This document shows positions 1 through 58,489 of a DNA stretch of 58,489 bases, in pieces. The stretch's first letter is position 1; each line of letters starts with the position of its first letter. Under the pieces are notes generated by a model. That model was not told where the DNA came from and did not search any database. It saw nothing but the letters and a program-made list of their open reading frames with translations. The position numbers and the translations under genes were made by a program. Source of the DNA: Labilithrix sp. (GTDB taxonomy: Bacteria > Myxococcota_A > Polyangia > Polyangiales > Polyangiaceae). Where the stretch lies: the NCBI GenBank assembly GCA_019637105.1, contig JAHBWF010000033.1, forward strand, positions 1 to 58,489. Direction: 5' to 3'.

Positions 1-1339
1 CCGCAGCGGCCGACGCGATGGCCCCGGGCGCCTCGTTCGAGCCGGCCGCGGCCCCGCCGGGCGCCTCGTTCGAGCCGGCCGTCGCGACGACCGAGCCGGC
101 CGTCGCGGTCACGTCGGAGGCGGCCGGAGGCGGCGCCGCGGAGGCGGAGATCGACGCGGAGCGCGCGCCGACGTCCTCTCCCGGGGACGGCGCGAGCTGC
201 CGCACGAGCAGCAGCGCCGCGCCGACGACGCCGAGCGCGACGAGCAGCGCGAGCGCGACGGGCCGCCGCGCCCGGGCCTCTCGCTTCGTGTCCGACGTGA
301 TCGCGAGCTCGGTGTTCGTCAGGCCGAGGTTCAGCCGATCGGAGCTGACCGCGGACGCCGGCGCGATCGAGACGGCGGTGGCGCCCGCGTCGCTCGCGCG
401 CAGCGCGCCCTCGGAGGCGATGTCGCCGATCCGCTCGGCGAGGACCCGATCGCGCGGGTGGGCGAACGGCGCGAGGGCCGCGGCGAGCGCGCCGATCGTC
501 GCGAACCGGTCGCTCGGCTCCTTCTCGAGGCACCGCAGGATCACGCGCTCGAGCGCCTCCGGCAGGTCGGGGCGGTGGCTCCGCGGCGACGTCGCGGGAT
601 CTTGGCTCGCCTTGAGGCCGATCTCGAGCGCGCTCGAGGCCTCGAACGGGAGGCGGCGCGTGAGGAGCTCGTAGAGCACGACGCCGACCGACCAGATGTC
701 CGTGCGCTCGTCGACCACCTTGGAGGACCGCATCTGCTCCGGGGACATGTACGCGGGCGACCCGAACACGGTCTCGGTCGTGGTCAGCGACGCGGGCGCG
801 GCGCCCGTCGACGACAGCTTCGAGATGCCGAAGTCGAGCACCTTCACGAGCGCGCGCCCGTCGTGCCCGCGCGCGAGGAAGAGGTTCGCCGGCTTGAGGT
901 CACGATGCACGATGCCGGCGGCGTGGGCCTCCGCGACCGCGTCGCACGCCTGGAGCACGTAGCTCGCCGCGTCCTCGATCGGCAGCGCGCCGCGGGCTTC
1001 GAGCTCGGCGTCGAGGTCGCGGCCCTCGAGGTACTCCATCACGATGAAGGGCGCTCCGTTGTCGAGCCGCCCGGTGTCGAGCGTGCGCGCCACGTGAGGG
1101 CTCTTCAGGCGCACCGAAGCGCGCGCCTCGCGCGCGAACCGCTCGACGACCGCCGGCTGCTCGAGGGCCGACGGGAGCAGGAACTTCAGCGCCACCTTCT
1201 GTTCGAGCTCGACGTGCAGGGCCGCGACGACGACGCCCATCCCGCCCATCCCGAGCACCCGCTCGACCCGGTACTTCGACGCCAGAAGCTCACCGACCTC
1301 CACGGGAGCGGCTTGTCCAAGCCCGTGCACGACGTTCAA
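1..1339 (-). CDS. Ser/Thr protein kinase with transmembrane segment (3' end off the left edge)
   Basis: A bacterial (Pkn-type) Ser/Thr kinase, read on the minus strand; its C-terminus lies beyond position 1. The glycine loop (VLGMGGMGVV), the catalytic loop (VHRDLKPANLF), the DFG-like step (LDFGISK) and the activation-segment end (GSPAYMSPEQ) are all present, so it should be active. After about 330 residues an Ala/Leu/Val-rich hydrophobic stretch (about 290-215) looks like a single membrane anchor. It is followed by an Ala/Ser/Pro-rich extracytoplasmic tail with repeated GSNEAPG-like units. The start is uncertain: TTG at 1339 or GTG at 1330 are the in-frame options and no ATG precedes the kinase domain. 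Substrate unknown. Confidence 0.9.
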   Translation of the reverse strand, partial: MNVVHGLGQAAPVEVGELLASKYRVERVLGMGGMGVVVAALHVELEQKVALKFLLPSALEQPAVVERFAREARASVRLKSPHVARTLDTGRLDNGAPFIVMEYLEGRDLDAELEARGALPIEDAASYVLQACDAVAEAHAAGIVHRDLKPANLFLARGHDGRALVKVLDFGISKLSSTGAAPASLTTTETVFGSPAYMSPEQMRSSKVVDERTDIWSVGVVLYELLTRRLPFEASSALEIGLKASQDPATSPRSHRPDLPEALERVILRCLEKEPSDRFATIGALAAALAPFAHPRDRVLAERIGDIASEGALRASDAGATAVSIAPASAVSSDRLNLGLTNTELAITSDTKREARARRPVALALLVALGVVGAALLLVRQLAPSPGEDVGARSASISASAAPPPAASDVTATAGSVVATAGSNEAPGGAAAGSNEAPGAIASAAA

Positions 1340-1484
1340 TCCCGGCCGTGAGGATACGCGGGGGCCTCGGGCGCGGCAAGGCACGCCACGGCCCGCGGCG
1401 ACGGTCACGCGCGGACCTGACGCGCAGCGTCGCGCGCGAGAGGACCGAAGAAGAAGGGGCGGCCGCGTCGACGGCCGCGCGCGC

Positions 1485-2123
1485 TCAGCGCCCCGGCGGC
1501 TTGAGCGGCAGGACGGACGAGGAGAGCGGCGGCGGCGGGATCTTCCCGCTCGGCCGCGCGTCGGGCGTCACGCCGTCGCCGGCTTCGATCGACATCAGCG
1601 CCATGAAGATGCGATCCATGCCGAGCTCGAGGGCCGCTTCCTTCTGGAAGAGGCTCGCGATGCGCACGAGGCGGAGCGCGGTCGTCTTGCCGAGCTCGGC
1701 GGTCTCGCGCTCGAGGAACGCCTCGAACGTGCCGAAGCCCTTCGCCTCGAAGAGGCGACGCGCCTGGATGTCCTTGAGGACGATGCCGACGTCGTAGAAG
1801 CCCTTCGTGAGGTTCTTACGGAAGGCCTTGATCTGCTGGAGCGCGTTGTGAAGATCCGCGATCTTCGCCTTGATGGCTTCGGCCGTCGCCGGCGTGCGGA
1901 TCGTCGCGCGCGCGCTGCCCGGGAGGGGCGGCTCGGCCGCGCGGGCACGCGCCTCGGCGGCGTGCTTGGCCGCGTGGCGGGCGGCCCAGGGGGCCGCGCC
2001 CCTCAGGCCGAGCTTGCGCTTCGGCGCCTCGGCCGCGCCGGCCTTCTGCGCCGACGCCTTCGCTCCGTTCTTACCAGCGCCCTTGGACTCGGGCTTCCCC
2101 TTAGCGAGCTTCTTTGTGGCCAT
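1485..2123 (-). CDS. hypothetical protein with Lys/Ala-rich N-terminus
   Basis: Unrecognised 212-aa protein. The first 60 residues are rich in Lys, Ala and Gly (MATKKLAKGKPESKG), resembling a disordered nucleic-acid-binding tail. Residues about 85-190 look helical and conserved-domain-like (AKIADLHNALQQIKAFRKNL; FLERETAELGKTTALRLVRI), and the last 25 are Pro/Ser-rich. I chose the ATG at 2123. An upstream in-frame GTG at 2192 would add residues across a locally AT-richer stretch that looks like promoter or leader rather than coding sequence. The gene stands alone between the kinase and the divergently transcribed homoserine kinase operon. A role in nucleoid or segregation biology is only a guess. 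Confidence 0.75.
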   Translation of the reverse strand: MATKKLAKGKPESKGAGKNGAKASAQKAGAAEAPKRKLGLRGAAPWAARHAAKHAAEARARAAEPPLPGSARATIRTPATAEAIKAKIADLHNALQQIKAFRKNLTKGFYDVGIVLKDIQARRLFEAKGFGTFEAFLERETAELGKTTALRLVRIASLFQKEAALELGMDRIFMALMSIEAGDGVTPDARPSGKIPPPPLSSSVLPLKPPGR

Positions 2124-2310
2124 CTTCGTCGTCGCGCTCTTAAGTGTCCGCAAGAGAGCGCCACCTACCATTTGTCTGAGCGTTTCGTCCACGAATACTT
2201 GTAATGGTTCGGGTTAGGATGCGTCTCCGGCGCGACCTGCGAACGGACCCTTGCGGTCCCCCTCCGACATCGCACAAGGTGGCCCCCGAGCGCTCACGAG
2301 GCGATTTCGC

Positions 2311-3288
2311 ATGGCAATCCTGACCGTCCCCACCGAAGCGGAGCTCGCGTCTTTCGTCGCGGCCTATCCGCTCGGATCCCTCGAGAAGGTCAGGGGAATC
2401 GAGGCCGGTACCGTCAACACGAGCTACGCGCTCGAGCTCGCCGGCGGGCAGCGCTGGTTCCTCCGGATCTACGAGGAGCAGGACGCCGCCGGGGCCGGGC
2501 GCGAGGCGGCCGTCCTCGCGCACCTGGCCGCGCACGGGGTGCCGACGCCCGCGCCGCTCGTCGCCGCGGACGGCGCGTCGACGCGGAGCCTCGCGGGCAA
2601 GCCCGCGGCGATCTTCCCCTGGATCGAGGGCGAGATGCTCTGCCAGCGCGCGGTGACCGAGGAGGCCGCCTCCGCGGTCGGCGCCGCGCTCGCGCGCATC
2701 CACCTCGCCGGCCACGCCCCCGGCGCGGCGCTCGACGCCGGCCGCTTCGATCCGGCGCACCTCGTAAAACGCTGCGAGCGCGTGGCGTCCTCGCGCGACG
2801 CCGACGCGCGCGCGATCGCCGGCGAGCTCCGCGACGCCGTGGCTCGGTTCGCGGCGTCGCGCCGGCGCGACGTGCCCCGCGGGCTCGTCCACGGCGACCT
2901 CTTCCGCGACAACGTCCTCTGGCGCGCGGAGGCGTCGCCGGCGGGAGGCTGTAGTAGGATCGCCGCGCTCCTCGACTTCGAGAGCGCGCACGATGGCCCG
3001 TTCGCCTACGACCTCGCCGTGACCCTCCTCTCCTGGTCGTACGGATCGCGCCTCGACACGGACCTGGGCCGCGCGCTCGTCCGCGGTTACCGCGAGGTCC
3101 GCGAGCTCGAGCCCGGCGATCGCGAGGTCCTCTACGACGAGGCCCTCTTCGCGGCCCTCCGGTTCACCATCACGCGCATCACCGACGACGCGATCCGTGT
3201 CGGCAAGCGATGGCAGCGCTTCGTGGAGCGGCGCGAGGCGATCGAGCGGCTCGGTCGAGCGGGCTTGGCGGAGGCGCTCGGCCTGTGA
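2311..3288 (+). CDS. thrB: homoserine kinase, type II (aminoglycoside phosphotransferase fold)
   Basis: Phosphorylates L-homoserine with ATP in threonine biosynthesis. The N-terminus carries the family signature around GIEAGTVNTSY. The catalytic loop is HGDLFRDNVLW (about residues 196-206), with the metal-binding DFE in LLDFESAHDGPFAYD. The 325-residue length suits the ThrB2 family, which shares its fold with choline and aminoglycoside kinases. The start is the ATG at 2311, about 10 nt after a GAGG; the longer upstream frame has no family match. The stop overlaps the next start by GTGA, so it heads a translationally coupled four-gene operon. Other threonine genes are not visible here. Another APH-fold small-molecule kinase is the main alternative. 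Confidence 0.82.
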   Translation: MAILTVPTEAELASFVAAYPLGSLEKVRGIEAGTVNTSYALELAGGQRWFLRIYEEQDAAGAGREAAVLAHLAAHGVPTPAPLVAADGASTRSLAGKPAAIFPWIEGEMLCQRAVTEEAASAVGAALARIHLAGHAPGAALDAGRFDPAHLVKRCERVASSRDADARAIAGELRDAVARFAASRRRDVPRGLVHGDLFRDNVLWRAEASPAGGCSRIAALLDFESAHDGPFAYDLAVTLLSWSYGSRLDTDLGRALVRGYREVRELEPGDREVLYDEALFAALRFTITRITDDAIRVGKRWQRFVERREAIERLGRAGLAEALGL

Positions 3289-3938
3289 GTCGCCGCTCCG
3301 TCCTCGTCGGTCTCTCCTGCCTGGCCGCGGGCCTGCTCGCGGGTGACCAGGCCCGCGCCGACGCGGCGAGCTCCGTCCCCGATCCGGACGTCCACCACGC
3401 GCCGCTCCCCGACACGCGCCTCGGCTACCAGCCCGCCGCGCCGCGGCCGACGCTCGCGTGGGCCGCGTTCCAGCTCGTGCCGAGCCCCGAGATCGCCGTC
3501 GGGCGTCAGCGCCACGTCGGACCCGCCGGCGACGTCGACGCGGGGCCGCGCGCGGCCTTCGGCCTGCGCTGGCAGCTCACGCCGGTGCTGTGGTCCTTCG
3601 GCGTGCACCCGAGCCAGTCACGCTGGCGCACCTTCGTCGTCGATCCGCTCGCGCGGCAATCGGGCTCGATCGAGCTGTCGGCCTCCTTCGAGTACATCGG
3701 AGGACACGTCGACCGCGTGCTCGCGCGCCCGGGGCTCCGCGTCTACCTGCCGGTGGCGCACAAGGGCGAGTACCTCTCCGTCTCGCTCGGCACCTCCGTC
3801 TACGCGTACGAGGGGCTCCGCGTGGCGTACGACGTCGGCGCGTACATCCTCGCCGGCACCCTCGGCTTCCAGATGACCGTCGCGCCGGCGCACGCGCCGC
3901 TCGCGGGGATCGCCACCGTCCGGCTGCGGTACTTCTGA
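3285..3938 (+). CDS. exported hypothetical protein
   Basis: 217-aa protein starting at a GTG embedded in the stop of the preceding kinase gene (GTGA overlap). The N-terminus is a signal peptide: MSRRSV, a hydrophobic core of about 14 residues, then an Ala-rich cleavage region near residue 27. The mature part has alternating hydrophobic/polar stretches and ends in an aromatic residue (LRYF). That pattern would suit an outer-membrane beta-barrel or a periplasmic beta-rich protein, but I recognise no family. It contains few Cys and no catalytic motif. It is translationally coupled on both sides, which ties its expression to homoserine kinase without saying why. Confidence 0.75.
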   Translation: MSRRSVLVGLSCLAAGLLAGDQARADAASSVPDPDVHHAPLPDTRLGYQPAAPRPTLAWAAFQLVPSPEIAVGRQRHVGPAGDVDAGPRAAFGLRWQLTPVLWSFGVHPSQSRWRTFVVDPLARQSGSIELSASFEYIGGHVDRVLARPGLRVYLPVAHKGEYLSVSLGTSVYAYEGLRVAYDVGAYILAGTLGFQMTVAPAHAPLAGIATVRLRYF

Positions 3939-4318
3939 TGCGCGTCGCCTCCTCGCTCACGGTCGCCTCGTCGCTCGTCGCCGGCGTCCTTTCGCTCGGG
4001 GCGTGCGACGACACGGGCGCTTCGCTGAAGATCACCGGCGCGCGCGTGCATCGCGCGGGAGACGCGCGCGTCGTCGTCGAGATCGATCTCGTCGCGTCCG
4101 AGGGCCTCGGCGGGAACATCGGGACGTACTGCACGCGCGCGACGTTCGCGGGCCAGGCCGAGCCGGTCGAGCAGTGCGCCGCGGATCTCGAGGACGGCGA
4201 CACGAAGACCGTGCGCCTCGTGTCGACCAGCGACCGCATCTCCGAGGGCGCGGCCATCGCGGTCCGCGTGCGGCTCGGCAACGTCGACGTCGGGAGGAGC
4301 CTTGCGGCGCCTCGCTGA
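3938..4318 (+). CDS. small hypothetical lipoprotein
   Basis: 126-aa predicted lipoprotein. The ATG at 3938 overlaps the previous stop (TGATG). A short hydrophobic signal ends in the lipobox LSLGAC (Cys about residue 25), giving a lipid-anchored mature protein of about 100 residues. The mature part looks like a small beta-sandwich and contains two further Cys (GTYCTRATF, EQCAADL) that could form a disulfide. No family recognised. Its end overlaps the start of the next gene by 17 nt. Confidence 0.75.
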   Translation: MRVASSLTVASSLVAGVLSLGACDDTGASLKITGARVHRAGDARVVVEIDLVASEGLGGNIGTYCTRATFAGQAEPVEQCAADLEDGDTKTVRLVSTSDRISEGAAIAVRVRLGNVDVGRSLAAPR

Positions 4319-5357
4319 GCTCGCGCTCGTGGCCGCGCTGACGGCGGCGGCGCCGGGCTGCTTCGTCGCGCGCGCGGGCGGCCGAGCGGTCGGCTCGTTC
4401 TTCTCGAGCCCGCGCGAGGTCGTCAAGGCGAGGCGCCCGGTGGGCCCGGACGCGCGGCTCGCGGTCGTGTGGGTCGGTCACGCGACGGCGCTCGTGCAGA
4501 TCGACGACAAGGTGGTCCTGACCGATCCGGTCTTCACGAGCACCGTCGGCCAGGTCTCGAAGCGCCTCGTCGAGCCCGGGATCGATCCGAAGGATCTGCC
4601 GCCCGTCGACGTCGCGCTCGTCTCGCACCTGCATTTCGATCACCTCTCGCTCGGCAGCCTGGAGATGATCGAACCGAAGGTGAAGACGCTGCTCCTCCCG
4701 CGCGGCGGCGCCGCGTACCTCACGGGCGGCTTCGCGTTCCCGGCGTACGAGCTCGGGACGTGGCAGGCGTGGGAGAAGGACGGCCTCCGCGTGACGGCCG
4801 TCCCGGTCGACCACGTCGGCTGGCGCTACGGCGTCGACGAGGCCTGGATGCGCCACTCCTTCACCGGCTACGTGATCGAGTACCACGGGCTCAAGGTCTA
4901 CTTCGGCGGCGACAGCGCGTACGACCAGCGGCTGTTCGTCGAGACGGGGCAAAGGTTCCCGAAGATCGATCTCGCGCTGTTGCCGATCGCGCCGATCGAG
5001 CCGCGCGGCTTCATGCGCCGCTTCCACATGGACCCGCAAGAGGCCGTGCAGGCCTTCGTCGACCTCGACGCCGCGCGCATGGTGCCGATCCACTACGGCA
5101 CGTTCGTCGCCTCGACCGACGAGCCGAGCGACCCGCTCACCGAGCTCGCGAAGGCCCAGAAGAAGCTCGACCTCGGGCCGCGCGTCGTCGCGGTGCTCGA
5201 GGTCGGCGAGCGCCGCGTCTTCGTGAAGGCGGGGGAGGGGCCGGAGCTGCCGCCGGAGCCGACCTTCGCGCCGCCCGCCCCCGCGCCGCCGCCTGCTCCC
5301 GCCCCGGCCGAGGTCCCGCCGCCGCCCGCGATCCCCGACGACGACAGCTTCGAGTAG
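4302..5357 (+). CDS. metallo-beta-lactamase-fold hydrolase, lipoprotein (UlaG/NAPE-PLD-like)
   Basis: 351-aa MBL-fold enzyme. The metal-binding motif HLHFDH (in LVSHLHFDHLSLG) is intact, as are later ligands in VPVDHVGW, the Asp in YFGGDSAYD and the His in PIHYGTF. The order and spacing fit the UlaG/NAPE-hydrolysing phospholipase D-like branch, which acts on phosphodiester or lactone substrates; the substrate here is unknown. The N-terminus is a lipoprotein signal (AAAPGC). The C-terminal 45 residues are a Pro/Ala-rich tail. The start is a TTG at 4302, supported by GGGAGGAG just upstream and by the lipobox. Last gene of the 2311-5357 operon. Confidence 0.83.
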   Translation: MRRLAELALVAALTAAAPGCFVARAGGRAVGSFFSSPREVVKARRPVGPDARLAVVWVGHATALVQIDDKVVLTDPVFTSTVGQVSKRLVEPGIDPKDLPPVDVALVSHLHFDHLSLGSLEMIEPKVKTLLLPRGGAAYLTGGFAFPAYELGTWQAWEKDGLRVTAVPVDHVGWRYGVDEAWMRHSFTGYVIEYHGLKVYFGGDSAYDQRLFVETGQRFPKIDLALLPIAPIEPRGFMRRFHMDPQEAVQAFVDLDAARMVPIHYGTFVASTDEPSDPLTELAKAQKKLDLGPRVVAVLEVGERRVFVKAGEGPELPPEPTFAPPAPAPPPAPAPAEVPPPPAIPDDDSFE

Positions 5358-5368
5358 CGCCGCGTCGA

Positions 5369-5432
5369 CGGGCGTCGTCGCCGACCGGCGCTCGCGAAAC
5401 GAGCGGCGGCGGTCTGCCTTCGACGACGCCCG
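5369..5432. terminator. long inverted repeat between convergent genes
   Basis: Two perfect 12-nt arms (CGGGCGTCGTCG at 5369-5380 and its complement at 5421-5432) enclose 40 nt that contain a smaller CTCG/CGAG stem. It sits between the convergent stops at 5357 and 5441, so it probably terminates in both directions. There is no T-tract. Confidence 0.5.
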
Positions 5433-5440
5433 CGCGCCCG

Positions 5441-7285
5441 TCAGTCGGTCGCGGCCAGCTCGGTCTGGCTGTCGGCCACGCGGACCTTGTCCCGGGGGGA
5501 CCAGATCTCGGCGCGCAGGTCCGCGACGCGCTTGTTCGCCTTCTCGAGGCGCTCGCCCTGGGCGTCGACCTCGGCCTTCGCCTTGGCCTCGTCGTGATCG
5601 GCCTTGGCGCGGGCGTCGCGCGAGGCGTTGAGGACCTCGAGGACCTCGCGGTAGAGCTCCTCGCCGGCGGTCACGACCCAGGCGTCGAGCTTCTTCGCGA
5701 ACTCCTCGATCATCTCGTCGATCTTCGGGCCCACCTGCTTGGCGGCCTGGCGGAGGACCTCGGGCGCCTGCTCGACCGCCCGCTTTTTGTACTCGGCGTC
5801 GATGCGGTCGCGCAGGACGAGCGCCATGATCGGGGCCGCGATCGTGAGCAGGCCGCCGACCATGACGTTGACGAACATCATGCCGAGGCCCAGGACGAGG
5901 ACGGCGGCGATGCTCGCGTCGTAGCGGAAGGTGTCGATCTGGATGTCGAGCTTCTTCACGTCGCCGCCGAGCGCCTCGCCGACGCGCTTGGTGGCGTCGT
6001 GCGCGTCCTCCTTGATGAGGGCGATCGTCTTCTCCGCGAGCTGCTCGAGCTTCGCGGCGATCTCGGTCGACTCCGCCTCCGCCCACTGGCGGAAGGTGTC
6101 CTCGAGGAACGCGGGGAGGAACTTGCGGAGATCGTCCTGCTTGGCCGACTCGATGACGTTCGGGAGCTGGCGGATCGTGTCCTCGACGAAGCGCTCGAGA
6201 TCCTTCTGCGCGCCGACCTTGATGCCGCTGATCTCCTCGCGGATCTTCATCCGGCGCTGCTCGATGGTGCCGGCCGTCCCCTTCAGGTCCTCCTCGAGCG
6301 TCTTGATGCGCCGCTCGAGCTCCTCGGTCTTCATGCTGAGCGAGCGACGCCGCGCGTCGACGCCCTTCGAGAGGAGGTTCCCGACGTTCTGGCCCTCGCC
6401 GAGCGCGTTGTCGAGCAGGATGCGCCCGCGCTCCTCCGCCAGGAACGTCGTCAGGTGCGCGAGCAGCTCGGGCACCCCGGACTTGTCGCGGTGGCCTTGA
6501 AGCGCCGTCTCCGAGCTGATCGGGAAGACGACCGGATCCTTCACGAGGTTCGCGAGCTGCGTCCGCGCGTAGGCGAGCGCTTCGCTCTTCTCGTTGTCGT
6601 CGAGGATGTCCCACTTCGTGATGACGAAGACGATCTTGTCGCGCGAGGCCTTGAGGAGCTTGTCGTTGAGGAACTGCCGCTCGCTCTCCTTCAGGATCTG
6701 CCCCGCGTCGAGGAGGAACAGCACCGCGTCCGCCCGCGGGATGTAGCTGTAGGTGATGTCCGCGCGCTGGAGCGAGAGGTCGTTCACGCCTGGCGTGTCG
6801 ACGAGGAGGATGCGCTCCTTGAGGAGCGCGGCCGGGTAGCCGACCTCGAGGTAGTCGACCTCGTCTCGCGCCCCGCCTCCGGCGGATCCGCGACCGCCAT
6901 CGTCCGGAGCTCCGTCGGGGCCCAAGCCGCCGCCGACGGCGAACTTCCGCGTGTCCTCGAACGGGATCGACTCGCGCTTGCCGGACTGGAAGACGACCGT
7001 GGCCTCCGCCTTCTCGGCGTACTTGAGGTGGTGGATCGCGGCGGTCGTCGGGGTGACGCCGACGGGGAGCACCGTCTCGCCGAGGAGGGCGTTCACGAAC
7101 GTCGACTTGCCGTGGTTGAACTCGCCGACGACGACCAGGTGGAAGCGGTCCTCCTCGAGCTTCTTCACGAGCTCGCGGTCGAGGCGCTCCTTGAGGCTCT
7201 TGGCGCCGAGCCCGGAGGCGATCTCGCCGAGCTCCTGCAGGGCCACGGTCACGTCGAGCTTTCGTTCACGGAATCCTTCGAGCAT
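5441..7285 (-). CDS. dynamin-like GTPase
   Basis: 614-aa bacterial dynamin-family protein, expected to bind GTP and remodel or tether membranes. The GTPase signature is complete: P-loop GEFNHGKSTFVNALLG (about residues 52-67), G2 threonines in GVTPTTAAI, G3 DTPGVND and G4 TKWD. A Gly-rich insertion lies between the P-loop region and G3 (VGGGLGPDGAPDDGG). A long helical stalk follows, with Glu/Lys heptad-like segments. Residues about 455-495 are strongly hydrophobic (AAVLVLGLGMMFVNVMVGG) and would insert in the membrane. The C-terminus is a coiled coil. The start has a good ribosome site (AAGGAAAG) before the ATG. An M48 peptidase gene lies 82 nt upstream, so the two may be cotranscribed. Confidence 0.9.
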   Translation of the reverse strand: MLEGFRERKLDVTVALQELGEIASGLGAKSLKERLDRELVKKLEEDRFHLVVVGEFNHGKSTFVNALLGETVLPVGVTPTTAAIHHLKYAEKAEATVVFQSGKRESIPFEDTRKFAVGGGLGPDGAPDDGGRGSAGGGARDEVDYLEVGYPAALLKERILLVDTPGVNDLSLQRADITYSYIPRADAVLFLLDAGQILKESERQFLNDKLLKASRDKIVFVITKWDILDDNEKSEALAYARTQLANLVKDPVVFPISSETALQGHRDKSGVPELLAHLTTFLAEERGRILLDNALGEGQNVGNLLSKGVDARRRSLSMKTEELERRIKTLEEDLKGTAGTIEQRRMKIREEISGIKVGAQKDLERFVEDTIRQLPNVIESAKQDDLRKFLPAFLEDTFRQWAEAESTEIAAKLEQLAEKTIALIKEDAHDATKRVGEALGGDVKKLDIQIDTFRYDASIAAVLVLGLGMMFVNVMVGGLLTIAAPIMALVLRDRIDAEYKKRAVEQAPEVLRQAAKQVGPKIDEMIEEFAKKLDAWVVTAGEELYREVLEVLNASRDARAKADHDEAKAKAEVDAQGERLEKANKRVADLRAEIWSPRDKVRVADSQTELAATD

Positions 7286-7367
7286 GGTCTTTCCTTCGGC
7301 TTCCTACGGGCGTGTCCCGGGTGCGATCCCCAGGGCGAGCGCTTCCTCGAAATCGACTCGGTTCGCG

Positions 7368-8264
7368 TCAGGCCTCGCCCTTGAGGAGCGCTTTGACGCG
7401 ATCGTCGACCTCGGTCATCGAGAGGCCGCCCGCCGGGACGACGTTGGCGGTCTTCTTGTAGAGCTCGCTCTGGGCGAACACGCGCATCGCGAGGACGCGC
7501 TTCGGGAGGTAAGGGTGCGTCGCGAGCGCCTCCATGTACCGGCCGATGCTCTCCTTGCCCTCTTCGTACTGCTCGAGGAACGCGTCGAGGTTGAACTCGT
7601 CGTAGAGCTTGCGCGACCCGAGCACGAGCTTCGTCAGCGCGCGCGCCGCGACCTGCTCGTTCTTCGAGCAGAGCATCCCGGCGCGGTCGCACGTGATCTC
7701 CGCGCGGCGCGACAGCTCGTTCAGCGGGATCATCGCGGGGTAGACGATCCACGGGATGAACGCCGCCGCGATGGTCTTCAAGTAGTGGAGGGTCGTCAGG
7801 TAGACGACGTGGGCGTTGTGGATGTGCCCGCACTCGTGGCCGATGACGGTCCGGAGCTCCTCGTCGGAGTAGTGATCGACCAGCGCCGAGTGGACGAGGA
7901 TGAACGACTCCTCGTCGGTGCCGAAGGTGCCGGCGTTCAGGTGCGGGCTGTTGACGATGTAGACCTGGGGCACGCTGATGCCGAGCTGCTCGGAGCACTC
8001 GCGCGTGAGGCCGTGGATGCGCGGGAACTGGCGGTCCGAGACCTTCACGGCGCTCCCGAGCAGCTGCCCGCGCCAGACCTGCTTCCAGAGGCGGACCGTG
8101 CTGCCGACGGCGAGCTGGATGGGCCGGGCCGACTCGACGGCGGCCCGCGACTGCCGGTCGAGCACGAACGAGTAATCGTGCTCCCCCGTGGACGCGCCTC
8201 CCGCGCGCTCTGCTCTCTTCCGTGTGACGTACGCGTTGAAGTCGAGCGCCGGGGCGTCAGCCAT
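7368..8264 (-). CDS. M48 family zinc metallopeptidase
   Basis: 298-aa HtpX/Ste24-type peptidase. The zinc site is HECGH (about residue 140, in IGHECGHIHNAHVV), with the third-ligand region AEITCDRAG downstream, as the family requires. A hydrophobic segment just after the zinc site (LHYLKTIAAAFIPWIVYP) may be membrane-associated. The N-terminal signal-anchor helices of classical HtpX are absent, so this is the soluble or peripheral kind. I start at the ATG at 8264, which has AAAGAGG about 8 nt upstream; the longer frame would begin in the promoter region. It precedes the dynamin-like gene in the same direction. A membrane-quality-control role for the pair is inference. Confidence 0.87.
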   Translation of the reverse strand: MADAPALDFNAYVTRKRAERAGGASTGEHDYSFVLDRQSRAAVESARPIQLAVGSTVRLWKQVWRGQLLGSAVKVSDRQFPRIHGLTRECSEQLGISVPQVYIVNSPHLNAGTFGTDEESFILVHSALVDHYSDEELRTVIGHECGHIHNAHVVYLTTLHYLKTIAAAFIPWIVYPAMIPLNELSRRAEITCDRAGMLCSKNEQVAARALTKLVLGSRKLYDEFNLDAFLEQYEEGKESIGRYMEALATHPYLPKRVLAMRVFAQSELYKKTANVVPAGGLSMTEVDDRVKALLKGEA

Positions 8265-8821
8265 CGAATACCTCTTTCCGGGAGACAGCCTAAGCGCGGC
8301 GAGGTGCCTGCGCAACGTCGGACGAGCCGAAGACCGCCGTGGGTCGAAGATAAAATCGCCCTGAATTACAGGGACAAAATAGGGAAGGCCCCCCGCCGCG
8401 GGTGCGTCGGGGAGCCGCCACAGTTGCAGCTTTCACATGGTCGCTAGGGTTGGGGGATCGGCTGTGAGAACCTCCTGGACGTGAAGGGATCGGGGGTGTG
8501 TCGGGGGAAAGAGGGGTACGGATCGAGGGAGTTGGCGAAGGCGAGCTCTGCCTCTTCGGTGCCGCAGGGGCCGGGGGGCTGGAGGCGGCCTTCCTGCGTC
8601 GTCTCCGGCGTCGCCGCCTTCGTGGATAGCTACACGCCAGCTCGAACTTCTCTTCCCGCCGACGCGCGTCCTTCCGACGCAGCGACCAGCGCGGCGGATC
8701 GGACGGCCCGGCGCGCGGTACGGGCTCCGCGGCGCCGGGTGCCGACACACAAGCAGAGCTGGTGGCCTGCCGGTCGCGGTCGCTCGACCGCGCGGCGGTG
8801 GCGCGCTCCGGCCGGCGCGGC
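8265..8821. other. 557-nt gap with no recognisable gene
   Basis: Apart from the candidate promoter near 8350-8379, I find nothing supportable here. Open frames on both strands are Arg/Pro/Ser-rich with no motif and no ribosome site. I looked for the conserved cores of RNase P RNA, tmRNA and SRP RNA and saw none. It could hold an unknown small RNA or a decayed gene end. Confidence 0.5.
8350..8379 (-). promoter_or_regulatory. candidate promoter and small dyad for the M48 gene
   Basis: On the minus strand, TTGTCC and TTTATC are separated by 17 nt, about 85 nt upstream of the 8264 start. A palindromic CCCTGAATTACAGGG (8359-8373) lies in the spacer. This AT-richer patch stands out in its surroundings, but the match is by eye only. 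Confidence 0.35.
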
Positions 8822-9853
8822 CTACTCCTGGCGGGCGCCGCCGACGACGAACCGCGGCTCGACCGGGCGCGCCTCGAAGACGCCCGTGGCGATGAGCGCC
8901 ACGGAGGTCGCGGTGGCCGCGCCGATCCCGACGATCGCCCACGTCGCCCACGCCGGCCAGCCGGCGCGCCGGTCGTGCGGCTGCGGGGGGCCGTAGGTCG
9001 GCAAGCGCTCGACGCGCCACTCGAGCAAGGACCCGCACACGTCGCGCTCGCAGCGCGCGACGAGCACGCTCCCGCGCCGCTCGCCGGGCGCGGCCGCGAT
9101 CCAGCGGGGGCACGCGATCCCCGGCGCCTCGATCCGTCCGTCGCGCCTTTGCGCGCGTCCGAGCTGCTCGCGGCTGCACGCTCCGCGGGTCGCGACGGAG
9201 ACGCGCAGAGGCGCGGGCGCCGCGCCCGCGATCGCGATCCAGGACGCGAAGACGGTCCCGCCCTCCGACGTCGCGAGGAGGTGATGCTCCGCGGGCGCCA
9301 CCTCGAGCGCGTAGGTCGCGCCGCGCGCGTCGCGCGACGTCGGCTGGAGAGGCGCGCCGTCGAGCCAGAGCGTCACGTCGTCGCCTCCGGTCACCACGAG
9401 CGTGGCCTCGACGGCCTCGCGCGGCGGGAACGCCGTCTCGCCGATGCCCGGCGCGCGCCCGCCGTCGAGCGCGGTCGCGTTCTCCCACGCGGCGCGGGCG
9501 CGCGCCTCGTCGCGCGGCTCGACGCGCAGCCAGCGCGCCGACCACGTGCGCTCGACCTCGGCGCGGAGCCAGGCGGCCTGGGGCAGCTCGGGGTGCTCGC
9601 GGAGGAGGCTCTCGCTGCGGGCGAGCGCGCGCTCGGCGGTGTCCGCGTCCGCCGCCCCGATGGCGAGGCGCGCGCGATCGAGCTCCCGCTCGGCGCGCTC
9701 GGCGAGCGTCGGATCGAAGGGGATCGCCGGCGGGCTCGCCTCGAGCGACTCGAGGCGGATCCCGCGCGCGCGCGCCCACTCGCCGAGCGCTCGAGCCGCG
9801 TCCTCGCGGGCCTCGCCGTCCTCGAGCCAGACAACGGGCGCCGCGTCGCTCAC
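8822..9853 (-). CDS. hypothetical protein with C-terminal membrane segment
   Basis: 343-aa protein starting at a GTG that overlaps the stop of the peroxiredoxin gene (GTGA), hence translationally coupled to it. Residues 1-130 are helical, TPR-like in character (LARSESLLREHPELPQAAWL). A central segment (VTGGDDVTLWLDGAPL) resembles PEGA-like beta domains. A four-Cys region follows (RGACSREQL, GIACPRWI, CERDVCGSLL). Near the C-terminus WATWAIVGIGAATATSVALI is a transmembrane helix, leaving a short tail. No enzyme motif. It may be a kinase-pathway or envelope-sensing protein, but that is inference from architecture only. Confidence 0.72.
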   Translation of the reverse strand: MSDAAPVVWLEDGEAREDAARALGEWARARGIRLESLEASPPAIPFDPTLAERAERELDRARLAIGAADADTAERALARSESLLREHPELPQAAWLRAEVERTWSARWLRVEPRDEARARAAWENATALDGGRAPGIGETAFPPREAVEATLVVTGGDDVTLWLDGAPLQPTSRDARGATYALEVAPAEHHLLATSEGGTVFASWIAIAGAAPAPLRVSVATRGACSREQLGRAQRRDGRIEAPGIACPRWIAAAPGERRGSVLVARCERDVCGSLLEWRVERLPTYGPPQPHDRRAGWPAWATWAIVGIGAATATSVALIATGVFEARPVEPRFVVGGARQE

Positions 9854-10497
9854 TCGCGCGAAGAGCCTTTCTTGGGGGAGCGTTTGCTCGGCGCTCTCCC
9901 GGCGGCTGGAGCTCGCTTGGGCGCGGCCGCCCTCGTGGCGGCCGGAGCTTTCTTGGCCGGAGCTCTCTCGGCCGGAGCTCGCTTGGCCGGAGCTCGCTTG
10001 GCCGGAGCTCGCTTGGCGGCCGACGCTCCCTTGGCCGCGGGCGCGCCGGTGAGCGCGGCGAGCACCGCGTCGGCGTGGCCGTCGACCTTCACGCTGGGGA
10101 AGACGCGGACGATCTTGCCGTCCCGCACGAGGAAGGTGGTGCGGAGGACGCCCTCGACCTTCTTGCCGTACATCGTCTTCTCGCCCCACGCTCCGTACGC
10201 CTTGTGGACGGCGAGGTCCGGATCGGAGAGGAGCGTGATCTTGAGCCCACACTTCTCGCGGAACGAGGCGTGGCTCTTCAGAGAATCGCGCGAGACGCCG
10301 ACGATCGCGCCGCCGGCGCGCTCGATCGCGGCCTTGGACGCCGTGAACGCCTGCGCCTGACGCGTGCAGCCGGGGGTGTTGTCCCGGGGATAGAAGTAGA
10401 GGACGAGCGTCTTGCCGCCGAAGTCTCTCAGCGAGACCTTTTTGCCGGCGTCGCTGTCCAGGTTGAACGAGGGAGCCTTGTCGCCTTCCTTGAGCAC
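9850..10497 (-). CDS. bcp: Bcp-type thioredoxin-dependent peroxiredoxin with histone-like tail
   Basis: Reduces peroxides using a thioredoxin-like donor. The peroxidatic Cys lies in PRDNTPGCTRQA (about residue 45), the Bcp signature. The resolving Cys found five residues later in E. coli Bcp is absent (CTRQAQ), so it is a 1-Cys or atypical form; another Cys occurs in EKCGLK. The catalytic domain ends near residue 150. The last 65 residues are an (A/P)AKRAP repeat tail of the histone-H1 kind, unusual for the family. The start is a GTG at 10497, because no ATG is in frame. The MglA gene starts only 26 nt away on the other strand. Confidence 0.88.
   Translation of the reverse strand: MLKEGDKAPSFNLDSDAGKKVSLRDFGGKTLVLYFYPRDNTPGCTRQAQAFTASKAAIERAGGAIVGVSRDSLKSHASFREKCGLKITLLSDPDLAVHKAYGAWGEKTMYGKKVEGVLRTTFLVRDGKIVRVFPSVKVDGHADAVLAALTGAPAAKGASAAKRAPAKRAPAKRAPAERAPAKKAPAATRAAAPKRAPAAGRAPSKRSPKKGSSRE
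9941..10015. repeat. five tandem 15-bp units in the peroxiredoxin tail
   Basis: Five near-identical 15-nt units (GCCGGAGCTCGCTTG and variants) run head to tail and encode the Ala-Lys-Arg-Ala-Pro repeats. The last three are identical, so copy number may vary between strains by slippage. Confidence 0.85.
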
Positions 10498-10523
10498 GCG
10501 GCCATGATACGATCGTTTGCGCC

Positions 10524-11246
10524 TTGCAGCTGAATTTCGCCGCACGAGAGGTCGCCATCAAGCTCGTTTATTACGGGCCTGCGCTGAGCGGGAAGACCAC
10601 CAACCTCAAGGCGCTCCACGAGCTGACGCGGACCGACAGCCGCGGGCGGCTCATGACGCTCGAGACGAAGGACGACCGCACGCTCTTCTTCGACATGCTG
10701 CCGCTCGTCTTCAAGGCGGAGACCGAGGGCGGCGCGATGAACCTCCGCGTGAAGGTCTTCACCGTGCCGGGGCAGGTGGTCCACGCGTCGACGCGTCGCC
10801 TGGTGCTGCAGGGGGCGGACGCCGTCGCGTTCATCGCCGACTCGCAGGTCGCCGAGACGGAGAACAACGCGGCGTCGTTCCTCGATCTCAGGACGAACCT
10901 GAAGGAGCTCGGGCGCTCGATGCGCGACGTCCCGCTCGTCATCCAGTTCAACAAGCGCGACCTGCCGAACGTGCGCAGCGACGCGGAGATCGACGACCTC
11001 GCGCGGCGGGGCAAGGAGCCCGTCTTCAAGGCGTCGGCGGTCCACGGCCAGGGCGTGATGGAGTCGTTCTTCGGGCTGCTCGAGCGCGCGTGGCGCAAGC
11101 TCGACGCCGAGCACGACCTCACGCGCAAGCTCGGCATCCAGCCGGACGAGTTCTTGGCGAAGGCCGCGTCGAGCCTCGGCTACGAGGGCAAGGCGAGGAT
11201 GCTGTGCGACGCGCACGTCGGCGGCTCCGGGAAGGGGGGCGCGTGA
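10524..11246 (+). CDS. MglA-like small GTPase
   Basis: 240-aa Ras-like GTPase of the MglA family, which in myxobacteria controls cell polarity and gliding. Motifs: P-loop GPALSGKTTN, the family-typical TVPGQ in place of DTPGQ, and NKRDLP for guanine specificity. It is longer than classical MglA (about 195 aa), with roughly 45 extra C-terminal residues (DEFLAKAASSLGYEGKARML) that could be an effector-binding extension. The start is a TTG at 10524 with no clear Shine-Dalgarno. The gene overlaps the following PocR-histidine kinase by GTGA, so it is probably a dedicated GTPase for that sensor rather than the motility MglA. No MglB partner is visible here. Confidence 0.88.
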   Translation: MQLNFAAREVAIKLVYYGPALSGKTTNLKALHELTRTDSRGRLMTLETKDDRTLFFDMLPLVFKAETEGGAMNLRVKVFTVPGQVVHASTRRLVLQGADAVAFIADSQVAETENNAASFLDLRTNLKELGRSMRDVPLVIQFNKRDLPNVRSDAEIDDLARRGKEPVFKASAVHGQGVMESFFGLLERAWRKLDAEHDLTRKLGIQPDEFLAKAASSLGYEGKARMLCDAHVGGSGKGGA

Positions 11247-12697
11247 GCGAGGTCCCTCCCAACCAGGACGTCGTCGGCGATCAGCCGATCGCCCTCGAGG
11301 ACGTCGTCGATCGCGACGCGCTCGACGACCTCTGCAAGAGCATCCACGCCCTCTTCGGCATCGGCGTGCGCGTGTACGCGTCGCAGGGCGCGCTCCTCGC
11401 GAACGTCGCGAACGAGCTCGAGCTGTGTCGCTACGTCAACGAGGTGCCGGGCTCGCGCGCGGCGTGCGGCGCGACCGTGATCGCGGCCAAGAGCGTCGCG
11501 CCGGGCGACGACGGCGAGGTCACGCACCCGTGCTTCACGGGGCTCGCGTACCACATCGTCTCGCTCGTGCACGAGGGCCGGCGCGTCGGTCGCATCGTCC
11601 TCGGCCCGTACGCGCCGGCGGGCCTGCGCGAGCCTCCGCCGTCGCTCGCGCAGGCCGACAAGCGGCTCGACGTCGCCCGGGCGAGCGACCTCGCCGCCAC
11701 GGTGCCGCGCGTCAAGCAGGAGGCGCTCCAGCGGATCGCCGGCCACCTGAAGGAGACCCTCGAGCTCATCATCTTCTCCAGCCACAAGGCGTGGGTGACG
11801 AGCAAGCTCCACCTGTACAGCGTGCGCGAGAGCTACCGCGAGCTGCAGGACAAGACGACGCGCCTCGAGCAGACGCTCACGCGCCTCAAGGAGGTCGACC
11901 GGCTCAAGTCGAATTTCCTCGCGACGATGAGCCACGAGCTCCGGACGCCGCTCACGTCGATCATCGGCTACAGCGAGATGCTCGCCGAGGGCATCGCCGG
12001 GGAGCTCTCGGCCGAGCAGCAGGAGTACGTCCGCACGATCCACGCGAAGGGCGAGCAGCTCCTCCGCCTCATCATGGGGTTGCTCGATCTCTCCAAGCTG
12101 GAGAGCGGGACGATGAGCCTCCGCCAGGCGCCGGCGCAGATCGGGCCGATCCTCAAGGAGGTGATCACGACGCTCGCGCCGGTCGCGCGGAAGAAGGAGG
12201 TCGAGCTCGCGCTCGACTCCGACGACGCGCCGTGCGAGCTCGCGGCCGACGCCGAGCGCCTGCGCCAGGTGTTCATCAACCTCGTCGACAACGCGGTGAA
12301 GTTCACGCCGAAGGGCGGCAAGGTCACCGTGCGCGCGCGCGTGACCGCGGGCGCGGCGCCGTCGGGTGACGACGACGACGAGGCCGCGGGCGCGGCGCTG
12401 CTCGCGCCGCTGCTCAAGCAGGTCGAGGTCCGCGTGTCCGACACCGGCATCGGCATCCCGGCCGCCGAGCGCGTCAAGGTGTTCGAGGCGTTCTACCAGG
12501 TCGACTCGTCCTCGACGCGCGAGTACGGCGGGACCGGGCTCGGGCTCTCGATCGTCAAACGGATCGTCGACGCGCACGGCGGTCAGGTCTCGGTCGAGGG
12601 CAACGAGCCGAACGGGACCGTGTTCGTCGTCGTCCTCCCGTCCGCGCAGACGCGCCGCGCGGCGCTCCCGTCTCGCGTCCCGCCGGCGCTCGCGTGA
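11243..12697 (+). CDS. PocR-domain sensor histidine kinase
   Basis: 484-aa soluble sensor. Residues about 20-175 match a PocR-type ligand-binding domain, with conserved Cys/His positions (CRYVNEVPGSRAAC, HPCFTGLAYHIV). A short coiled coil (LQDKTTRLEQTLTRLKEV) leads to a canonical HisKA box (MSHELRTPLTSIIGYSEML). The HATPase_c domain has N (NLVDNAVKFTP), G1 (VSDTGIGIP) and G2 (GGTGLGLSIV) boxes. A 35-residue acidic/Ala loop interrupts the ATPase domain. No transmembrane segment and no receiver, so its response regulator is elsewhere. Coupled by GTGA overlaps to MglA upstream and ThiL downstream. Confidence 0.9.
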   Translation: MSEVPPNQDVVGDQPIALEDVVDRDALDDLCKSIHALFGIGVRVYASQGALLANVANELELCRYVNEVPGSRAACGATVIAAKSVAPGDDGEVTHPCFTGLAYHIVSLVHEGRRVGRIVLGPYAPAGLREPPPSLAQADKRLDVARASDLAATVPRVKQEALQRIAGHLKETLELIIFSSHKAWVTSKLHLYSVRESYRELQDKTTRLEQTLTRLKEVDRLKSNFLATMSHELRTPLTSIIGYSEMLAEGIAGELSAEQQEYVRTIHAKGEQLLRLIMGLLDLSKLESGTMSLRQAPAQIGPILKEVITTLAPVARKKEVELALDSDDAPCELAADAERLRQVFINLVDNAVKFTPKGGKVTVRARVTAGAAPSGDDDDEAAGAALLAPLLKQVEVRVSDTGIGIPAAERVKVFEAFYQVDSSSTREYGGTGLGLSIVKRIVDAHGGQVSVEGNEPNGTVFVVVLPSAQTRRAALPSRVPPALA

Positions 12698-13683
12698 GGC
12701 GGAGGCGGGCCGCTCGCGAGGGCGCGAGCCGCGGGACCGAGGCGGCGCGCGTCGCGCTGCTCGCGAGGCGCCTCGGCGTCCCCGGCGCGTCCGGGATCGA
12801 CGTCGGGATCGGCGACGACGGCGCCGTCCTCGCCCCCGTCGACGCGTCGCTCGTCTGGACGATCGACGCGCAGGTCGACGGGACGCATTTCCGGCTCGAC
12901 TGGCTCGGCTGGGAGGACGTCGGCTGGCGGAGCTTCATGGCGGCCGCGAGCGATCTCGCGGCGATGGGCGCCACGCCGATCGCGGCGCTGTCGGCGCTCG
13001 CGCTGTCGGACGCGGTCGACGACGCCGCGCTCGACGCGCTCGCGCGCGGCCAGGCGGAGGCGGCGCGCGCCGTCTCCGCGCCGGTCGTGGGGGGCAACCT
13101 GGCGCGCGGGCGGGAGACGTCGATCACGACGACGCTGCTCGGTCGAGCGGAGCGCCCGGTCCTCCGGGGCGGCGCGCGCGCGGGCGACGGCGTCTACCTC
13201 GCGGGCGTCGTCGGGATGGCGGCCCTCGGCCTCGCCGCGCTCCAGCGCGGCGCGCGCCTGGACGATCCGAGCGTTGCGGCGTGCGTCGGAGCCTGGCGCC
13301 GCCCGCGCGCGCTCGTCGACCTCGGCCTCGCCCTGCCGGGCCGCGCGAGCGCGGCGACGGACGTCTCGGACGGGCTCGCGCGCGACGCGGGGCACCTCGC
13401 CGAGGCGAGCGCGGTCACGCTCGTCTTCGACGCAGACCTCCTCTCGCGGCGGAGCTCGGGAGGGGCGCTCGAGCGCGCGTCGGCGCTCCTCGGGCGCGAC
13501 CTCCTCGACGCCGTCCTCTACGGAGGGGGCGAGGACTACGCCTTGCTCGCGACGAGCCCGTCGCCGCTCGCGGGCTTCGACCGCGTCGGCGCCGTCGAGG
13601 CGGGGGGGCCGGGCGTGGCGCTCCTCCGGGGCGACGGCGCGCGCGCGCTCCTCGATCCGCGCGGGTTCGACCACTTCGGCTGA
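12694..13683 (+). CDS. thiL: thiamine-monophosphate kinase
   Basis: 329-aa ThiL, phosphorylating thiamine monophosphate to the active diphosphate cofactor. Family motifs are complete: GIGDDGAVL, TIDAQVDGTHF, SDLAAMGA, VGGNLARG, ATDVSDGLARDAGHLAE and YGGGEDYALL. The GTG start at 12694 overlaps the histidine-kinase stop (GTGA), so it is cotranslated with a signalling pair rather than with other thi genes. The first 15 residues (Arg-rich) may be an over-extension; the conserved domain begins near residue 18. Confidence 0.9.
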   Translation: MRRRRAAREGASRGTEAARVALLARRLGVPGASGIDVGIGDDGAVLAPVDASLVWTIDAQVDGTHFRLDWLGWEDVGWRSFMAAASDLAAMGATPIAALSALALSDAVDDAALDALARGQAEAARAVSAPVVGGNLARGRETSITTTLLGRAERPVLRGGARAGDGVYLAGVVGMAALGLAALQRGARLDDPSVAACVGAWRRPRALVDLGLALPGRASAATDVSDGLARDAGHLAEASAVTLVFDADLLSRRSSGGALERASALLGRDLLDAVLYGGGEDYALLATSPSPLAGFDRVGAVEAGGPGVALLRGDGARALLDPRGFDHFG

Positions 13684-13691
13684 GCGCGAGG

Positions 13692-13719
13692 GCGCGGGGA
13701 CCCGGCCGGATCCCCGCGC
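13692..13719. terminator. GC hairpin between convergent genes
   Basis: Perfect 9-bp stem (GCGCGGGGA / TCCCCGCGC) with a 10-nt loop, between the thiL stop (13683) and the convergent lipoprotein stop (13730). No T-tract. Confidence 0.5.
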
Positions 13720-13729
13720 GGGTCGGAGC

Positions 13730-14233
13730 TCAGAAGCCGGCGCAGACGGCCGGGATGGTCCGGCCGGCGAGCAGACCGCGGAGCACGCCGAGCTCGGGCG
13801 CGGTGCCCTTCGGGCCCGCCTGGGCGGCCATCGTGCTGCACTGGGCGGCGGCCGTCGAGAACATGCCGGCCTCCGGCGAGGAGCCCATGCGCTTCGCCTC
13901 GGCGGCGAGCTGGTTGCAGCACTGCTTCAAGCGAGCCACGTTGGTGTTGACCGCCGGGCCCGTGTACTTCACAGGCGCGTCGACGCCGGTGTCGAGCTCC
14001 TCGCCGGCGTCCTCCTCCATCAAGAGGAGCGGCGCCGACACGTCCTCCTCGGGCGGCGGCGGCGGGCCGGCGTCGAAGACGGGCGTCTCCTTCTTCGGGC
14101 AGCCGGCGAGCAGCAGCGGGACGGCGCCGCAGACGGCGAGCGCGAAGAGGGTGCGACGCGCCGCCCGACCTCGGGCGCGCTCTTCGATCACCGGTGAGCC
14201 TTCTCCACGCTTCGATTTACGGGAAAGCGACAT
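13730..14233 (-). CDS. hypothetical lipoprotein
   Basis: 167-aa predicted lipoprotein. The start at 14233 has AAGGAG 8-13 nt upstream. A basic N-terminal region precedes a hydrophobic core and the lipobox LLAGC (Cys about residue 45). Next comes an acidic Pro/Asp/Glu-rich linker, typical of exported myxobacterial lipoproteins. The C-terminal 75 residues are helical with conserved-looking Cys (LKQCCNQLAAEAKRM, AAAQCSTMAAQAG, IPAVCAGF). No function recognised. It is divergent from the 14382 gene. Confidence 0.75.
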   Translation of the reverse strand: MSLSRKSKRGEGSPVIEERARGRAARRTLFALAVCGAVPLLLAGCPKKETPVFDAGPPPPPEEDVSAPLLLMEEDAGEELDTGVDAPVKYTGPAVNTNVARLKQCCNQLAAEAKRMGSSPEAGMFSTAAAQCSTMAAQAGPKGTAPELGVLRGLLAGRTIPAVCAGF

Positions 14234-14381
14234 CCTCGATCTCCTTGACCGGTCGACTCCTGGGGCCGCCGTGCGGAGCTCACACGGCGCGCTCTTCGAG
14301 CCTCGTGGAAGCGCGTCGAGCAGCGCTAACCTACAAGGATCCGGCCGCCGATGGTAGAAGCCAGCAAGGCGGTTTCGACCG

Positions 14382-15482
14382 ATGCCCCTCGACGAGGCCA
14401 CACGCCAGCTCGCCGTTCTCCTCCAGCTCGAGCTGCGCCGGCTGGTCGAGCGCGCGCGCGCGCGCGTGGATCGTGGCGAGGAGGTCCGGTACGACTCGGT
14501 CTCCCGGATGGCGACCTGGGAGACGCGCCGCGGTGACGTCATCGGCCGCTGGTACGGCGACGTCCTCGCGCGTTACGTCGTGCGGGACCGCATCCTCCGC
14601 TGGGACTGGGCGGGGCGCTCGTCGATCGCGACGACGACGCACGCGGAGGTCATCTCGCGCGAGGGGCAGTCGCGCGGCGTCCCTCAGCTCTCGATGAGCG
14701 TGGTCGGGGACCTCGACGAGGCGGACGCCTGCACGCTGGTGAGGCTCGGCGTGCTCGTCGCGCGCGGCGAGGGCGTCGAGCTCCGCCGGACCGAGGACGA
14801 GATCACCTTCGTCGGCCTGTTCGACTCTCCGCGGCCGCGCGACGGCGAGGCCGTCGATCCGTCGCGTTACTCGGTGCCGCCTCCGCCGGTCGCGCGCTCT
14901 TCGCCGTCGGCGTCACCGGCGGTGAGCTGGCCGCCCGCCGCGGGCTGGCCCGCGCCGGAGCGCCGCGCGCCGGCCGCGACGGGCGCGCGATCGTCGCTCC
15001 CGGCCGGGAGGAGCTCCACGCCTCCGCCGTCCGCGCGGCGCTCCTCGCGGCCTCCCGCGCACCGCTCGCTGCCGCCCATTCGCGAGGTCTACGGACCGCG
15101 GACGTCGCGGAGCACGCCGTCGCGGTCGCCCGAGCGGAGGATCCGAGAGCCGTCGCGGAGCATCTTCTTGCCGGTCGCGAGCGCGGTGCTCGCGGTCTTC
15201 GCGAAGGCCGTCCCGGGGTACCAGCAGGCGCTCTTCGTCCTCCGGATCGAGCCGGACGGCGCGCCCGGAGCGGTCGAGCGGCGGAGGCTCGTCGTCCTCC
15301 TCGCCGCCAACGACGCGTCGGGGAGCCTCCGCGCGATCGACCCGTCGCCCGAGCTCCTCGAAGCGGCGGCGCGCCTCGTGGAGGCCGATCAGAACGACGG
15401 CAACGGTCCCTGGACGAAGCTTTCGGCCCGGATCACGCCCAAGCCCGACGGTGGAGCGACGCTGAACGTCGACGTGATATAA
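14382..15482 (+). CDS. hypothetical protein, two globular domains with Pro/Ser-rich linker
   Basis: 366-aa protein, not confidently assigned. Residues 1-150 form a Trp-rich globular domain (GRWYGDVLARYVVRDRILRW) that loosely resembles DUF6882-like proteins, a weak impression only. Residues about 155-250 are a Ser/Pro/Arg-rich disordered linker. Residues about 255-366 are a second alpha/beta domain (FAKAVPGYQQALFVLRIEP) ending in VDVI. No signal peptide, membrane segment or catalytic motif. The next gene starts 9 nt after the stop, so the two are probably cotranscribed. Confidence 0.68.
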   Translation: MPLDEATRQLAVLLQLELRRLVERARARVDRGEEVRYDSVSRMATWETRRGDVIGRWYGDVLARYVVRDRILRWDWAGRSSIATTTHAEVISREGQSRGVPQLSMSVVGDLDEADACTLVRLGVLVARGEGVELRRTEDEITFVGLFDSPRPRDGEAVDPSRYSVPPPPVARSSPSASPAVSWPPAAGWPAPERRAPAATGARSSLPAGRSSTPPPSARRSSRPPAHRSLPPIREVYGPRTSRSTPSRSPERRIREPSRSIFLPVASAVLAVFAKAVPGYQQALFVLRIEPDGAPGAVERRRLVVLLAANDASGSLRAIDPSPELLEAAARLVEADQNDGNGPWTKLSARITPKPDGGATLNVDVI

Positions 15483-15490
15483 GGCGCGCC

Positions 15491-16114
15491 ATGCGAAAGA
15501 CCCTCGTCACCGCCGCCACGCTCGTCACCGCCGCCGTCGTCGTCGCGGCGTGCTCGTCGAAGAAGCCGAACCCGCCGGTGACGCCGACCGCGACGCCCGA
15601 CGCGGGCTTCGAGCCCCTCGAGGCCGGCGCGCCCGAGGAGGCCGGGGCGGCCGCCGAAGACGCCGGCCCGACGTTCTTCACCGGCGACGACGCCGGCGCG
15701 CCGGTGGCGCTCGGCGAGGCCGCGCTCGACTCGGCGATCGACCTGGCCGTCACGACCGCCGCGCCGAAGCTCGCGCCGAAGATGGACAAGGAAGGGACCC
15801 CGGGCCGCGCCACCCTCAAGGAGGGCGAGCACTTCGGGATGATGATCACGCTCGCGCCGAACCGCTGCTACACGATCATCGGCAACTCGCCGCCGGGCAA
15901 CGTCGAGAAGCTCGACGTGAAGCTCTACGGGCCGCCGCTCTTCAACGTCGAGGCCGGCAAGTCGGGCGCGAACGACAAGAACATGCCGGTCATCGGCAAG
16001 GGCACGACGGCCCTCTGCCCGATCGTCCCGATCGCGGTGCCCTACAAGCTCGACGTCGCGGCGACGAAGGGCGCGGGGCGCATCGGCGTGCACGTGTACG
16101 CGCGCAACAAGTGA
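15491..16114 (+). CDS. hypothetical lipoprotein
   Basis: 207-aa predicted lipoprotein: Lys/Arg start, Ala/Val/Thr-rich core and the lipobox VVAAC (Cys about residue 21). An acidic Ala/Asp/Gly-rich linker follows to about residue 75. The mature domain is beta-rich with two Cys (NRCYTIIGN, TALCPIVPI). I recognise no named family, though lipoproteins of this build are common in myxobacteria. The preceding AAGG is close to the ATG. Probably cotranscribed with the 14382 gene. Confidence 0.75.
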   Translation: MRKTLVTAATLVTAAVVVAACSSKKPNPPVTPTATPDAGFEPLEAGAPEEAGAAAEDAGPTFFTGDDAGAPVALGEAALDSAIDLAVTTAAPKLAPKMDKEGTPGRATLKEGEHFGMMITLAPNRCYTIIGNSPPGNVEKLDVKLYGPPLFNVEAGKSGANDKNMPVIGKGTTALCPIVPIAVPYKLDVAATKGAGRIGVHVYARNK

Positions 16115-16120
16115 CCGCGC

Positions 16121-16143
16121 GACGCGGAGCCCGCCTCCGCGTC
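16121..16143. terminator. GC hairpin between convergent genes
   Basis: Perfect 9-bp stem (GACGCGGAG / CTCCGCGTC) with a 5-nt loop, directly after the stop at 16114 and before the convergent stop at 16191. No T-tract. Confidence 0.5.
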
Positions 16144-16190
16144 GACGAACCGGGCGAGCGCGCTCGCCGAGCGGAGCGCGCTCGGCCGGG

Positions 16191-17048
16191 TCAGTAGACC
16201 TTGCTCACGTACGCCTGCGGGACCCACACGCGGCGTCCGTCGGGGAAGGCGACCTCGATCTGGCCGCCCTGCACCGCGGCGACGGTCCCCGGGTAGCGGT
16301 TGCCGTCCGACCACTGGACCATCACGCGCGCGCCGAAGCCGAACCCGCCGACCGCGTTGTCGACGAACGATCCGACCGCGTTGCTGAACGAGCTGAACGC
16401 GCTCTCGAACTGCGCCCCCGCGCTCTGCGCGTGCGGGTTGTAGTGCCCGTGCTGCGCGTACGGGTTCGGCTGCGCGTACGGGTGGGCCGCCGGAGCGCCG
16501 GGCTGCGCGTACGGGTGGGCCGCCGGAGCGCCGGGCGCCGCCTGCGGCGCGGCGGCGCCGAGCGTCACCGGCTTCGGCTGCCCGCCCGCGCGGATGCGGG
16601 CGGACTCCTGCTGCACGAGCAGGCCGTACTGCATGTACTGCGGGTTCGTCGGGATGACGGCGTTCCAGTGTCCGGCGATCATCGTCCACTGCGCGGACGT
16701 GACCTTGTAGTGTTGCAGCATCCCCTCGTAGCCGATCACCGGGACGCAGCCGCTCATCGCGACGTAGTCCTCGAAGCTGATCTGCGGGGCGCCGCCGGAC
16801 TTCTTCGCGAGCGCCGCCTGGTACAGCGGCATGTAGCGCGTCGCCACCTGGCCCATGAGCGACATGTCCTGCATGCGCGCGGTCCAGCCGGACTTCGCGG
16901 CCTCCCAGTCGGGGCGCGCGACGCCGAGCTTCCCCACGATCTCGGCCTGCTTCTCGGGGTCCTGCGTGTCGGAGACCTCCGCGGAGAGCTCCGCGTAGCG
17001 TTCGAGTGAGATGCCGTTGATCGGCGCCCAGGGATCCATGGCGCGCAT
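16191..17048 (-). CDS. hypothetical protein with C-terminal Tudor/SH3-like domain
   Basis: 285-aa cytoplasmic protein (no signal). Residues 1-145 are helical with many Trp/Met/Tyr (DPWAPINGISLERYAELSAE) and no family I can name. The middle is a low-complexity Ala/Pro/Tyr/His segment with a duplicated 11-residue unit (AGAPAAHPYAQ). The last 55 residues (ARVMVQWSDGNRYPGTVAAV ending in VSKVY) look like a small Tudor- or SH3-type beta barrel that binds peptides or nucleic acid. Start at the ATG at 17048; a second ATG at 17039 is equally possible. Convergent with 15491. Confidence 0.72.
   Translation of the reverse strand: MRAMDPWAPINGISLERYAELSAEVSDTQDPEKQAEIVGKLGVARPDWEAAKSGWTARMQDMSLMGQVATRYMPLYQAALAKKSGGAPQISFEDYVAMSGCVPVIGYEGMLQHYKVTSAQWTMIAGHWNAVIPTNPQYMQYGLLVQQESARIRAGGQPKPVTLGAAAPQAAPGAPAAHPYAQPGAPAAHPYAQPNPYAQHGHYNPHAQSAGAQFESAFSSFSNAVGSFVDNAVGGFGFGARVMVQWSDGNRYPGTVAAVQGGQIEVAFPDGRRVWVPQAYVSKVY
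16468..16533. repeat. two tandem 33-bp units
   Basis: Two identical 33-nt units (16468-16500 and 16501-16533) within the 16191 gene encode the repeated Ala-Gly-Ala-Pro-Ala-Ala-His-Pro-Tyr-Ala-Gln segment. A third, degenerate copy lies upstream of them. Confidence 0.85.
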
Positions 17049-17176
17049 GGTCCCCGCGCCCGCGCGGGAGTGAAAGCGAAATGTGCCGGTCGAGCGTATT
17101 TCGGCGCCTCGCGCGCGCTCGAGGTCGTGCCTCGCGACGCCGCATCGTCGCTCGGCGGAGGCCCCGCTCGCGCGCG

Positions 17177-17742
17177 TCAGCGCGGCCGCGGCGCGCCGTG
17201 CTCCGCGCGGACGTCGGCCATCGCCTCGTCGAACCAGCGGTCGATCGCCCGAGGAAACGGCCACATCCACCCGTACTCCGGGCCGACGAAGCGCCGCTTG
17301 ATGTGTCCGCGGAGGCCCTCGGCCGCGTCGACGCCGTAGACCTCGGCGGTCGCGCGGAGGGTCTCGACGTACGCCTCCCACTCGATGCGCGCCCGGCCGT
17401 AGGCGAGGAAGAGCGGGAAGAACGGGACGAGGTAGACGAAGCTCATCGCGGCGTCGCCCATGCGCGCGCGCTGGCGGAGGTGGACGCGCTCGTGCCGGAG
17501 CAGGACGTACTTGTCGTCGTCGGTCATCGCGTCCCAGGCGTCGGGGACCCAGAGCGTGCCGAACAGGACCGTGTGATAACGTGTAAGGTACACGCGCTGC
17601 CCGCCGAGCGTGATCACCGCCAGCGCGACGTGGATGGCCTTCTGCAGCGCGCTCGTGCGCTTCTTCGGATCGAAAGCGGGGGAACTCCTTCGCGAGCTCC
17701 GCGTGGAGGCAGAGGCAGTCTTTCGGCGGGCGCCTCGCTCAT
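17177..17742 (-). CDS. HExxH-motif membrane protein (putative metalloprotease-like), 5' part frameshifted
   Basis: About 187 aa. A zinc-binding-type motif HERVH (in VLLRHERVHLRQRARM) is followed by a hydrophobic segment (FVYLVPFFPLFLAYGRARI) and then a possible third ligand Glu (EWEAYVETL), an arrangement seen in gluzincin-like proteins. No family is certain. The natural start appears to be the ATG at 17742, which has a strong GAGGAGG. From there the frame does not reach the HExxH frame without two small shifts; restoring them reads MSEAPAERL, then LHAELAKEFP, then AFDPKKRTSALQ. One shift is in a run of five C near 17690. This is part of the indel cluster described in the findings. Confidence 0.6.
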
Positions 17743-18562
17743 GGCCGCGCCTCCTCCTCGCGCACGCTGGAGCCTGCTGGCGTCGGGCACGCGCGTACGT
17801 CGAACGTCCGGGGAGGGGCCCGAGAGGAAGCGGACGATCGGCGTCCGGCAGCGGAGGCACGCGCGCCGCGTCCGTAGACAGAGCCGCGCGCCGCCGAGGA
17901 CGGACGCGTCACGCGAGGGCCGTCGCCGAGGTTCGCGCGGAGGAGCGCGCTCGCGCGCCGGAGGAGCGCGGAGAGCTCGCCGTCGTCGAGCTCCGAGAGG
18001 CGCGCGCGAGGATCGACCCCCTCGAGGAAGCACACCTCCGACTTGTACACGTTGCCGATCCCGGCGACGGCGCGCTGGACGAGCAGCGCCTCGGCGATCT
18101 CGCGATCCGGGAGCGCCCGGAGGCGCGCGATCGCCTCGGGCTCGTCCCAGCCTTCGGCGACGAGGTCGGGCCCGAGGCCGGCAAGGTCGGGCGCGCGCCG
18201 CTCCGCGGACGCCGACAGGATGCGGAGCACCGGCAGGCGCCGCCCTACGATCGCCGCGCCGGCGACCGCGAGGCGCATGTCCGGCTCGCCGCGCGGCGGG
18301 GCCCAGAACGCCGAGCGCGGGCGCTCGACGAAGACGCGCCCCTCCATCTTGAGGTGGACGTGCAGGACGCGCGCGCGCGTCGTCCCGAAGCGGACGAGAG
18401 GTTCTTGCCCTTCGCCGCGACAGGAGACGACGCGACGGCCGACGAGCGAAGCGCGCCGCGACGTCGGGGGAGGCGGCGCGCGCTGAACGCGATCACCTCG
18501 CGGCCCTCGAGCACCGGCGCGAGCTTCGCGGCGAGGCGGTGGAGCGAGTCGCCTTCAGGCAT
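17739..18562 (-). pseudogene. nei: Fpg/Nei-type DNA glycosylase, multiply frameshifted
   Basis: The start (MPEGDSLHRLAAKL, ATG at 18562, overlapping the Lhr stop as TGATG) is the hallmark N-terminus of endonuclease VIII-type glycosylases, which excise oxidised bases using Pro2/Glu3. The rest is spread over frames. GRRVVSCRGEG and KMEGRVFVERPRSAFW lie in a second frame, which continues through IGNVYKSEVCFLEG (helix-two-turn-helix) to about 17890. The zinc-finger part (RACLRCRTPIVRFLSGPSPD) lies in a third, and ACPTP returns to the second. One stretch near 18405 has a surplus G and a missing C that cancel. The gene is therefore either a recent pseudogene or, more likely, affected by sequence errors. 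Confidence 0.78.
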
Positions 18563-21500
18563 CAGGGTGCACCCTCGCCCTCGTCGAGAAAGGGCGCGTC
18601 GTCGATCGAGCTCGTCCGAAACGTCGTCGTCAGCGACGATCCGTCGTCGCCATCGGGAAATCGAACGTGATGCCCACGTCCTCCTCGCGCGCCCACCCGG
18701 CCGTCGAGGACGGCCGCGTCCGGCGCCCGCGCTCGGGAGGTAGACCATCGAGCCTTGCCGCGCGACGAACCCCGTGCTCGGCGAGCACGGACGGCACTCT
18801 CCGGCGCCGCGACTCCGTCGATCGTGGCGAGCATCGTCGTCCGCGGCCCGTGCGCGCGCGGCGCGCCCGACAGCTCCACGAGCGCGGCCGCGAGGCGATC
18901 GGCGTCCTCGCTCCGCGCGGGCTCCTCCTCGGCCAGGAACGTCGCGACGTGGTGGCCGCCGCGCGAGAGCCACGCGAGGAGCCTCCCGTCGAGGAGGACG
19001 ACGCGCGCGCCCGGGGCGCGCTGCGCGGCGCGGCCCTTCGCGAGCGGCCACGGCAGGAGCGAGCCCCACGGGTTCGCCGGATCGGTCGCGGCGAGGACGG
19101 TCGCGCGCGCCGGCTCGTCGTCGGGGGCCGGAGACGGCGCGCGGAGCCGCTCCTCGGCGCCGGGGAGCGCGAACTGCGTCGCCCCGCGTCCGGCGACGAA
19201 GTAGCCGCGGCGGAGGCGGCCTTGCTCTTCCATCGCGCGGTAGACGTCGTAGACGTAGCCGAAGCCGCCGGGGAGCCCCTCGGCGGCGGCCGCCTCGCGC
19301 AGCACCACGCCGTAGCGCTCGAGGAGCGCGCGCCCGGTCGCGGTCGCGCGCTCCGTCGGCGTGGGCTCGCGCTCCCAGCGCGATCGGCGGAGCGACCAGC
19401 GGCCCTCCGACCCCGGAGGTCCGCCGCGCGGCCGCGCCGCGCGCGCCCGGCGGCCTTCGCGGGCGCGGCTCGACTCGCGCGTGAGGCTGCGCAGCGGCTC
19501 GAGCGAGTCGTTCGTGACCTCGCCGCTCCAGACGAGGTCCCACAGCGCCTCGAGGACGTCGCCGGGGTAGCCGCCGACGGTCCGCGCGATCTCGGCGAAG
19601 AAGACGGCGCCGCGCCGCTCGAACAGATCGCGGATCTTCGCGTGGAGCGCGCCGCTCGGGAGCGCGTCGACGAGCGGCGGCGCGAGCAGGGCCTCCCGCT
19701 CGGTCCGGTAGAGCGCGACGCGCCCGTCCGTCGATCCGATGGGGGACACGCCCGCCCAGACGACCTCGCCGGTGGCGAAGAGCTGATCGAGGTGGTGCGG
19801 GCGGAACCCCGGGACGCGCGCCGGGAGCACCTCGCTCTCGAGGACGGACACAGGGATCGGGCAGCCCTCGAGCCGCGCGACGACGTCGAGCAGGAGATCG
19901 AGCGGCCGCGCGCGCGACGGCGCGCGCGGATCGACGATCCCGTGCCAGTCGGCGAGGAACCGCGCGAAGGCGTCGCCCGAGACGGGCTCGATCGCCTTGC
20001 GCAGCCGCGCGAGCGTCTTCTGCTTGAGGGCGCGCAGCACCTCGACGTCGACGTACTCGACGCGCTCGCCCGCGCGGGGGCGCTCGCCGGGCGCGAGCGG
20101 CGAGAAGGCGCCCCGCGCGAGCTTGCCCTTCGCGACGAGCGCCTCGAGCGCCGCGGTGACCGCCGGCTCGCCGATCCCCCAGCGCGCGGCCACCGCCCCC
20201 GCGGTGAACGGCCCGTGGGTCCGCGCGTAGCGGCCGACGAGGCTCGCGAGCGCGCCGGTCGTCTTCTGGAGGAACACGTCGGGCAGCCCGCGCTCGAGCA
20301 CCACGCCGAGCGCGTCGCGGTAGCGCGCGGCGTCCTCGACCGCGAAGACGCGCGGCTCTCCCGCGAGGCGCGCGCGCACGACGCGCTTGTCCCGGACGAG
20401 CTCGCGGAGCCACGCGTCCTCGGGGCGCGTCTCCGATCCGTCGTGGTGGACGCGCCGCGCGATCTCGCCGGCGGACAGGTCGCCCACCCACAACAAGAGG
20501 TCGTGGAGGGCGTCGGCGTGCTTCAGCGGGCGGTCCTCCCGCTGGAGCTTTCGCTCGTGCTCGAGGACGACCTCGGGATCGAGCAGCTTGCGGAGCTCGG
20601 CCTCGCCGAGGAGCTCGCGGAGCTGCGCGTGATCGATCGTCAGCGCCTGGGCGCGCCGCTCGGCGGCCGGGGCGTCCTCGTCGTAGATGAAGTTGCCGAC
20701 GAACGCGAAGAGCAGCGACGCGGCGAAGGGCGAGGGGACCGGCGCGTCGACGGTCGTGACGCGGATCTTGCGCGACTCGACGGCGCCGAGGAGCTCGACG
20801 AGGCCGGGGAGGTCGAACGCGTCGCGGAGGACCTCGCGGTACGTCTCGAGGACGATCGGGAACGCCGGGAACTGCGAGGCGACGGCGAGCAGGTCGGCCG
20901 AGCGCTTGCGCTGGGCCCACAAGGGCGTGCGCTTGCCGATCGCGCGGCGCGGGAGGAGCAGGGCGCGCGCGGCCGCCTCGCGGAAGCGCGCGGCGAAGAG
21001 CGACGACGCCGCGAGCTCGCGCGTGACGACGTCCTCCACCTCGTCCGGCGACGGGAAGAGGAGCTCGACGGGCGGCGGCGCCTCGCCGCCCGGGACGCGG
21101 AACACGATGCCGTCGTCGGACCAGACCGCCTCGATGTCGCCGGCGCGCGCCTCGCGGAGGCGCCGGAGCGCCGCCATCGCCCAGGGCGCGTGCACGCGGC
21201 TCCCGAACGGCGTGAGCAGGCAGACGCGGAGATCGCCGAGCTCGTCGGGGACGCGCTCGACCACGATCGTGCGGTCGCTCGGGACGGTGCCGGCCGCCTT
21301 CGTCTCCTCGCCGACGTAGGCGACGAGGTCGGCGGCCGCGCGCGCGTCGAGGTGGTGCTCCTTCGTCAAGAGCGCCAGCGCGTCGGCGTACGCGGACTCG
21401 GCGATCCGCCGCGCGAGCTTGCCGATGCGCGTCCCGAAGGCGACGGTGCGCCCCGCCCGGTCGCCGTGCCAGAAGGGCATCTTCCCCGGGACCCCGGCCG

Positions 21501-23385
21501 CGGGCGTCACGAGGACGCGGTCGCGCGTGATCTGGTCGGCCCGCCACGACGAGGCGCCGAGGAGGAAGACCTCACCCTCGCGGAGCTCGAACACCATCTC
21601 CTCGTCGAGCTCGCCGACGCGCCGCGACGGCTTCCCCTTCGTCGAGCCCTTCGCGACCTCGCCGTCCGCGCTCGAGTCGTCCGCGAGGAAGACGCCGTAG
21701 AGGCCGCGGTCCGGGATCGTCCCGCCGTTGAGGATCGCGAGCCGCTGGGCGCCGGCGCGCGGCGCGATCGTGCCTCCCGAGCGATCCCACGTGATGCGCG
21801 GGCGGAGATCGGCGAGCTCGTCGCTCGGGTAGCGGCCGGAGAGCATGTCGAGGACGCCGTCGAAGCTCGCGCGCGGGAGGTCCGCGAACGGCGCCGCGCC
21901 GCGGACGAGCGACCAGAGCTCCTCGACGTCGGTCTCGACCGGGCGCTCGTCGGCGCGGCGGGAGGCGCGCCGCGCGGAGGCGCGCGCGGGCGCCTGCCCG
22001 AGGCCCACCGCGGCGATCGCCACGATCTGCTGCGCGAGCACGTCCAGCGGGTTCCGCGCGTAGTACGTCGCCTCGACGTCGCCGTCCTCGATGCCGGCCG
22101 CCGCGGCGGCGCAGGCGAGGAGATCGTGCTTGTGCTTCGGCACGAGCACGCCCGACGGCACGCCCCCGACGTGGTGGCTCGCGCGGCCGATGCGCTGGAT
22201 GCCCGACGCCACCGACGGCGGCGCCTCGACCTGGATCACCTGGTCGACGGCGCCCATGTCGATGCCGAGCTCGAGCGAGGACGTCGCGACGATCGCGGGG
22301 AGATCGCCGGCCTTGAGCCGCTCCTCGGTCGCGCGCCGCGTGTCCTTCGCCACCGAGCCGTGGTGGGCGAGCGCGATCTCTTCGCCGGCCGTCTCGTTCA
22401 GCGCCGTCGCGAGGCGCTCGGCGAGGCGCCGGCTGTTCACGAAGATCATCGTCGAGCGCGCGCCGCGCACGCGCTCGACGAGGCGCGCGTGGACCTGGGG
22501 CCAGATGCTCTTGGTGTCGTCCGCGCCGAGGTCGTCGAGATCGAGGCCGCCGTCGGGGGCGGGGGCCGCGGCGATCGGCGGCGGGACCTCGACGGTGATG
22601 GACAGCGTCTTCTTCGCCGAGGCGTCGACGATCACGACCGGGCGCGGGACGACGCGCTTGCCCCTCGCGTCGCCGCCGCCGAGCAGCCGCGCGATCTCGT
22701 CGAGCGGGCGCTGCGTCGCCGACAGGCCCACGCGCTGCAGACCGCGGGTCGCGGGCTCGGCCCGCCTCCGCAGCGCCTCGAGCCGCTCGAGCGACAAAAA
22801 GAGGTGCGCGCCGCGCTTGCTCGCGGCCATCTGGTGGATCTCGTCGATGATGACCGTCTCGACCGACGCGAGGATCTCGCGCTGGCTCGAGGTCAAGAGC
22901 AGGTAGAGCGACTCGGGCGTCGTGATGAGGACGTCCGGCGGGGTCCGGATCATCTTCGCGCGCTCGGGCGTCGGCGTGTCGCCGGTGCGGACGGCGACCT
23001 CGAGCCGGCGGAGCTCCGCGCCGAGCCGGCCGCCGACGGCCGCGATCCCGGCGATCGGCGCGCGGAGGTTCCGTTCGACGTCCACCGCCAGCGCCTTGAG
23101 CGGCGAGACGTAGAGGACGCGGAGGCGGCGCTTGGGGTCGGGCTCGGGCGAGCGCGACAGCCGATCGATCGCGGAGAGGAACGCCGCGAGCGTCTTGCCG
23201 GAGCCGGTCGGCGCGAGCAGGAGCGTGGTCTTGCCCTCCGCGACGGGCGGCCACGCCAGCGCTTGCGCGCGGGTGGGCTCGCCGAGCGCCGCGCGGAACC
23301 ACTCCGCCACGGCCGGATGAAAGGCGGCGAGCGCGTCGACGTTCGCCGACGCTCGCGCCTTCGTGCTCTTCGCCGCGCTCTTCAT
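18562..23385 (-). CDS. lhr: Lhr-type superfamily 2 DNA helicase
   Basis: 1607-aa Lhr helicase (large helicase-related), an ATP-dependent 3'-5' translocase implicated in DNA repair. Motifs in order: Walker A APTGSGKTLAAF (about residue 57), DEIH (IIDEIHQMAASKRG), SAT (VGLSATQRP) and motif VI QRIGRASH. The winged-helix, beta-barrel and long C-terminal regions follow, matching full-length bacterial Lhr. The final 85 residues are suspect. At about 18800 a shift moves the likely true reading (GFVARQGSMVYLP) to another frame, and REEDVGITFDFPMATTDRR in yet another frame may be the genuine C-terminus, ending near 18627. The neighbouring Nei gene makes a repair operon plausible. Confidence 0.9.
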   Translation of the reverse strand: MKSAAKSTKARASANVDALAAFHPAVAEWFRAALGEPTRAQALAWPPVAEGKTTLLLAPTGSGKTLAAFLSAIDRLSRSPEPDPKRRLRVLYVSPLKALAVDVERNLRAPIAGIAAVGGRLGAELRRLEVAVRTGDTPTPERAKMIRTPPDVLITTPESLYLLLTSSQREILASVETVIIDEIHQMAASKRGAHLFLSLERLEALRRRAEPATRGLQRVGLSATQRPLDEIARLLGGGDARGKRVVPRPVVIVDASAKKTLSITVEVPPPIAAAPAPDGGLDLDDLGADDTKSIWPQVHARLVERVRGARSTMIFVNSRRLAERLATALNETAGEEIALAHHGSVAKDTRRATEERLKAGDLPAIVATSSLELGIDMGAVDQVIQVEAPPSVASGIQRIGRASHHVGGVPSGVLVPKHKHDLLACAAAAAGIEDGDVEATYYARNPLDVLAQQIVAIAAVGLGQAPARASARRASRRADERPVETDVEELWSLVRGAAPFADLPRASFDGVLDMLSGRYPSDELADLRPRITWDRSGGTIAPRAGAQRLAILNGGTIPDRGLYGVFLADDSSADGEVAKGSTKGKPSRRVGELDEEMVFELREGEVFLLGASSWRADQITRDRVLVTPAAGVPGKMPFWHGDRAGRTVAFGTRIGKLARRIAESAYADALALLTKEHHLDARAAADLVAYVGEETKAAGTVPSDRTIVVERVPDELGDLRVCLLTPFGSRVHAPWAMAALRRLREARAGDIEAVWSDDGIVFRVPGGEAPPPVELLFPSPDEVEDVVTRELAASSLFAARFREAAARALLLPRRAIGKRTPLWAQRKRSADLLAVASQFPAFPIVLETYREVLRDAFDLPGLVELLGAVESRKIRVTTVDAPVPSPFAASLLFAFVGNFIYDEDAPAAERRAQALTIDHAQLRELLGEAELRKLLDPEVVLEHERKLQREDRPLKHADALHDLLLWVGDLSAGEIARRVHHDGSETRPEDAWLRELVRDKRVVRARLAGEPRVFAVEDAARYRDALGVVLERGLPDVFLQKTTGALASLVGRYARTHGPFTAGAVAARWGIGEPAVTAALEALVAKGKLARGAFSPLAPGERPRAGERVEYVDVEVLRALKQKTLARLRKAIEPVSGDAFARFLADWHGIVDPRAPSRARPLDLLLDVVARLEGCPIPVSVLESEVLPARVPGFRPHHLDQLFATGEVVWAGVSPIGSTDGRVALYRTEREALLAPPLVDALPSGALHAKIRDLFERRGAVFFAEIARTVGGYPGDVLEALWDLVWSGEVTNDSLEPLRSLTRESSRAREGRRARAARPRGGPPGSEGRWSLRRSRWEREPTPTERATATGRALLERYGVVLREAAAAEGLPGGFGYVYDVYRAMEEQGRLRRGYFVAGRGATQFALPGAEERLRAPSPAPDDEPARATVLAATDPANPWGSLLPWPLAKGRAAQRAPGARVVLLDGRLLAWLSRGGHHVATFLAEEEPARSEDADRLAAALVELSGAPRAHGPRTTMLATIDGVAAPESAVRARRARGSSRGKARWSTSRARAPDAAVLDGRVGARGGRGHHVRFPDGDDGSSLTTTFRTSSIDDAPFLDEGEGAP

Positions 23386-23522
23386 CCGAAGCGCACAAAT
23401 GTTGCTCGGCAGGCCCGAAATGAAAAGCCCTGGCGGCGGCGCCCGGGGCCGCCGCGCGCGTGTACCTGTCCGCGGGCTGTCAGGTTTCGGCTCGATCCAG
23501 GCCCGCTCGACGCCGCTCGATC

Positions 23523-23545
23523 CCGGCCCGCTCGACCCGGGCCGG
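23523..23545 (-). terminator. GC hairpin after fmt
   Basis: 8-bp perfect stem (CCGGCCCG / CGGGCCGG) with a 7-nt loop, 18 nt beyond the fmt stop and within the 177-nt gap before lhr. The gap also holds repeated GGCCCGCTCGAC words. No T-tract. Confidence 0.45.
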
Positions 23546-23562
23546 GCGCGCGGGTCCGGGGA

Positions 23563-24615
23563 TCAGGTCCCGACGGGCGCGCCGAGGACGTCGCCCTCGG
23601 CCACGCCGCGGCCGGCGAACCAGTCGTGGGCGCCGATCGCCTTCTTGCCCTCGAGCTGGACCCGGAGGAGCTCGACCGCGCGTTCGCCGCAGGCGACGAC
23701 GACGCGCGATTTGTCCGCGAGGACCACCGTGCCCGGCGCCGCCGCGCCGCCGCCCGCTGGGAGATCGGTCACGCGGGTGGCGTGGACCTTGAGGCCCTTG
23801 CCGCGCGAGGTCGTGAAGGCGCCCGGCCACGGGCTCATCCCGCGGACGTGATCGTGCACGGCGCGCGCGGGCTTCGTGAAGTCGATCCGGCCGTCCTCCT
23901 TCTTCAGGATCGGCGCGGCGGTCGCGCGGGCGTCGTCCTGCGGGATCGGCGTGTAGCCGCCGGCGACGTACCTCGGCAGCCCCTTGCGGACCGCCAGCGC
24001 GCCGAGCGCCGAGAGGCGCTCCGACAGATCGCCGGCGGTCTCGTCGGCGACGATCTCGGTCGGGAGCTGCTCGAGCATCGCGCCCGTGTCCATGCCCTCG
24101 TCCATCTGCATCAGCGTGATCCCGGTCTCGGGCTCGCCGCGCACGATCGCCCAGGTGATCGGCGCGGCGCCGCGGTACTTCGGCAGGAGCGACGCGTGGA
24201 CGTTCACGCAGCCGAGGCGCGGCGCCTCGAGGACGTCCTTCGGCAGGATGCGCCCGTACGCGACGACCAGCGCGACGTCGGCGCTCTGCTCGCGGAGCCA
24301 CGCGGCGAACTCGCCGGTCCGGAGCTTCGTCGGCTGGACGACGGGGATCCCGAGCTCGAGCGCGCGCCGCTTCACCGGCGGAGCCGCGAGCTCGAGCCCG
24401 CGCCCCTGCGGCTTGTCGGGCTGGCAGACGACGGCCGCGACGTCGGCGATCTCGACGAGCGCGTCGAGGCAGGGCACCGCGAACTGCGGCGTCCCGAAGA
24501 ACACCGCGCGGAAGGCCTCGCTCCGGGCGTCGGGCCCGGTCGAGTCGGGCGCGATCGCGTCGGGCGCCTCGCCGGAGCCGGCGCTCGCGGGCGGATCCGC
24601 CGTCACCCCCGCCAT
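23563..24615 (-). CDS. fmt: methionyl-tRNA formyltransferase
   Basis: 350-aa enzyme that formylates initiator Met-tRNA using 10-formyltetrahydrofolate. Diagnostic segments: VFFGTPQFAVPCLDAL, then the catalytic block AYGRILPKDVLEAPRLGC, NVHASLLPKYRGAAPI (Asn, His and the SLLPxxRG loop) and MDEGMDTGAML. The C-terminal tRNA-binding OB-like domain (residues about 230-345) is complete. The first 34 residues are an Ala/Pro/Asp-rich extension not needed by the family, so the true start may be internal, but no better Met lies closer to the domain. It ends a three-gene run with two lipoprotein genes upstream (19-nt gap). Confidence 0.93.
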   Translation of the reverse strand: MAGVTADPPASAGSGEAPDAIAPDSTGPDARSEAFRAVFFGTPQFAVPCLDALVEIADVAAVVCQPDKPQGRGLELAAPPVKRRALELGIPVVQPTKLRTGEFAAWLREQSADVALVVAYGRILPKDVLEAPRLGCVNVHASLLPKYRGAAPITWAIVRGEPETGITLMQMDEGMDTGAMLEQLPTEIVADETAGDLSERLSALGALAVRKGLPRYVAGGYTPIPQDDARATAAPILKKEDGRIDFTKPARAVHDHVRGMSPWPGAFTTSRGKGLKVHATRVTDLPAGGGAAAPGTVVLADKSRVVVACGERAVELLRVQLEGKKAIGAHDWFAGRGVAEGDVLGAPVGT

Positions 24616-24634
24616 CGATGGAGGCCCCGCGCGG

Positions 24635-25408
24635 TCACTGCCCGACCTCGATCTCGAGCGCCGGCGCGCTCACCTCGTGATCGCCGCCCTCGTAGACGCC
24701 GATGAGCGGCGTGACGACCTTCACGGTGTACTTGCCCTTCGGCAGGTTGCCCGCCGGGACCCGCGGGTAGCCGCGCTCGACGGCGGTGCCGCGGACCTTG
24801 TCGGGCGCCCACTTCATCTTCACGGCCTCCCAGGGGACGCGGACGCGCGCGCTCCCGTTCGGCGCCACGGTCACCCGCGCGACCTTCGGCTCGGCGGGCG
24901 GCGGCGGGGTGTGCCCCTTCGGCGGCGGCGGCGGGCTGCTCGAGGGGACGTCGACGCGCTTCTTCTTCGCGTCGTAGGCCTCGGTCTCGAAGCGCGCCAG
25001 CGGGTCGATGCGGAAGCTGAGCGGGAGCGGCTCGGCGGTCTTGTTGGCGAACGTGACGAGGAGGTCGACCTTGCCGCCCGGGATCACGCGCGTCGGGCTC
25101 GCCGTGAGCGTGACCTCCAGCTTGCCCTTCATGTCCGGGTTGTCGACGGTCTCGGGCCTGGCGTCGGGGACCTCGCAGTCGCTCTTGGCGAGCAGGTCCT
25201 CGAGGTTGCCGATGTCGAAGCCGTTGCAGGCGTCCTTCTTCGCCGCGTTCTCCGCGCCGCCGTCGCCGTTCTCCTCGTCGTCGTCGCCGGCGTCGGGGCT
25301 GGCCTTCGCGGTCGGATCGTCGGGGTTCTTCTTCCCTCCGCAGGCGGGCGCCGCGGCGGCGGCGGCGAGGATCGAGAGGCAGAGACCCATCTTCGTCAGT
25401 CGATGCAT
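24635..25408 (-). CDS. hypothetical lipoprotein
   Basis: 257-aa predicted lipoprotein (lipobox AAPAC, Cys about residue 23) with a long acidic Asp/Glu/Gly-rich linker. The mature part contains a beta-sandwich-like domain (VTLTASPTRVIPGGKVDLLV), similar in feel to Ig-like domains that describe assigned rights of force or stability. A Pro-rich stretch (SSSPPPPPKGHTPPPPAEP) splits it. Two Cys (DACNGFDI, SDCEVPD) precede the domain and may form a disulfide. Starts at the ATG at 25408 with GGAGA upstream; the first 13 nt overlap the end of the 25396 gene. No function recognised. Confidence 0.78.
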   Translation of the reverse strand: MHRLTKMGLCLSILAAAAAAPACGGKKNPDDPTAKASPDAGDDDEENGDGGAENAAKKDACNGFDIGNLEDLLAKSDCEVPDARPETVDNPDMKGKLEVTLTASPTRVIPGGKVDLLVTFANKTAEPLPLSFRIDPLARFETEAYDAKKKRVDVPSSSPPPPPKGHTPPPPAEPKVARVTVAPNGSARVRVPWEAVKMKWAPDKVRGTAVERGYPRVPAGNLPKGKYTVKVVTPLIGVYEGGDHEVSAPALEIEVGQ

Positions 25409-25716
25409 GCTTGCCACGTCTCCGGGGTGGGGGCCTTCATCGCGCAGCGGTACTCGCTCTTCGAGATCTCGGACTCGCACTGGCTCTCGACGCGCGCGTA
25501 CCCGGGCTCGGCCTTGCGGAGCGCCCGCTTCATCTCGCGCGCCGCGCGGGACTCTTCGGGCGAGAGGTCGGCCAGCGTCGGATCGCCGGCGATCGTCATG
25601 TCGACGTAGCGGTCGAGCATCTCGGTGCACTGCGCGCGCGTGGCCTTGCCGTTGCACGCGACGGCGAGCGTCAGCACGGGCGCAGCGAAGAGCAGGCGGC
25701 TCACGCGGCGCAGCAT
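25396..25716 (-). CDS. small hypothetical lipoprotein
   Basis: 106-aa lipoprotein: MLRRVSRLLF signal, lipobox LAVAC (Cys21), then a compact helical domain with regularly placed Cys (RAQCTEMLDRYVDM, VESQCESEISK, YRCAMKA, WQACID). This is a recurring architecture of unknown function in myxobacterial genomes (from memory of the group, not searched). First gene of the run that continues through the 24635 lipoprotein and fmt; divergent from serC. Confidence 0.75.
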   Translation of the reverse strand: MLRRVSRLLFAAPVLTLAVACNGKATRAQCTEMLDRYVDMTIAGDPTLADLSPEESRAAREMKRALRKAEPGYARVESQCESEISKSEYRCAMKAPTPETWQACID

Positions 25717-25794
25717 ACAAGAAAACGCGGGCGTCCATCGGGGAAGCGCCGCTCGCTGTCGGGGGCGCCGGCGCCGGTGGTAGAGTCCCCGCCG

Positions 25795-26919
25795 ATGAGC
25801 CGAGCGATGAACTTCAACGCTGGTCCCGCCGCGCTTCCCCTGGCCGCGCTCGAGCGCGCGCGCGAGGAGCTCCTCGACTTCGAGGGCTCCGGGATGAGCA
25901 TCATGGAGCACAGCCACCGCGGGAAGGTCTACGAGAAGGTCCACGACGAGGCGACGTCGCTCGTGGCGGAGCTGCTCGGGACGCCGCTCGACGCGTGGGA
26001 CGTGCTCTTCGTGCAGGGCGGGGCGTCGACGGCGTTCGCGCAGATCCCGATGAACTTCCTCGGGCCCGGCGCGACGGCGGACTTCGTCGTCACCGGGGCG
26101 TGGGGCGAGAAGGCGTTCGCCGAGGCGCGCACCGTCAAGGCGATCGGCGGGGGCGAGCCGCGCGTCGCCGCGAGCACCAAGCGCGACGACAAGAGCTACG
26201 TCCGCGTGCCGAGGCAGGACGAGCTCGCGTTGACCGGCGAGGGCGCCGCCTACGTCCACGTCACGAGCAACGAGACCATCCACGGCGTCGAGTACGCGCT
26301 CGGACCGGAGACGCCGTTCCCGAAGGTCGAGGCGCCGTTGATCGTCGACATGTCGAGCGACATCCTCGGCCGCCGCGTCGACGCCGCGCAGTTCGACGTG
26401 ATCTACGCGGGCGCGCAGAAGAACATCGGCCCGAGCGGCGTCACGATCGTCGCGCTCAAGAAGGAGATGACCGCGCGAGGTCGGAGGGACATCCCGACCG
26501 TCTTCCAGTACCGGACCGTCGCCGAGAACCGCTCGCTCTACAACACGCCGCCGACCTTCGGGATCTACCTGGTGCGCAACACGCTCGGCTGGATGAAGGC
26601 CGAGGGCGGCGTCGACGCGATCGAGGCGCGGAACCGGAAGAAGGCGAAGGCGATCTACGACGCGATCGACGGCTCGGGCGGGTTCTACCGTTGCCCCGTC
26701 GAGCCGGCGTGCCGCTCGATCATGAACGTCGTCTGGCGCCTGCCGACCCCGGAGCTCGAAGAGGCCTTCGTGAAGGAGGCGGCGGCCGAGGCGATGATCG
26801 GCCTCAAGGGGCACCGCGCCGTCGGAGGGATCCGCGCGTCGATCTACAACGCGGCGGAGCTCTCCTGGTGCGAGGCGCTCGCCTCGTTCATGAACGACTT
26901 CGCGAAGCGCCGCGGCTGA
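25795..26919 (+). CDS. serC: phosphoserine aminotransferase
   Basis: 374-aa PLP-dependent (class V) transaminase converting 3-phosphohydroxypyruvate and glutamate to phosphoserine and 2-oxoglutarate. It begins with the family signature MNFNAGPAALPLAAL and contains MSIMEHSHRGK, FVQGGASTAFAQIPMNFL, the PLP lysine in YAGAQKNIGPSGV and the substrate-binding tail GHRAVGGIRASIYNA. Length and motifs are standard. I start at the ATG at 25795 (MSRAMNFNAG); the second ATG at 25807 is also plausible. serA/serB are not nearby. The divergent lipoprotein gene starts 78 nt away. Confidence 0.95.
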   Translation: MSRAMNFNAGPAALPLAALERAREELLDFEGSGMSIMEHSHRGKVYEKVHDEATSLVAELLGTPLDAWDVLFVQGGASTAFAQIPMNFLGPGATADFVVTGAWGEKAFAEARTVKAIGGGEPRVAASTKRDDKSYVRVPRQDELALTGEGAAYVHVTSNETIHGVEYALGPETPFPKVEAPLIVDMSSDILGRRVDAAQFDVIYAGAQKNIGPSGVTIVALKKEMTARGRRDIPTVFQYRTVAENRSLYNTPPTFGIYLVRNTLGWMKAEGGVDAIEARNRKKAKAIYDAIDGSGGFYRCPVEPACRSIMNVVWRLPTPELEEAFVKEAAAEAMIGLKGHRAVGGIRASIYNAAELSWCEALASFMNDFAKRRG

Positions 26920-26990
26920 GGCGCAGGCGCGTCGAGGCGGCGCCGCGACCGGCGCCGCGGTCGGATCCGCGCGGCGGTCGTCGAAAGCGG

Positions 26991-27052
26991 CGCGGCGACG
27001 AGGCCGTCGCCGCGACGGCGGGTCCGTCCTCCGCCCGCGCGAGGCGCGGGCG
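26991..27052. terminator. two adjacent GC hairpins between convergent genes
   Basis: A 10-bp stem with a 4-nt loop (26991-27014, arms CGCGGCGACG / CGTCGCCGCG) is followed by a 9-bp stem with a 3-nt loop (27032-27052, arms CGCCCGCGC / GCGCGGGCG). They lie between the serC stop (26919) and the convergent stop at 27056. No T-tract. Confidence 0.5.
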
Positions 27053-27055
27053 CGA

Positions 27056-27274
27056 TCAGCCCTTCTTCTTGGCGAGGTGCGCGGTGACGTGCTTCTCGAG
27101 CGCCTCGGCGACGGCCGGGGCGACGCCGTCGCCGCGGGACCACTGCGACGCCTTCACGAGGGACGTCTGCGCGGCCGCGGCGAGGTGCGCGCGACGGTGC
27201 CGCGAGAGCTTCGCGAACGCGGTCTGGGTCTCGGAGGGAACGTTCTTGAGGGCGGGCTGAAGGAATCCACGCAT
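27056..27274 (-). CDS. small hypothetical protein, 72 aa
   Basis: Short basic protein (MRGFLQPALKNVPSET at the start, HLAKKKG at the end) with helical, Ala-rich character and no Cys. Gene size, direction and GC3 match its neighbours, and it lies 20 nt after the AsmA-like gene on the same strand, so cotranscription is likely. No family recognised. It could be a nucleic-acid-binding or ribosome-associated small protein, but that is speculation from its charge. Confidence 0.55.
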   Translation of the reverse strand: MRGFLQPALKNVPSETQTAFAKLSRHRRAHLAAAAQTSLVKASQWSRGDGVAPAVAEALEKHVTAHLAKKKG

Positions 27275-27294
27275 GGCCAGCGCTTCATAGCAGG

Positions 27295-28551
27295 TCACAT
27301 GCCGAAGATCGACACGCCGCACGTCTCCTTCGCCGTCCAGCTCAGGGTGGCCGCCTCCGGCGCGGCCGTGTCGTACGTCACGGCGCCGGAGGCGTCGACC
27401 GCGCCGGTCACCCGGAGCGCGCCGGTCGTCTGGCCGAGGGCCTGCAGGGTCGCGGCCAGCGGGCCCATGTTCTTCGCCTCGGCCCGGGCGAGCTGCTCGC
27501 AGGGCGTCGGGAGCGTCTTGAAGACGGCGTCGAGCTGGAACCCGCCGGCGTACGGCGTGACGGTCCCGGTCACGCCCGCGACGAACGGTCCGAGCGTGAC
27601 GTTCGTTTTCGCCAGCTCGAGGGGCCTGCCGTCCGCGCTCGCCGCGGTGCCCTCCAGGTGGACGTCGATCGCGCGCGAGAGCCCCTTCGGCCGGAGGCCC
27701 CAGAGCGTCGCCTCGAACGTCAGCTCCGATCGCGCGCTCTCGGAGAGCGCGCCGCGGAGCGAGAGCTGGACGTCGATCGCGGGCTCGGCCGGCAGGCCGA
27801 GCGCCGACGGCTTGACGCCGAGCTTGTCGAACGACGAGCGCGGCACGTTGACGGCGAGCTCGGTCACGCCGGACCGCGGCCAGATGAGGAGCGCGCTCGG
27901 CCCGTCGGGCACCGGCGGATCGAAGGCGACGCGCACGCGCGAGGTCCCGCCGCTCCGCTCGAAGGTGCTCGCCCACGGGCCGAGCTCGGCCTTCGGCGTC
28001 GTGAGCTCGAAGCGGCCGACGCTCCCGTGGACGTCCTCGACGCCGGCGCCGTGCGACTCGACGTCGACCGCGACGTCGGAGGCCGCGAGGCGCTCGCCCG
28101 CGGGTCCTTCCCAGGTGAGGCGCGCGCCGACGATCGACAGGCGGCGCGGCTTCGCCGGCGTCCCGGCGAACCGGCGGCGATGATCGGCCAGGATGGCCGC
28201 GAGGCCGACCTCGAGGTCCTGCCGCGGTCCCTCGAGCCGGGCCTCGAGGCCGGCGACGCGCGCGTCCGTGGCCGAGAGGCCGGCGAGGTGGATCTCGCGG
28301 ACCCGCGCCGAGAGCCCGGGGGTGCGGGTGGCCTTGGCGGTCACGTCGCGGAGGGTGACGCCGTCGAGGCCGACGCCGACGCGGTCGACGGTGAGCTCGA
28401 AGCCCGCCTCGCGCGCCTCCGCGATCGCGCGGGCGCGGACGATGCTGGGCAAGAGGAGGAGGAAGACCACCGCGCCGACGACCGGCACGACCGCGAGCGC
28501 CGCGACGACGCCGACGCCGTAGCGACCCTTCTTCTGTCCGGGCGCGCCCAC
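27295..28551 (-). CDS. AsmA/GspN-like membrane-anchored protein
   Basis: 418-aa protein with one N-terminal transmembrane helix (VVAALAVVPVVGAVVFLLLL) and a large beta-rich periplasmic part whose repeated amphipathic strands resemble AsmA-like or GspN-like proteins in lipid transport and the envelope. Characteristic phrases are GLDGVTLRDVTAKA near the N-terminus and VNVTLGPFVAGVTGTV-type strands later. Two Cys (TPCEQLARA, KETCGVSIFGM) are near the end. The start is a GTG at 28551. A TATACT hexamer ends only 7 nt upstream, so a leaderless transcript is conceivable. Divergent from the cyclase gene. Confidence 0.72.
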   Translation of the reverse strand: MGAPGQKKGRYGVGVVAALAVVPVVGAVVFLLLLPSIVRARAIAEAREAGFELTVDRVGVGLDGVTLRDVTAKATRTPGLSARVREIHLAGLSATDARVAGLEARLEGPRQDLEVGLAAILADHRRRFAGTPAKPRRLSIVGARLTWEGPAGERLAASDVAVDVESHGAGVEDVHGSVGRFELTTPKAELGPWASTFERSGGTSRVRVAFDPPVPDGPSALLIWPRSGVTELAVNVPRSSFDKLGVKPSALGLPAEPAIDVQLSLRGALSESARSELTFEATLWGLRPKGLSRAIDVHLEGTAASADGRPLELAKTNVTLGPFVAGVTGTVTPYAGGFQLDAVFKTLPTPCEQLARAEAKNMGPLAATLQALGQTTGALRVTGAVDASGAVTYDTAAPEAATLSWTAKETCGVSIFGM

Positions 28552-28558
28552 GGTCGTG

Positions 28559-28566
28559 AGTATAGT
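28559..28566. promoter_or_regulatory. possible divergent -10 elements between 28551 and 28584
   Basis: The 32-nt divergent gap contains AGTATAGT, readable as TATACT on the minus strand and TATAGT on the plus strand. Each sits at a reasonable distance from its start codon. No convincing -35 on either side. Confidence 0.3.
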
Positions 28567-28583
28567 GGTACTTTGGCCGCCCG

Positions 28584-30419
28584 ATGCGCTCCGTGGTCGT
28601 AACGTCGACGATCACCCTCGCGTCCGCGCCGCCGGACGTGTGGCCCCTCATCACCGACACCGATCGTGCCAACAGGCTCGTCATCGGCAGCAGCAACGTC
28701 TACCGGCCCATCGAGCCCGGCTCGAAGAGCAGCGCGCGCTTCGTGGTCGAGGCGCGCGCGGCCGGCTTCTCGATGAGCTACGAGGAGGCGCCGTTCGAGT
28801 GGACGCTCAACAAGTCGTTCAGCGTCTACCGCAAGATGCGCAACGGGCCGCTCCACGCGTACACCTACGGCGTCACGCTCGAGCCGAGCCGCGACGGCGG
28901 GACGCGCGCCACGCTTCGGCTCGAGCTCGAGCCGCGCCACTGGGCGCTCCAACCCGTCGCGCGGCTCCAGGGCAAGCGCATCGTGGCCGGCATGGCGCGC
29001 CTCGCCGAGTCGATCGACGCCCACCTCCGCGACCACGCGCCGAGCCCGTACCTCAAGCCGTCGTCTCCCGCCAACGCGGAGCGCCTCGACTTCGCGCGCC
29101 GCGAGCTCGGCAAGCGCGGCCTCGACGCGGGCGTGGTCGAGGCGATCGTCGAGCTCATCCGGACGGCGCCGGACGCCGATCTCGTCCGCGTCCGGCCCTT
29201 CGAGCTCGCCCGCGACCGCGGCCTCGACGGGCGCGAGACGCTCCGCGCGCTCCTCCACGCCGTGACGCTCGGGATCGTCGAGCTCCGCTGGGCGCTCGTC
29301 TGCCCGAGCTGCCGGACGGCGAACGATCAGGTGACCTCGCTCGCCGACGTCGGGAGCGAGAGCCACTGCCAGCTCTGCGACCTGTCGTACGGCGTCGAGC
29401 TCGATCGCGCCGTCGAGGCGACCTTCGTCCCGCACCCGAGCGTCCGCGAGGTGACGAACCGGATGTTCTGCATCGGCGGGCCCTGGCGGACGCCGCACGT
29501 CGTCGTGCAAGCCGTCGTCGGCGAGGGCGAGGCGCGGACGCTCGAGGCCCCGTCCGAGCCCGGCCGCTACCGCCTCTTCGCGCGGGGCGGCGCGGTGGCC
29601 TCGCTCGAGGTCGCCGCGGGCGCGCCCGCGCGGGCCGAGGCTCGGCTCGAGGGGGGCGCGCTGTCCCCCGCGGAGCTCCGCGTCGCGCCCGAGGGGCAGG
29701 TGGTCGTGGTCAACGCGACCCCCGCGCAGCTCCACGTGAAGATCGAGCGCCTCGGCTACGCCACGCTGGCGGCGACGGCGCACGTCGTCACCACGATGAC
29801 CGAGTTCCGCCGCCTCTTCTCGAAGGACCTCCTCAAGCCGAGCACCCCGCTGAAGGTCGCGAGCTCGACGATCCTCTTCAGCGACCTCACCGGCTCGACC
29901 GCGCTCTACACGGCCGCCGGAGACGCGGCGGCGTTCCGGCTCGTCGACGATCACTTCGACGTGCTCCGGAGGGTGATCGACGCGCACGGAGGCGTGGTCG
30001 TGAAGACGATGGGCGACGCGGTCATGGCCGCGTTCGTCGACCCGCTCGGCGGAGTGCGCGCGGCGATCGCGTGCCTGCACGCCTTCGAGGAGTTCCGCGT
30101 CGACGCCGCCAACGGCGAGCTCACCGGCATCAAGCTCGGGCTCTTCACCGGGCCCTGCTACGTCGTCACGGCGAACGACGCGATCGACTACTTCGGGCAG
30201 ACCGTGAACTGCGCCGCGCGCGTCCAGCACTGCGCCGAGACCGGGCAGATCGTCTTCGAGGAGGACGTGTACGCGCGCCTCGCGGACGAGGACAAGGCGA
30301 AGCTCCGGCTGATCGAGCGCGTCGAGACGCGGGTGAAGGGCGTCGAGCACGCGCTCAGGCTCGTGCGGACGCGGCTCGCGGTCGACGTCGTCAGCGAGCG
30401 CGCCGCGCGCGCGGTGTGA
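28584..30419 (+). CDS. class III adenylate/guanylate cyclase with N-terminal SRPBCC domain
   Basis: 611-aa fusion. Residues 1-150 look like an SRPBCC (START-like) ligand-binding domain (ASAPPDVWPLITDTDRANRL). Residues about 155-420 contain a helical region, a zinc-ribbon-like CPSC...CQLC pair (about 240-265) and a beta domain, as in DUF5939-type proteins. From about residue 425 there is a class III catalytic domain: FSDLTGSTALY (metal Asp), KTMGDAVMAAF (second metal Asp) and NCAARV (Asn and Arg for ribose and transition state). It should therefore make cAMP or cGMP. No membrane segment. The combination suggests a cyclase controlled by a lipid-like or hydrophobic ligand, which is inference. 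Confidence 0.85.
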   Translation: MRSVVVTSTITLASAPPDVWPLITDTDRANRLVIGSSNVYRPIEPGSKSSARFVVEARAAGFSMSYEEAPFEWTLNKSFSVYRKMRNGPLHAYTYGVTLEPSRDGGTRATLRLELEPRHWALQPVARLQGKRIVAGMARLAESIDAHLRDHAPSPYLKPSSPANAERLDFARRELGKRGLDAGVVEAIVELIRTAPDADLVRVRPFELARDRGLDGRETLRALLHAVTLGIVELRWALVCPSCRTANDQVTSLADVGSESHCQLCDLSYGVELDRAVEATFVPHPSVREVTNRMFCIGGPWRTPHVVVQAVVGEGEARTLEAPSEPGRYRLFARGGAVASLEVAAGAPARAEARLEGGALSPAELRVAPEGQVVVVNATPAQLHVKIERLGYATLAATAHVVTTMTEFRRLFSKDLLKPSTPLKVASSTILFSDLTGSTALYTAAGDAAAFRLVDDHFDVLRRVIDAHGGVVVKTMGDAVMAAFVDPLGGVRAAIACLHAFEEFRVDAANGELTGIKLGLFTGPCYVVTANDAIDYFGQTVNCAARVQHCAETGQIVFEEDVYARLADEDKAKLRLIERVETRVKGVEHALRLVRTRLAVDVVSERAARAV

Positions 30420-30453
30420 GCCGGCGGGCGTTCGTCACGAGCGAAGGGCGCGT

Positions 30454-30479
30454 CGAGCCCGAGAGCGGTCTCGGGCTCG
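30454..30479. terminator. strong GC hairpin between convergent genes
   Basis: Perfect 11-bp stem (CGAGCCCGAGA / TCTCGGGCTCG) with a 4-nt loop, between the cyclase stop (30419) and the convergent EAL-protein stop (30486). No T-tract. Confidence 0.6.
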
Positions 30480-30485
30480 CCGGGG

Positions 30486-31679
30486 TCACCACGGGTAGGT
30501 GCTCGCGCGCCGGCCCTCCTCGGGGCGGCCGAGCAAGAACCCCTGGAGGTACTCGCACCCGAGGTCGAGCATGCACGAGAGCTCCTCGGTGGTCTCGATG
30601 CCCTCCGCGACGACGCGCATCTGGAGATCGCGGCAGAGGCCGGCGATGCGCCCGACGATGAGGCGCTTCACGCTCGACGATTCGATCCCGCGCACGAGCG
30701 ACATGTCGAGCTTCACGATCTCGGGCTCGAACGTCGCGAAGCTCGTGAGGCCCGCGTAGCCCGCGCCGAGGTCGTCGATCGCGATCTTGTACCCGCGCTG
30801 CCGGAGCTCGGCGGTGCGCTGCCTGGCGTCGCTGATGTCGCTGATGGCGGCCCGCTCGGTGATCTCGAGCACGACCCGGTGCGCGAGCCTGGTGAGCGGG
30901 GCGTTCGCGTCGAACAGATCGTCGTCGAGCAGGTCCGCGGCGTGGAGGTTGACGAAGACGAGCTCGCCGCCGTCGGCCGCCTCGAAGGCGGCGGCGGTGC
31001 GCTCGCGGACGCACCGGCCGACGTCGTGGATGCGATCGAGCCGCTCCGCGGCGTCGAGCACGGCCCCGGGCGTCGGCATCGTCGGCTCGTTCGAGCGCAT
31101 CAGCGCCTCGAACCCGATGGTCGTGCGAGAGCGCCCGTCGACGATCGGCTGGAAGGCGATCCTCATCGACGCGAGCGCCCGATCGAAGCTCGTCGTGAGC
31201 GCGGCTTGCTCGTTCGAGGCGTGCGATCCGCCGAGCCCGGCGTCGATGGCCTCGCGCTTCGCCCGGGCGAGCGCCGCGAGCTTGGCCGCGCGGGCGAGCG
31301 CGGCGTCGAGCACGCCGACGTCGAACGGCTTCTTGATGTACGTCAGCGCGCCGAGGTCCATGGCCTCGATCGCGCTGTCGACGTTGGGGAGGCCGGTCAT
31401 CAAGATGACGGGGACGTCGAGGTCGGCGGAGCGGACGAGCCGGAGCAGATCGATCCCGTTCATCCCGTGGAGGTGGATGTCGCTCAGGACGACGTCGAAC
31501 CGATCGGCCCTCAAGCGCTCCGCGGCGCTCGCGCCGTCCGCGAGCGCCGTGACCTCGAAGCGGCGCGCGAGCATGCGCACGAGCGCCTCGCGGAGCGAGG
31601 TGTCGTCCTCGACGAGGAGGAGCCGGGGAGGAGCGGCGGGCCTGGGGGCACTTCTCGGCGGGTGGGGCGACACGGACAT
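30486..31679 (-). CDS. response regulator with EAL (c-di-GMP phosphodiesterase) domain
   Basis: 397 aa. Residues 15-140 are a receiver domain: acidic pair in LLVEDDTSL, phospho-Asp in VVLSDIHLHGMNG, Thr in ILMTGLPN and Lys in TYIKKPFD. Residues about 165-390 are an EAL domain with all catalytic positions: FEAL, VNLHAADLL, LEITERAAI, IAIDDLGAGYAG, IVKLDMSLV, VVAEGIE and LQGFLLGRP. It should hydrolyse c-di-GMP when phosphorylated by an unidentified kinase. Start at the ATG at 31679; the longer upstream frame runs through promoter-like DNA. Divergent from the GNAT gene. Confidence 0.92.
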   Translation of the reverse strand: MSVSPHPPRSAPRPAAPPRLLLVEDDTSLREALVRMLARRFEVTALADGASAAERLRADRFDVVLSDIHLHGMNGIDLLRLVRSADLDVPVILMTGLPNVDSAIEAMDLGALTYIKKPFDVGVLDAALARAAKLAALARAKREAIDAGLGGSHASNEQAALTTSFDRALASMRIAFQPIVDGRSRTTIGFEALMRSNEPTMPTPGAVLDAAERLDRIHDVGRCVRERTAAAFEAADGGELVFVNLHAADLLDDDLFDANAPLTRLAHRVVLEITERAAISDISDARQRTAELRQRGYKIAIDDLGAGYAGLTSFATFEPEIVKLDMSLVRGIESSSVKRLIVGRIAGLCRDLQMRVVAEGIETTEELSCMLDLGCEYLQGFLLGRPEEGRRASTYPW

Positions 31680-31719
31680 CAAGGTCGGCCCCAGTAAAGC
31701 GCAGCTGTCATGGTTGTCG

Positions 31720-31830
31720 TTGCTCAATCGGGATGATCGACGATTGTCCCGAAAAAAATCCGGACGCGGCCGATCGAGATACGGCCCGAGCTTACTGCCA
31801 TAATCGGGGAATTTACTCCCGATTCCTTGG
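31720..31830. promoter_or_regulatory. AT-richer divergent control region with two dyads
   Basis: The 184-nt gap between the divergent EAL and GNAT genes is visibly less GC-rich than its surroundings. It holds a TCGGGA...TCCCGA inverted repeat followed by seven A (about 31724-31756) and an AATCGGG-N9-CCCGATT dyad at 31802-31824. A CATAAT near 31797 could be a -10 for the plus-strand genes, but the -35 is poor. Confidence 0.35.
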
Positions 31831-31863
31831 CCCACGCGCGGCGGCGACGGTACCTCTACGCGG

Positions 31864-32532
31864 ATGTCGCACGAAGCGCGCGCCCGCGAGAACGAGGCCC
31901 CCGAGTCCGGCGTCCGGCGCGCGAGTGAAGACTCGAGTCCGCACCGTTCGATGTCCCAAAGGCTGTGGGGGATCGACTGGAGGAGCGTCCTGCCGTGGCA
32001 GCTCGACGAGATCCGCGTCGAGTACGCGCGCCTCGCCGACGTGCTCCCGTTCATGGCTGAGCTCTTCCCCCGGACGTTCAACACCGGCAAGCAGTGGCTG
32101 GAAGAGGAGATGACCGAGGCGAAGCGTCGCTTCGGCGAGGAGATGGACGTCTTCGTCTTCCGCGACGGCGAGAAGATCGTCGGCGTCGTCACCGGCAACC
32201 CGTCGGACTGGTCGACCTACTACTGGCGCGTAGCCGGGATCCTGCCCGAGTACCGGCGGCAGGCCCTGCTCACCCGCTTCACGGAGCGCTGCTACGCGCC
32301 CTTCCGCGCGGCGGGCGTCCGGCGGATGGAGGTCGACACCTCGCCGGGCAACCGCGCGATGGTGCGCCACCTCAGCGGCCAGGGCCTCTTCGTGACCGCG
32401 ACGATGAGCTCGGAGCGCTGGGGGCAGGTCCTCCGGTTCACGAAGTTTCTGGACGAAGACGCGGAGCGCACGTTCACGACTCAGTTCCTCGACATCAACA
32501 CCACGCCGAACGCGGAAAGGAGGCAGCGATGA
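31864..32532 (+). CDS. GNAT-family N-acetyltransferase
   Basis: 222 aa. Residues about 55-190 have a GNAT fold: FVFRDGEKIVGVVTGNPSDW, the strand and acetyl-CoA loop region around VAGILPEYRRQALLTRF, and the C-terminal strands (VDTSPGNRAMVRHLSGQGLF). The family transfers an acyl group from acyl-CoA to an amine. The first 29 residues are charged and dispensable-looking, so translation could start at Met30 (31951). The stop is embedded in the start of a 9-codon ORF (ATGA). The order GNAT, tiny ORF, HDO, YcaO suggests it modifies a peptide or its product, which is inference. Confidence 0.8.
   Translation: MSHEARARENEAPESGVRRASEDSSPHRSMSQRLWGIDWRSVLPWQLDEIRVEYARLADVLPFMAELFPRTFNTGKQWLEEEMTEAKRRFGEEMDVFVFRDGEKIVGVVTGNPSDWSTYYWRVAGILPEYRRQALLTRFTERCYAPFRAAGVRRMEVDTSPGNRAMVRHLSGQGLFVTATMSSERWGQVLRFTKFLDEDAERTFTTQFLDINTTPNAERRQR
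32516..32523 (+). promoter_or_regulatory. near-ideal Shine-Dalgarno of the 9-codon ORF
   Basis: AAAGGAGG ends 5 nt before the ATG at 32529, close to the perfect anti-SD complement. It is the strongest ribosome site I saw in this part of the window, lies inside the GNAT codons, and drives only the 9-codon ORF, not the next large gene 107 nt away. Confidence 0.8.
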
Positions 32533-32558
32533 AGAAGTTTGCACGCGCGACTTTCTGA
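32529..32558 (+). CDS. 9-residue peptide MKKFARATF, candidate precursor peptide
   Basis: A 30-nt ORF (nine codons and a TGA stop) encoding MKKFARATF. Its ATG overlaps the GNAT stop as ATGA. It has an excellent ribosome site, and a 13-bp hairpin starts 8 nt after its stop. Codons include TTT, GCA and ACT, which are rare in this GC-rich genome, so the sequence is not simply background drift. Downstream come HDO-type and YcaO-type enzymes, classes known to act on peptides. I infer a very small modified-peptide precursor. The alternative is a leader peptide for translational coupling or attenuation. No homologue can be recognised at this length. Confidence 0.6.
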   Translation: MKKFARATF

Positions 32559-32566
32559 CGAGCCGC

Positions 32567-32598
32567 GGGCGTGGCCTCGTCCGATCGAGGTCACGCCC
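32567..32598 (+). terminator. 13-bp hairpin between the tiny ORF and the HDO gene
   Basis: Arms GGGCGTGGCCTCG and CGAGGTCACGCCC pair over 13 bp (one G-U) around a 6-nt loop. No T-tract follows. Its placement suggests a partial terminator or mRNA-stabilising element that would raise the peptide message over the downstream enzyme genes. Confidence 0.55.
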
Positions 32599-32635
32599 CG
32601 CCCACCCTCCGTCGTCGTCCACCGAGAGAGAGATC

Positions 32636-33340
32636 ATGATCGCTGACGCGCTCCGCGCCGACATCGAGACGTTCGCCAAGACCAAGTCCCGTCAGAACCT
32701 GCTCTTCCAGATGGCGGAGGGCGGAAACGTCGACGCGGTCTGCATCCGCGCCTACCTGACGAACCTGCACTACCTGCTGCGCCACACGCCGATCTGCCTC
32801 GTGCGCGCGCGCAAGCTCGCCCTCGCGCGCGGCGACCACGAGCTGGCCGAGCACTTCAAGCACAAGCTCGTCGAGGAGGCGGGGCACTTCCGCTGGGCGG
32901 AGGACGACCTCGCCTCGCTGCCCACGTCCGTCGAGGCGAGCCCCGGCGTGCTCCCGTCGATGGAGCGGCACGTCGCGTTCGTCGTCGAGACGATCGACGA
33001 GGACCCCACGCTCTTCCTCGCGTACATCCTCTTCGGCGAGTACTTCACGGTCGTCGTCGGGCCCGAGTGGCTCCGCCTCCTCGAAGAGCGGTGCGGGATC
33101 CCGCGGTCGTCGATGACGGTGATCGACAAACACATCGAGATCGACCGAGGCCACGTCGAGGAGGCGCTCGACTCCATCGACGACCTCGTCGGCGATCCGC
33201 GCATGCTCCCGCGCATGCGCGAGGTGCTCCGCGACTCGATGGATCACTTCTACGCGTTCTGCACGGAGCTCGCCGAGGTCCACGGCCGCGCGAGCGAGCC
33301 CGTCCTCCGCGGTCGCGCCGCCCATGTTCCGGCTGCCTGA
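32636..33340 (+). CDS. haem-oxygenase-like diiron enzyme (HDO-type, iron-containing redox enzyme family)
   Basis: 234-aa all-helical protein. Metal-ligand pattern: Glu80/Glu81 and His84 in KLVEEAGHFRW, Glu135 in LFGEYFTVV, and the HxxxDxxH motif His166/Asp170/His173 in DKHIEIDRGHVEE. This is the arrangement of haem-oxygenase-like diiron oxidases/oxygenases such as CADD, UndA and SznF, which activate O2 for N-oxygenation, C-C cleavage or related chemistry. No PQQ- or haem-specific features. The start has GAGAGAG just upstream. It overlaps the YcaO gene by 17 nt and follows the tiny ORF and hairpin. Its substrate is unknown; a peptide is inferred from context. Confidence 0.82.
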   Translation: MIADALRADIETFAKTKSRQNLLFQMAEGGNVDAVCIRAYLTNLHYLLRHTPICLVRARKLALARGDHELAEHFKHKLVEEAGHFRWAEDDLASLPTSVEASPGVLPSMERHVAFVVETIDEDPTLFLAYILFGEYFTVVVGPEWLRLLEERCGIPRSSMTVIDKHIEIDRGHVEEALDSIDDLVGDPRMLPRMREVLRDSMDHFYAFCTELAEVHGRASEPVLRGRAAHVPAA

Positions 33341-34358
33341 GGGCTGGTCGCCCCCCGAGAGCTGCGAGGACGTCGTCGTCGCGGACGGCCTCGCCATCCG
33401 CCGCGCGGGGATCGCGAGCGTCGCGCCCGACGGCGAGGAGATCACCGGCTCCGCCGCGTCGCTCGAGCGCGGCGGCGCGCCCGACGACGCGACGCCCGCG
33501 TCGAGGAGCTGGTTCGAGCTGCTGGAGCGCGCGAGCGTCGTCGAGGCGCTGCGCGCTCCCGCGTCCGAGCACGCGCTCCGGACCGCCGGCGGCCTCGCCG
33601 TGCGGGCGTGCGCGCACCGCGAGCTCTTCCCCGAGAGCGACGAGCCGGCGCGGTGGCGTCCGGCGCGCTCGAACGGCGTCGCGATCCACTCGGACTGGTC
33701 CCGGGCGTGCCAGCGCGCCCTCTGGGAGCTGGCCGAGCGCGATCGCGTGCTCGCGTCGTGGTACGGCTACACGCGGCCCGAGCGCCTCGACGGCGAGGTC
33801 GTCGAGGTCGCGGGCGCGACGCCCAGCTACGAGTGGTCGACCTGGGCGTTCCCCGAGCCGCGCGCGGGCTCGTTCTCGCGCGGCCTCGAGGTCGTGGGCG
33901 TTTTCGGGTTCCCCACGCGATCCGGCGCGCCCCTCGCGCTCGGCTTCGCGGCGCGGCCGGAGCGGCGCGCCGCGGTGGACGCCGCGACGCGCGAGGCGAT
34001 CCAGGTCCTCGGGTTCCTCTGGGGAGAGCCGATCGCGGAGCCGTCGCCGCGCGTGGAGCCGACGGCGATGGGGCACCTCGACTTCCATCAGGCGCCCTCG
34101 CGGCACCCGCAGCTCCGCTCGTGGCTCGCGGGAGAGCACGTCCGGTACGTCGCCGAGCGCCCTCGTGGCGCGACGCGTCGTGACGGCGAGGCGGACGACG
34201 GCGACGAGGTCCTGTTCGTCGATCTCACGCCGCCGTGGCTCGTGGGCGGCGCGCGCGTGGTGAAGGCCGTGTGCGCGTCGGCGCATCGGCTCCTCTTCGG
34301 CGACGCGCCGTTCGGCGCGCATCTGCCCGTGGAGCGGCGTATCCACCCGATCTCTTGA
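33324..34358 (+). CDS. YcaO-family protein
   Basis: 344 aa. YcaO proteins use ATP to activate peptide backbone amides, giving azolines, thioamides or amidines. The family features here are the first helix SWFELLERAS (about residues 62-71), SNGVAIHSDWSRACQRALWE with LAERD (about 116-140, the ATP/Mg-binding E-x-x-x-R/ER region), the segment HPQLRSWLAGEHVRYVAE and the closing block TPPWLVGGARVVKAVC near ERRIHPIS. It is shorter than most YcaOs and lacks the PxPxP tail of azoline-forming ones. I see no E1-like, TfuA, dehydrogenase or RRE partner nearby. It overlaps the HDO gene. Recognition is by eye, so a profile search should confirm it. Confidence 0.75.
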   Translation: MFRLPEGWSPPESCEDVVVADGLAIRRAGIASVAPDGEEITGSAASLERGGAPDDATPASRSWFELLERASVVEALRAPASEHALRTAGGLAVRACAHRELFPESDEPARWRPARSNGVAIHSDWSRACQRALWELAERDRVLASWYGYTRPERLDGEVVEVAGATPSYEWSTWAFPEPRAGSFSRGLEVVGVFGFPTRSGAPLALGFAARPERRAAVDAATREAIQVLGFLWGEPIAEPSPRVEPTAMGHLDFHQAPSRHPQLRSWLAGEHVRYVAERPRGATRRDGEADDGDEVLFVDLTPPWLVGGARVVKAVCASAHRLLFGDAPFGAHLPVERRIHPIS

Positions 34359-34379
34359 TCGTCTCTCCCGATCGTCGCG

Positions 34380-34394
34380 GCGCAACGTTTGCGC
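34380..34394. promoter_or_regulatory. small dyad before the signalling fusion gene
   Basis: GCGCAACGTTTGCGC, two 6-nt arms around CGT, sits in the 78-nt gap between the YcaO stop and the kinase start. It could be an operator. Confidence 0.3.
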
Positions 34395-34436
34395 GTTCCT
34401 CGAAGGCGCCACCCGGGGTAGCCTGGCCGGGCAGTG

Positions 34437-37400
34437 ATGGCTCCCACCGGCCCGCAGCTTCCGGGCATCCACATCCTCGACGAGCTCGGACGGGGCGCGC
34501 ACTCGGTGGTTTACCGAGCGGTCCAGGATGGGACCGCCTGCGCCGTGAAGCTGCCGAGCGTGAAGGCGCGCTGGACGCGCTGGATCTACCGGGAGGCCGT
34601 GGCGCTCGCCCGGGTCAAGCACCGCGCGCTCCCGGCGGTCCTCGAGGTCGGCGACATCGACGGCCTGCCGTACCTCGTCATGGAGCTGATCCGCGGCGAG
34701 ACGCTCGCGAGCCGGATGCAGACGGAGCGGCTCGAGGAGGGCGTGTGCGTCGCCCTCCTGAGCGAGCTGCTCGACGCGCTCTCCGCGGTCCACGACGCCG
34801 GGCTCGTCCACCGGGACGTCAAGCCGCGCAACATCATCATCGAGAGCGGGACCGACGCGCTCAAGCTCGTCGACTTCGGCTTCGCGACGCCGATCGAGCG
34901 GCTCGGGCGCGAAGACGCCGCGGGCACGGCGGCGTACGCGGCGCCCGAGCAGCTCGTGATGCCCGGGCGGGTGGACGGGCGCACCGATCTCTTCGCGGTC
35001 GGGCGGGTCCTGCTCGAGTGCCTGACGGGGAAGCCGCTGTCGACGCGGACGGGCTTCGGTCCGTTCGGCGCGGACGCTCGCATGGAGCTCATCGCCTCTG
35101 CGGTGTCGGTCGGCCTCGCCGAGATCGTCGCCGGACTGCTCGAGCGCGACCCGGAGGACCGCTACGCCGAGGCGCGCGCGGTGAAGGCGGACCTCGAGCG
35201 GATGGCGCGCGGCGAGCCGCTCCTCGGGCCGGCCGGCTACGAGGTCGATCGCCGCGCCATCCCGCTCGTCGCGCGCGACGTCGAGCTCGAGCAGGTCGTC
35301 GACTTCCTCGGCGGCGGGTCCGATCGGCGCGCGAGGGGAGGCGACGCCGAGCCGTCGGCCCGCGACCGCGGCGTGGTCCTCGTCAGCGGCAAGCGCGGCG
35401 CCGGCAAGACGCGGCTCCTCTCGTTCGTCGCGGGACAGGTGCGCGAGCTCGGCGCGGTCATCGAGGTGAAGTGCACGAGGAACGACGCGCCGCTCTCGTC
35501 GCTGCGCCGGATCCTCGAGGCGCACGTCAGCTCGACGAAGCGGCGAAGCCGAGCGGTCAGCGCCGACGACGACTTCCTCGCGAGCCTCGGCAAGCTCGCG
35601 CCGGTCGCGACCGTCATCGCCCCGAGCCTCGGCGGCGCGCCGAGCGGAGAGCCCCGCGCCGAGAGCGTGCCGCCGAGCAACGCCGCCGGCGAGACGCTGT
35701 CGGAGGGCGCCGCGGAGATCCTCCTCCGCCTCGCCGGGGGCCGGCCCCTCTACTTGTTCATCGACGACATCCAGTGGATCGACCCGGCGAGCGCCGACGC
35801 CTTGATGCGCGTCGTTCACCGGATCGGCGAAGCGCCGGTCGTCTTGTTGCTCGGCGCGCGATCGGACAGCGGCGGAGAGCTGGCGGCGCGCTTCGCCGCG
35901 GCGCAGCCGAAGCGGACGCTGCGCGTCGATCTCGGGCCGCTGACCGAGACGCAGGTCGGCGCGCTCGTGGCCTCGCACCTCGGCGAGCCGACCGCGAGCG
36001 AGGCGCTCGTGCGGCGCGTCCACGCGATGGCCGACGGGACGGTCCTCGGCGTCCTCGAGGTGCTCGGCGCGTTCCTCGACGCGGGCGCCGTCCGGCCGCA
36101 CTCTCGGGCGTGGCTGTTCGACGTGGCCCGCGCCGACCGCGTCGTCCTCCCGAGCGGGGCGCTCGCGCTGCTCGGCAGGCGGCTCGGAGAGCTCCCGGCG
36201 GCGACGCAGCGCGTGCTCGAGGCCGCGGCGGTGATCGGGACGTCGTTCGAGGACGAGCTCCTCGGTCGCGTGGTGGAGCTCTCCGTCGACGACCTCGGGT
36301 TCGGAATGGCGGCGGCGCGGCGCGCGGGGCTCGTCGAGCCCGACGGAGACGGCTGCCATCGCTTCGTCCACGACAGCCTCCGCGAGATGCTGCTCGACGG
36401 GATCGACGCGTCGACCCTCAAGAAGCTCCACCAGCGGGTCGCCGAGGCGCTCGCCGCCGAGGGCGCGACGAACGTCGACGCCTTGTGCGCGATCGCGCTC
36501 CATTTCGTCGCCGGCGAGATCGAGCGAGACCCCTCGCGAGCCCTCGACGCCTGCCGCGCGGCCGCGAGGGCGGCGCTCGAGCGCTTCAGCAACGAGACGG
36601 CGCTCGAGTTCCTCGAGCACGCGAAGAACGCGGCGGCGCGGGCGCAGCGGCGGCTCGACGCGCAGCACCACCGCGCCGTCGGCGAGGCGCAGCTCCGGCT
36701 CGGGAGGCTCGACGAGAGCCTCGCGGCGTTCGAGGCCGCGCTCGAGTGCTCGGCCGACCCGAAGGAGCGCGCGACGCTGCTCGGCCGGCTCGCGTGGGTG
36801 TACCAGACGCGCGCCGAGCCCGCGCGCGCCTCCCAGATGCTCGAGCGAGCCTTCCTCGCGCTCGGCGTGCGCATGCCGGTCGGCACCGTCGGCTCGGCCG
36901 CGCGGACCGCGGTCGCCGTCGTCGGCGCCAAGGCGCGGAGGTTCGTGGAGCGCTCGGCGCGCAAGCTCGGGCGCGACGAGCTCGAGCTGCTCTCCGGGCT
37001 GCACTACCAGAACGCGCGGCTCGGCCTCGAGTACGGAGAGCCCCTCCGCCTCGTGCAGAGCAGCGCCGAGGCCGTCGAGCTGAGCAAGCAGGGCGCCTCG
37101 GCCCGGGCCACGGCGCGCGCCCGTGCGATCCACGGCTTCGTCCTGAAGGCGCTCCGTCTCCACGACGCGAGCGCCCGCGAGTTCGCGAGCGCCGAGGCGA
37201 TCGCGACGGAGCAGTACGACCCCGTGACGACGGTCTTCTGCCTCCAGCTCCGCTCCTCCGCGGTGCTCTTCGCCGGCGAGCTCGATCTCGGGATGACGCT
37301 GGCCCGCGAGTGCGTCGACATCTTCGGGCCTTGGCTCGAGCTCAACGAGTTCTGCTACCACATCGCGAACGTCGAGATGATCCAGTCCGGGCGCGGTCGG

Positions 37401-39851
37401 TCGCTCGAGTCGTGGTCGTGGCTCGAGCGAGGCCTCGATCGACTTCGTCGCAGCAAGACGCGGCCGGCCGTCGCCGAGTACCTCTTGCACCGCGCGCGCG
37501 CCACGATGGCCGCGCTGGGCCGGGAGCCGAACAGCGATTGGCTCGCGGAGCAGCTCGTGGCGGTCTCGCCGACCAACGCGGGGCAGGGGTTCCACCGCCT
37601 CCTCTCCTGGGGACCGCGGGCGCGCTGGTACGTCGAGCGCGGCGATCTGGGCGACGACTTCGACGACCTCGTGCGCGCCTTCGAGGGCGAGGGGTACGAG
37701 GCGAGATCGGTGCACCCCGTCGTCTCGGAGTACTACCTCGCGCTCGTCCACGCCCGGATGTTCCAGGCGCTCCGCGCGAGCGCCCTCGAGCGTGACCGAT
37801 TCGTCCTCGCCCTGCGCCGCGCGATGACCGACCTGCGCTCCATGGCGAGGATCCCCGTGCTCCGCGCGCACTTGCTGCTCGCGGAGGGCTGCCTCGCGTG
37901 GCTCGAGGGGAACGATCGAAAGGCGGACAAGGCGCTCGCCGAGGCCGAGACGCTCGCCGACCAACAGAGCTGCCCGTGGGTGCTCTACGGCGTCGCTCGA
38001 ACGCGCGCGCACAGGCTCCGCGGCGCCGGGCGCGGAGACGCCGCGCGCGACCAGGCCCGCATCGCCGAGACGCTCGCGCTGGAGCACGGCGCGGTCCACC
38101 GCGCGCGCTGGGTCCGCGAGGAGTTCGCGCTCCCCGCGCCGGTGCCGGAGGTCACGGCCGTCGAGCGCTCGACGAGCAGCCGCCGCTCGAGCCGGACGAA
38201 CCGGCAGCTCGCGGCGCTCCTCCACGTGGCGCAGGCGCCGCGGCGCGACCTCAAGGCCGAGCAGCAGGCGGGCAGGATCCTCGACGAGCTGATGAGCTCG
38301 ATCAACGCCGCCCGCGCGGCGATCTGGTTCCAGCCCGAGCCCAACACGACCGGCACGGCCGTCTTCCGGCACCGCGGCAGCGACCTCTCCGTCTCGGTCG
38401 GCGCGGACTCCCCGCGCGGCGCCCTCCTCCGCGCGGTCCACCAGTCGGGGGAGCCGTGGCCGCCGCTCGACGGCGGCTCGTGCGCGTCCGGCGACCACCC
38501 GTTCGACCCGACGCGCGCGCTCGCCGTCCCGCTGACCCTCTACGACAAGCCGGTCGGCGCGCTCTGCATCGAGCGCACGGACGGCGACCCGCCGTTCGTC
38601 CTGGACGATCGCTCGCTCCTCGTCCTCCTGTCGCACCAGGTGCCGATCACGCTCGAGATCGCGCGGCTGCTGTTCGAGCGCGAGCAGCTCACGACGTCGC
38701 TCCAGCAGGCGAAGAAGATGGAGGCGATGGGCCAGCTCGCCGGCGGCCTGGCGCACGACTTCAACAACATGCTCGCCGCGATGAAGGTCGCGCTGTCCGC
38801 GGCCCGCGAGCGCGCGGCGCTCGACGCCGAGCTGACGATCGAGCTCGACATCATCTCGCAGGCGACGACGCGCGCCGCCCAGCTCACGAGCCAGCTCTTG
38901 AGCTTCTCGCGTCACCAGCCGGTGCCGGTCGCGGTGCACGACGTCAATCAGCTCATCTCCACGCTCGAGCCGATGCTCCGGCGCGTCGTCGGGCCCAAGG
39001 TCATCGTCTCGACCGATCTCTCGCCCGCGGTCGACGCCGTCGAGGTCGATCAGGGCAGCTTCGACCAGGCGCTCGTCAACCTCCTCATCAACGCGCGCGA
39101 CGCGATGCCCGGCGGCGGGACGCTCAAGATCACGACGCGCAACGTCGTCCTCGGCGAAGCCGAGGCGCAGCGGAACAGCCTCGCGCCGGGCGCCTACGTC
39201 GAGGTCGAGGTCGCGGACACCGGCGAGGGCATGAGCGCCGAGACGCTCTCGCGCATCTTCGAGCCGTTCTTCACCACCAAGCCCTCCGGCAGCGGGAGCG
39301 GCCTCGGCCTCGCGATGGTGTACGCCTTCGCGCGCAACTGCGGCGGCAGCATCGACGTCTCGAGCGAGCTCGGGCAGGGGACGCAGTTTCGCCTGTACCT
39401 CAAGCGCGTCGAGCGCCGGCGGCCTTCGCGTCCCGTCCGTCCGACGTCCAGCGTGGCGGCGCCGCCGATCGTCACGCACGAGGGGCCCGACACGATCCTC
39501 GTCGTGGACGACGACGATCTCGTGCGGCGATCGATCGCGAAGATCCTCGAGCGCCACGGGTACCGCGTCGTCGCCGCCAGCGGCTCGAACGAGGCGCTCG
39601 ACGTCGCGCGCGAGCAGGGCGAGCGCATCGGCCTCGTCATCCTCGACGTCCTGATGCCGGGCGTGACGGGGCCGGAGCTCGGCCGGCGCCTCTACGATCT
39701 GAACCTCTCGGCGAAGCTCCTCTTCGTCTCGGGCTTCTCGCCGGAGAGCATCCCGATCGAAGAGGCGCACGTCGCCGCCGAGATGCTCCTGCAGAAGCCG
39801 TTCTCGCAGACCGCGCTGCTCGAGCGCGTCCGCCAGCTGATGCACCACTGA
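34437..39851 (+). CDS. trifunctional Ser/Thr kinase / AAA ATPase / GAF sensor histidine kinase with receiver
   Basis: 1804-aa signalling fusion. Residues 10-270: Ser/Thr kinase (GRGAHSVVYRA, HRDVKPRNIII, VDFGFATP). About 285-600: STAND/AAA-like ATPase (Walker A SGKRGAGKT, Walker B LFIDDIQWID). About 640-1230: TPR-like helical repeats. About 1285-1410: GAF domain. About 1430-1660: histidine kinase (GLAHDFNNML with phospho-His near 1440; ATPase boxes NLLINARDAMPGGG, VADTGEGMS, GSGSGLGLAMV). About 1685-1800: receiver (VVDDDDLV, phospho-Asp in VILDVLMPG, Lys in LLQKPFSQ). Such hybrids are frequent in myxobacteria and cyanobacteria. ATG 34437 is preceded by an in-frame GTG at 34434. It lies 78 nt after YcaO, possibly part of that transcript. 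Confidence 0.93.
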   Translation: MAPTGPQLPGIHILDELGRGAHSVVYRAVQDGTACAVKLPSVKARWTRWIYREAVALARVKHRALPAVLEVGDIDGLPYLVMELIRGETLASRMQTERLEEGVCVALLSELLDALSAVHDAGLVHRDVKPRNIIIESGTDALKLVDFGFATPIERLGREDAAGTAAYAAPEQLVMPGRVDGRTDLFAVGRVLLECLTGKPLSTRTGFGPFGADARMELIASAVSVGLAEIVAGLLERDPEDRYAEARAVKADLERMARGEPLLGPAGYEVDRRAIPLVARDVELEQVVDFLGGGSDRRARGGDAEPSARDRGVVLVSGKRGAGKTRLLSFVAGQVRELGAVIEVKCTRNDAPLSSLRRILEAHVSSTKRRSRAVSADDDFLASLGKLAPVATVIAPSLGGAPSGEPRAESVPPSNAAGETLSEGAAEILLRLAGGRPLYLFIDDIQWIDPASADALMRVVHRIGEAPVVLLLGARSDSGGELAARFAAAQPKRTLRVDLGPLTETQVGALVASHLGEPTASEALVRRVHAMADGTVLGVLEVLGAFLDAGAVRPHSRAWLFDVARADRVVLPSGALALLGRRLGELPAATQRVLEAAAVIGTSFEDELLGRVVELSVDDLGFGMAAARRAGLVEPDGDGCHRFVHDSLREMLLDGIDASTLKKLHQRVAEALAAEGATNVDALCAIALHFVAGEIERDPSRALDACRAAARAALERFSNETALEFLEHAKNAAARAQRRLDAQHHRAVGEAQLRLGRLDESLAAFEAALECSADPKERATLLGRLAWVYQTRAEPARASQMLERAFLALGVRMPVGTVGSAARTAVAVVGAKARRFVERSARKLGRDELELLSGLHYQNARLGLEYGEPLRLVQSSAEAVELSKQGASARATARARAIHGFVLKALRLHDASAREFASAEAIATEQYDPVTTVFCLQLRSSAVLFAGELDLGMTLARECVDIFGPWLELNEFCYHIANVEMIQSGRGRSLESWSWLERGLDRLRRSKTRPAVAEYLLHRARATMAALGREPNSDWLAEQLVAVSPTNAGQGFHRLLSWGPRARWYVERGDLGDDFDDLVRAFEGEGYEARSVHPVVSEYYLALVHARMFQALRASALERDRFVLALRRAMTDLRSMARIPVLRAHLLLAEGCLAWLEGNDRKADKALAEAETLADQQSCPWVLYGVARTRAHRLRGAGRGDAARDQARIAETLALEHGAVHRARWVREEFALPAPVPEVTAVERSTSSRRSSRTNRQLAALLHVAQAPRRDLKAEQQAGRILDELMSSINAARAAIWFQPEPNTTGTAVFRHRGSDLSVSVGADSPRGALLRAVHQSGEPWPPLDGGSCASGDHPFDPTRALAVPLTLYDKPVGALCIERTDGDPPFVLDDRSLLVLLSHQVPITLEIARLLFEREQLTTSLQQAKKMEAMGQLAGGLAHDFNNMLAAMKVALSAARERAALDAELTIELDIISQATTRAAQLTSQLLSFSRHQPVPVAVHDVNQLISTLEPMLRRVVGPKVIVSTDLSPAVDAVEVDQGSFDQALVNLLINARDAMPGGGTLKITTRNVVLGEAEAQRNSLAPGAYVEVEVADTGEGMSAETLSRIFEPFFTTKPSGSGSGLGLAMVYAFARNCGGSIDVSSELGQGTQFRLYLKRVERRRPSRPVRPTSSVAAPPIVTHEGPDTILVVDDDDLVRRSIAKILERHGYRVVAASGSNEALDVAREQGERIGLVILDVLMPGVTGPELGRRLYDLNLSAKLLFVSGFSPESIPIEEAHVAAEMLLQKPFSQTALLERVRQLMHH

Positions 39852-39905
39852 GGCCCCGGCGCAGCCCGACCTCGAAGGCGCGCGGTCGTCGACGCCTCGG
39901 AGGGG

Positions 39906-40214
39906 CTACCGACGTCGCCGCGTCGGGGCGCCGGCGCACCGCCGTCGGACCGGCGACGAGGTCTCGCGGACGATGACGTTGATGACCTCGTCGTCTTGCA
40001 CCGTGAAGCAGAGGTCCGGCGGGGACGGCGCCGGCGCCGGCGTCAGGCACGGCTCGAGCAGGAGGCGGAGGACGAGGCCGACGCGGAGGCGCCGGCGCGG
40101 GCTCGTCGGGAGCGGCAGGACGACGACCACGTGACGATCCCGCACCTCCACCAGCCGACCGACGAACATCTCCAGCGACGTGCTGTTGGGCGGGCGCTTG
40201 CCGGGGCCGTTCAC
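39906..40214 (-). CDS. hypothetical protein behind an AT-rich promoter
   Basis: 102-aa frame with beta-strand-like stretches (EMFVGRLVEVRDRHVVVVLP, LRVGLVLRLLLEPC, DLCFTVQDDEVINVIVRETS) and a basic C-terminus (VRRRCAGAPTRRRR). No family recognised. The start is uncertain: GTG at 40214, just inside the stop of a possible upstream mini-ORF (ATG at about 40275), or the ATG at 40172, or a TTG at 40286. The strong promoter just upstream argues that something is expressed here. Confidence 0.5.
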   Translation of the reverse strand: MNGPGKRPPNSTSLEMFVGRLVEVRDRHVVVVLPLPTSPRRRLRVGLVLRLLLEPCLTPAPAPSPPDLCFTVQDDEVINVIVRETSSPVRRRCAGAPTRRRR

Positions 40215-40278
40215 TGGACGCAACTCGGCGATCTCCCGCGCATGCCTCCCGACGGCCTCGCGGCCGCCGGCGGGAGCA

Positions 40279-40335
40279 TACGTCAAATACGATTATATTA
40301 ATCAAGTTGGTTAATTCGGTAAATTAAATGAAAGC
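40279..40335 (-). promoter_or_regulatory. strong AT-rich promoter with 19-bp operator-like dyad
   Basis: An AT island in a GC-rich genome. On the minus strand it has a perfect TATAAT (40297-40292) and a TTACCG 19 nt upstream as a weak -35. ATTAATCAAGTTGGTTAAT (40297-40315) is an imperfect palindrome (ATTAAnCAAnTTGnTTAAT) abutting the -10, the place for a repressor. It points at the 39906 gene. Confidence 0.65.
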
Positions 40336-40468
40336 TTTGGATGCGGCAGGTGGACGCGCTTGCGCTCCCCGTCGAGAGGCGGCCCGAGAGGCCGCTCGTC
40401 GGGTCTCGTCCGGCCTCGAGACGGCGACGTCGTACCGGCGGCTCGTCCCAGGGCCGCGCCGCCCGCCC

Positions 40469-40804
40469 TCACGCGCGACGGCGGCGTACCCACCGGCGCG
40501 CGAGGAGGGCGAGCGCGGCCGCCGCGAGGATCCCGCCGACGGCGAGGGAGGCGCGGATCATCGAGCCGCGCCGCTCCCTCCTTCGGCGGCGGACGATGCC
40601 CTCCTCCGGCCGCGGTCCGGCGGGACCCGCCGCGAGCTCGGCGGCCGAGGCGTCGGCGAACGTCCACCCCAGGCCCTCGTCCCCGCCCGCGAAGACGCGC
40701 ACGACGACGACGCTCGTGCGCTCCCAGGTGAGCGTCGCGTCCGACTCGGGCTGCTCCGTCGGGACGACGTAGACGTCGGCCTCCACGCGCTCGATCGAGC
40801 TCAT
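40469..40804 (-). pseudogene. truncated enolase-superfamily (mandelate racemase-like) N-terminal fragment fused to a small membrane segment
   Basis: Residues 1-57 (MSSIERVEADVYVVPTEQPE, then SDATLTWERTSVVVVRVFAG and GLGWTFADASAAELAAG) match the N-terminal capping domain of mandelate-racemase/muconate-cycloisomerase-type enzymes. The catalytic barrel is entirely missing; I see no part of it in any frame nearby. The frame instead runs through an Arg-rich stretch into a 30-residue segment (MIRASLAVGGILAAAALALL then basic residues) that could be a separate single-helix microprotein starting at 40561, with GGAGGGAG upstream. Most likely a decayed enolase gene. Confidence 0.65.
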
Positions 40805-40941
40805 CGTCGCGCCCATCTCCGGCTGGCGTGCTTGACCATGGCCGCAGGTCCACGCGTGCAACCGTCGGACCCGCCTCTCGGCCGTCCTTCACGCGGACCG
40901 CGCGGGTACGCATCGTGCACCCCGACGGCGCGGAGGCCACC

Positions 40942-41403
40942 ATGAAGCTCTCGGACGTCATGCATCGGAACGTAGAGGTGATCGCCGGCGACACGACCGT
41001 GCGCGAGGCCGCGAAGCGGATGAGCAACCTCGACGTCGGCTCCTTGCCGGTCTGCCTGAACCAGCGCCTCGTCGGGCTCCTGACGGACCGCGACGTCGTC
41101 GTGAGATCGATCGCGCGCGGCGACGACCCGGACGAGACGCGCGTATCGGACGTGATGACGAGCAAGGTCGAATGGTGCTTCGAGGACGAGTCCATCGAGG
41201 ACGCGTCGCGCAAGATGAGCGGCCGCCAGATCCAGCGCCTCGTCGTGCTCGATCGGGAGAAGAAGCTCGTCGGCATCGTGTCGCTCGCCGATCTCGTCTG
41301 CGGGCACGGCGAGACGCCGGCCGTGACGCAGACGATCGAGGCGATCAAGGCTCCGACCAAGCCGTCCGCGGTCGGGGTCAGCGCGGGGCAGGCGGGGCGC
41401 TGA
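40942..41403 (+). CDS. CBS-domain pair protein
   Basis: 153 aa, two CBS motifs in tandem (residues 5-60 and 72-130). The sequences VMHRNVEVIAGDTTVREAAK and VGLLTDRDVVVRSIARG are the first repeat; VMTSKVEWCFEDESIEDASR and LVGIVSLADLV the second. CBS pairs bind adenosyl nucleotides and gate partner proteins. Start ATG at 40942 with GGAGG 5 nt upstream. It is followed after 160 nt by a P-type ATPase in the same direction, a plausible regulatory partner (inference). The enolase fragment lies divergently upstream. Confidence 0.9.
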   Translation: MKLSDVMHRNVEVIAGDTTVREAAKRMSNLDVGSLPVCLNQRLVGLLTDRDVVVRSIARGDDPDETRVSDVMTSKVEWCFEDESIEDASRKMSGRQIQRLVVLDREKKLVGIVSLADLVCGHGETPAVTQTIEAIKAPTKPSAVGVSAGQAGR

Positions 41404-41563
41404 GCCTGCTGCGGCGCGCCCGACCACGAGCGCACGATCGAGAGCCGCGGAGCCCCCGCGGGCAGCGAAGGCGCTCGCCCGCCGTCGCTCCGCGGCGCGC
41501 GCGCGTCCAGGCCGACGCGCGCAGCTCGACGATGCGCGCACGACGGTTGCATTCGATGCGCGG

Positions 41564-44314
41564 ATGGAGCCCCGGGGGAGCGCCGAAGACGTGGACCCCG
41601 ATCGCGGGCTGTCCGAGGACGAGGCGCGCGCGCGGCTCCTCCGCTACGGCCCGAACGCGCTGCCGGAGAAGCGCCCCCCCGGGGTCGTGCAGCTCTTCCT
41701 GCGTCAGTTCCGGAGCCCGCTCATCTACCTCTTGCTCGGCGCTGCGGCGCTGGCGTTCGCGGTGGGCGAGCGCCGCGACGCCGGCATCATCGTCGTCGTC
41801 CTCTTGAGCAACGCGGCCTTCGGCATGATCCAGGAGCGCAGGGCGGAGCGCTCGATGGCCGCGCTGAAGGAGCTCGTGGCGCCGCGCGCGCGCGTCGTTC
41901 GCGGCGGCTTCGAGCGCGAGATCGACAGCACGGAGGTCGTCCCCGGGGACGTCCTGGCGGTCGCCGCCGGCGACGCGATCGTCGCCGACGGGCGCGTGCT
42001 CCGCGCCGAGGCGCTCCAGGTGAACGAGTCGGCGCTGACGGGGGAGTCCACGACGGTCTCGAAGGCGCGGTGGACGCCGGCGGAGCGGGCGGACGTCCTC
42101 GCCGAGCGCCCCGGGGTGCTCCACGCCGGCACGCACGTCACCGCGGGGCGAGGTCGCGCGGTGGTCTTCGCGACCGGGCCGGCGACCGAGGTCGGTCACA
42201 TCGCGGCGATGACGGCCGGGACGAAGGAGCCGAAGACGCCGCTCGAGGCGCGCATCGATCGCCTCGGCCGCGTCATCGTCGTCGCCGCCGCGGTGCTCGC
42301 CGTGGCGGTCCTGCTCCTCGGGCTGGCCCGCGGCGTCCCGGTCTACGAGATGGTCATGCTCGCGGCGAGCCAGCTCTGCTCGATGGTCCCGGAGGGGCTG
42401 CCCGTCGCGGTCACGGTCCTGCTCGCGCTCGGCGTTCGGAGGATGTCCCAGCGCGGGGCGATCATCCGGCGCCTCTCCGCGGTCGAGACGCTGGGCTCCG
42501 TCTCGACGATCTGCACCGACAAGACCGGGACGTTGACGAAGAACGAGATGACGGTCGCCGCGTTGTTCCTCCCGAGCGGCCGGCGGCTCCGAGTCGGCGG
42601 CTCCGGGTACGCGCCCGAGGGGAAGATCGAGGACGAGGCCGGGCGCGCCCCCGCGGCGGGCGATCCCGACGTCTCTCCGCTGCTCGAGGCGATCGTGCTC
42701 TGCAACGACGCGCGGCTCGAGCCGCCGCAGGAGCCCGGCGGGCGGTGGCGCACGCTCGGGGACCCGACCGAGATCGCCCTCCTCACCGCGGCGCGCAAGG
42801 GAGGCGCGTCGCCCGAACGGCTCCGCGACCTCTACCCGCGGGTCGCCGAGATCCCGTTCGACCCGAAGCGGAAGCTCATGGCGACCGGACATCGCGGCGC
42901 CGACGGCCCGTTCGTCGTGGTCAAGGCCGCGCCGGAGATCGCGCTGGCGCTGTCGGCTCGTCACCTCCAGGGCGGGCGGCCCCTCCCGATGACGGCGCGC
43001 GAGCGCGAGGCCGTCCGCGACGCGATCCAACGGCTCGCCGGGCAGGCGCTGCGCGTGCTCGGGATCGCCGTGTTCCGCGGGCGCGCGCTCGAGGGCGGAG
43101 AGCCGGCGGCGAGCCTCGAGCGCCTGCTGGGACACGGGATCTTCCTCGGCCTCGTCGCCCAGACGGATCCCCCGCGGCCCGAGGTGCGCGACGCCATCGC
43201 GCGGTGCCGGGAAGCCGGGACCCGGATCGTCATGATCACGGGGGATCATCACGCGACGGGCCTGGCCGTGGCGCGCGCGCTCGGCATCGCCTCGACGCAG
43301 GACCTGGCGATCGACGGCGCCGAGCTCGACGCGATGAGCGACGCGGAGCTCCTGCGACGTCTGTCCGAGATCTCGGTCTTCGCCCGCGTGGAGCCGGCGC
43401 AGAAGCTCCGGATCGTCGAGGCGCTCCAGGCTCGCGGCGACGTGGTCGCGATGACGGGGGACGGCGTCAACGACGCGCCCTCCCTCGCGCGCGCCGACGT
43501 CGGCGTCGCGATGGGCCTCGCCGGGACGGAGGTCGCGAAGTCCGTCGCCAAGATGACGATCACGGACGACAACTTCGCCACGATCGTCGCGGCGATCGAG
43601 GAGGGGCGCGCGGTCCATCGGAGCCTCAAGCGGGTCTTGCTCTACCTCGTGTCCACGTCGGGCTCGGAGGTGCTGGTGCTGTTCATCGCGCTCGCGCTCG
43701 GCCTGCCTCCTCCGCTCGCGGCCGTCCAGATCCTCTGGGTCAACCTCGTGACCGACGGCGTCGTCACGGTCCCGCTCGTGATGGATCGCGGATCGAGGCG
43801 CGAGATGGGCCGCACCCCGACCCCGCGCGACGCTCCCCTCGTGGACCGCGCGTCGCTCGGGCGCCTGGCGGTGATGATGCCCGCCATCACGCTGTCGACG
43901 CTGGCGTACTACGCGGTCCGGCTCCGGATGGGCGTGCCCCCCGCGCACGCGCGCACCGAGGCGTTCACGATGCTCGCGGTATGCCAGTGGTACAACGCGC
44001 TCAACTGTCGATCGTCGACGGCCTCGGCGCTTCGCCTCGACGTCCTCGGCAACCCGTGGCTCGTGGGCGGAATCGTCCTCGGCAACGTCCTCCACGCCGC
44101 GGTGATCTTCGTCCCGGCCTTGAACGACGTCTTCCACACGGTGCCCTTGCCGCTGAGCGACGCGCTGGCCATCGGCGTCGTGGCGAGCCTCGTGCTCTGG
44201 GCCGAGGAGCTCCGGAAGCTCGTCGCGCGGCGGCGGCGGCGGCGCGCGAGCGCGAGGGAGGCTCTCGAGCGGCGGCCGCCCGAAGGCGACGCGTTGCCTT
44301 CGGCGTCGCGTTGA
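41564..44314 (+). CDS. cation-translocating P-type ATPase (SERCA/PMR1-like)
   Basis: 916-aa integral membrane pump. The N-terminal cation-ATPase domain has GLSEDEARARLLRYGPNALP. Actuator motif LTGEST, M4 ion site SMVPEGLPVAV (PEGLP, as in Ca2+ and Na+/K+-type P2 pumps), phosphorylation motif CTDKTGTLTKNEM (Asp about 319), hinge MTGDGVNDAPSLA, then C-terminal helices including ILWVNLVTDG. These place it in P2; Ca2+ or Mn2+ is the best guess for the ion. No soft-metal CPC. The final 30 residues are an Arg/Ala-rich cytoplasmic tail. Confidence 0.93.
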   Translation: MEPRGSAEDVDPDRGLSEDEARARLLRYGPNALPEKRPPGVVQLFLRQFRSPLIYLLLGAAALAFAVGERRDAGIIVVVLLSNAAFGMIQERRAERSMAALKELVAPRARVVRGGFEREIDSTEVVPGDVLAVAAGDAIVADGRVLRAEALQVNESALTGESTTVSKARWTPAERADVLAERPGVLHAGTHVTAGRGRAVVFATGPATEVGHIAAMTAGTKEPKTPLEARIDRLGRVIVVAAAVLAVAVLLLGLARGVPVYEMVMLAASQLCSMVPEGLPVAVTVLLALGVRRMSQRGAIIRRLSAVETLGSVSTICTDKTGTLTKNEMTVAALFLPSGRRLRVGGSGYAPEGKIEDEAGRAPAAGDPDVSPLLEAIVLCNDARLEPPQEPGGRWRTLGDPTEIALLTAARKGGASPERLRDLYPRVAEIPFDPKRKLMATGHRGADGPFVVVKAAPEIALALSARHLQGGRPLPMTAREREAVRDAIQRLAGQALRVLGIAVFRGRALEGGEPAASLERLLGHGIFLGLVAQTDPPRPEVRDAIARCREAGTRIVMITGDHHATGLAVARALGIASTQDLAIDGAELDAMSDAELLRRLSEISVFARVEPAQKLRIVEALQARGDVVAMTGDGVNDAPSLARADVGVAMGLAGTEVAKSVAKMTITDDNFATIVAAIEEGRAVHRSLKRVLLYLVSTSGSEVLVLFIALALGLPPPLAAVQILWVNLVTDGVVTVPLVMDRGSRREMGRTPTPRDAPLVDRASLGRLAVMMPAITLSTLAYYAVRLRMGVPPAHARTEAFTMLAVCQWYNALNCRSSTASALRLDVLGNPWLVGGIVLGNVLHAAVIFVPALNDVFHTVPLPLSDALAIGVVASLVLWAEELRKLVARRRRRRASAREALERRPPEGDALPSASR

Positions 44315-44331
44315 TCCACGTCATCGGGCGA

Positions 44332-44371
44332 GGTCGCTCCGGCTCCCGCCGGAGACGACCGGAGCGCGACC
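44332..44371. terminator. imperfect GC hairpin between convergent genes
   Basis: GGTCG-CTCCGG and CCGGAG-CGACC arms (11 pairs with a two-base bulge) enclose a smaller CTCCGG/CCGGAG stem, between the ATPase stop (44314) and the convergent cyclase stop (44405). No T-tract. Confidence 0.4.
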
Positions 44372-44404
44372 GCGCGCGCGTCGAGCGCCGGCCGCGTGAT
44401 CGGC

Positions 44405-46135
44405 TCACGGATGGGCGGTCGTCGCCGGGGGCTCGTCGCCGTCGCCCTTCTCCACGGCGTCGCTCTTCCGCGCCGCGACGAGCGCGTACGTCATCACCGG
44501 GCGCGCGCGCCCCTTCACGGTGATCTCGTCGATCGGGCGCGTCTCGAAGCGCGCGTCGAGGAGCGCCTTCGTGTCTTCGCTGATGAGGATGTCGGTGCCG
44601 AGCTCCTTGGTGGCGCCTTCGAGCCGGGACGCGAGGTTCACGGCGTCACCGATCACCGTGTACTCCATGCGGGCGTCGCTCCCGATGTTGCCGGCGACGA
44701 CCTCCCCGGTGTGGATCCCGATCCCCGTGCTCAACGTCCGCGCGCCCCTCGCGGCGAGGCGCTCGTTCAGCTTCACGAGCGCCAGCCGCATGCGGAAGGC
44801 CGCGCGGACCGCGTTGCGCGCGTCCTCCGGCTTCGGGAGCGGCGCGCCGAACACCGCCATGATCGCGTCGCCGATGAATTTGTCGACCACGCCGCCTTCT
44901 TCCATGATGATCGTCACCATCTCCGTGAAGTACTCGTTGAGGAGCTGCACGAGCTCTTGGGCGCTCATCGACTCGCTGATGGTCGTGAAGCCGCGGATGT
45001 CGGAGAACAGGATGGTGACCGTCAGCGTCTCGCCGCCGAGCTCGACCTTCCCCTTCAAGAGGTGCTCGAGGACCGCCTGCGTCATGTACTTGCCGAACGT
45101 CGCGCGGAGCTTGTCGCGCTCGCGCAGGCCGTCGACCATCGTGTTGAAGCCCGCCGCCAGATCCTCGATCTCGTCGCCGGTCTTCACGTCACTGACGTGG
45201 ACGTACTCTTCGCCTTCGAGCTTCTTGAGCGCGAGGGTGATGCGCCCGAGCGCGTGAGACATCACCCGCGCGAGCCGCGCTCCGACGACGACCGCCGCGA
45301 GCGCCGCGACGACGAGGACGCCGCCCGTCAGCAAGAGGTCTTCCCGGACGGCGTCGCGGAGATCCGTCACGTCGAGCGCGGCGATGACCGTGAAGCTCTT
45401 CCTGTCGCCCTCGAAGATCTTCGGGACGAAGCGCGTCATCGCCCACGCGTGGCCGCCGGCCTCGGCGACGCCGCTCCCGTCTCTCCACCGCGCCAGCGCG
45501 TCGACCGGGAAGCCCGGGGTCGCGTACCGAGCGCGGCCCGCCTCGTCGCTCACGGCGAGCTGGAGGCCGAGCTTCTCGCTCGAGCTCGTGAGGTAGGACT
45601 CGTCGAACGTCATGCACGCCATGACGAACCCCGCGCTGCCGACGCCGCGGACGATCGCGTACGCGGGGCGCGGCTCGGGCAGCGCGGCGCAACCCCTCCT
45701 GCGGACGAAGCGGGCCTCCTCCGCGCCGGCGAGCAGCTGCTCTTTGCGTGGGACACCCTCGCGCGCGTCGATGTTCGGGAGCCCCGCGTCGGCGAGCGGG
45801 CTGCCGTCCGGGGTGAGCGCCACGAGCCCGATCTCCGGGTAGTGCTCGTGAAAGACGCGAAGCGCCGCGTCCGCCGCGGGCGCGTCTCGATTCTTCAGCG
45901 CGTTCTGGAGCTCGTCGGACCTGGAGAGGGTCCGCACGGCGACGGCGAGATCCTTCACGTCGTCCGCGAGCTCGAGCTCGAAGCCGCGGACCGCGAGCGG
46001 CAGCTGATCGTCGACGATGTCGACGAGCTGACTCGACATCACGGAGTAGAGCACCGGCAGCGCAGCGAGCGTGGCGAGCGCCGAGAGCGCCACGAGCGTC
46101 GTGAGCTTCGCACGTACGGTCTTGAAGAGAACCAT
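44405..46135 (-). CDS. membrane adenylate/guanylate cyclase with extracytoplasmic sensor and HAMP
   Basis: 576 aa. One N-terminal helix (LTTLVALSALATLAALPVLY) and a second at about residues 270-290 (LLTGGVLVVAALAAVVVGAR) bracket a roughly 220-residue extracytoplasmic sensor with a Cys pair (RRGCAALPE, FVMACMTFD). HAMP follows, then a class III catalytic domain from about 365: FSDIRGFTTISE, FIGDAIMAVFGAP and GDAVNLASRLEG (both metal Asp, the Asn and the Arg present), so cyclase activity is expected. Divergent from the 46292 gene. Confidence 0.92.
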   Translation of the reverse strand: MVLFKTVRAKLTTLVALSALATLAALPVLYSVMSSQLVDIVDDQLPLAVRGFELELADDVKDLAVAVRTLSRSDELQNALKNRDAPAADAALRVFHEHYPEIGLVALTPDGSPLADAGLPNIDAREGVPRKEQLLAGAEEARFVRRRGCAALPEPRPAYAIVRGVGSAGFVMACMTFDESYLTSSSEKLGLQLAVSDEAGRARYATPGFPVDALARWRDGSGVAEAGGHAWAMTRFVPKIFEGDRKSFTVIAALDVTDLRDAVREDLLLTGGVLVVAALAAVVVGARLARVMSHALGRITLALKKLEGEEYVHVSDVKTGDEIEDLAAGFNTMVDGLRERDKLRATFGKYMTQAVLEHLLKGKVELGGETLTVTILFSDIRGFTTISESMSAQELVQLLNEYFTEMVTIIMEEGGVVDKFIGDAIMAVFGAPLPKPEDARNAVRAAFRMRLALVKLNERLAARGARTLSTGIGIHTGEVVAGNIGSDARMEYTVIGDAVNLASRLEGATKELGTDILISEDTKALLDARFETRPIDEITVKGRARPVMTYALVAARKSDAVEKGDGDEPPATTAHP

Positions 46136-46291
46136 GGTTCGACGACGACTCTACAGCACGCGGGCAGGCTCGAGGCCGCCTCGCTCCGAGCGGCGTGACC
46201 GGCCGCGTCACACGACGCTGCCGGCGAGGGCCCGCGGGGATCGGGGCTCTCTGCCCGCGCACCGTCCGCGGGCTGAAGGTAGACTCGCGCG

Positions 46292-47653
46292 ATGCCCATG
46301 TGGGTCTGGTGGCTCCTCATCGTCGTCGCGGTCGTGGCGACGCCCGGCCTGCTGCGGGTGCTGCACGCGCGAGCGCCGCGCGCGGGTCTCGACTTCAACA
46401 TCATCGACGACGCGATCCACCACCTCGACACGGAGGACGAGCCGTGGACGGTCTTCATGGAGGTACGCGTCTCCGGCGCGATCGACGAGGCCAAGCTCCG
46501 CGACGCCGTCCGCGTCGCGATGGGGCGCCACGCGATGGCCCGCGCCTACCAGAAGCGATGGCGGCCGTGGCAAACGGTGTACGAGTGGGGAGTCGTCGAG
46601 GAGGTCGCCGTCGATCCGGTTCGCGTCACAGACGCCGAGCGGGACGCGGGGGCGCGCTTCTTGAGCACGCGCGTCCCGCTCGACGCCGCGCCGCCCTTCC
46701 GGATCCAGCTCGCCCGCGCGCCCGACGGCGACCGGATCCTCCTGTGCTTCAACCACGCCGCGAGCGACGGCGTGGGCACGCTGCGCTTCCTCACGTCGAT
46801 CGCGAGGGCGTACTCGGGTCGACCGGACGAGGTGGACCCCGTCGAGGATCTCGCCATGCGCGACCTCGCGAAGAACACGGAGCCGCGAACCTGGATGGAG
46901 CGGTGGCGAAGGCTCACGATGTTGCGCCGCGCGTTGCTCGACGCCGTCATCGCTCCCCCCGCTCGGATCGCGACCGCGCGCGCCGGAGGTGCGCCGGGCT
47001 TCGGCTGCGTACGGCGCGTGATCTCGTCGGACGTCGTCGCGAGCAAGCCGTCCGGCGCGACCGTGAACGATCTCTTGCTCGGCGCGCTCCACGTCGCCAT
47101 CCAGCGCTGGAACGCGGCGCACGCGCTCGAGACCGCGCGCATCGGAACGATGATGCCCGTGAACGTCCGCCCCCGGGAGCGCTGGAACGAGGCGGTCGGG
47201 AACATCGTGTATTTCGTCTCGGTATCGACCTCGGTCGAGGAGCGCGCCGATCTCGCGTCCACCGTGGGCGCGATCGCGAAGCAGACCCGGGAGGTGAAGG
47301 AGCAGGGGACCGCCGCGGCGCTGCGCGAGATTTTGTTCGCGAGCCCGACCCTCCTGGTCGAGGTGAAGCGAAAGCTGCCGGCGCTGCTCCCGCTCGGCGG
47401 CGAGCGCTTCGTCGACACCGCGGTCCTCTCGAACGTGGGGCGGGTCGACGCCACGCTCGTGTTCGGCGAGCTCGGGGCGGCGACGGAGCTCTGGTTCAGC
47501 CCCCCGTGTCGGATGCCGCTCGGGCTCGCCATGGGCGCCTCCACCTACGAGGGGCGCCTGTTCTTGACCTTCCGGTACCGCCACGCGCTGTGGAACGAGG
47601 AGGCCGCCGAGCAGTTCGCCGATCTCTATCAGAGCGTCCTGACGTCGTCGTGA
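46292..47653 (+). CDS. WS/DGAT-like or condensation-domain-like acyltransferase
   Basis: 453 aa. An N-terminal membrane helix (MWVWWLLIVVAVVATPGLL) is followed by a chloramphenicol-acetyltransferase-fold domain. The catalytic motif is NHAASDGVGT (His155, Asp159; the HxxxDG element of wax-ester synthase/DGAT and condensation domains). Later blocks MMPVNVRPRERWNEAVGNIV and LSNVGRVDATL match WS/DGAT-type proteins. It probably transfers an acyl group from acyl-CoA to a lipid alcohol. The membrane anchor and the single rather than doubled His (NHAAS) distinguish it from classic WS/DGAT. No adjacent lipid genes. Confidence 0.78.
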   Translation: MPMWVWWLLIVVAVVATPGLLRVLHARAPRAGLDFNIIDDAIHHLDTEDEPWTVFMEVRVSGAIDEAKLRDAVRVAMGRHAMARAYQKRWRPWQTVYEWGVVEEVAVDPVRVTDAERDAGARFLSTRVPLDAAPPFRIQLARAPDGDRILLCFNHAASDGVGTLRFLTSIARAYSGRPDEVDPVEDLAMRDLAKNTEPRTWMERWRRLTMLRRALLDAVIAPPARIATARAGGAPGFGCVRRVISSDVVASKPSGATVNDLLLGALHVAIQRWNAAHALETARIGTMMPVNVRPRERWNEAVGNIVYFVSVSTSVEERADLASTVGAIAKQTREVKEQGTAAALREILFASPTLLVEVKRKLPALLPLGGERFVDTAVLSNVGRVDATLVFGELGAATELWFSPPCRMPLGLAMGASTYEGRLFLTFRYRHALWNEEAAEQFADLYQSVLTSS

Positions 47654-47767
47654 CGTTCGCCGCGTCCGCCGCTCCGCCGAGGACGGACACCGCGCGCGTG
47701 ACGTAGAGGGGATCCCTCGCGGAGCCGCGGCCCGCGCGGAGGCGAGGGAGCTCCAGCGACGCCGCGC

Positions 47768-48424
47768 TCACCGGGCGAAGAGGACGATCGGCTCGCCGTC
47801 GACGCTGCGCAGGCGCCGGTCGCGCGCGAGCCCGTCGCGGTAGCCCTGCGGCGCCGGGCGGGCGACCTCGTCGACCCGCCCGTAGGCCGCCATGAGCTCG
47901 CCGTGGCGGAGCGCGCTCTCGAAGAACTGGTGCTCCCCCGCCACGCCCATGAACGCGGTCGTCAGGACGCCGTGGCTCCGCAAGAACGCCCGGAACGTGG
48001 GGTTCTCGTCGTTGAGGTGCGGGTGATCGGGATCGAGGCGCGCGGTCGGGACGGAGACGTGCGCGCCCTCGGGCTCGACGAGGACGCCGTCGCCGCGGTC
48101 GTCGACGAGCCAGAACGGCCGCGCGGACGACGCCTCCACGTCCGTCCTCCAGACGACGATCTCACGGCCGTGGCGGTCCTCGGTCCGCACCTTCGTGAGG
48201 AGGTGCACCGCCCAGAACGCGCAGGGGCGGAGCGAGAACGGCGCTCGCTCCGGCGCGCCGTCGATCGCGATCCGGCCGCGCACCTTGCAGGTCCGGCCCA
48301 CGACCACGTCGCCGACGTCGATGGACGACGCGCGGCGCGCCCGCCGCACGCGCCGACGGGCGAGGACGCCGTCCACGACGGCGTCTCCGAGGACCAGCCG
48401 AAGCGCGCGCTCGAGCCCGCTCAT
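47768..48424 (-). CDS. GIDE/BAM-like domain protein
   Basis: 218 aa. A central segment (RGRIAIDGAPERAPFSLRPC, then WRTDVEASSARPFWLVDDRG and GVLVEPEGAHVSV) resembles the GIDE/BAM domain of mitochondrial MUL1-type ligases and their bacterial relatives, minus any RING. No transmembrane helices are obvious, unlike most GIDE proteins, and the C-terminal 80 residues are helical with His (GVAGEHQFFESALRHGEL). Function unknown; a signalling or envelope role is inference. Confidence 0.65.
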   Translation of the reverse strand: MSGLERALRLVLGDAVVDGVLARRRVRRARRASSIDVGDVVVGRTCKVRGRIAIDGAPERAPFSLRPCAFWAVHLLTKVRTEDRHGREIVVWRTDVEASSARPFWLVDDRGDGVLVEPEGAHVSVPTARLDPDHPHLNDENPTFRAFLRSHGVLTTAFMGVAGEHQFFESALRHGELMAAYGRVDEVARPAPQGYRDGLARDRRLRSVDGEPIVLFAR

Positions 48425-48563
48425 CGACCCATGATAGGCGAGACGCCGCGATCGACCGAGCCTCGGGAGCGCGGACCCGCCGTCGGCTGGACGCGACGGC
48501 GTCGCTCCGGGCGCCGCCCGACGACCTCCGGCTCGCGCCTCGCGACGGCGTCGCGCTACGCGC

Positions 48564-49418
48564 TCATGACGACGGCGCGGGCGCCCCCGGGGAGGGCGCG
48601 CGGCCTCCCTGGCGCGCGCAAAGGGCGGCGTACTCCCCCGGCGTGCGACCGATCTGCGCCTTGAACTCGCGGATGAAGTGCGACTGATCGAAGTATCCGA
48701 GCTCGAGCGCGAGCGACGGCCAGTCGGCGACCTCGCCGCGCGCGACCCGCTCCGCCGCCTCCTGAACGCGGAGGCGGCGGATCACCCAGCTCGGTGAGAC
48801 GCCGACGTGGGAGTCGAAGACGCGCTGGAGCTTCCGGACGGACGCGCCGGTCCGCGCCACGAGCTCGGAGACGCGCGTGATCGAAGGATCGCGCTGCGCC
48901 AGCTCGACCGCGCCGGCGGCGAGCGCCGTGTCGTCGTCGACCTCGACGTGGCGCGAGCGCAGGAAGGCCTCGACGAGCCCGATCCGTTCGGCCTCGCCTC
49001 GGGCCGCCGACACCGCCGCCTCGAGCGCGGCGCCGGGCTCGCCGAAGGCCTCCGACGCCGTGAGGGCTCGGTCGGTGAGCGCGGAGATCGGCTCGTGCCA
49101 GAACGGGCGAAAGCCGCCGGGACGAAATTTCGTGCCGACGACCCAGCCCTCGCCCTCGAGCTCGGCGACGAAGCGCTTCGTGCCGACGCCGTGGAGACCC
49201 GGACGGTGGGTCCCGAAGACGAGGTTGACCTGGGGGAAGGGGAGCGTCTCCTGCGTGCGCGGTCCTCGCGCGCGCAGGTCCCAGCGGATCGTCCAGTGCC
49301 GATCGACGACGGACGCGAGCTCCGCGGCGGGCGCGTGGCGCGCCAGCGTGAACTTCGAGTCGGCCGCGCGCGGGTCCAGGATGCCGCGCCGGCTGTCGTG
49401 CGGAGTCCGTGCGGGCAT
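48564..49418 (-). CDS. AraC-family transcriptional regulator
   Basis: 284 aa. The N-terminal sensing domain (LASVVDRHWTIRWDLRARGP and LVFGTHRPGLHGVGTKRFVA) is of the DUF6597-like type. The C-terminal 100 residues carry two helix-turn-helix units (VSELVARTGASVRKLQRVFD; LALELGYFDQSHFIREFKAQ) ending with the family signature IGRTPGEYAA. It likely controls its divergent neighbour, a GFA-family gene 40-50 nt away. Start ATG at 49418; no Shine-Dalgarno seen. Confidence 0.9.
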   Translation of the reverse strand: MPARTPHDSRRGILDPRAADSKFTLARHAPAAELASVVDRHWTIRWDLRARGPRTQETLPFPQVNLVFGTHRPGLHGVGTKRFVAELEGEGWVVGTKFRPGGFRPFWHEPISALTDRALTASEAFGEPGAALEAAVSAARGEAERIGLVEAFLRSRHVEVDDDTALAAGAVELAQRDPSITRVSELVARTGASVRKLQRVFDSHVGVSPSWVIRRLRVQEAAERVARGEVADWPSLALELGYFDQSHFIREFKAQIGRTPGEYAALCARQGGRAPSPGAPAPSS

Positions 49419-49458
49419 GACGCGTTTGTACAATACGGGACGTCTCCGCGCGCGAACA

Positions 49459-49830
49459 ATGGGCGGCATGAGCGAGTCCACCACCTACGAGGGCGGCTGT
49501 CACTGCGGGGCCGTGCGTTTCGAAGTCACGATGGAGGCGCCGAGCAAGGCGTTCGACTGCAACTGCTCGATCTGCTCGACCGCGGGTTGGCTGCTGGCGT
49601 TCGCCCCCGAGGAGGCCTTCGCGCTGATCCAGGGCGAGGGCGCCCTGCGCGACTACCAGTTCGGCAAGAAGAGCACGCACCACCTCTTCTGCGGGACGTG
49701 CGGGACGCGTTCCTTCTCCCGGGGCGCCGGTCCGGACGGGAAGGTGATGGTGGCCGTCAACCTGAGGTGCCTGAGGGGGCTCGACGCGACGAAGCTGCCG
49801 ACCGAGACGTTCGACGGCGCCGCCCTCTGA
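49459..49830 (+). CDS. GFA-family (glutathione-dependent formaldehyde-activating-like) protein
   Basis: 123-aa zinc-binding protein. Cys motifs: GGCHCGAVRF, CNCSICSTAG and FCGTCGTRSF, the standard set for the GFA fold (CENP-V-like), which binds zinc and, in some members, adds glutathione to formaldehyde. Many members have other or unknown substrates. Alternate start at 49468 (MSESTTYEGG). Divergent from the AraC regulator, which probably controls it. Confidence 0.9.
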   Translation: MGGMSESTTYEGGCHCGAVRFEVTMEAPSKAFDCNCSICSTAGWLLAFAPEEAFALIQGEGALRDYQFGKKSTHHLFCGTCGTRSFSRGAGPDGKVMVAVNLRCLRGLDATKLPTETFDGAAL

Positions 49831-49879
49831 CGGCCCGCGCGCCGTAGCCGCGCGCCCCGCGGGGCGTTAGAGTGGAGGC

Positions 49880-52033
49880 GTGCGCGGCGCGGCTCCTGTC
49901 CTCGGCGTCGCGCTGCTCGCGGCCCTCGCGCCGATCGCGGCGCGCGCCGCGCCGCGCCTCGCCGTCCACGCCGACGGCGCGGGGGCCTCCGCGGTCACGC
50001 GGCGCGAGCAGACGTTCCACGGGCTGCCCGTCCTCGGGCGCGGCGTCGTCACGGCGGCCGGGCTCCGCGTAGTCGACGTGGAGGCGCGGCTGCCGGCGTC
50101 GGCGCGGCCGATCGTGTCCCGCGCCGAGGCGGTCGAGGCGGCGCGGCCGTTCACGCGCGCCCCCCTCTCGGTGGAGGACGCGAGGCTCGTGGTCCACGCC
50201 GGCCCGCGCGGCGCCGCGCTCGCGTACCTCGTCACGCCCGCCGTGTCCCGCGCGCTCCCGACGGCGCCGCTGATCGCGATCGACGCGACGACCGGGCGCG
50301 TCCTCGAGGCGCGCGACCGCCTCCGCCGCGCGAGCGCCCTCACGTACCGCGAGAACCCGGTCCGCACGCCCGAGCCCGAGCTCTTGCCGCTGCCCTCGGA
50401 CGTCACGGGCCCGGGCCTGTCGAGCCCGGCGCTCGCGGCGCGGAGCTGCGTCGATCGCGGCGGCACGCGCGCGGTGTCGATCGGCGGCGTCACCCGGGCG
50501 ATCCGCGTCTGCGCGCTCGAGCAGGTGGCGGCGGCGGACGCGGCCGGCGACTTCGTCTTCTCGCCGCGGGGCGAGCCCGATCCCGCGCGGGGGCAGGCCG
50601 ATCCTTTCGCCGAGACGTCGCTCTTCTGGCACGCGGCGCGGATCCAGGAGTTCTTCCGGACGCTGGCGTCGGGCCCCTCGCCGTCGTTCGGCGAGCCGCC
50701 GCTCGATCTCGTCGCCGGCCTCGCGCTGCCGCCCGGGATCGCCGAGGGCGATCTCGACGCCGCGTCGAGCCCCGACGCGGAGCTCGCGCCGTTCGCCGGC
50801 GCCTTCTACCTCCCGGGCGTCGGCGAGGGCGAGACGTTCCGCGCGCTCTACGGCGCGACGCGGGGCGCGGTCTGGCTCGGGCGCGGGACCAAGGTCGACT
50901 TCGCCTACGACGGCGACGTCGTCGCGCACGAGGTCACCCACGCGCTCGTGCACGCGACGCTCGCCGTCGGCGGCTACCGCTGGACGCCGGAGGGCGTGAC
51001 CGCCGAGCCCGAGGCCGTCGACGAGGCGCTCGCGGACTACTTCGCCGCGGCGCTCACCGGCGATCCGCGCATCGGCGAGCACGTCGCGACGGAGTCGCCG
51101 CAGGCGGCCGCCGCGACGCGCTCGCTCGAGCTCGACGCGACGTGCACAGGCGACATGGTGGGCGCGCCGCACGACGACTCCCTGGTCCTCTCCGGCGCGC
51201 TGTGGACGACGCGGAGCGCGCTGCCGGAGGCGCGGCGGGCCGCCTTCGACGCCGCGGTCCTGCGCGCGCTCCACCTGTCGCCCGGCCGGCGCGATCTCGG
51301 GTTCGAGGAGCTCGCCGCGCTGATCCGCCAGGGCCTCGCCGCGGACGTCGAGGTCGCGGGCGCGGCGCCGGCGCTGGACGTCGAGCTCACGCGGCGCGGC
51401 GTCCTCCCGCGGTGCGTGCCCGTCCGCGCGCTCGTCCAGGGCGTCCCGCTCCAGGCGTCGCGTCACCCGTTCGTCGCGCCCGGGACCGACGCGGTGAGCA
51501 ACGACGCGATCGCGCCCGGCGTCGTGCAGCTCCGCCTCGAGGTGCCCGCCGGCGCGGCGTCGATCACGCTGTCCTTCCGCGCGTCGGGCGTCGCGTCGTC
51601 GCCGCTGTTCGGCCGCCCCGGCGCGCCGTTCCGGCCGGTCGTGCTCGCGTCGTGGGACCGGCCGATCGCGTGGACGCGCGACGCCGCCGGCGTCGCCCGA
51701 CCGGACGCGCCGGCGCGCGTCGCGCCCGACGGCGGCGCGCGGCTCGCCGCCGAGATCGAGGTCCCCGCCGGGGCGAAGGTCGCGTACCTCCAGATCGCCA
51801 ACGAGGGACAGTCCGACGGCGTCTACGACGGGTTGCTCGCGGAGGTCGCGATCGGCGGAGCCGCCGCCGCCGGCGCCGACGTCGTCGACGCCGGGGAGGA
51901 CGAGGGCGAGAGCCTCGCCGCGGTCGGCTCGGGGTGCGGCTGCCGCATCGGCGAGGACGCGCGCGCGGCGCCGACGCTCGCCGTCGCGTGCGCGGCCGCC
52001 CTCGCCGCGCTCCGCCGCGCGCGCGGCCGGTGA
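49880..52033 (+). CDS. secreted zinc metalloprotease with MYXO-CTERM-like tail
   Basis: 717 aa. Signal peptide (ALLAALAPIAARAAP), a propeptide of about 170 residues, then the peptidase with HEVTH (about residue 351, in VVAHEVTHALVH) and a downstream Glu-rich stretch (EAVDEALADYFAAAL) supplying the third ligand, as in M4/M36-type thermolysin/fungalysin relatives. A beta-rich C-terminal domain ends in a Cys-rich GSGCGCRIG, a hydrophobic helix and RRARGR: the MYXO-CTERM arrangement of signal, helix and basic cluster that sorts proteins to the outer membrane. GTG start with GGAGG abutting it. Confidence 0.82.
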   Translation: MRGAAPVLGVALLAALAPIAARAAPRLAVHADGAGASAVTRREQTFHGLPVLGRGVVTAAGLRVVDVEARLPASARPIVSRAEAVEAARPFTRAPLSVEDARLVVHAGPRGAALAYLVTPAVSRALPTAPLIAIDATTGRVLEARDRLRRASALTYRENPVRTPEPELLPLPSDVTGPGLSSPALAARSCVDRGGTRAVSIGGVTRAIRVCALEQVAAADAAGDFVFSPRGEPDPARGQADPFAETSLFWHAARIQEFFRTLASGPSPSFGEPPLDLVAGLALPPGIAEGDLDAASSPDAELAPFAGAFYLPGVGEGETFRALYGATRGAVWLGRGTKVDFAYDGDVVAHEVTHALVHATLAVGGYRWTPEGVTAEPEAVDEALADYFAAALTGDPRIGEHVATESPQAAAATRSLELDATCTGDMVGAPHDDSLVLSGALWTTRSALPEARRAAFDAAVLRALHLSPGRRDLGFEELAALIRQGLAADVEVAGAAPALDVELTRRGVLPRCVPVRALVQGVPLQASRHPFVAPGTDAVSNDAIAPGVVQLRLEVPAGAASITLSFRASGVASSPLFGRPGAPFRPVVLASWDRPIAWTRDAAGVARPDAPARVAPDGGARLAAEIEVPAGAKVAYLQIANEGQSDGVYDGLLAEVAIGGAAAAGADVVDAGEDEGESLAAVGSGCGCRIGEDARAAPTLAVACAAALAALRRARGR

Positions 52034-52078
52034 CGCTCGCCGCGCTCCGCCGCCGTCGTGGGGGCGGGACAAAACGCC

Positions 52079-52112
52079 GAGCCGGCGTCCGCGGGATCCG
52101 CGGCGCCGGCTC
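52079..52112. terminator. strong GC hairpin between convergent genes
   Basis: GAGCCGGCG and CGCCGGCTC (9 bp) followed inward by CCGCGG/CCGCGG (6 bp, one bulged T) around a GAT loop; total 15 bp. It lies between the metalloprotease stop (52033) and the convergent lipoprotein stop (52146). No T-tract. Confidence 0.6.
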
Positions 52113-52145
52113 GGGGGTCACGCCTCGCGGCGTGGTCGTCTCCGT

Positions 52146-55100
52146 TCAGCGGGGGAAGCAGTAGTTCTTGTCGGCCTCCTCGTAGCAGTGGTCGCTCACG
52201 TACGCCGAGAACGTGCCCGCCGTGCCGTAGGTCGCGCCCGCCTTGAAGGTCTCGGACGCCGGGTTCTTGTTCCTCGCGCAGTGCTGCCCCGTCCCGTACC
52301 CGGACACCCACGCCGTGTGCGTGATCCTGTCGGGCTCGACCGAGCAGTAGTAGTCCGAGGCCGAGCCGCCGAAGACGTGGGCGCACGCTTCGAGGCACGT
52401 GTACGTCGGGGGCTTGGTGCCCCAGTAGGGAGCGTCCTTCAGCAGGTAAGCCCGCGCGCCGCAGACGACCTTGACGTCGGTGACGTCCGCCGCGACCGTG
52501 CCCGAGCCCTGCTGCACGACGCACGCCTTGCTCGCCGGCGACTGCGTGACCGTCACCGCGTAGGTGCTGTCGCGCTCGATCGGGGCGGGGAACGTGAAGG
52601 GGTCGTTCGCGGCGAGCGTGAGCGACTGATCCCCGTTCAGCGCGATGGTGACCTGCTCACCGTCCGCGAGGCCCTGGACGGCGCCGCCGACGAGGAACTT
52701 GGGCATCGGCGCGCAGGCGTTCGCCTCGCAGACGCCGCTCCGGCAGTGGGCGCCCTCGGTGCACTCGACGCAGGAGCCGCCGCTGCAGTGCGTGCTCGCG
52801 CAGTCGGCGCCGACGTGGCAGCTCTGGGCGAGCGCGCAGCGCGCCGAGCAGGTCCCGCCGCAGTCGACGTCGCCTTCGCCGCCGTTCTTCACGCCGTCGT
52901 CGCACGCCGGAGCCGCGCAAGCGTGCGCCTTGCAGATGCCGCTCGCGCACTGGTCGCCGCGCTCGCACTCGACGCAGCGGCCGCCGAAGCAGCTTCCGCT
53001 CGCGCAGTCCGCGCCCGATTTGCACATCTGGCCGACGTCGCAGGTCGCGCCGCACGAGCCGCCGCAGTCCACGTCCGTCTCGTTGCCGGTCCAGAAGCCG
53101 TCGTCGCAGCCCACCGCCGCGGGCCTCTGGCAGGCGCCGTCGGTGCAGAGCAGGGCGTGGGGCCCGCGGCTGCAGTCCGTGTGCGTGTTGCACGCCTGGC
53201 CGACGCCGCAGCGGGCACAGCTGTTGAGGCCGCCGCAGTCGAGGTCGGTCTCGCCGGACGAGACCTTGCGGTCGAGGCAGGCCGACGCCACGCAGTGCGT
53301 GCCGTTGGAGTAGCCCGAGGCGCAGTCGGCGTCGATCGCGCATTGCGCGCCGGTCTTGCACTTGGCCGCGCACGAGCCGCCGCAGTCGATGCCGCTCTCG
53401 TCGCCGTTCCTCACGCCGTCCGAGCAGCGATCCGCCACGCAGACGCCGCGGCCGGCGACCTTGTTGCAGTAGCCGGTCGCGCAGTCCGCGCCCGAGTTGC
53501 AGCTCTTACCGACGGCGCACTTGGCGGAGCAGGAGCCTCCGCAGTCGACGTCGGACTCGTTGCTCGAGATGACGCCGTCGAAGCAGGGCGCCACCTTGCA
53601 GACGCCTCCGCTGCAGGCCGCGGGGGCGGCGCAGTCGGAGTTCACCTTGCACTTCTTGTCGCGGGTGCACGCCTGGCAGCCGCCGCCGCCGCAGTCGACG
53701 TCGGTCTCGCGCTCGTCGCGCTTGCCGTTCTGGCAGGTCGGCGTGCAGTAGCCGAGCCCGCGCGCGATCTCCCACGTCTTCTCGTAGAGCGGGAACTCGG
53801 TGTTCCACGGCTCGATCGGCCCGATGTCGAAGCCGGCGTTCTGTCCGGCCGTGCCGGCGTAGCTCGAGCCGGGCGCCTGCAGGCGCGCGCCGAGCTGGAT
53901 GCCGACGTTGCCGTAGAGGCCGACGGCGACCTCGCCCTTGGGGCGCGTCGTCGTCTCGGCGCACTTCGACTCGTAGCTGGCGCGGGCGACGAGCGAGCCG
54001 CGCAGGCCGACGGTGAGGCCGGCGGTGTCGTAGAGCATCGTGTTGATGCGCGGGATGAGCCCGCACGTCACGGCGATGCTGCCGCTGCCGAGCACCTGGA
54101 CCTCGCGCCGCGAGCGCCGGTCGAAGGCCGGGCCGCTCAGGCTGGGCCGGCCGCCGGACTCGTAGCGCGCGGAGAACTTGAAGGTCGCCGCCTGCTCGAA
54201 CTCGACCGAGCCCTTGATCGCGGCCTTCGCTTCGAAGCCGCACTCGACGTCGACCTGGACGGTGGAGACGAGGACGACGGGGACGGGGCCCGCCATGAGG
54301 ACCTTGGTCGAGGGCTTGGAGACGAAGATCGGCTTGCGCCACCCGCCCGCCGGCTTCATGTCCGAGTCGCCGAAGAGCGCCTGGCGCTCCTTCGACAGGA
54401 CCTCCTGCGCGAACTCGGCGTCCTTGCCGAGGCGCTCCTCGAGCTTGCTGCCCGCCTCGCCGCCGGCCGACGCGATTCCCGCCTCGAGGTCGAAGTTCAC
54501 GCCGAACTTCGCCTCCGCGCGAGAGTCGATGTTGATCCAGCTGGCGAAGGGCGGCCGGTTCTTGTGCACGATGTTCGGGATCGTCGCGCCGACCTGGAAG
54601 CCGGGGTTGACGAACACCTTCGCGTTCATGTCGGCGCTGCCCTTGATGTAGAGCTCGACGGGCGTCTTGCCGCTCTTGATCGTCTTTTTGTAGTTCATGT
54701 TGGTGAACAGCGGGAACGCCGCCTGTCCACCGATCTCGGGGGAGATCGAGACCGAGCCGTTGAAGCTCGCCGGGGTGATGGCGCTGATCGCGTTCTGCGC
54801 GACGCTGGCGACGGCCTTGGCGGCGCCGGTGACGGCCTTCTTGATGGCGCCGAAGAACGGCTGCGGCCCCTCCACCCACATGTACTCCGTGGGCTCCGGC
54901 GCGTCGTCGAGCAGCGGCTCGCCCGGCATGAAGACGTCGGGCGAGAACATGTAGAGGTTCTTGGCCGCCCACTCGAGGTCGAGCTTGTCGAGGTCGACGT
55001 CCTTGGCGTCGGCCGGATCGTACGTCGACTGGAAGTCGCCGGTGACGATGTCCTCCAGGCCGACGGTCTCGGTCGCGACGATGATTCGATCGCCCTCCTC

Positions 55101-55538
55101 ACGGACGGACACGACGCGCCGCGCGAAGCCGAGCGGGTTCTGACCGGCGCCCTCGCCGGGAGCGGACACGACGACCCGGCCCGGCGCCCAGTCGCGCACC
55201 TCGGGGGTCTCGAGCGCCGAGAAGACGAGCTCGTCGGGGTGCACGACGACGGAGTCCTTCTCCGCCGCGGACACCGGCTCCACCCACGGCTGCGGCGCCA
55301 GGTGGTTGTAGTCCGGCTCGAAGGACGGGTTCCACTTAAGGCTCGAGAGATCCTGCTGCTGGTCGTCGTCGTCGGGCGTCGACGGGGGCGTGACGACGGC
55401 GGGGCCCGCCGGCTCGTGGCCGTCCGGGGGAGCGCTCGACGAGCTGCCGCCGTCGGACGAGCACGCCGCGATCAACGCCGCGACGCATGGGGTGAGCAAC
55501 CAGAGCGCCTTCGATCGGCGCTGAAACCGTTCTTGCAT
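52146..55538 (-). CDS. large surface lipoprotein with Cys-rich repeats
   Basis: 1130 aa. Lipoprotein signal (lipobox LIAAC, Cys about residue 26) and an acidic linker. Residues about 80-590 are a large beta-rich region (KKTIKSGKTPVELYIKGSAD; GLRGSLVARASYESKC). Residues about 595-945 are 7 Cys-rich units of about 45 residues each with consensus C-D-G-V-x-N-G-x-E-x-D-V-D-C-G-G and C-x5-C-x5-DCASGxC, as in Myxococcota surface proteins. A final domain (AYLLKDAPYWGTKPPTYTCL, YCSVEPDRITHTAWVSGYG) is likely adhesive. Function as an adhesin or matrix protein is inference. Start ATG at 55538. Confidence 0.78.
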   Translation of the reverse strand: MQERFQRRSKALWLLTPCVAALIAACSSDGGSSSSAPPDGHEPAGPAVVTPPSTPDDDDQQQDLSSLKWNPSFEPDYNHLAPQPWVEPVSAAEKDSVVVHPDELVFSALETPEVRDWAPGRVVVSAPGEGAGQNPLGFARRVVSVREEGDRIIVATETVGLEDIVTGDFQSTYDPADAKDVDLDKLDLEWAAKNLYMFSPDVFMPGEPLLDDAPEPTEYMWVEGPQPFFGAIKKAVTGAAKAVASVAQNAISAITPASFNGSVSISPEIGGQAAFPLFTNMNYKKTIKSGKTPVELYIKGSADMNAKVFVNPGFQVGATIPNIVHKNRPPFASWINIDSRAEAKFGVNFDLEAGIASAGGEAGSKLEERLGKDAEFAQEVLSKERQALFGDSDMKPAGGWRKPIFVSKPSTKVLMAGPVPVVLVSTVQVDVECGFEAKAAIKGSVEFEQAATFKFSARYESGGRPSLSGPAFDRRSRREVQVLGSGSIAVTCGLIPRINTMLYDTAGLTVGLRGSLVARASYESKCAETTTRPKGEVAVGLYGNVGIQLGARLQAPGSSYAGTAGQNAGFDIGPIEPWNTEFPLYEKTWEIARGLGYCTPTCQNGKRDERETDVDCGGGGCQACTRDKKCKVNSDCAAPAACSGGVCKVAPCFDGVISSNESDVDCGGSCSAKCAVGKSCNSGADCATGYCNKVAGRGVCVADRCSDGVRNGDESGIDCGGSCAAKCKTGAQCAIDADCASGYSNGTHCVASACLDRKVSSGETDLDCGGLNSCARCGVGQACNTHTDCSRGPHALLCTDGACQRPAAVGCDDGFWTGNETDVDCGGSCGATCDVGQMCKSGADCASGSCFGGRCVECERGDQCASGICKAHACAAPACDDGVKNGGEGDVDCGGTCSARCALAQSCHVGADCASTHCSGGSCVECTEGAHCRSGVCEANACAPMPKFLVGGAVQGLADGEQVTIALNGDQSLTLAANDPFTFPAPIERDSTYAVTVTQSPASKACVVQQGSGTVAADVTDVKVVCGARAYLLKDAPYWGTKPPTYTCLEACAHVFGGSASDYYCSVEPDRITHTAWVSGYGTGQHCARNKNPASETFKAGATYGTAGTFSAYVSDHCYEEADKNYCFPR
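52703..53752. repeat. Cys-rich DNA-encoded repeat block
   Basis: Successive units of about 135-150 nt encoding the C-x-DGVxNGxExDVDCGG pattern in the 52146 gene. They are diverged at the DNA level (few runs above 20 nt identical), so the repeats are old. Confidence 0.7.
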
Positions 55539-56182
55539 GGGTGATCTCTTCGTTCTTTTGAGGGGCGGAGGTTCGATCCCCGGTTCGATCGGGCTCGGCG
55601 TTCGGGGGCATCGTCCGATGCGGATCCCGGGCCGCGCCCGCGCGAGGCGAGGACATTGGACGGCGTGTCTCGAGCCCTAACGGCCGCTCGCCGGTCGCGT
55701 GTAGGCCCGCGACGAAAGAGCGGCCTTCGCCGTCCCGGGCGGCGGCGTAGGTCCGAGGGCGGCGGGGTGGGCCTGGGTGAGGAGGAGCGGCTCCTCTCGG
55801 GGAGCGGGTCGCCGCGGCGAACCGCGACGCGACCGTCCGTCCGCCGAGACGGGCTCGCGCTCCGGCGCTCGACGTGGAGGCGGTCCTGCGCGCTCGTCGG
55901 GGGCGTCGCCGTCGCTCCCGAGCGTGGATGTCGATCGAGTTGGCGTCGCTCATCATCGAACGTGACGCCGATCGTCGGCGTTCACGGGGCGTCGCGCGCG
56001 CCGGCGACCGCCGCGCGCCGCGCGGCCGCGGCTCGCGCGCACGCGGTTGTTCGCGAGCGAACGAGTGTTCGCGCGCGAACAAGTCGATCGCGCGCGCGTC
56101 GCGCCGACGCATGGCTCGACCGTGTCGTCGCCGACTTGGTAGAGTCGCTGCGTGCTCGCGCATGCTGGGAGGAGCGGTCAGG
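55539..56182. other. 644-nt divergent intergenic region
   Basis: Between the lipoprotein and kinase starts. No credible ORF: frames on both strands are Arg/Ser/Ala-rich without motifs. It holds a hairpin-like GTGACGCCGA/TCGGCGTTCAC pair (about 55962-55985) and the two palindromes listed below. Possibly long 5' untranslated regions or an unknown RNA. Confidence 0.6.
56049..56080. promoter_or_regulatory. two tandem palindromes, operator-like
   Basis: GTTCGCGAGCGAAC (56049-56062, near-perfect) and GTTCGCGCGCGAAC (56067-56080, perfect 14-nt palindrome) are spaced 18 nt centre to centre, about two helical turns, so a dimeric regulator could bind both on the same face. They lie about 103 nt upstream of the kinase ATG. 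Confidence 0.5.
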
Positions 56183-58489
56183 ATGGGATCTGACGGCACG
56201 GACGAGGCGGCGTCGAAGGACGACGCGTCCTCCGAAGCGCCGCGTGAGGGCGCAGGAACGTCGTCCGAGCCCCACGACGGTCACGAGCCGCTCCGATCGT
56301 CGACGCACGAGCGACCGCGCCCCCCGGCCCGCGACGCGCGCGCCGCGAGCGTCGTCCGTCGGACCTCCGTCGACGTCGTCCAGAAGCGGGTGGTTCGAAA
56401 GGTGCGCCTCACGCGCGGCGCGGAGCCGCCCGAGTCGCCGGCCGCTCCGGAGGACGGCCCGCCTCGGCGCGCCGACGGGGCGAACGACGCGCGCGCGGTC
56501 GCGGACGACAGCGCGACGGTGACGCGTCCGTCGCCGTGGGCGTCCTCCGCGGAGCCTTCCGGCGCGGAGCCGCCGAGCGGGGCAGGGGAGAGCGTCTCGT
56601 CCGCCGCGGCGCCGCGCCCCGACGGCGTGGCGGCGTCGGCGGCGAGCCGCCGCCAACCTCGCGCGGTCGGCGCCGCCGACGCGACGCACACGATCACGCA
56701 GACCCGCGCGCGACAGGCGAGCCCGAGCGGTCCGAGCCAGCACGGCCCCGCCGGCGCGGATCGCCCCCGGCCGCGGGCGGCGTCGGGCGCCGGCCTCCGA
56801 GCCGACGCGCCTCGTTCGTCGGAGGCCGCCACCGTCGCCCTCGACGTCTCGATCGACGCCGGCGACGGCGCGACGCCGGGGCCCTCGCCGGACGGCGCCG
56901 CGAGCGCTCCCTCGTCCAGGCCCGTCGCCGCGCGCGTCGCCGACGCCGGTTCGACGCTCGCGATGCCCTCGACCCACGCGGGATCGACGGATCGTCGCCG
57001 CGTCGAGCCCGGCGACGGGGTGGCCGCGCCGCCCGACGCGCCCGCCACGTCCGAGACGAGGGGGCTCCTCGCGCCGTCCTCCGTCCCCGCGCCGAAGGCG
57101 AGGGAGTCGCTGGTGGAGCTCGACGAGCCGTTCGAGTCGAACGTCGCGCCCATCCCGCGACCGACCCTGGCCCCGCAGAGCCTCGCGGAGGGCGACGTCA
57201 TCGCCGGGCGCTACCGCGTGGAGGGCCGCCTCGCGACCTCGGAGATGTCGATCCTCTATCGGGCGGTGCACCTGGAGCTCGAGCGCATGGTCGTCGTCAA
57301 GGTGCTCCAGGCGCCGCAGGGCGCCGACGATCGCGCGGCCGAGAACGCGGAGGCGGTGGCGCGTTTCAAGCGCGAGGCGCGCCTGATGGCGCGCGTGAAG
57401 TCGGAGCACGTCGCCAAGGTGCTCGACGTGGGGTCGCACCGCGGCTGCCCGTTCATCGCGATGGAGCTGCTCGAGGGCACCGACCTCGCGGGGCTGGTCA
57501 AGCAGGTCCACCGCCTTCCGCTCGTCCAGGCCTCCGACCTCGTCTTGCAGGTCTGCGAAGGGCTCGCCGTCGCGCACGCGCAAGGCATCGTCCATCGCGA
57601 CCTCAAGCCGGCGAACGTGTTCGTGTCCGTGCGCGCGGCCGGCGACCTCCGGGTGACCATCATCGATTTCGGCATCGCGAAGGCGTTCGGCGACGATCAT
57701 CGCGACGACGTCACGCGCTCGACGCTCCTCTTGGGCTCCCCGCGCTACATGGCGCCGGAGCAGGTCGCGCGCAAGGAGGTCATCGATCAACGCGCCGACG
57801 TCTGGGCGCTGGGCGTCATCTTCCAGGAGCTCTTGACCGGCGAGCGGGTCTTCGACGCGGAGGGCGTCGTCCCGACGCTCCTGGCGATCGCCTCGCACCC
57901 GCCGATCCCGCTCAAGCAGCGTTGGCCCGAGGCCCCCGACGAGATCGCCCACGTGATCGGCGCCGCGCTCGTCAAGGACCCCGCCCACCGGCTGCCGGAC
58001 GTCCTGGAGTTCGCGAAGCACCTCGTCCCGTTCGCGAGCGCGGACGCCCCGCAGCGGGTCGCGAACATCGCGGCGTCGCTCGCGCGCCCGCTGCGCCGGC
58101 CGTCTTCGCAGTTCGAGATCGCCGCGGCGGCGGCGCCCGAGCGCGCGCCGTCGAGCTCCCATCCGTCGCTGCCTGCCGTCCACCTCAAGACCCCCTTGCT
58201 CCCACCTCCGGAGAGCCACGGCCGACCGCCCCTGACGGGCCCCGCCGGCGTCGCCGCCCCGCCGGCGCCCGTCGACCTTCACGCCACGACGAGGACGCCG
58301 AGCAGCGGCCCGTCGCTGGCGGCGGCGCCGAGCAGCGGCCGGTCGCCGGCGGCGGCGCCGAGCAGCGTACGGTCGCTGGCGGCGGCGCCGAGCAGCGGCC
58401 GGTTGCCGGCGGCGGCGCCGAGCCCGCTCGTCCGTCGAGAGGAGGCGGGAGCGGGCGCGCCGACGCGGTCGCCCGGCGCGCCGCCCCGA
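56183..58489 (+). CDS. Ser/Thr protein kinase with long low-complexity N-terminus (3' end off the right edge)
   Basis: At least 769 aa. Residues 1-330 are Ala/Ser/Pro/Arg-rich and probably disordered. The kinase domain (about 338-610) has VIAGRYRVEGRL with a degenerate glycine loop (LATSEMSILYRA), catalytic Lys in MVVVKVLQ, HRDLKPANVFV, IDFGIAKAF and GSPRYMAPEQ. Active-looking except that the glycine loop lacks the usual GxGxxG. After it comes a Pro/Ala-rich region with a 10-residue repeat (58301-58420), reaching the window edge. No membrane segment yet visible. ATG at 56183 with GGGAGG 12 nt upstream. Confidence 0.88.
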   Translation, partial: MGSDGTDEAASKDDASSEAPREGAGTSSEPHDGHEPLRSSTHERPRPPARDARAASVVRRTSVDVVQKRVVRKVRLTRGAEPPESPAAPEDGPPRRADGANDARAVADDSATVTRPSPWASSAEPSGAEPPSGAGESVSSAAAPRPDGVAASAASRRQPRAVGAADATHTITQTRARQASPSGPSQHGPAGADRPRPRAASGAGLRADAPRSSEAATVALDVSIDAGDGATPGPSPDGAASAPSSRPVAARVADAGSTLAMPSTHAGSTDRRRVEPGDGVAAPPDAPATSETRGLLAPSSVPAPKARESLVELDEPFESNVAPIPRPTLAPQSLAEGDVIAGRYRVEGRLATSEMSILYRAVHLELERMVVVKVLQAPQGADDRAAENAEAVARFKREARLMARVKSEHVAKVLDVGSHRGCPFIAMELLEGTDLAGLVKQVHRLPLVQASDLVLQVCEGLAVAHAQGIVHRDLKPANVFVSVRAAGDLRVTIIDFGIAKAFGDDHRDDVTRSTLLLGSPRYMAPEQVARKEVIDQRADVWALGVIFQELLTGERVFDAEGVVPTLLAIASHPPIPLKQRWPEAPDEIAHVIGAALVKDPAHRLPDVLEFAKHLVPFASADAPQRVANIAASLARPLRRPSSQFEIAAAAAPERAPSSSHPSLPAVHLKTPLLPPPESHGRPPLTGPAGVAAPPAPVDLHATTRTPSSGPSLAAAPSSGRSPAAAPSSVRSLAAAPSSGRLPAAAPSPLVRREEAGAGAPTRSPGAPPR
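58301..58420. repeat. four tandem 30-bp units in the kinase tail
   Basis: Four 30-nt units (58301, 58331, 58361, 58391) encode SSGPSLAAAP-like decapeptides with one to three changes each. A fifth, partial unit follows. Likely variable in copy number. Confidence 0.85.

Follow-up and report, generated by a model that had tools for sequence, protein, structure and literature searches.

We found that a nine-codon gene in a soil bacterium, Labilithrix sp., is retained in related genomes beside enzymes of peptide-modifying families. This arrangement probably represents a pathway of RiPP type whose precursor, of 9-10 residues, is leaderless and very short; its chemistry, step by step, and its signalling role are inferred from sequence. 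An encoded precursor is conserved next to modification enzymes in 22/22 genomes, the arrangement expected of a RiPP cluster, and supports the original prediction of a peptide-modifying pathway. The window (the whole stretch of DNA analysed, 58,489 nucleotides) carries the following features:

31864..32532, + strand: GNAT acetyltransferase-like protein, 222 aa (PF00583, E=1.2e-6); orthologue 5' of the peptide in 22/22 genomes
32516..32523, + strand: Shine-Dalgarno AAAGGAGG of the tiny ORF, from the sequence; SD-like motif (permissive expression) upstream in 22/22 copies
32529..32558, + strand: 9-codon putative precursor gene, MKKFARATF; 22 copies across genomes
32565..32601, + strand: stem-loop directly 3' of the peptide stop, without a T tract at the window locus (RNAfold)
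32636..33340, + strand: HDO (haem-oxygenase-like diiron oxidase/oxygenase), 234 aa
33324..34358, + strand: stand-alone YcaO, 344 aa (PF02624, 7e-15); in 22/22 genomes
34437..39851, + strand: 1804-aa protein, Ser/Thr kinase - AAA_16 - TPR - GAF - HisKA - HATPase - receiver (Pfam)

Distribution of the gene set

The predicted succession of GNAT, 9-codon peptide with strong Shine-Dalgarno sequence, HDO and YcaO at 31864-34358 was confirmed beyond chance. The protein starting at 33324 indeed matches YcaO (PF02624, 7e-15) and that at 32636 the fold of HDOs; each GNAT orthologue found is followed by the tiny ORF (22/22). Within the class, a GNAT orthologue occurs in 19/290 genomes, in all 19 of which the peptide follows; within the order, YcaO matches came from 21 of 184 genomes, each of which also has GNAT and peptide. 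The kinase sensor region was found in 18/109 family genomes, the same 18 that give YcaO. By this comparison, GNAT, peptide and YcaO form the constant set, and GNAT, peptide, YcaO and kinase are co-inherited. The large kinase is encoded in all peptide genomes but one; the 1804-aa protein downstream of YcaO is part of the same unit.

The gene after the peptide varies (HDO, YcaO or kinase). In a genome from outside the class, the set is reordered to YcaO-GNAT-peptide-HDO, without the kinase. The YcaO subfamily is present in all 22 peptide genomes, albeit unlinked in three, among them G173, where GNAT, peptide and kinase alone stand together and the same YcaO subfamily is encoded elsewhere. This grouping, and the dispensability of HDO, could indicate that the peptide partners only with GNAT and kinase, for example as an acetylated regulatory peptide, and that YcaO and HDO act elsewhere. 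We regard this as highly improbable, since the same YcaO subfamily persists in G173 and in every other peptide genome, and since G538 has YcaO and no kinase orthologue was found there. An MNIO gene after the unlinked YcaO of G173 was considered as a swapped-in enzyme and rejected; with a DUF2063 partner and a Cys-rich precursor of its own, it is treated as a separate operon.

The whole-genome searches cover one phylum, and the profile searches scored part of the candidates per genome (e.g. 8-11), which makes absences softer than presences. A contig scan with exact short patterns recovered two close relatives alone. Chance origin of the tiny ORF was rejected, its pattern occurring in 24 versus 3 genomes, of 290. 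Six of the 24 pattern genomes (G154, G104, G071, G064, G248, G231) are without a GNAT, HDO or YcaO neighbour and were treated as chance. The neighbourhoods of G154 and G064 each contain a kinase-profile match (E about 1e-23, the level of paralogues), which speaks against their chance status, as does, for G248, the reading MKKFAAVTF, there without a recognisable Shine-Dalgarno sequence. G253 (L037), whose HDO is broken and lies at a contig end and whose YcaO match reaches only 1.7e-7, was left out of the 22.

Constraint on the tiny peptide

The 22 peptides, 9-10 codons long and always directly 3' of GNAT, follow the consensus M[KR]K[KR]?FAxx[TSC][FLYHA]. Neither Phe nor Ala varies, but their synonymous codons do (Ala GCA 6, GCT 5, GCC 5, GCG 6; Phe TTT 8, TTC 14), and position -2 holds Thr in 11, Ser in 6 and Cys in 5 copies, Ser being encoded from both of its codon families. 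The conservation of the peptide, as read from these alignments, is protein-level, not codon-level. On a GNAT+YcaO tree, whose inner branches are weakly supported, position -2 underwent about 11 parsimony changes, all inside T/S/C, and position -3 shows 8 residues and 13 changes. As 39/144 non-synonymous single-base changes from the -2 codons remain in T/S/C (0.27 per change), 11 such changes would have a probability of 0.27^11, or, as a rough estimate, 6e-7. The C-terminal position is variable, with F in 13 and L in 6 copies and Y, H and A in one each. Thr, Ser and Cys are the residues used by YcaO heterocyclases, and we infer that the -2 residue is the site modified by YcaO. With its enzyme neighbours and a -2 residue that is always Thr, Ser or Cys, the peptide looks like the precursor, albeit a very short one, of a modified peptide, and a large sensor kinase is its usual neighbour.

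A tiny ORF with a strongly conserved N-terminus, inside an operon and 5' of enzyme or kinase genes, could also encode a regulatory leader peptide, the translation of which, perhaps with ribosome stalling, would control the downstream genes via the stem-loop, the peptide itself not being a substrate. RNAfold on 75 bases 3' of the stop, compared to 100 mononucleotide shuffles, gave z <= -2 in 11 of the 21 copies long enough to fold, i.e. about half of the loci (window copy -2.2), and the L023 stem-loop is closely trailed by ATTTTT. However, the stem-loops of L033, L034, L127 and L176 were not beyond shuffles, codon choice is free, and -2 is restricted by chemistry rather than to one tRNA. The peptide is moreover retained whichever of HDO, YcaO or kinase comes next, also in G538 without a kinase orthologue, and Thr or Ser at -2 persists in the three genomes with unlinked YcaO. 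A leader function is thus unlikely.

In the pearlin pathway, which uses an aminoacyl-tRNA-dependent peptide ligase, modified C-terminal residue(s) are cut from a peptide scaffold. The original prediction had proposed that the peptide may be a scaffold for a small product; its C-terminal residue(s) would similarly be modified, cut and released. The shortness of the peptide and the lack of a peptide exporter among the Pfam-scanned window ORFs would agree with this, as would the named HDO reactions, which in the parts of the sources used here are mostly on small molecules, with modification of a ribosomal peptide cited once (PMC13108848). Yet no such ligase was found among the neighbour genes scanned at the window and the relatives' loci, and it is the MKK(R)FA N-terminus and the -2 residue that are constrained, not the variable last residue. 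Given the lack of a ligase among these neighbours and a conserved T/S/C that points to direct peptide modification, the scaffold idea is without specific support and improbable.

Enzymes, kinase and proposed pathway

YcaO is closest in sequence to the solved structures of TruD, MusD and LynD (E 2e-5 to 9e-5). Residues E65, E68, R69, E135, E138 and R139 are invariant in 15/15 aligned sequences and form ExxER-type motifs, which we take to be the ATP/Mg sites; SNGVA is conserved as well. TruD, LynD and MusD, cyanobactin heterocyclases, comprise about 780 aa, whereas the window YcaO has 344 aa, no fused substrate-binding domain and no PxPxP. The C-terminus of each of the 21 complete YcaOs reads HP[IV]x, without a PxPxP tail (the 22nd, from G218, is cut by a contig end and was left out). 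In the portion of PMC12338566 drawn on, this tail is linked to azoline formation. Its absence stands against our preferred explanation, as does the Pfam result for the scanned window ORFs, among which no E1-like or RRE partner, protease or peptide exporter came up.

The earlier statement that no E1-like, RRE, TfuA, protease or transporter gene is nearby held for the selected ORFs of 27.3-47.7 kb of the window as far as E1-like, RRE, TfuA, protease and peptide transporter matches in Pfam are concerned, but not for transporters in general: a P-type cation ATPase lies at 41564-44314, outside the conserved block. Pfam gave no E1-like or RRE match in the GNAT, HDO, YcaO and kinase proteins, where a strongly diverged RRE could escape it and for which a partner may be encoded elsewhere, and no TfuA match among the scanned ORFs of the window and the relatives' loci.

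The HDO shows the HO fold (comparison from VIA-align) and three His and three carboxylate ligands, judged from invariant residues, UndA alignment and fold, and its dimetal O2 chemistry is predicted. In the source excerpts used, fold and 3H/3C pattern are common to the superfamily members UndA, CtCADD and HrmI, for which small molecules or, with CtCADD, the enzyme's own protein are named as substrates. No HDO was found in 3/22 peptide genomes, and that of a fourth is degenerate. Comparison indicates that HDO is not essential to the system and was lost in a clade that has a B12-radical-SAM gene. This gene lies directly 5' of GNAT in two of the three HDO-less genomes, where the open frames alone, not the genes, overlap. 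Neither the HDO state nor the last residue could be linked to the peptide sequence by eye, and HDO loss which does not visibly track the peptide stands against our preferred explanation. Weaker HDO relatives at five loci (L092-L095, L038) are without GNAT, YcaO or peptide, and a partner scan of another, L158, gave no GNAT or YcaO.

Among the residues invariant in 13 aligned kinase proteins are the ones that we interpret as HRD, DFG, Walker A, H-box and receiver sites. Short linear peptides are bound by TPR receptors in RRNPP-like sensing; in the kinase, TPR_12 matches at 745-805 with an E of 3e-5, below Pfam's cut-off, and peptide binding is predicted only. The 1804-aa kinase is, from its domains, a probable sensor/output partner, with a signalling step that is not universal given G538. 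A role in anti-phage defence was rejected: the 25 listed of the 33 PADLOC hits of the kinase protein begin in the Ser/Thr kinase domain, and there were none for the GNAT, HDO and YcaO proteins.

We propose that the peptide would be translated from its own Shine-Dalgarno sequence, coupled to GNAT, and that this precursor without separate leader would comprise a recognition part, M-K-K-(K/R)-F-A, and a core of the last four residues. YcaO and ATP would activate the amide preceding the penultimate Thr/Ser/Cys, most likely yielding a (methyl)oxazoline or thiazoline beside the C-terminal residue (mostly Phe/Leu). GNAT would acylate an amine of the peptide, the N-terminus or Lys; its weak, mixed matches to solved relatives do not narrow the acceptor. 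HDO, or in one clade perhaps the B12-radical SAM enzyme, may add a further change such as dehydrogenation, hydroxylation or C-terminal oxidation, and the product would probably be read by the co-inherited kinase via its AAA-TPR or GAF region. It is conceivable, if doubtful, that the giant Ser/Thr-kinase/AAA-TPR/GAF/histidine-kinase has as its dedicated ligand the leaderless peptide, modified by YcaO at the penultimate T/S/C and finished by GNAT and an exchangeable oxidative enzyme, HDO or B12-radical SAM. Modified-peptide signals of this kind would form a new class in Gram-negatives.

Comparison with known peptide systems

Thiovarsolin shares with the window locus a YcaO and a haem-oxygenase-like protein, which there act on a ribosomal peptide: VarO works with YcaO/TfuA, and its deletion suggests dehydrogenation (PMC6511847, in the part considered). 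In contrast to the window locus, with a precursor of 9-10 aa and no TfuA among the Pfam-scanned ORFs, thiovarsolin has a repeating precursor, a TfuA partner and thioamides, and its seven genes named there include neither GNAT nor kinase. In goadsporin, a ribosomal peptide with azoles is acetylated by the GNAT GodH, a likeness to the chemistry proposed here, but the leader is removed first, dehydroalanines are present and HDO is not mentioned in the sections used (PMC5303826). The daptide YcaO also acts at the peptide C-terminus; according to the text consulted (PMC12338566), it differs in forming imidazoline from an enzymatically installed amine, in having PxPxP and in precursors with a leader.

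Shorter natural precursors tied to YcaO were not found in the literature searched. If our reading is true, YcaO would be able to act on a peptide without leader or fused carrier domain, the tie to one kinase family would suggest a signalling peptide, and the HDO/radical-SAM alternation would offer a natural experiment on tailoring. Biarylitides, including myxobacterial myxarylin, likewise have a tiny precursor gene, with a two-residue leader, but differ in a 5-aa precursor and a P450 cross-link, as opposed to 9-10 aa and no P450 among the conserved genes here; their thioamidated forms, unlike the window peptide, derive from a hybrid precursor that was engineered and includes a leader. The word YcaO is absent from the text searched of two biarylitide papers (PMC13417212, PMC12951456). 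In the former, as far as the portion used goes, the precursor gene is described as overlooked by annotation. Genes so short escape standard annotation, and similar systems have therefore probably been missed by current RiPP mining.

The conserved gene run and its surroundings

In the window, genes for a GNAT (acetyltransferase-like) protein, a peptide of nine codons, an HDO (haem-oxygenase-like diiron) protein and a YcaO protein form a single run on the forward strand, joined by one ATGA overlap and one 17-nt overlap, and a large multi-domain protein, here called the kinase, follows.

Features of the window (domains from Pfam)
28584-30416, +: Polyketide_cyc2, DUF5939 and adenylate/guanylate cyclase protein, farther upstream
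30489-31697, -: receiver-EAL protein, divergent from GNAT
31864-32532, +: GNAT gene (Acetyltransf_1, 1.2e-6)
32529-32558, +: 9-codon ORF, MKKFARATF
32636-33340, +: HDO gene (Haem_oxygenas_2, 1.5e-4, below the Pfam cut-off)
33324-34358, +: YcaO gene (YcaO, 7e-15)
starting 78 bases after YcaO: kinase, 1804 aa (Ser/Thr kinase, AAA_16, TPR, GAF, HisKA, HATPase, receiver)
41564-44314, +: P-type cation ATPase, downstream of the kinase
44405-46135, -: protein with HAMP and adenylate/guanylate cyclase domains, downstream of the kinase

The receiver-EAL protein, both cyclase proteins and the cation ATPase lie outside the conserved block. Searches against NCBIfam gave no match for the GNAT and HDO proteins, and for YcaO a SagD-family match of 48.7 of 219 bits, far under the cut-off, and a stray match (E 0.23).

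Neighbourhoods of matches in relatives were retrieved and then scanned for the peptide and its partner genes. The HDO sequence alone matched 18 of 290 class genomes, while its profile matched 29 of 109 family genomes (15 strong, E < 1e-69; one broken, G253; 13 weak), 26 of 377 phylum genomes (six at E 5e-53 or better, the others weak) and, among 90 genomes from the class of the distant relative G538, only G538. The GNAT profile matched 19 of the 290 class genomes, the YcaO profile 21 of 184 in the order, and the sensor region of the kinase 18 of the 109 in the family; the peptide pattern was found in 24 of 290 genomes, against 3 of 290 for the reversed control. In G253 (locus L037), the HDO match is divided between two reading frames where the contig ends, a kinase-profile match falls on one of these ORFs, and the YcaO match in the genome is no better than 1.7e-7.

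A short peptide constrained at its penultimate residue

The peptide was found in 22 copies from 22 genomes: MKKFARATF (three copies), MKKFARATL, MKKFALGCF, MKKFATMTF, MKKFATGCF, MKKFARTSL, MKKFATGTF, MKKFATGSF, MKKFALGTL, MKKFALSSF, MKKFAQMSF, MKKFALVCF, MKKKFAHMSF, MKKKFAHITA, MKKRFALGTL, MKKRFALNCL, MKKRFALITH, MKKRFALASF, MKKRFALTTL and MRKKFALACY. Its gene always comes after GNAT, with a 4-nt overlap in 12 copies (ATGA, except GTGA in G191 and G292), and a gap of 3-127 bases in eight; in the other two it lies wholly within the GNAT 3' end, in a different frame (L029, 8813-8842; reoriented locus L032, 5244-5273).

The invariant residues are encoded by freely varying codons, and the penultimate residue (-2) is Thr in 11 copies, Ser in six and Cys in five. 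On the GNAT+YcaO tree, -2 changed about 11 times, always within these three residues, and the antepenultimate position changed 13 times among eight residues; Phe and Ala stayed constant throughout. The tree puts no distance between G141 and G218, yet one has Thr and the other Ser at -2. Of 144 non-synonymous single-base changes from the observed codons, 39 remain within Thr, Ser and Cys. The product over the 11 changes (0.27^11, about 6e-7) is a rough guide only, as the tree has some inner branches with weak support and the number of changes was obtained by parsimony.

A stem-loop just 3' of the peptide stop occurs in the window and many relatives, with z <= -2 in 11 of 21 copies tested (100 mononucleotide shuffles each). 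That of the window has no T tract, and that of L023 is closely trailed by ATTTTT. Stem-loops behind other precursor genes are known to raise precursor over enzyme output; here, the structure may likewise favour peptide over enzyme output, or be regulatory.

Partner genes across genomes

GNAT and YcaO are both present in all 22 peptide genomes (YcaO of G218 is cut by a contig end). The 21 order genomes with YcaO comprise the 20 previously known to carry GNAT and peptide plus G292, which was found to carry both. YcaO lies on a separate contig in G285, G294 and G173, where -2 is Thr, Ser and Thr, respectively.

The HDO profile matched in 19 of the 22 genomes, including a shortened protein without ligand motifs by eye in G194 and one missing an in-frame N-terminal part in the draft of G218. 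An HDO orthologue was not found in G277, G292 and G173, the last having weak HDO matches elsewhere. In the tree sisters G277 and G292, a B12-binding radical SAM gene (59% identity across the pair) lies directly upstream of GNAT, the open frames overlapping.

The kinase stands at the peptide locus in 20 of 22 genomes, several copies being cut by contig ends, and its 18 family genomes are identical to the 18 yielding YcaO in the order search. In G218 the locus contig ends early and a piece matching the kinase lies on another contig; the search of G538 gave paralogue-level matches only (best 2e-20). G538, from a different class, has the order YcaO-GNAT-peptide-HDO, and just past HDO, on the opposite strand, are ORFs whose products have LuxR-type (GerE) and Trans_reg_C domains (L091, 4839-6356, +, and 6398-7138, +). 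In G292, a gene with receiver, GGDEF and EAL domains precedes GNAT by about 4 kb, and a 2-aminothiazoline-4-carboxylate hydrolase family protein is encoded just downstream of the kinase (PF14196; L176, 762-1457, -); the peptide of this genome has Cys at -2.

A peptide-modifying pathway or a leader-peptide switch

A peptide-modifying pathway fits these data better than a leader-peptide switch. The case for the pathway is a joint one: amino acids are conserved over codons; one fixed position takes only residues of a defined chemistry; an enzyme that activates amides with ATP is kept even where unlinked; and a clade that has another oxidative enzyme has lost the tailoring enzyme. Heterocycle formation at -2 would be the simplest chemistry, though this YcaO, being without PxPxP, may catalyse another YcaO reaction instead. 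The weakest step is a signalling role of the peptide, which its co-inheritance with the kinase would suggest.

A literature search of titles and abstract openings, scarcely covering subscription journals, did not find the GNAT-peptide-HDO-YcaO set; to judge from parts of the respective papers, the nearest precedents are PMC6511847, PMC8120280, PMC13417212, PMC12951456, PMC13108848, PMC12338566, PMC4603692 and PMC5303826.

In G294, a MukB-like condensin subunit adjoins the unlinked YcaO (L135, 9437-14200, -). In G173, the unlinked YcaO is directly followed by an MNIO (PF05114, 1.9e-94) together with its DUF2063 partner and a short precursor rich in Cys (L177, 3125-5200, -), an operon which we take to be bufferin-like.
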